Shown here one piece after another: positions 1 to 6,862 of a stretch of DNA of 6,862 bases. Origin of the DNA: an uncultured Verrucomicrobia subdivision 3 bacterium (GTDB lineage Bacteria > Verrucomicrobiota > Verrucomicrobiae > Limisphaerales > UBA11358); the NCBI GenBank assembly GCA_903847285.1, contig CAINDH010000007.1:1-6862 (forward strand). Reading direction: 5' to 3'. The notes under the pieces were generated by a model that ran no database searches, was not told the DNA's origin, and worked only from the letters and a program-made list of their open reading frames with translations. Position numbers and translations under genes: made by a program. Position 1 is the stretch's first letter. Each line of letters opens with the position of its first letter.

Positions 1-1967
1 ACGACGACGTTGGAATCCGGCTGCGTGGCGAGCACGATAGAGTAATTGGTGGTGCCACCCTCAATCACCGTGAACGGATTGGGAACGGTATAAAGAATTG
101 CCGGATTATCGATGTCGATATTGATGAGCGAAACATCCGAAGGATTGATACCGTTGTAGTGCGTGTCCGCGCTGGTCGCAGCGGCAGTGATGATTTTATA
201 AGCCTTGTTGCCATCTTTGCGGAAATCGGCCACTCCGGTGACGGTCACGGTTTGCGGCACGTTCCAGTTGGTGGTGTTGAATGTCAGCGAAGAAACTCCG
301 GGCAAACCTTCCGTCACCGTGTCCGAGGAAAGTCCGATGGCCACATCCGCCGAGGGCGCGCGGTTGAGAAACACGGAGAACTGCGCTGTGCCACCGGCTT
401 CCGTCGTGGTCAATCCATTCGTCGGAGTGACGGTGATGCCGTAGGTTTCGTCATCCACGTTGATGACGGAAACGTCATCGGGATTCAATCCATCGTAGCG
501 CAGGTCGCCGCTGGTAATCGCGGCGAGCACAATCGTGTAGGCTTTGTTTCCATCCGCCACCGCGTCGTCCACACCAGTGACGGTGACGGGCTGCGGAATG
601 TTCCAGTTGGTCGCATTGAACGTGAGCGAGTTGGTCGAGATGATTCCTTCCGAGGTATTGCTGGAAGACAAATTAATAACCACATCATTGGTCGGTGCGA
701 GATCAAGCTGAACGTTAAACGTTGCGGCCAGACCAAACTCAGCCGTATAAAGCGTGTTCGTCGGCGAAACGGTGACGCCCGGCGTCGCAGCGGGAATATA
801 AACGAACGAGCAGACGGGTTCGTTCGTGCAGGCTTCGAGGAGCGGTGGGAAAGCGCCCACGTCACGATTTTCAATGATCCAACTGTTCCCGTCTTTTTCG
901 TAGCTGACAGTGTTGTCAAAGTTGAACGTCTTGCCGCCTTCAGACGAAACCACCAGCACACCCTGATCCGGCGAGCCGCCGGGAATGGTGAGGCGATAGC
1001 GGCCAGCATCTAGATTTGTGCCGACAAACATGGTGGACACCGTGAACGCCGGCGTATTGCCGCTGTATATCAGCGTCACCGCGTTCGTGCCAGTGGCGTC
1101 GAGACCAAATTTTCCGGAAACGACGTTCGTATTGCTGCGCGGCACAAAAACAAACGCGCAGGGATCTTGTTCCAGCGAAGTGCCGTTGGCGAAATTGTCT
1201 TTCACATAAACTTCCCAGGTGCCGTCCCCGTTGGTAGCAGACGAACAATAGTTACCTTCATTCTTGGCATGGTTCACGAGCAATACGCCGGGGTTGGTGC
1301 GGGCGTCGTAGCCCTTGTTGAATAGGCTCACGCGGAACTCGCCGCTCTTCACGAACTTGAAATTGTAGCTGCCCACCGTCGTCACCGAGCTGTTTGCGCA
1401 GATCATGCCGGGCGACGCAGTGTATAGCGTATTTGAACCGCCGTTCACGGCGTTCGTGTTGCGAAACCAGCCGCAAAGCCAGTCGTTCGTGCGGAAATAC
1501 GCCACAGAACAATTAATGTTCAGTTCGCCGCGATCCGATTGCAGATTATTGATGGAGGCCCATAAGCCGGCCGGTCCGCCGTCAAACGTCGGCGCACTGT
1601 AATCTTTTTGCTCACTTGCCAGTTCTCCGTTGTCGCGGCCGTTCTGGGAAATGGAAACGATCGTGACGCCGCCGAGCGCGTCGTCACTGACCACGTCGCC
1701 GATCTGGAAATTGTAATCACCACGATTGGAGCCGGGGCGCACACGAAAATCGTTGATGGTTAACGGCGCGCTCACCGTCACAGAGTTCACCGTGTTGCCG
1801 GTGTCGTTTTGGATGACTTCTAAATTCCCCGCCGAGATATTGTGCGGCGGCGGTTTGGCGAAGATGTCCGTGGCCAGCAGCGCGACGGCCGCTGTTAGAG
1901 CAAGCGTCGTTCCGGCGAAAATTCGCCCGGTGCAAAAGGCAAGGCGGTTGAGGATGTTTTTCTTCAT
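1..1967 (-). CDS. Large secreted repeat protein with Calx-beta-like repeats (C-terminal end outside window)
   Basis: One uninterrupted frame runs from an ATG at 1967 to the left edge: 655 full codons and no stop, so the C-terminus is missing. The start is supported by a typical Sec signal peptide: a basic MKKNILNR start, a hydrophobic stretch at about residues 16-33, and likely cleavage after DIFA at residue 37. No strong Shine-Dalgarno sequence precedes it. Residues about 84-392 hold three degenerate beta-rich modules, each ending in a Cys followed by aromatic and hydrophobic residues. Residues 395-507 and 508-620 are two similar 113-residue units, and a third begins at 621. Each full unit carries a TNWN-PQ-VTVTGV core and an NP-DVS-IN end, resembling Calx-beta-type repeats of bacterial surface proteins. 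It is probably exported and may serve in adhesion or as a surface component. No catalytic motif was seen, and no anchor can be seen because the end is missing. It is divergent in theme from the phosphonate genes and probably functionally unrelated. Confidence 0.88.
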   Translation of the reverse strand, partial: MKKNILNRLAFCTGRIFAGTTLALTAAVALLATDIFAKPPPHNISAGNLEVIQNDTGNTVNSVTVSAPLTINDFRVRPGSNRGDYNFQIGDVVSDDALGGVTIVSISQNGRDNGELASEQKDYSAPTFDGGPAGLWASINNLQSDRGELNINCSVAYFRTNDWLCGWFRNTNAVNGGSNTLYTASPGMICANSSVTTVGSYNFKFVKSGEFRVSLFNKGYDARTNPGVLLVNHAKNEGNYCSSATNGDGTWEVYVKDNFANGTSLEQDPCAFVFVPRSNTNVVSGKFGLDATGTNAVTLIYSGNTPAFTVSTMFVGTNLDAGRYRLTIPGGSPDQGVLVVSSEGGKTFNFDNTVSYEKDGNSWIIENRDVGAFPPLLEACTNEPVCSFVYIPAATPGVTVSPTNTLYTAEFGLAATFNVQLDLAPTNDVVINLSSSNTSEGIISTNSLTFNATNWNIPQPVTVTGVDDAVADGNKAYTIVLAAITSGDLRYDGLNPDDVSVINVDDETYGITVTPTNGLTTTEAGGTAQFSVFLNRAPSADVAIGLSSDTVTEGLPGVSSLTFNTTNWNVPQTVTVTGVADFRKDGNKAYKIITAAATSADTHYNGINPSDVSLINIDIDNPAILYTVPNPFTVIEGGTTNYSIVLATQPDSNVV
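108..446 (-). repeat. Calx-beta-like repeat unit 2 (113 codons)
   Basis: Residues 508-620 of the secreted protein. It starts TYGITVTPTN and contains TNWNVPQTVTVTGVAD, then KDGNKAYKII, and ends NPSDVSLINIDID. It has the same length as unit 1, and the two share DNA identity too: a GTTCCAGTTGG word on the plus strand occurs at 261 and again at 600, exactly 339 nt apart. In this copy the acidic loop after TVTGV is VADFRKDG rather than VDDAVADG, so the two units have begun to diverge. A third unit begins at residue 621 (position 107) and runs off the window. Confidence 0.8.
447..785 (-). repeat. Calx-beta-like repeat unit 1 (113 codons)
   Basis: Residues 395-507 of the secreted protein. It starts TPGVTVSPTN and contains TNWNIPQPVTVTGVDD, then ADGNKAYTIV, and ends NPDDVSVINVDDE. 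It aligns without gaps to the next 113-residue unit. The acidic loops (VDDAVADG, INVDDE) are of the sort that bind calcium in Calx-beta domains, but calcium binding here is inference. Confidence 0.8.
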
Positions 1968-2228
1968 GGTCTCGAATTAGTTTGAGTATGGTTTCAGTTG
2001 GGTTATTGCCGGATATAAAATCTGGAGCGCCGCGAGTTTTCCATTAGGCTCGCGCCGCGCCTCTGTTTTAACTTGGTATGCGAAAAAACCAACCGACGAT
2101 TGGGTGTCAATCCGGCGGCGCCTGTCACAAGCAGGTTGCGAACGTGTGACGACACCTGTAGTGCACGAAGTCGTCACCTCACCGACACATCAGTGTCTGA
2201 ATCGCCATCTGGGAAGCCCCTGAAGAAT
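1968..2228. other. Intergenic region upstream of the secreted-protein gene, downstream of the transporter
   Basis: 261 nt without a supported gene. It must hold the promoter and 5' leader of the minus-strand secreted-protein gene. An AT-rich TTTTATAT (minus strand, 2013-2020) is a possible -10 about 45 nt before the start codon, but no matching -35 is clear at the right distance. A TTGACA (minus strand, 2105-2110) lies too far upstream to pair with it. The half nearer the transporter is crowded with short inverted repeats built on GTGAC and GACAC. No poly-T-tailed terminator was seen after the transporter stop. Confidence 0.5.
2146..2177. promoter_or_regulatory. Perfect 8-bp inverted repeat (possible operator)
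   Basis: GTGACGAC at 2146-2153 and its exact complement GTCGTCAC at 2170-2177 are separated by 16 nt. Neither strand carries a T-tract after it, so a terminator is unlikely. Arm centres lie 24 bp apart, a little over two helical turns, which would suit a dimeric regulator. A further GTCACA at 2124-2129 pairs with TGTGAC at 2145-2150 as a second, overlapping inverted repeat, and GACAC-ATCA-GTGTC sits at 2184-2197. Function is inferred from structure only. Confidence 0.35.
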
Positions 2229-3518
2229 TCAAGCCGCCGTCTCCCGCCAATGTCGACGGTTGCGGGCAAAGAAAACCGCCGCCACCAGCAAGGCTGACAA
2301 TGATAGAACCGCCACCAGCCATCCGGTCGCCACAAACAGATCCAACACGTTACCACCGGGCTTGAAGAAATTTTTCGCCAGTATCACCGCCACGTAACCG
2401 AGATACCCAAAGGCATCCGCCAGATACAGCAGGTAGCCGATGTTGCCCCGTTCGCGCGTCATCGCAATCAGCCGTTCAAAAACGGTGGTGTGGACAGCCA
2501 CGTAAGGCACATACAAACCAAAACCCAGCAGCACGACGAACGCAAATGGCGTCAGGCTTCCCGCCGCCTGCGCGCCCAGTGTGAACAAAATTAAAAATAA
2601 TCCGCCCGCGGCGAGACCGAGGCTCACGAAGAACGCGCGTTGATTGTCGCGCACCAAAACCAGCAAACCGTTGATGACGAGCACGCCAAACGCGACCAGC
2701 ATTTCAGAACGTGCAAAGACGCTGGCATCCGGCTTCGCGCCCAGCCCGGCCCAGATTTCGGGGGCGAAATCCGCCCGCATGCTGCGCAGCACCGTCACCA
2801 GCAGATAGACTAGCGTGATGGCGATCAGCCCCGGCGCGTAGCGGCGAAAAAGCGCGCTGCGTTCGGCGTGATTCATCGGTGCGCGTTCGGAGCGGGCGGC
2901 GATGTCCGCAACGCTCGGCGGTGGAATCTGTTGCAGCATCCAGACAAAACCGGCCAGCGGCAGCAGAAAAATGATTCCCGCCACGCTGGGCATCCAGAGT
3001 TCGGAAATGCCGACCTGCAACAGATACGCACCCACAGATTTCGTGAAACCATCCGCTAGAATAAAACTCGCGCACAAGCCGGCCACGAACGCCTCGGTCA
3101 TTTTTCGGCCTTCTAAAAATCCCAGCACCAAACCGAACACCATGCCGAGTGGAAGTCCGTTCAGAAAAAGACACGCCACATTGTAAGGCGGCGGAATAAG
3201 CGCGAATAGCACGAGCGCCACCTGCGCGAGCAGCACCAGTCCGAACAGCATTTTTGCGCGCCGCGCCGCCGTCATTTCGGCGATGACTTTGATGCCGATG
3301 AATTTTGAAATCGTGTAGCCCAACACCTGCGCCAGCACCAGCCACGTTTTGAATCCAGCCGAGAATGGTTCTGCCGTGTAGCTGCCCGCCGTGAACGGTT
3401 TGCGGAACGCATACATACAGGCGTAAGTCCCGAACGCCGCCAGCACGCACCAGGTCGACATGAACCACGCGTTATGGAATGGCATGCCGGATGGCTTTTT
3501 GGTCGGCGCTTTATTCAT
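2229..3518 (-). CDS. DUF5690-type MFS transporter, candidate organophosphate or phosphonate permease
   Basis: 429 residues with about 12 hydrophobic segments and a hydrophilic central loop (about 198-228), the layout of a major facilitator permease. I recognise the sequence as DUF5690-like. By eye, against E. coli GlpT recalled from memory, helix 1 'YAFRKPF' (R39, K40) matches GlpT 'YLVRKNF' (R45, K46). Helix 2 'YTISKFIG' (K72) matches 'YGFSKFIMG' (K80). Helix 7 'LRSMRADFAP' (R245) matches 'LRYGILDWSP' (R269). A shared FGYLG falls in helix 11. These arginines hold the phosphate in GlpT, so transport of a phosphorylated or phosphonate compound across the inner membrane is a reasonable inference. 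GlpT His165 appears to correspond to K160, so the substrate probably differs. The start is an ATG at 3518; a GTG four codons earlier (3530) is also possible, and neither has a clear ribosome binding site. It lies 154 nt downstream of the AraC gene on the same strand. Confidence 0.85.
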   Translation of the reverse strand: MNKAPTKKPSGMPFHNAWFMSTWCVLAAFGTYACMYAFRKPFTAGSYTAEPFSAGFKTWLVLAQVLGYTISKFIGIKVIAEMTAARRAKMLFGLVLLAQVALVLFALIPPPYNVACLFLNGLPLGMVFGLVLGFLEGRKMTEAFVAGLCASFILADGFTKSVGAYLLQVGISELWMPSVAGIIFLLPLAGFVWMLQQIPPPSVADIAARSERAPMNHAERSALFRRYAPGLIAITLVYLLVTVLRSMRADFAPEIWAGLGAKPDASVFARSEMLVAFGVLVINGLLVLVRDNQRAFFVSLGLAAGGLFLILFTLGAQAAGSLTPFAFVVLLGFGLYVPYVAVHTTVFERLIAMTRERGNIGYLLYLADAFGYLGYVAVILAKNFFKPGGNVLDLFVATGWLVAVLSLSALLVAAVFFARNRRHWRETAA

Positions 3519-3672
3519 GGGCAGGAACACACACGTTGCGGAAAAAATTCATCTGATTTGTGTTTTGTTTGGTGAGCTAAACATCCTCGCAGCCGAGGGT
3601 AAGTTCATTTTGGGTGGCCTCACAAGGGAACGGGGTGTCGTCATTATTTCTTCGGGGAGGCACAACCTGATC

Positions 3673-4650
3673 TCAGACAATCGTTTTAACCAAACTGTAA
3701 CTTGGGCTGCTCAAGTTGTCGTTTTCGCGACATTCTTGCGGCGTAGTCTGGAATTCACGACGAAAGGCTGCGATGAAATGACTACTGGTCTTGAATCCGA
3801 GCTGGTAGCCAACCTCCTTGACCGAAAGTTTGGGATTGCGTAACAGTTCGCGTGCCCGCTCCAGCAACATCCGGTTGTAAAAACTCGCGGGAGCCTGTTG
3901 GGTGGATGCGAAAAAAAGTCGGGCGAAACGTTCTTCACTGCTGCCCAAAAATTGACAAAGATTTTGCAGACGGAAATTTTCTTTGCGACACCAGCGCATG
4001 AATTCATGGGCGCGCACAAAATCCCTTCGTGGTAAACGCGGCGAAAGATCCGCCGCAACTTTGTGGATATGCTTCTGCGGCCACGAGCGCAGGGCCTCGA
4101 CCAGCATCCGCATGGCCAGGGTTTCCACGACGATTTTATGGCCCGGCAAACCACCGCGTAATTCAGCTGCGATATTTCGCGCACAGTCATGCAGCACCTG
4201 ATTTTCCAGCGTGCTCATGAACGCCGGGCTGCTTTCATCGGTCAGCGGCGGCAGGTTGAATTCCTTGACCAGCGGGGCCAGCAAGCGTCGCTCGACAGAG
4301 AGCACCACCGCCTCACAATTTTTGCCGTTGCGAGAACGGTAGCCGCTGGTGTGTTCGATGCCGTGGTTACCAAAGATGGTCTCACCGCGACCCACCACTT
4401 CTGTATGTCCTAACTGCGATTTTACAATCTCGCCATCCAGACATACGACGATGGTGTATTCGGCGTAAGTGTGCGGCTGGAAAACGACATCGGCTTCCGG
4501 GCGAAAATTCTGGACGCACAACCGGCCATCTTCGCGCGTCCAAAAAACACTCGCGGGCTTTAAGTCATTGGCCGGGGTGCACGAAAGCGTCGGCGCAAGA
4601 TTTCCGAGGAAAACTTTGGGCGGCATCGTTTCGTTCACCGATTTGATCAT
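3673..4650 (-). CDS. AraC-family transcriptional regulator
   Basis: 325 residues. The N-terminal part (about 45-120) looks like the cupin-type AraC sensing domain: 'QPHTYAEY', 'GRGETIFGNHGIEH' and surrounding beta strands. The C-terminal part holds the two helix-turn-helix motifs of the family, at about 225-248 (LCQFLGSSEERFARLF) and about 274-308. The second contains the family signature elements LSVKEVGYQLGF, SHFIAAFRREF and TTPQECR. The frame stays open to a further upstream ATG at 4788, but the extra residues look non-native. The ATG at 4650 has an AAGGA ribosome binding site 7 nt upstream, so it was chosen. The gene is divergent from the phosphonatase-like hydrolase and dehydrogenase genes and upstream of the transporter, the classic position for a local regulator. 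It most likely senses a phosphonate or a breakdown intermediate and controls the shared intergenic region. The ligand and sign of control are unknown. Confidence 0.9.
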   Translation of the reverse strand: MIKSVNETMPPKVFLGNLAPTLSCTPANDLKPASVFWTREDGRLCVQNFRPEADVVFQPHTYAEYTIVVCLDGEIVKSQLGHTEVVGRGETIFGNHGIEHTSGYRSRNGKNCEAVVLSVERRLLAPLVKEFNLPPLTDESSPAFMSTLENQVLHDCARNIAAELRGGLPGHKIVVETLAMRMLVEALRSWPQKHIHKVAADLSPRLPRRDFVRAHEFMRWCRKENFRLQNLCQFLGSSEERFARLFFASTQQAPASFYNRMLLERARELLRNPKLSVKEVGYQLGFKTSSHFIAAFRREFQTTPQECRENDNLSSPSYSLVKTIV

Positions 4651-4858
4651 GGTCGAATCCTTAATCTGACTATGATAACCAAAGCAGCCGCTGAATAATG
4701 AAACGTTTGGGTGAAGAACATGTGACGATAAGCAGGCTGGATGATTTGTTTCAAGTTGCGCGGTTTGAAAACGACGGAAACAGAACATCGCTGCGGCTTG
4801 TCAGTGACGCCCGCGAATGGGCAAGATTCAGGGAACAATTTTAAAACAATTAAAACCT
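4651..4858. promoter_or_regulatory. Divergent promoter region between the AraC gene and the hydrolase-dehydrogenase unit
   Basis: 208 nt separate the two start codons and must contain both promoters. An inverted repeat TTTCAA-N10-TTGAAA lies at 4749-4770. Two near-tandem copies of AACAATT (4834-4840 and 4845-4851) are 11 bp apart, one helical turn, and sit immediately before the hydrolase start. AraC-type proteins usually bind direct repeats, so the second element deserves attention, although it lies very close to the start codon. I see no convincing -35/-10 pair on either strand. Confidence 0.5.
4658..4662 (-). promoter_or_regulatory. Ribosome binding site of the AraC gene
   Basis: AAGGA on the minus strand, 7 nt before the ATG at 4650. 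It decides between this start and the upstream in-frame ATG at 4788, which would run the coding region across most of the divergent promoter region. Confidence 0.65.
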
Positions 4859-5593
4859 ATGCCCTCGCCAAAAATAAAACTGGCCATGTTTGACCTGGCT
4901 GGAACCACCATCCGCGATGACGACGCCGTCAGCGGTTGCCTTTTCCGCGCCGCGCAGGAATTCAACCTGTCCACCTCCGCCGAGGAAATCCAACTGCACA
5001 TGGGCACGAACAAGATTCATCTTTACCAATTTCTGATCGCCAAGTCGCAAGGCATCAAAATGGATTTTCGGGATTTTGAAAAAGAGCAGTCGCCGGAGAC
5101 GCTGGATTTTGCCAAAAAGATTTTTCATCGCTACGAGGAGATCATGATCGCTCATTATCGGCGAGAGGTGATCCCGATTGAGGGCGCGGTGGAAACTTTC
5201 CGCTGGTGTCACGACCACGGCATCAAAGTCGCCACCGGCACCGGATTTCATCGCCATATCACCGAGGCGATCATGGACGGCCTCGGTTGGTTGCGGGACG
5301 GTTTGGTGGATGTGGCGGTGGATGTCGAGCACACGCCACATCATCGTGGCCGACCCGCGCCGTTCATGGTTTTTCACGCCATGAGCCAGTTGGATATCCA
5401 GAGCGTCCACGAAGTCATCAAACTTGGCGACACGCCGGCGGATATGCTGGAAGGCCACAACGCGGGTTGTCGCGGCATCATCGGTGTGTTGAGCGGTCCC
5501 CTGCCTATCACGGCGTGGGGCGGCTATCGTCACACACATGTCATCCCGAGCGTGAAAGATCTGCCGCAGTTGATTGAAACTGAATTTTGCTGA
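4859..5593 (+). CDS. Phosphonatase-like HAD hydrolase (PhnX-like)
   Basis: 244 residues from the ATG at 4859. This places the nucleophile Asp at residue 12, the same number as in B. cereus PhnX. An in-frame ATG at 4817 would add 14 residues that look unlike the family. Features seen: HAD motif I as DLAGTT (D12, with A14 in place of the usual second Asp, a hallmark of the phosphonatase group); cap-domain MGTNK at 48-52, whose K52 lines up with the Schiff-base lysine of PhnX (MGLLK, Lys53); motif II around ATGTGFHR (125-132); GRPAP at 164-168 with the characteristic Arg; and motif IV GDTPADMLEG (190-199) with acidic residues D191 and D195. It ends with a PhnX-like 'THVIPSVKDLPQLIE' tail. It fits the clade described in TIGRFAMs as PhnX-like, close to but distinct from phosphonoacetaldehyde hydrolase. 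C-P bond cleavage of an aldehyde phosphonate is the likely reaction, but the substrate is not established. It is probably cotranscribed with the dehydrogenase, which starts 2 nt after its stop. Confidence 0.9.
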   Translation: MPSPKIKLAMFDLAGTTIRDDDAVSGCLFRAAQEFNLSTSAEEIQLHMGTNKIHLYQFLIAKSQGIKMDFRDFEKEQSPETLDFAKKIFHRYEEIMIAHYRREVIPIEGAVETFRWCHDHGIKVATGTGFHRHITEAIMDGLGWLRDGLVDVAVDVEHTPHHRGRPAPFMVFHAMSQLDIQSVHEVIKLGDTPADMLEGHNAGCRGIIGVLSGPLPITAWGGYRHTHVIPSVKDLPQLIETEFC

Positions 5594-5595
5594 TC

Positions 5596-6693
5596 ATGAA
5601 AACCAGCCGCGCCGCCATCTTTCATGGAGCCAACCAGCCGTTTACTCTGGAATCCGTCGACGTGCCACCGTTGCGGGAAGGCGAAATTCTGGTGCGCAAT
5701 GAATACACTACGCTTTGTCGCAGCGACCTGAACACGTTTTGCGGCAAGCGGACGGAAAAAACACCGACAATTCTCGGTCATGAAATTGTCGGAGTTATCG
5801 AGGAATTTGGCCCTAATGCCCCAGCCATCGATTGTCGCGGTCACGTGTTACGCGAAGGCGACCGAATCACTTGGGCCATCTACGCTTCAGATCCCAATTC
5901 AAACATTGCCTTGGCAGGCATCCCGCAGAAAGCGTCCGGGTTATTCAAATACGGCCACGAAAAAATTCTTCCGGAGAGCCACTTGCACGGCGGCCTTGCG
6001 GATTATTGCATTCTGCGGCGGCATACTCCCGTCATTCGGATCGTGGCGGCCATTCCCTTGCCAGTGCTGGCCTTGATCAATTGTTCTGTGGCCACCGTCG
6101 CCGGGGCGCTTCGGCTAGCCGGCTCGGTGGCCGGACGCGATGTCTTGATCACGGGAGCTGGGATGCTCGGCGTGATCGGTTGCGCGATGTGCCGGAGTTC
6201 GGGTGCGCGCAACGTCATCGCTGTAGATGTAAGTGATGAACGATTGACGACGGCGCGGCGTTTTGGAGCGAATTTTAATCTGAATGCCGACGGTGAGGAT
6301 GGTTTGACCAAGGAAAAAATCGTCGCCTTGGCACCAGACCTGAATATCTCCATAGCGCTCGATTTCAGCGGCGTGCCGGAAACGATGGAAACGATGTTGG
6401 CCGCGTTGGGTATCGGTGGCGTGGCGGTATTAGTGGGCGCAACTTTTCCGCAACGCGCTCTGGCCATGAGCGCCGAGCAACTCATCCGAAATGTTCACAC
6501 CATCCGAGGGCTGCACAATTACAACCAGCAGGATTTTATCGCGGCGGTGGAATTCATGGAACGCCACCATGGCGAATTCCCATTCGTCGAGTTGGTTCAA
6601 GATGCCTTTGACTTGAACTCCGTGAACGAAGCATTCCAATGCGGGCTGAACACCGGGGCGTATCGTATCGGTATCCAAATTGATCGGCAGTGA
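5596..6693 (+). CDS. Zinc-type medium-chain alcohol dehydrogenase associated with phosphonate catabolism
   Basis: 365 residues. An N-terminal GroES-like fold carries the catalytic zinc ligands C41 (TLCRSD) and H62-E63 (GHEIVG). The third ligand is C163 (LINCSVATVAG). The Rossmann domain has GAGMLG at 187-192, and the second strand ends in 'VIAVDVSDE', where the Asp favours NAD over NADP. The stretch GIPQKASGLFKYGHE (108-122) is what I recall of the family listed as 'putative phosphonate catabolism associated alcohol dehydrogenase'. The lobe that normally carries four structural-zinc cysteines reads ASDPNSNIALAG (97-108) and has none. The reaction is presumably NAD-dependent oxidation or reduction of an alcohol or aldehyde arising from a phosphonate; the exact substrate is unknown. 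The ATG at 5596 follows the hydrolase stop by 2 nt with no clear ribosome binding site, so translation may be coupled. A TTG at 5587 is a possible alternative start. Confidence 0.9.
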   Translation: MKTSRAAIFHGANQPFTLESVDVPPLREGEILVRNEYTTLCRSDLNTFCGKRTEKTPTILGHEIVGVIEEFGPNAPAIDCRGHVLREGDRITWAIYASDPNSNIALAGIPQKASGLFKYGHEKILPESHLHGGLADYCILRRHTPVIRIVAAIPLPVLALINCSVATVAGALRLAGSVAGRDVLITGAGMLGVIGCAMCRSSGARNVIAVDVSDERLTTARRFGANFNLNADGEDGLTKEKIVALAPDLNISIALDFSGVPETMETMLAALGIGGVAVLVGATFPQRALAMSAEQLIRNVHTIRGLHNYNQQDFIAAVEFMERHHGEFPFVELVQDAFDLNSVNEAFQCGLNTGAYRIGIQIDRQ

Positions 6694-6706
6694 ACCATAC
6701 CTGCAT

Positions 6707-6731
6707 GGCGGATTGAAACGACACTTCCGCC
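6707..6731. terminator. Weak inverted repeat between convergent genes
   Basis: GGCGGA (6707-6712) and TCCGCC (6726-6731) form a perfect 6-bp stem with a 13-nt loop, inside the 49-nt gap between the dehydrogenase stop and the convergent phnX stop. There is no T-tract on either side, so as a Rho-independent terminator it is weak. Its place between two stop codons is the main argument for it. Confidence 0.3.
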
Positions 6732-6742
6732 TTGGCTCATCG

Positions 6743-6862
6743 TCACCGTCTCAAAGCATGCCGTCGGACGATGCGCGGGGTTTCGCCTTTTTCGATTCGT
6801 CCCGAGATGTGATCGATCACCGGCAGCAAATCCGCCACGGTTTCGATGACATAATGAGGGCT
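6743..6862 (-). CDS. phnX: Phosphonoacetaldehyde hydrolase, C-terminal 39 residues (N-terminus outside window)
   Basis: The frame enters at the right edge and ends at a TGA at 6743. The first visible residues, SPHYVIETVADLLPVIDHI followed by GRIEKGETP, match the conserved end of phosphonoacetaldehyde hydrolase (a family pattern like AHYVIDS-ADLP-VI--I--R---GE-P, recalled rather than searched). PhnX hydrolyses phosphonoacetaldehyde, formed from 2-aminoethylphosphonate, to acetaldehyde and phosphate in the cytoplasm. Its presence gives independent support to reading this locus as phosphonate catabolism. The C-terminus carries about ten extra residues (RIVRRHALRR) beyond the usual end. It converges on the dehydrogenase gene, so it belongs to a separate transcript. 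Only the tail is visible and no active-site residue can be checked, so a PhnX-like paralogue remains possible. Confidence 0.72.
   Translation of the reverse strand, partial: SPHYVIETVADLLPVIDHISGRIEKGETPRIVRRHALRR

Follow-up and report, generated by a model that had tools for sequence, protein, structure and literature searches.

The DUF5690 locus and its neighbours

The stretch of DNA analysed here (the window) covers 6,862 nucleotides, positions 1 to 6,862 of contig CAINDH010000007.1, from an uncultured Verrucomicrobia subdivision 3 bacterium (GCA_903847285.1). The minus strand carries a gene for a long surface-type protein, truncated at the window edge, the DUF5690 gene (2229..3518) and a gene for an AraC-family regulator (3673..4788). 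The DUF5690 product has 429 amino acids if translation starts at the ATG at position 3518, and 433 if the upstream GTG at 3530 is used. The AraC-family gene is located 5′ of the DUF5690 gene and is codirectional with it, and both diverge from the catabolic genes of the window. Its HTH_18 domain scores above the cut-off and its cupin/AraC-binding domains below it, and the protein is likely the regulator in the window. On the plus strand, a gene for a PhnX-like HAD hydrolase (4817..5593, with an alternative shorter start at the ATG at 4859) is followed by one for an HpnZ-type zinc alcohol dehydrogenase (5587..6693), whose start overlaps the end of the hydrolase gene. The nearest model for the dehydrogenase is TIGR03366, with 310.8 bits, below the cut-off of 328.1.

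The preliminary description of this DNA had placed phosphonatase-type genes next to DUF5690, which stood in part. Alignment showed that the hydrolase retains the nucleophile motif DxAGT, as DLAGTT, and the cap-domain lysine, in MGTNK, both known from phosphonatases. It is PhnX-like but reaches the cut-off of neither nearest model, with 164.3 bits against 218.9 for TIGR03351 and 117.9 bits against 220 for TIGR01422. The same gene order, with the AraC and DUF5690 genes divergent from hydrolase and dehydrogenase, was found at a locus (L004) of another Verrucomicrobia subdivision 3 metagenome-assembled genome, in which a phnX gene over the cut-off is also present.

Family membership and predicted fold

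The product of the 2229..3518 gene matches PF18943 (DUF5690) with an E value of 1.5e-136 and 455.7 bits, against a gathering cut-off of 25, over positions 1-381 of the 382 of the model. No MFS or OPA model of Pfam or NCBIfam (TIGR00881 and its kin) was matched at E <= 10. The family is large, with 6,282 DUF5690 matches among 7,997 candidates scored, and no paper naming DUF5690 was found in the literature searched. An AlphaFold2 model (pLDDT 89.9, pTM 0.88) predicts a two-domain MFS fold of 12 helices. The four best Foldseek matches in the PDB were all SLC37A4, an OPA exchanger, at 17-18% identity, and further close structural matches included NorA, DgoT, SPNS2 and sialin. GlpT (1pw4) ranked 35th and is absent from the 50 structure-aligned rows listed. 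When a fragment comprising helices 1-5 was compared, identity reached 23-26% in seven SLC37A4 rows, against 7-16% outside SLC37.

Conserved residues and register with the OPA family

Residues are numbered from the ATG at 3518. The preliminary description had likened R39-K40, K72, R245 and an FGYLG on helix 11 to motifs of E. coli GlpT. All of them are present in the window ORF (Y36-A-F-R39-K40, Y68-T-I-S-K72, L244-R245-S-M-R-A-D250-F and F370-G-Y372-L-G, together with D156-G-F-T-K160), and the GlpT motifs were quoted correctly, the MG1655 glpT sequence reading Y42-L-V-R45-K46, Y76-G-F-S-K80, L268-R269 and F391-G-Y393-L-G. Conservation was followed in an alignment of 105 rows, which joins 76 relatives with 29 rows from Planctomycetota, one Verrucomicrobiota genome, Bacteroidota and Novosphingobium. 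These rows hold 104 distinct sequences from five phyla, which fall into 94 clusters when grouped at 90% identity and 64 when grouped at 70%, and identity to the window protein falls to as low as 27%. R39, Y68, R245, E136, R138, S151, R349, D368 and Y372 are conserved in 105/105 rows, K72, K160 and Y339 in 104, and K40, Y32 and Y36 in 103, whereas position 250 holds D in 90 rows, N in 11, S in three and M in one.

Comparison of the DUF5690 profile with an OPA profile gave a full-length alignment with a P value of 3.5e-5, in which R39, K40, Y68, K72, R245 and D250 fall on R45, K46, Y76, K80, R269 and D274 of GlpT. The helix 1 pair R39-K40 (3399..3404, minus strand) corresponds to R28-K29 of SLC37A4, and K72 on helix 2 (3303..3305, minus strand) and Y68, four residues before it, correspond to K64 and Y60; these helix 1-2 residues were in register in 40/40 resamples. 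R245 on helix 7 (2784..2786, minus strand), the counterpart of SLC37A4 K240, was placed on R269 in 7/8 option sets and in all 16 of the 40 resamples that reached helix 7, the alignment stopping short of that helix in the remaining 24. D250, also on helix 7 (2769..2771, minus strand), corresponds to GlpT D274, which forms the gating salt bridge with K46, and Asp occupies its column in 6/20 OPA rows. According to published accounts, R45 is the main Pi ligand of GlpT, K46 and R269 act in the outward-facing state and K80 in the inward-facing state, and His165 and Y270 likewise contact Pi. For SLC37A4, one account has R28, Y60 and K64 anchoring the phosphate in simulations, and a second places K64 beside the phosphate but Y60 beside the sugar. 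By alignment, the helix 1, 2 and 7 residues of DUF5690 map onto this published OPA pocket, and no clear like residue was found in DUF5690 for His165 or Y270, the latter position being held by S246.

The profile–profile comparison had been proposed in the preliminary description, and it favoured the OPA family over the three other MFS families tried. Local alignments to the ACS, sugar-porter and Bcr/CflA profiles were short, with P values of 0.38, 0.024 and 0.15, and global alignment gave 0.031, 0.49 and 0.58. The OPA profile itself matched the ACS, Bcr/CflA and sugar-porter profiles at 4.8e-48, 2.3e-20 and 6.7e-18, and is thus far closer to them than to DUF5690. Switching off context pseudocounts reduced the OPA match to 102 columns (P 0.012), and hhalign against single E. 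coli MFS sequences, GlpT included, recovered nothing, the best match having a P value of 0.014 and a wrong register. Because the residues are conserved across 105 rows down to 27% identity and the OPA profile is matched, the likeness of the DUF5690 motifs to those of GlpT is not, judged on sequence, a matter of chance. Predicted fold, conserved residues and OPA register together point to an OPA-type phosphate site within an MFS fold, as the preliminary description had proposed.

An OPA-like pocket need not belong to a transporter. The 20-row OPA alignment includes UhpC, which its annotation describes as an inner-membrane glucose-6-phosphate sensor, and DUF5690 could by the same token be an OPA homologue that senses and does not transport. 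The regulator of the window is, however, of the soluble AraC type, so that no membrane sensor is needed, and a sensory role is regarded as extremely improbable.

The invariant D368 on helix 11 (2415..2417, minus strand) lies one turn before the tyrosine of FGYLG in a column where OPA rows have Gly in 13/20 cases and Asp in 2/20. D368 might bind the amine group of aminophosphonates or take part in proton coupling. The amine role stays no more than a candidate, because Asp occurs in 2/20 OPA rows and because some clusters combine HpnZ with PhnA/PhnY and lack PhnW and HpnW within 5 kb, which suggests an amine-free substrate. If D368 or another invariant acid carried a proton, DUF5690 would be a phosphonate importer of a different kind, a proton- or sodium-coupled symporter. 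The invariance of D368 would agree with such coupling, as would E136, R138, K160 and R349, which lack a like residue in most OPA rows, and the presence of the proton symporter DgoT among the close structural matches. Symport is nevertheless considered unlikely: the OPA residues for Pi are kept, among them the counterparts of K46 and D274, which form the gate (K40 in 103/105 rows, D250 in 90/105), and the ACS profile, to which DgoT-type proteins belong, was left unmatched.

The position of Lys160

The preliminary description had equated K160 on helix 5 (3039..3041, minus strand) with GlpT His165 and had taken the exchange as a sign of a different substrate. The evidence leans against this equivalence, which was not borne out by the fragment model or, less clearly, by the profile alignments. 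The fragment ending at K160, modelled by AlphaFold with 43 sequences, has a pLDDT of 75.7 and is weak in helix 5 (62-64); within this limit, each of the seven SLC37A4 rows listed pairs K160 with SLC37A4 residue 153, which is near GlpT 173. GlpT 173 lies approximately eight residues, or two helical turns, past His165. The step from SLC37A4 153 to GlpT 173 is approximate and draws on the GlpT sequence and on the human sequence between labelled residues. The labels that anchor it (W118, R126, T136 and W138) come from published accounts of SLC37A4. In the 16 resamples that reached K160, it was placed at 173 in seven, at 165 in four, at 197 in two and in a gap in three; in none of the eight option sets was it placed at 165, seven leaving it opposite a gap or beyond the aligned region and one placing it at 173. 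Judged from alignment and model, K160 is more likely to lie eight residues further along helix 5 than the His165 position, and it may form part of the outer gate.

Gene neighbourhood of the closest DUF5690 loci

One scan of species genomes yielded 204 confirmed DUF5690 loci, of which the 80 closest were taken as a sample. Recurrent neighbours, each judged by one representative against NCBIfam, included an HpnW/PbfD-type FAD oxidase (TIGR03364), PhnX (TIGR01422) and PhnA (TIGR02335) above the cut-off, and HpnZ (TIGR03366), the Phn-HD oxygenase (TIGR03276) and PhnY (TIGR03250) just below it. PhnA is phosphonoacetate hydrolase and PhnY phosphonoacetaldehyde dehydrogenase. A gene of this set, or PhnW, was present within 5 kb of DUF5690 at 76/80 loci, also under strict score limits, a share of 95% that is likely an upper bound because these are the 80 closest of the 204. 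When HpnZ was left out, 69/80 loci were still positive, and 67/80 had a same-strand marker within 400 bp. Two of the four marker-free loci are on short contigs (L002, 3.5 kb; L037, 4.1 kb), and the other two (L015 and L018) are without markers despite room around them. Combinations with HpnZ comprised HpnZ and PhnX at five loci, HpnZ, PhnA and PhnY at five, and HpnZ and PhnA at two. PbfD1 of Acinetobacter is annotated TIGR03364 and belongs to the FAD enzymes of phosphonate clusters for which a paper with a section on enzymes that degrade N-methyl-AEP reports oxidative activity as proven (PMC10590968).

The association also holds when it is viewed from the side of the catabolic genes. In 30 of the 80 genomes, with placement matched by coordinates, 16/19 strong Phn-HD genes (at least 204 bits) were inside the DUF5690 locus and 14/18 phnX genes over the cut-off lay within 5 kb of the DUF5690 gene. 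One of those 14 phnX genes adjoins a second copy of DUF5690 (L097).

Other transporters were sought around the same 80 loci. No ABC ATPase was found within 4.5 kb of DUF5690, and two were found farther off in 1.24 Mb, in a search with one ATPase as query, which remote ATPases could escape. No OPA/ACS permease was found in these stretches, and a Na/Pi-type gene was present at one locus (L069). The lack of ABC ATPases and OPA/ACS permeases leaves DUF5690 as the sole candidate transporter of the searched kinds at the 80 loci.

Wider sampling and distant phyla

Correction for the bias of the closest 80 was provided by 24 wider loci, 23 from 22 Planctomycetota genomes (the locus of G004 being already in the first sample as L025) and one from Verrucomicrobiota. 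A phosphonate marker occurred within 5 kb at 16/24 of them, a count better given as 15/24 because the “PhnY” match at L222 was rejected, its NCBIfam matches being those of an ordinary aldehyde dehydrogenase. HpnZ was the sole marker in four of the marker-positive loci. Over both samples, 76/80 of the closest loci and 15/24 of the wider ones, DUF5690 was linked to phosphonate genes, and the gene-linkage check on which the preliminary description could have fallen did not refute it.

Co-occurrence was studied in Planctomycetota, since the positives in an even sample of Verrucomicrobiota were too few (2/194 genomes, one of them G001, the sampling centre). Among 294 evenly drawn Planctomycetota genomes, which include G004, picked for having DUF5690, DUF5690 was present in 23 and phnX in 21, and 14 held both, against 1.64 expected (Fisher p 2.5e-13). 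Phn-HD was present in 22 genomes of the set and shared with DUF5690 in 10, against 1.72 expected (p 3.9e-7), the three gene searches being taken as drawing the same 294 genomes. More distant bacteria provided similar arrangements. DUF5690-phnX-phnW is annotated in Bacteroides finegoldii and Parabacteroides distasonis and was recognised by profiles in Phocaeicola massiliensis; Novosphingobium has DUF5690, a TIGR03364 oxidase and phnX. These four are the DUF5690-matching records of a plasmid collection, all of them with phosphonate genes. A control search also matched DUF5690 in Caulobacter vibrioides.

Eight of the 24 wider loci are without a marker (L211, L214, L215, L217, L224, L225 on a 4-kb contig, L230 and L233), and all eight keep R39, K72, K160, R245 and D368. 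Some members may carry other cargo, since the pocket is kept where phosphonate genes are absent. At L214, DUF5690 lies beside a CDP-alcohol phosphatidyltransferase gene, and at L215 beside such a gene and a nucleotidyltransferase gene; the best NCBIfam matches of these neighbours, far below the cut-off, include an inositol-phosphate cytidylyltransferase and an archaetidylinositol phosphate synthase. These neighbours and the eight marker-free loci would suit an organophosphate (phosphoethanolamine, phosphocholine or inositol phosphate) as native cargo, or a family split into a phosphonate branch and a branch for lipid head groups. The lipid genes were, however, found at only 2/24 loci, and single-sequence searches of the remaining loci found no more relatives, which makes this explanation quite doubtful. 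A cytidylyltransferase-like neighbour at L233 was set aside as lipid evidence, its letters resembling those of a heptose-phosphate adenylyltransferase.

An ABC ATPase was present within 4.5 kb at two of the wider loci (L227 and L231), and L227 has a match to an AEP-type ABC permease too. The sole-transporter argument therefore fails at these two loci, and confidence that DUF5690 is an importer is slightly lower. These ATPases could belong to importers, leaving DUF5690 to export surplus phosphate that the cluster produces, or a phosphonate intermediate that is toxic. Export could further draw on the release of Pi by P. putida growing on 2-aminoethylphosphonate as nitrogen source (PMC8316502), and on the capacity of GlpT for Pi:Pi exchange (PMC13046256). 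Against it, the 80 closest clusters would be left with neither an ABC ATPase within 4.5 kb nor an OPA/ACS permease for import, and a separate gene is found at L069 (Na/Pi type) and in Parabacteroides (PHO4 type). Export is regarded as very improbable.

Proposed transport mechanism

Predicted fold, residue conservation, OPA register in helices 1, 2 and 7 and gene linkage are the grounds for reading DUF5690 as an importer. With good though incomplete confidence, the family can be described as a far-diverged MFS family with the phosphate-binding heart of the OPA transporters, most likely acting as the inner-membrane phosphonate importer of the adjoining catabolic cluster. The preliminary description had reached a similar reading, of which the OPA-type site and the linkage to phosphonate genes in five phyla stood, but the identity of K160 with His165 did not.

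The cargo would be 2-aminoethylphosphonate and related compounds (the N-methyl, 1-hydroxy or 2-hydroxyethyl forms). By analogy with GlpT, R39 would grip the phosphonate group through the whole cycle, assisted by K72, with Y68 and Y32, in the inward-facing state and by K40 and R245 in the outward-facing state. K40 and D250 would form a gating salt bridge, which binding of the phosphonate would break, allowing the rocker switch. In exchange, Pi set free by the hydrolase would serve as counter-substrate; phosphonate is probably exchanged for phosphate, both the inward direction and the antiport being inferred. Such antiport would let uptake proceed despite excess phosphate, with the phosphonate serving as a source of nitrogen or carbon. 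Support for the exchange model comes from P. putida, in which Pi export and the need for the permease AepP have been described (PMC8316502, PMC9311074).

In the window, dehydrogenase and PhnX-like hydrolase would form the catabolic pair. A short route from 2-hydroxyethylphosphonate to phosphonoacetaldehyde would fit this pair as well as the clusters that combine HpnZ with PhnX or PhnA/PhnY, and the other loci fit aminoethylphosphonate or its N-methyl and hydroxy forms. A broader reading is advanced more tentatively, as one that has a reasonable chance of being correct but is held with less than even confidence: DUF5690 would be another MFS family that exchanges phosphonate for phosphate, the second known and diverged on its own, accepting several phosphonates and with a side branch that imports lipid head groups. 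It would range over at least Verrucomicrobiota, Planctomycetota, Acidobacteriota, Bacteroidota including gut Bacteroides, and Alphaproteobacteria, and carry aminoethyl- and N-methylaminoethylphosphonate, with 2-hydroxyethylphosphonate where HpnZ occurs only with PhnX or PhnA/PhnY.

If the importer reading is true, a function would be assigned to Pfam family PF18943, with its thousands of members, and many bacteria, human gut Bacteroides included, would gain a candidate uptake step for phosphonate catabolism. Exchange for phosphate, if true, would explain the use of phosphonates for nitrogen or carbon amid plentiful phosphate, with a bearing on phosphorus cycling. The mechanism itself is known; the gain is that a family of unknown function becomes a transporter open to testing, at a step of ecological importance, and the invariant residue set makes the importer claim directly testable.

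Comparison with known transport systems

The closest precedent comes from Pseudomonas putida BIRD-1, whose 2-aminoethylphosphonate permease AepP belongs to the OPA family and is required for growth on this compound as nitrogen or carbon source (PMC8316502, PMC9311074). A BIRD-1 mutant lacking AepXVW, AepP and AepSTU has been published. Uptake of phosphonates by an MFS protein is already known because AepP has been published, and the idea that an MFS importer replaces the usual ABC route, put forward in the preliminary description, fits the DUF5690 linkage but is not new (PMC8316502); what would be new is a second, far-diverged family. By its published description, AepP resembles DUF5690 in being an MFS permease with the phosphate residues of GlpT, and its gene adjoins phnWX, phnWAY or putative catabolic genes. 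Compared indirectly, through that description, the two differ: the identity of AepP to GlpT is given in the paper as 27.75% (E 9e-37), and for DUF5690 not one MFS or OPA model was matched at E <= 10. Homologues of AepP are reported from Verrucomicrobia and Bacteroidetes, among others. Because AepP is recognisable as a relative of GlpT and DUF5690 is not, a BLAST survey for AepP would probably miss DUF5690.

With GlpT, UhpT and SLC37A4, DUF5690 shares the fold, the RK pair of helix 1, the Tyr/Lys of helix 2 and the basic residue and Asp of helix 7, and the FGYLG of helix 11 is common to DUF5690 and GlpT. It differs from the OPA family in a sequence likeness that is barely detectable (P 3.5e-5), in its own invariant D368 and near-invariant K160, and in that a counterpart of His165 was not found. 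Like the ABC transporters PhnCDE, AepXVW, AepSTU and PhnSTU(V), DUF5690 lies within phosphonate clusters and would feed the same enzymes; these transporters, in contrast, are ATP-driven and built from several subunits. The phnWAY cluster of S. meliloti is likewise headed by a secondary transporter, of the Na/Pi type and not of the DUF5690 family, and a Na+ symporter there is discussed in PMC10574752.

Phosphonate genes around DUF5690

The HpnZ-type zinc alcohol dehydrogenase occurs near DUF5690 genes, and two of its combinations with other enzymes are of note. In the window it forms a pair with a PhnX-like hydrolase (4817-6693), and in five of the closest DUF5690 loci (L001, L007, L012, L016 and L028) it is found together with PhnA and PhnY, no match to PhnW being present within 5 kb in these five. 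Both pairings look like a putative 2-hydroxyethylphosphonate route via phosphonoacetaldehyde. At the other edge of the window, a long surface-type protein (3-1967, minus strand) is represented by its start only, and no Pfam match over the cut-off was obtained for it. In three further close loci (L004, L020 and L068), two hydrolases lie around a single DUF5690 gene, a PhnX with the higher score and a PhnX-like one that scores lower and adjoins HpnZ, as if one permease were common to two phosphonates. In a Planctomycetota genome (L232, 4465-5909), DUF5690 is broken up into two overlapping frames that adjoin phnW and phnX; the longer piece has Q at K72 and R at K160.

Upstream of the DUF5690-phnX-phnW operons of Bacteroides (L090, NZ_OY725933.1) and Parabacteroides (L088, NZ_OY725756.1) lie genes in divergent orientation for proteins of 297 (8008-8901) and 290 residues (3198-4070), respectively. 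Pfam and NCBIfam searches with both proteins gave no match, and these are possibly a new type of regulator. These two Bacteroidales records are catalogued as plasmids and contain household genes (glycine--tRNA ligase, dapB, lepB); despite this filing, they may be pieces of chromosome.

Lipid-type neighbours

In the wider sample, DUF5690 adjoins a CDP-alcohol phosphatidyltransferase in L214 (5846-6931), where DUF5690 is immediately followed by a 1,241-residue protein (8223-11948) that matches nothing in Pfam at E 1e-5, and a CDP-alcohol phosphatidyltransferase plus a nucleotidyltransferase in L215 (5077-6863). In these two loci DUF5690 could possibly supply lipid synthesis by importing a phosphorylated head group.
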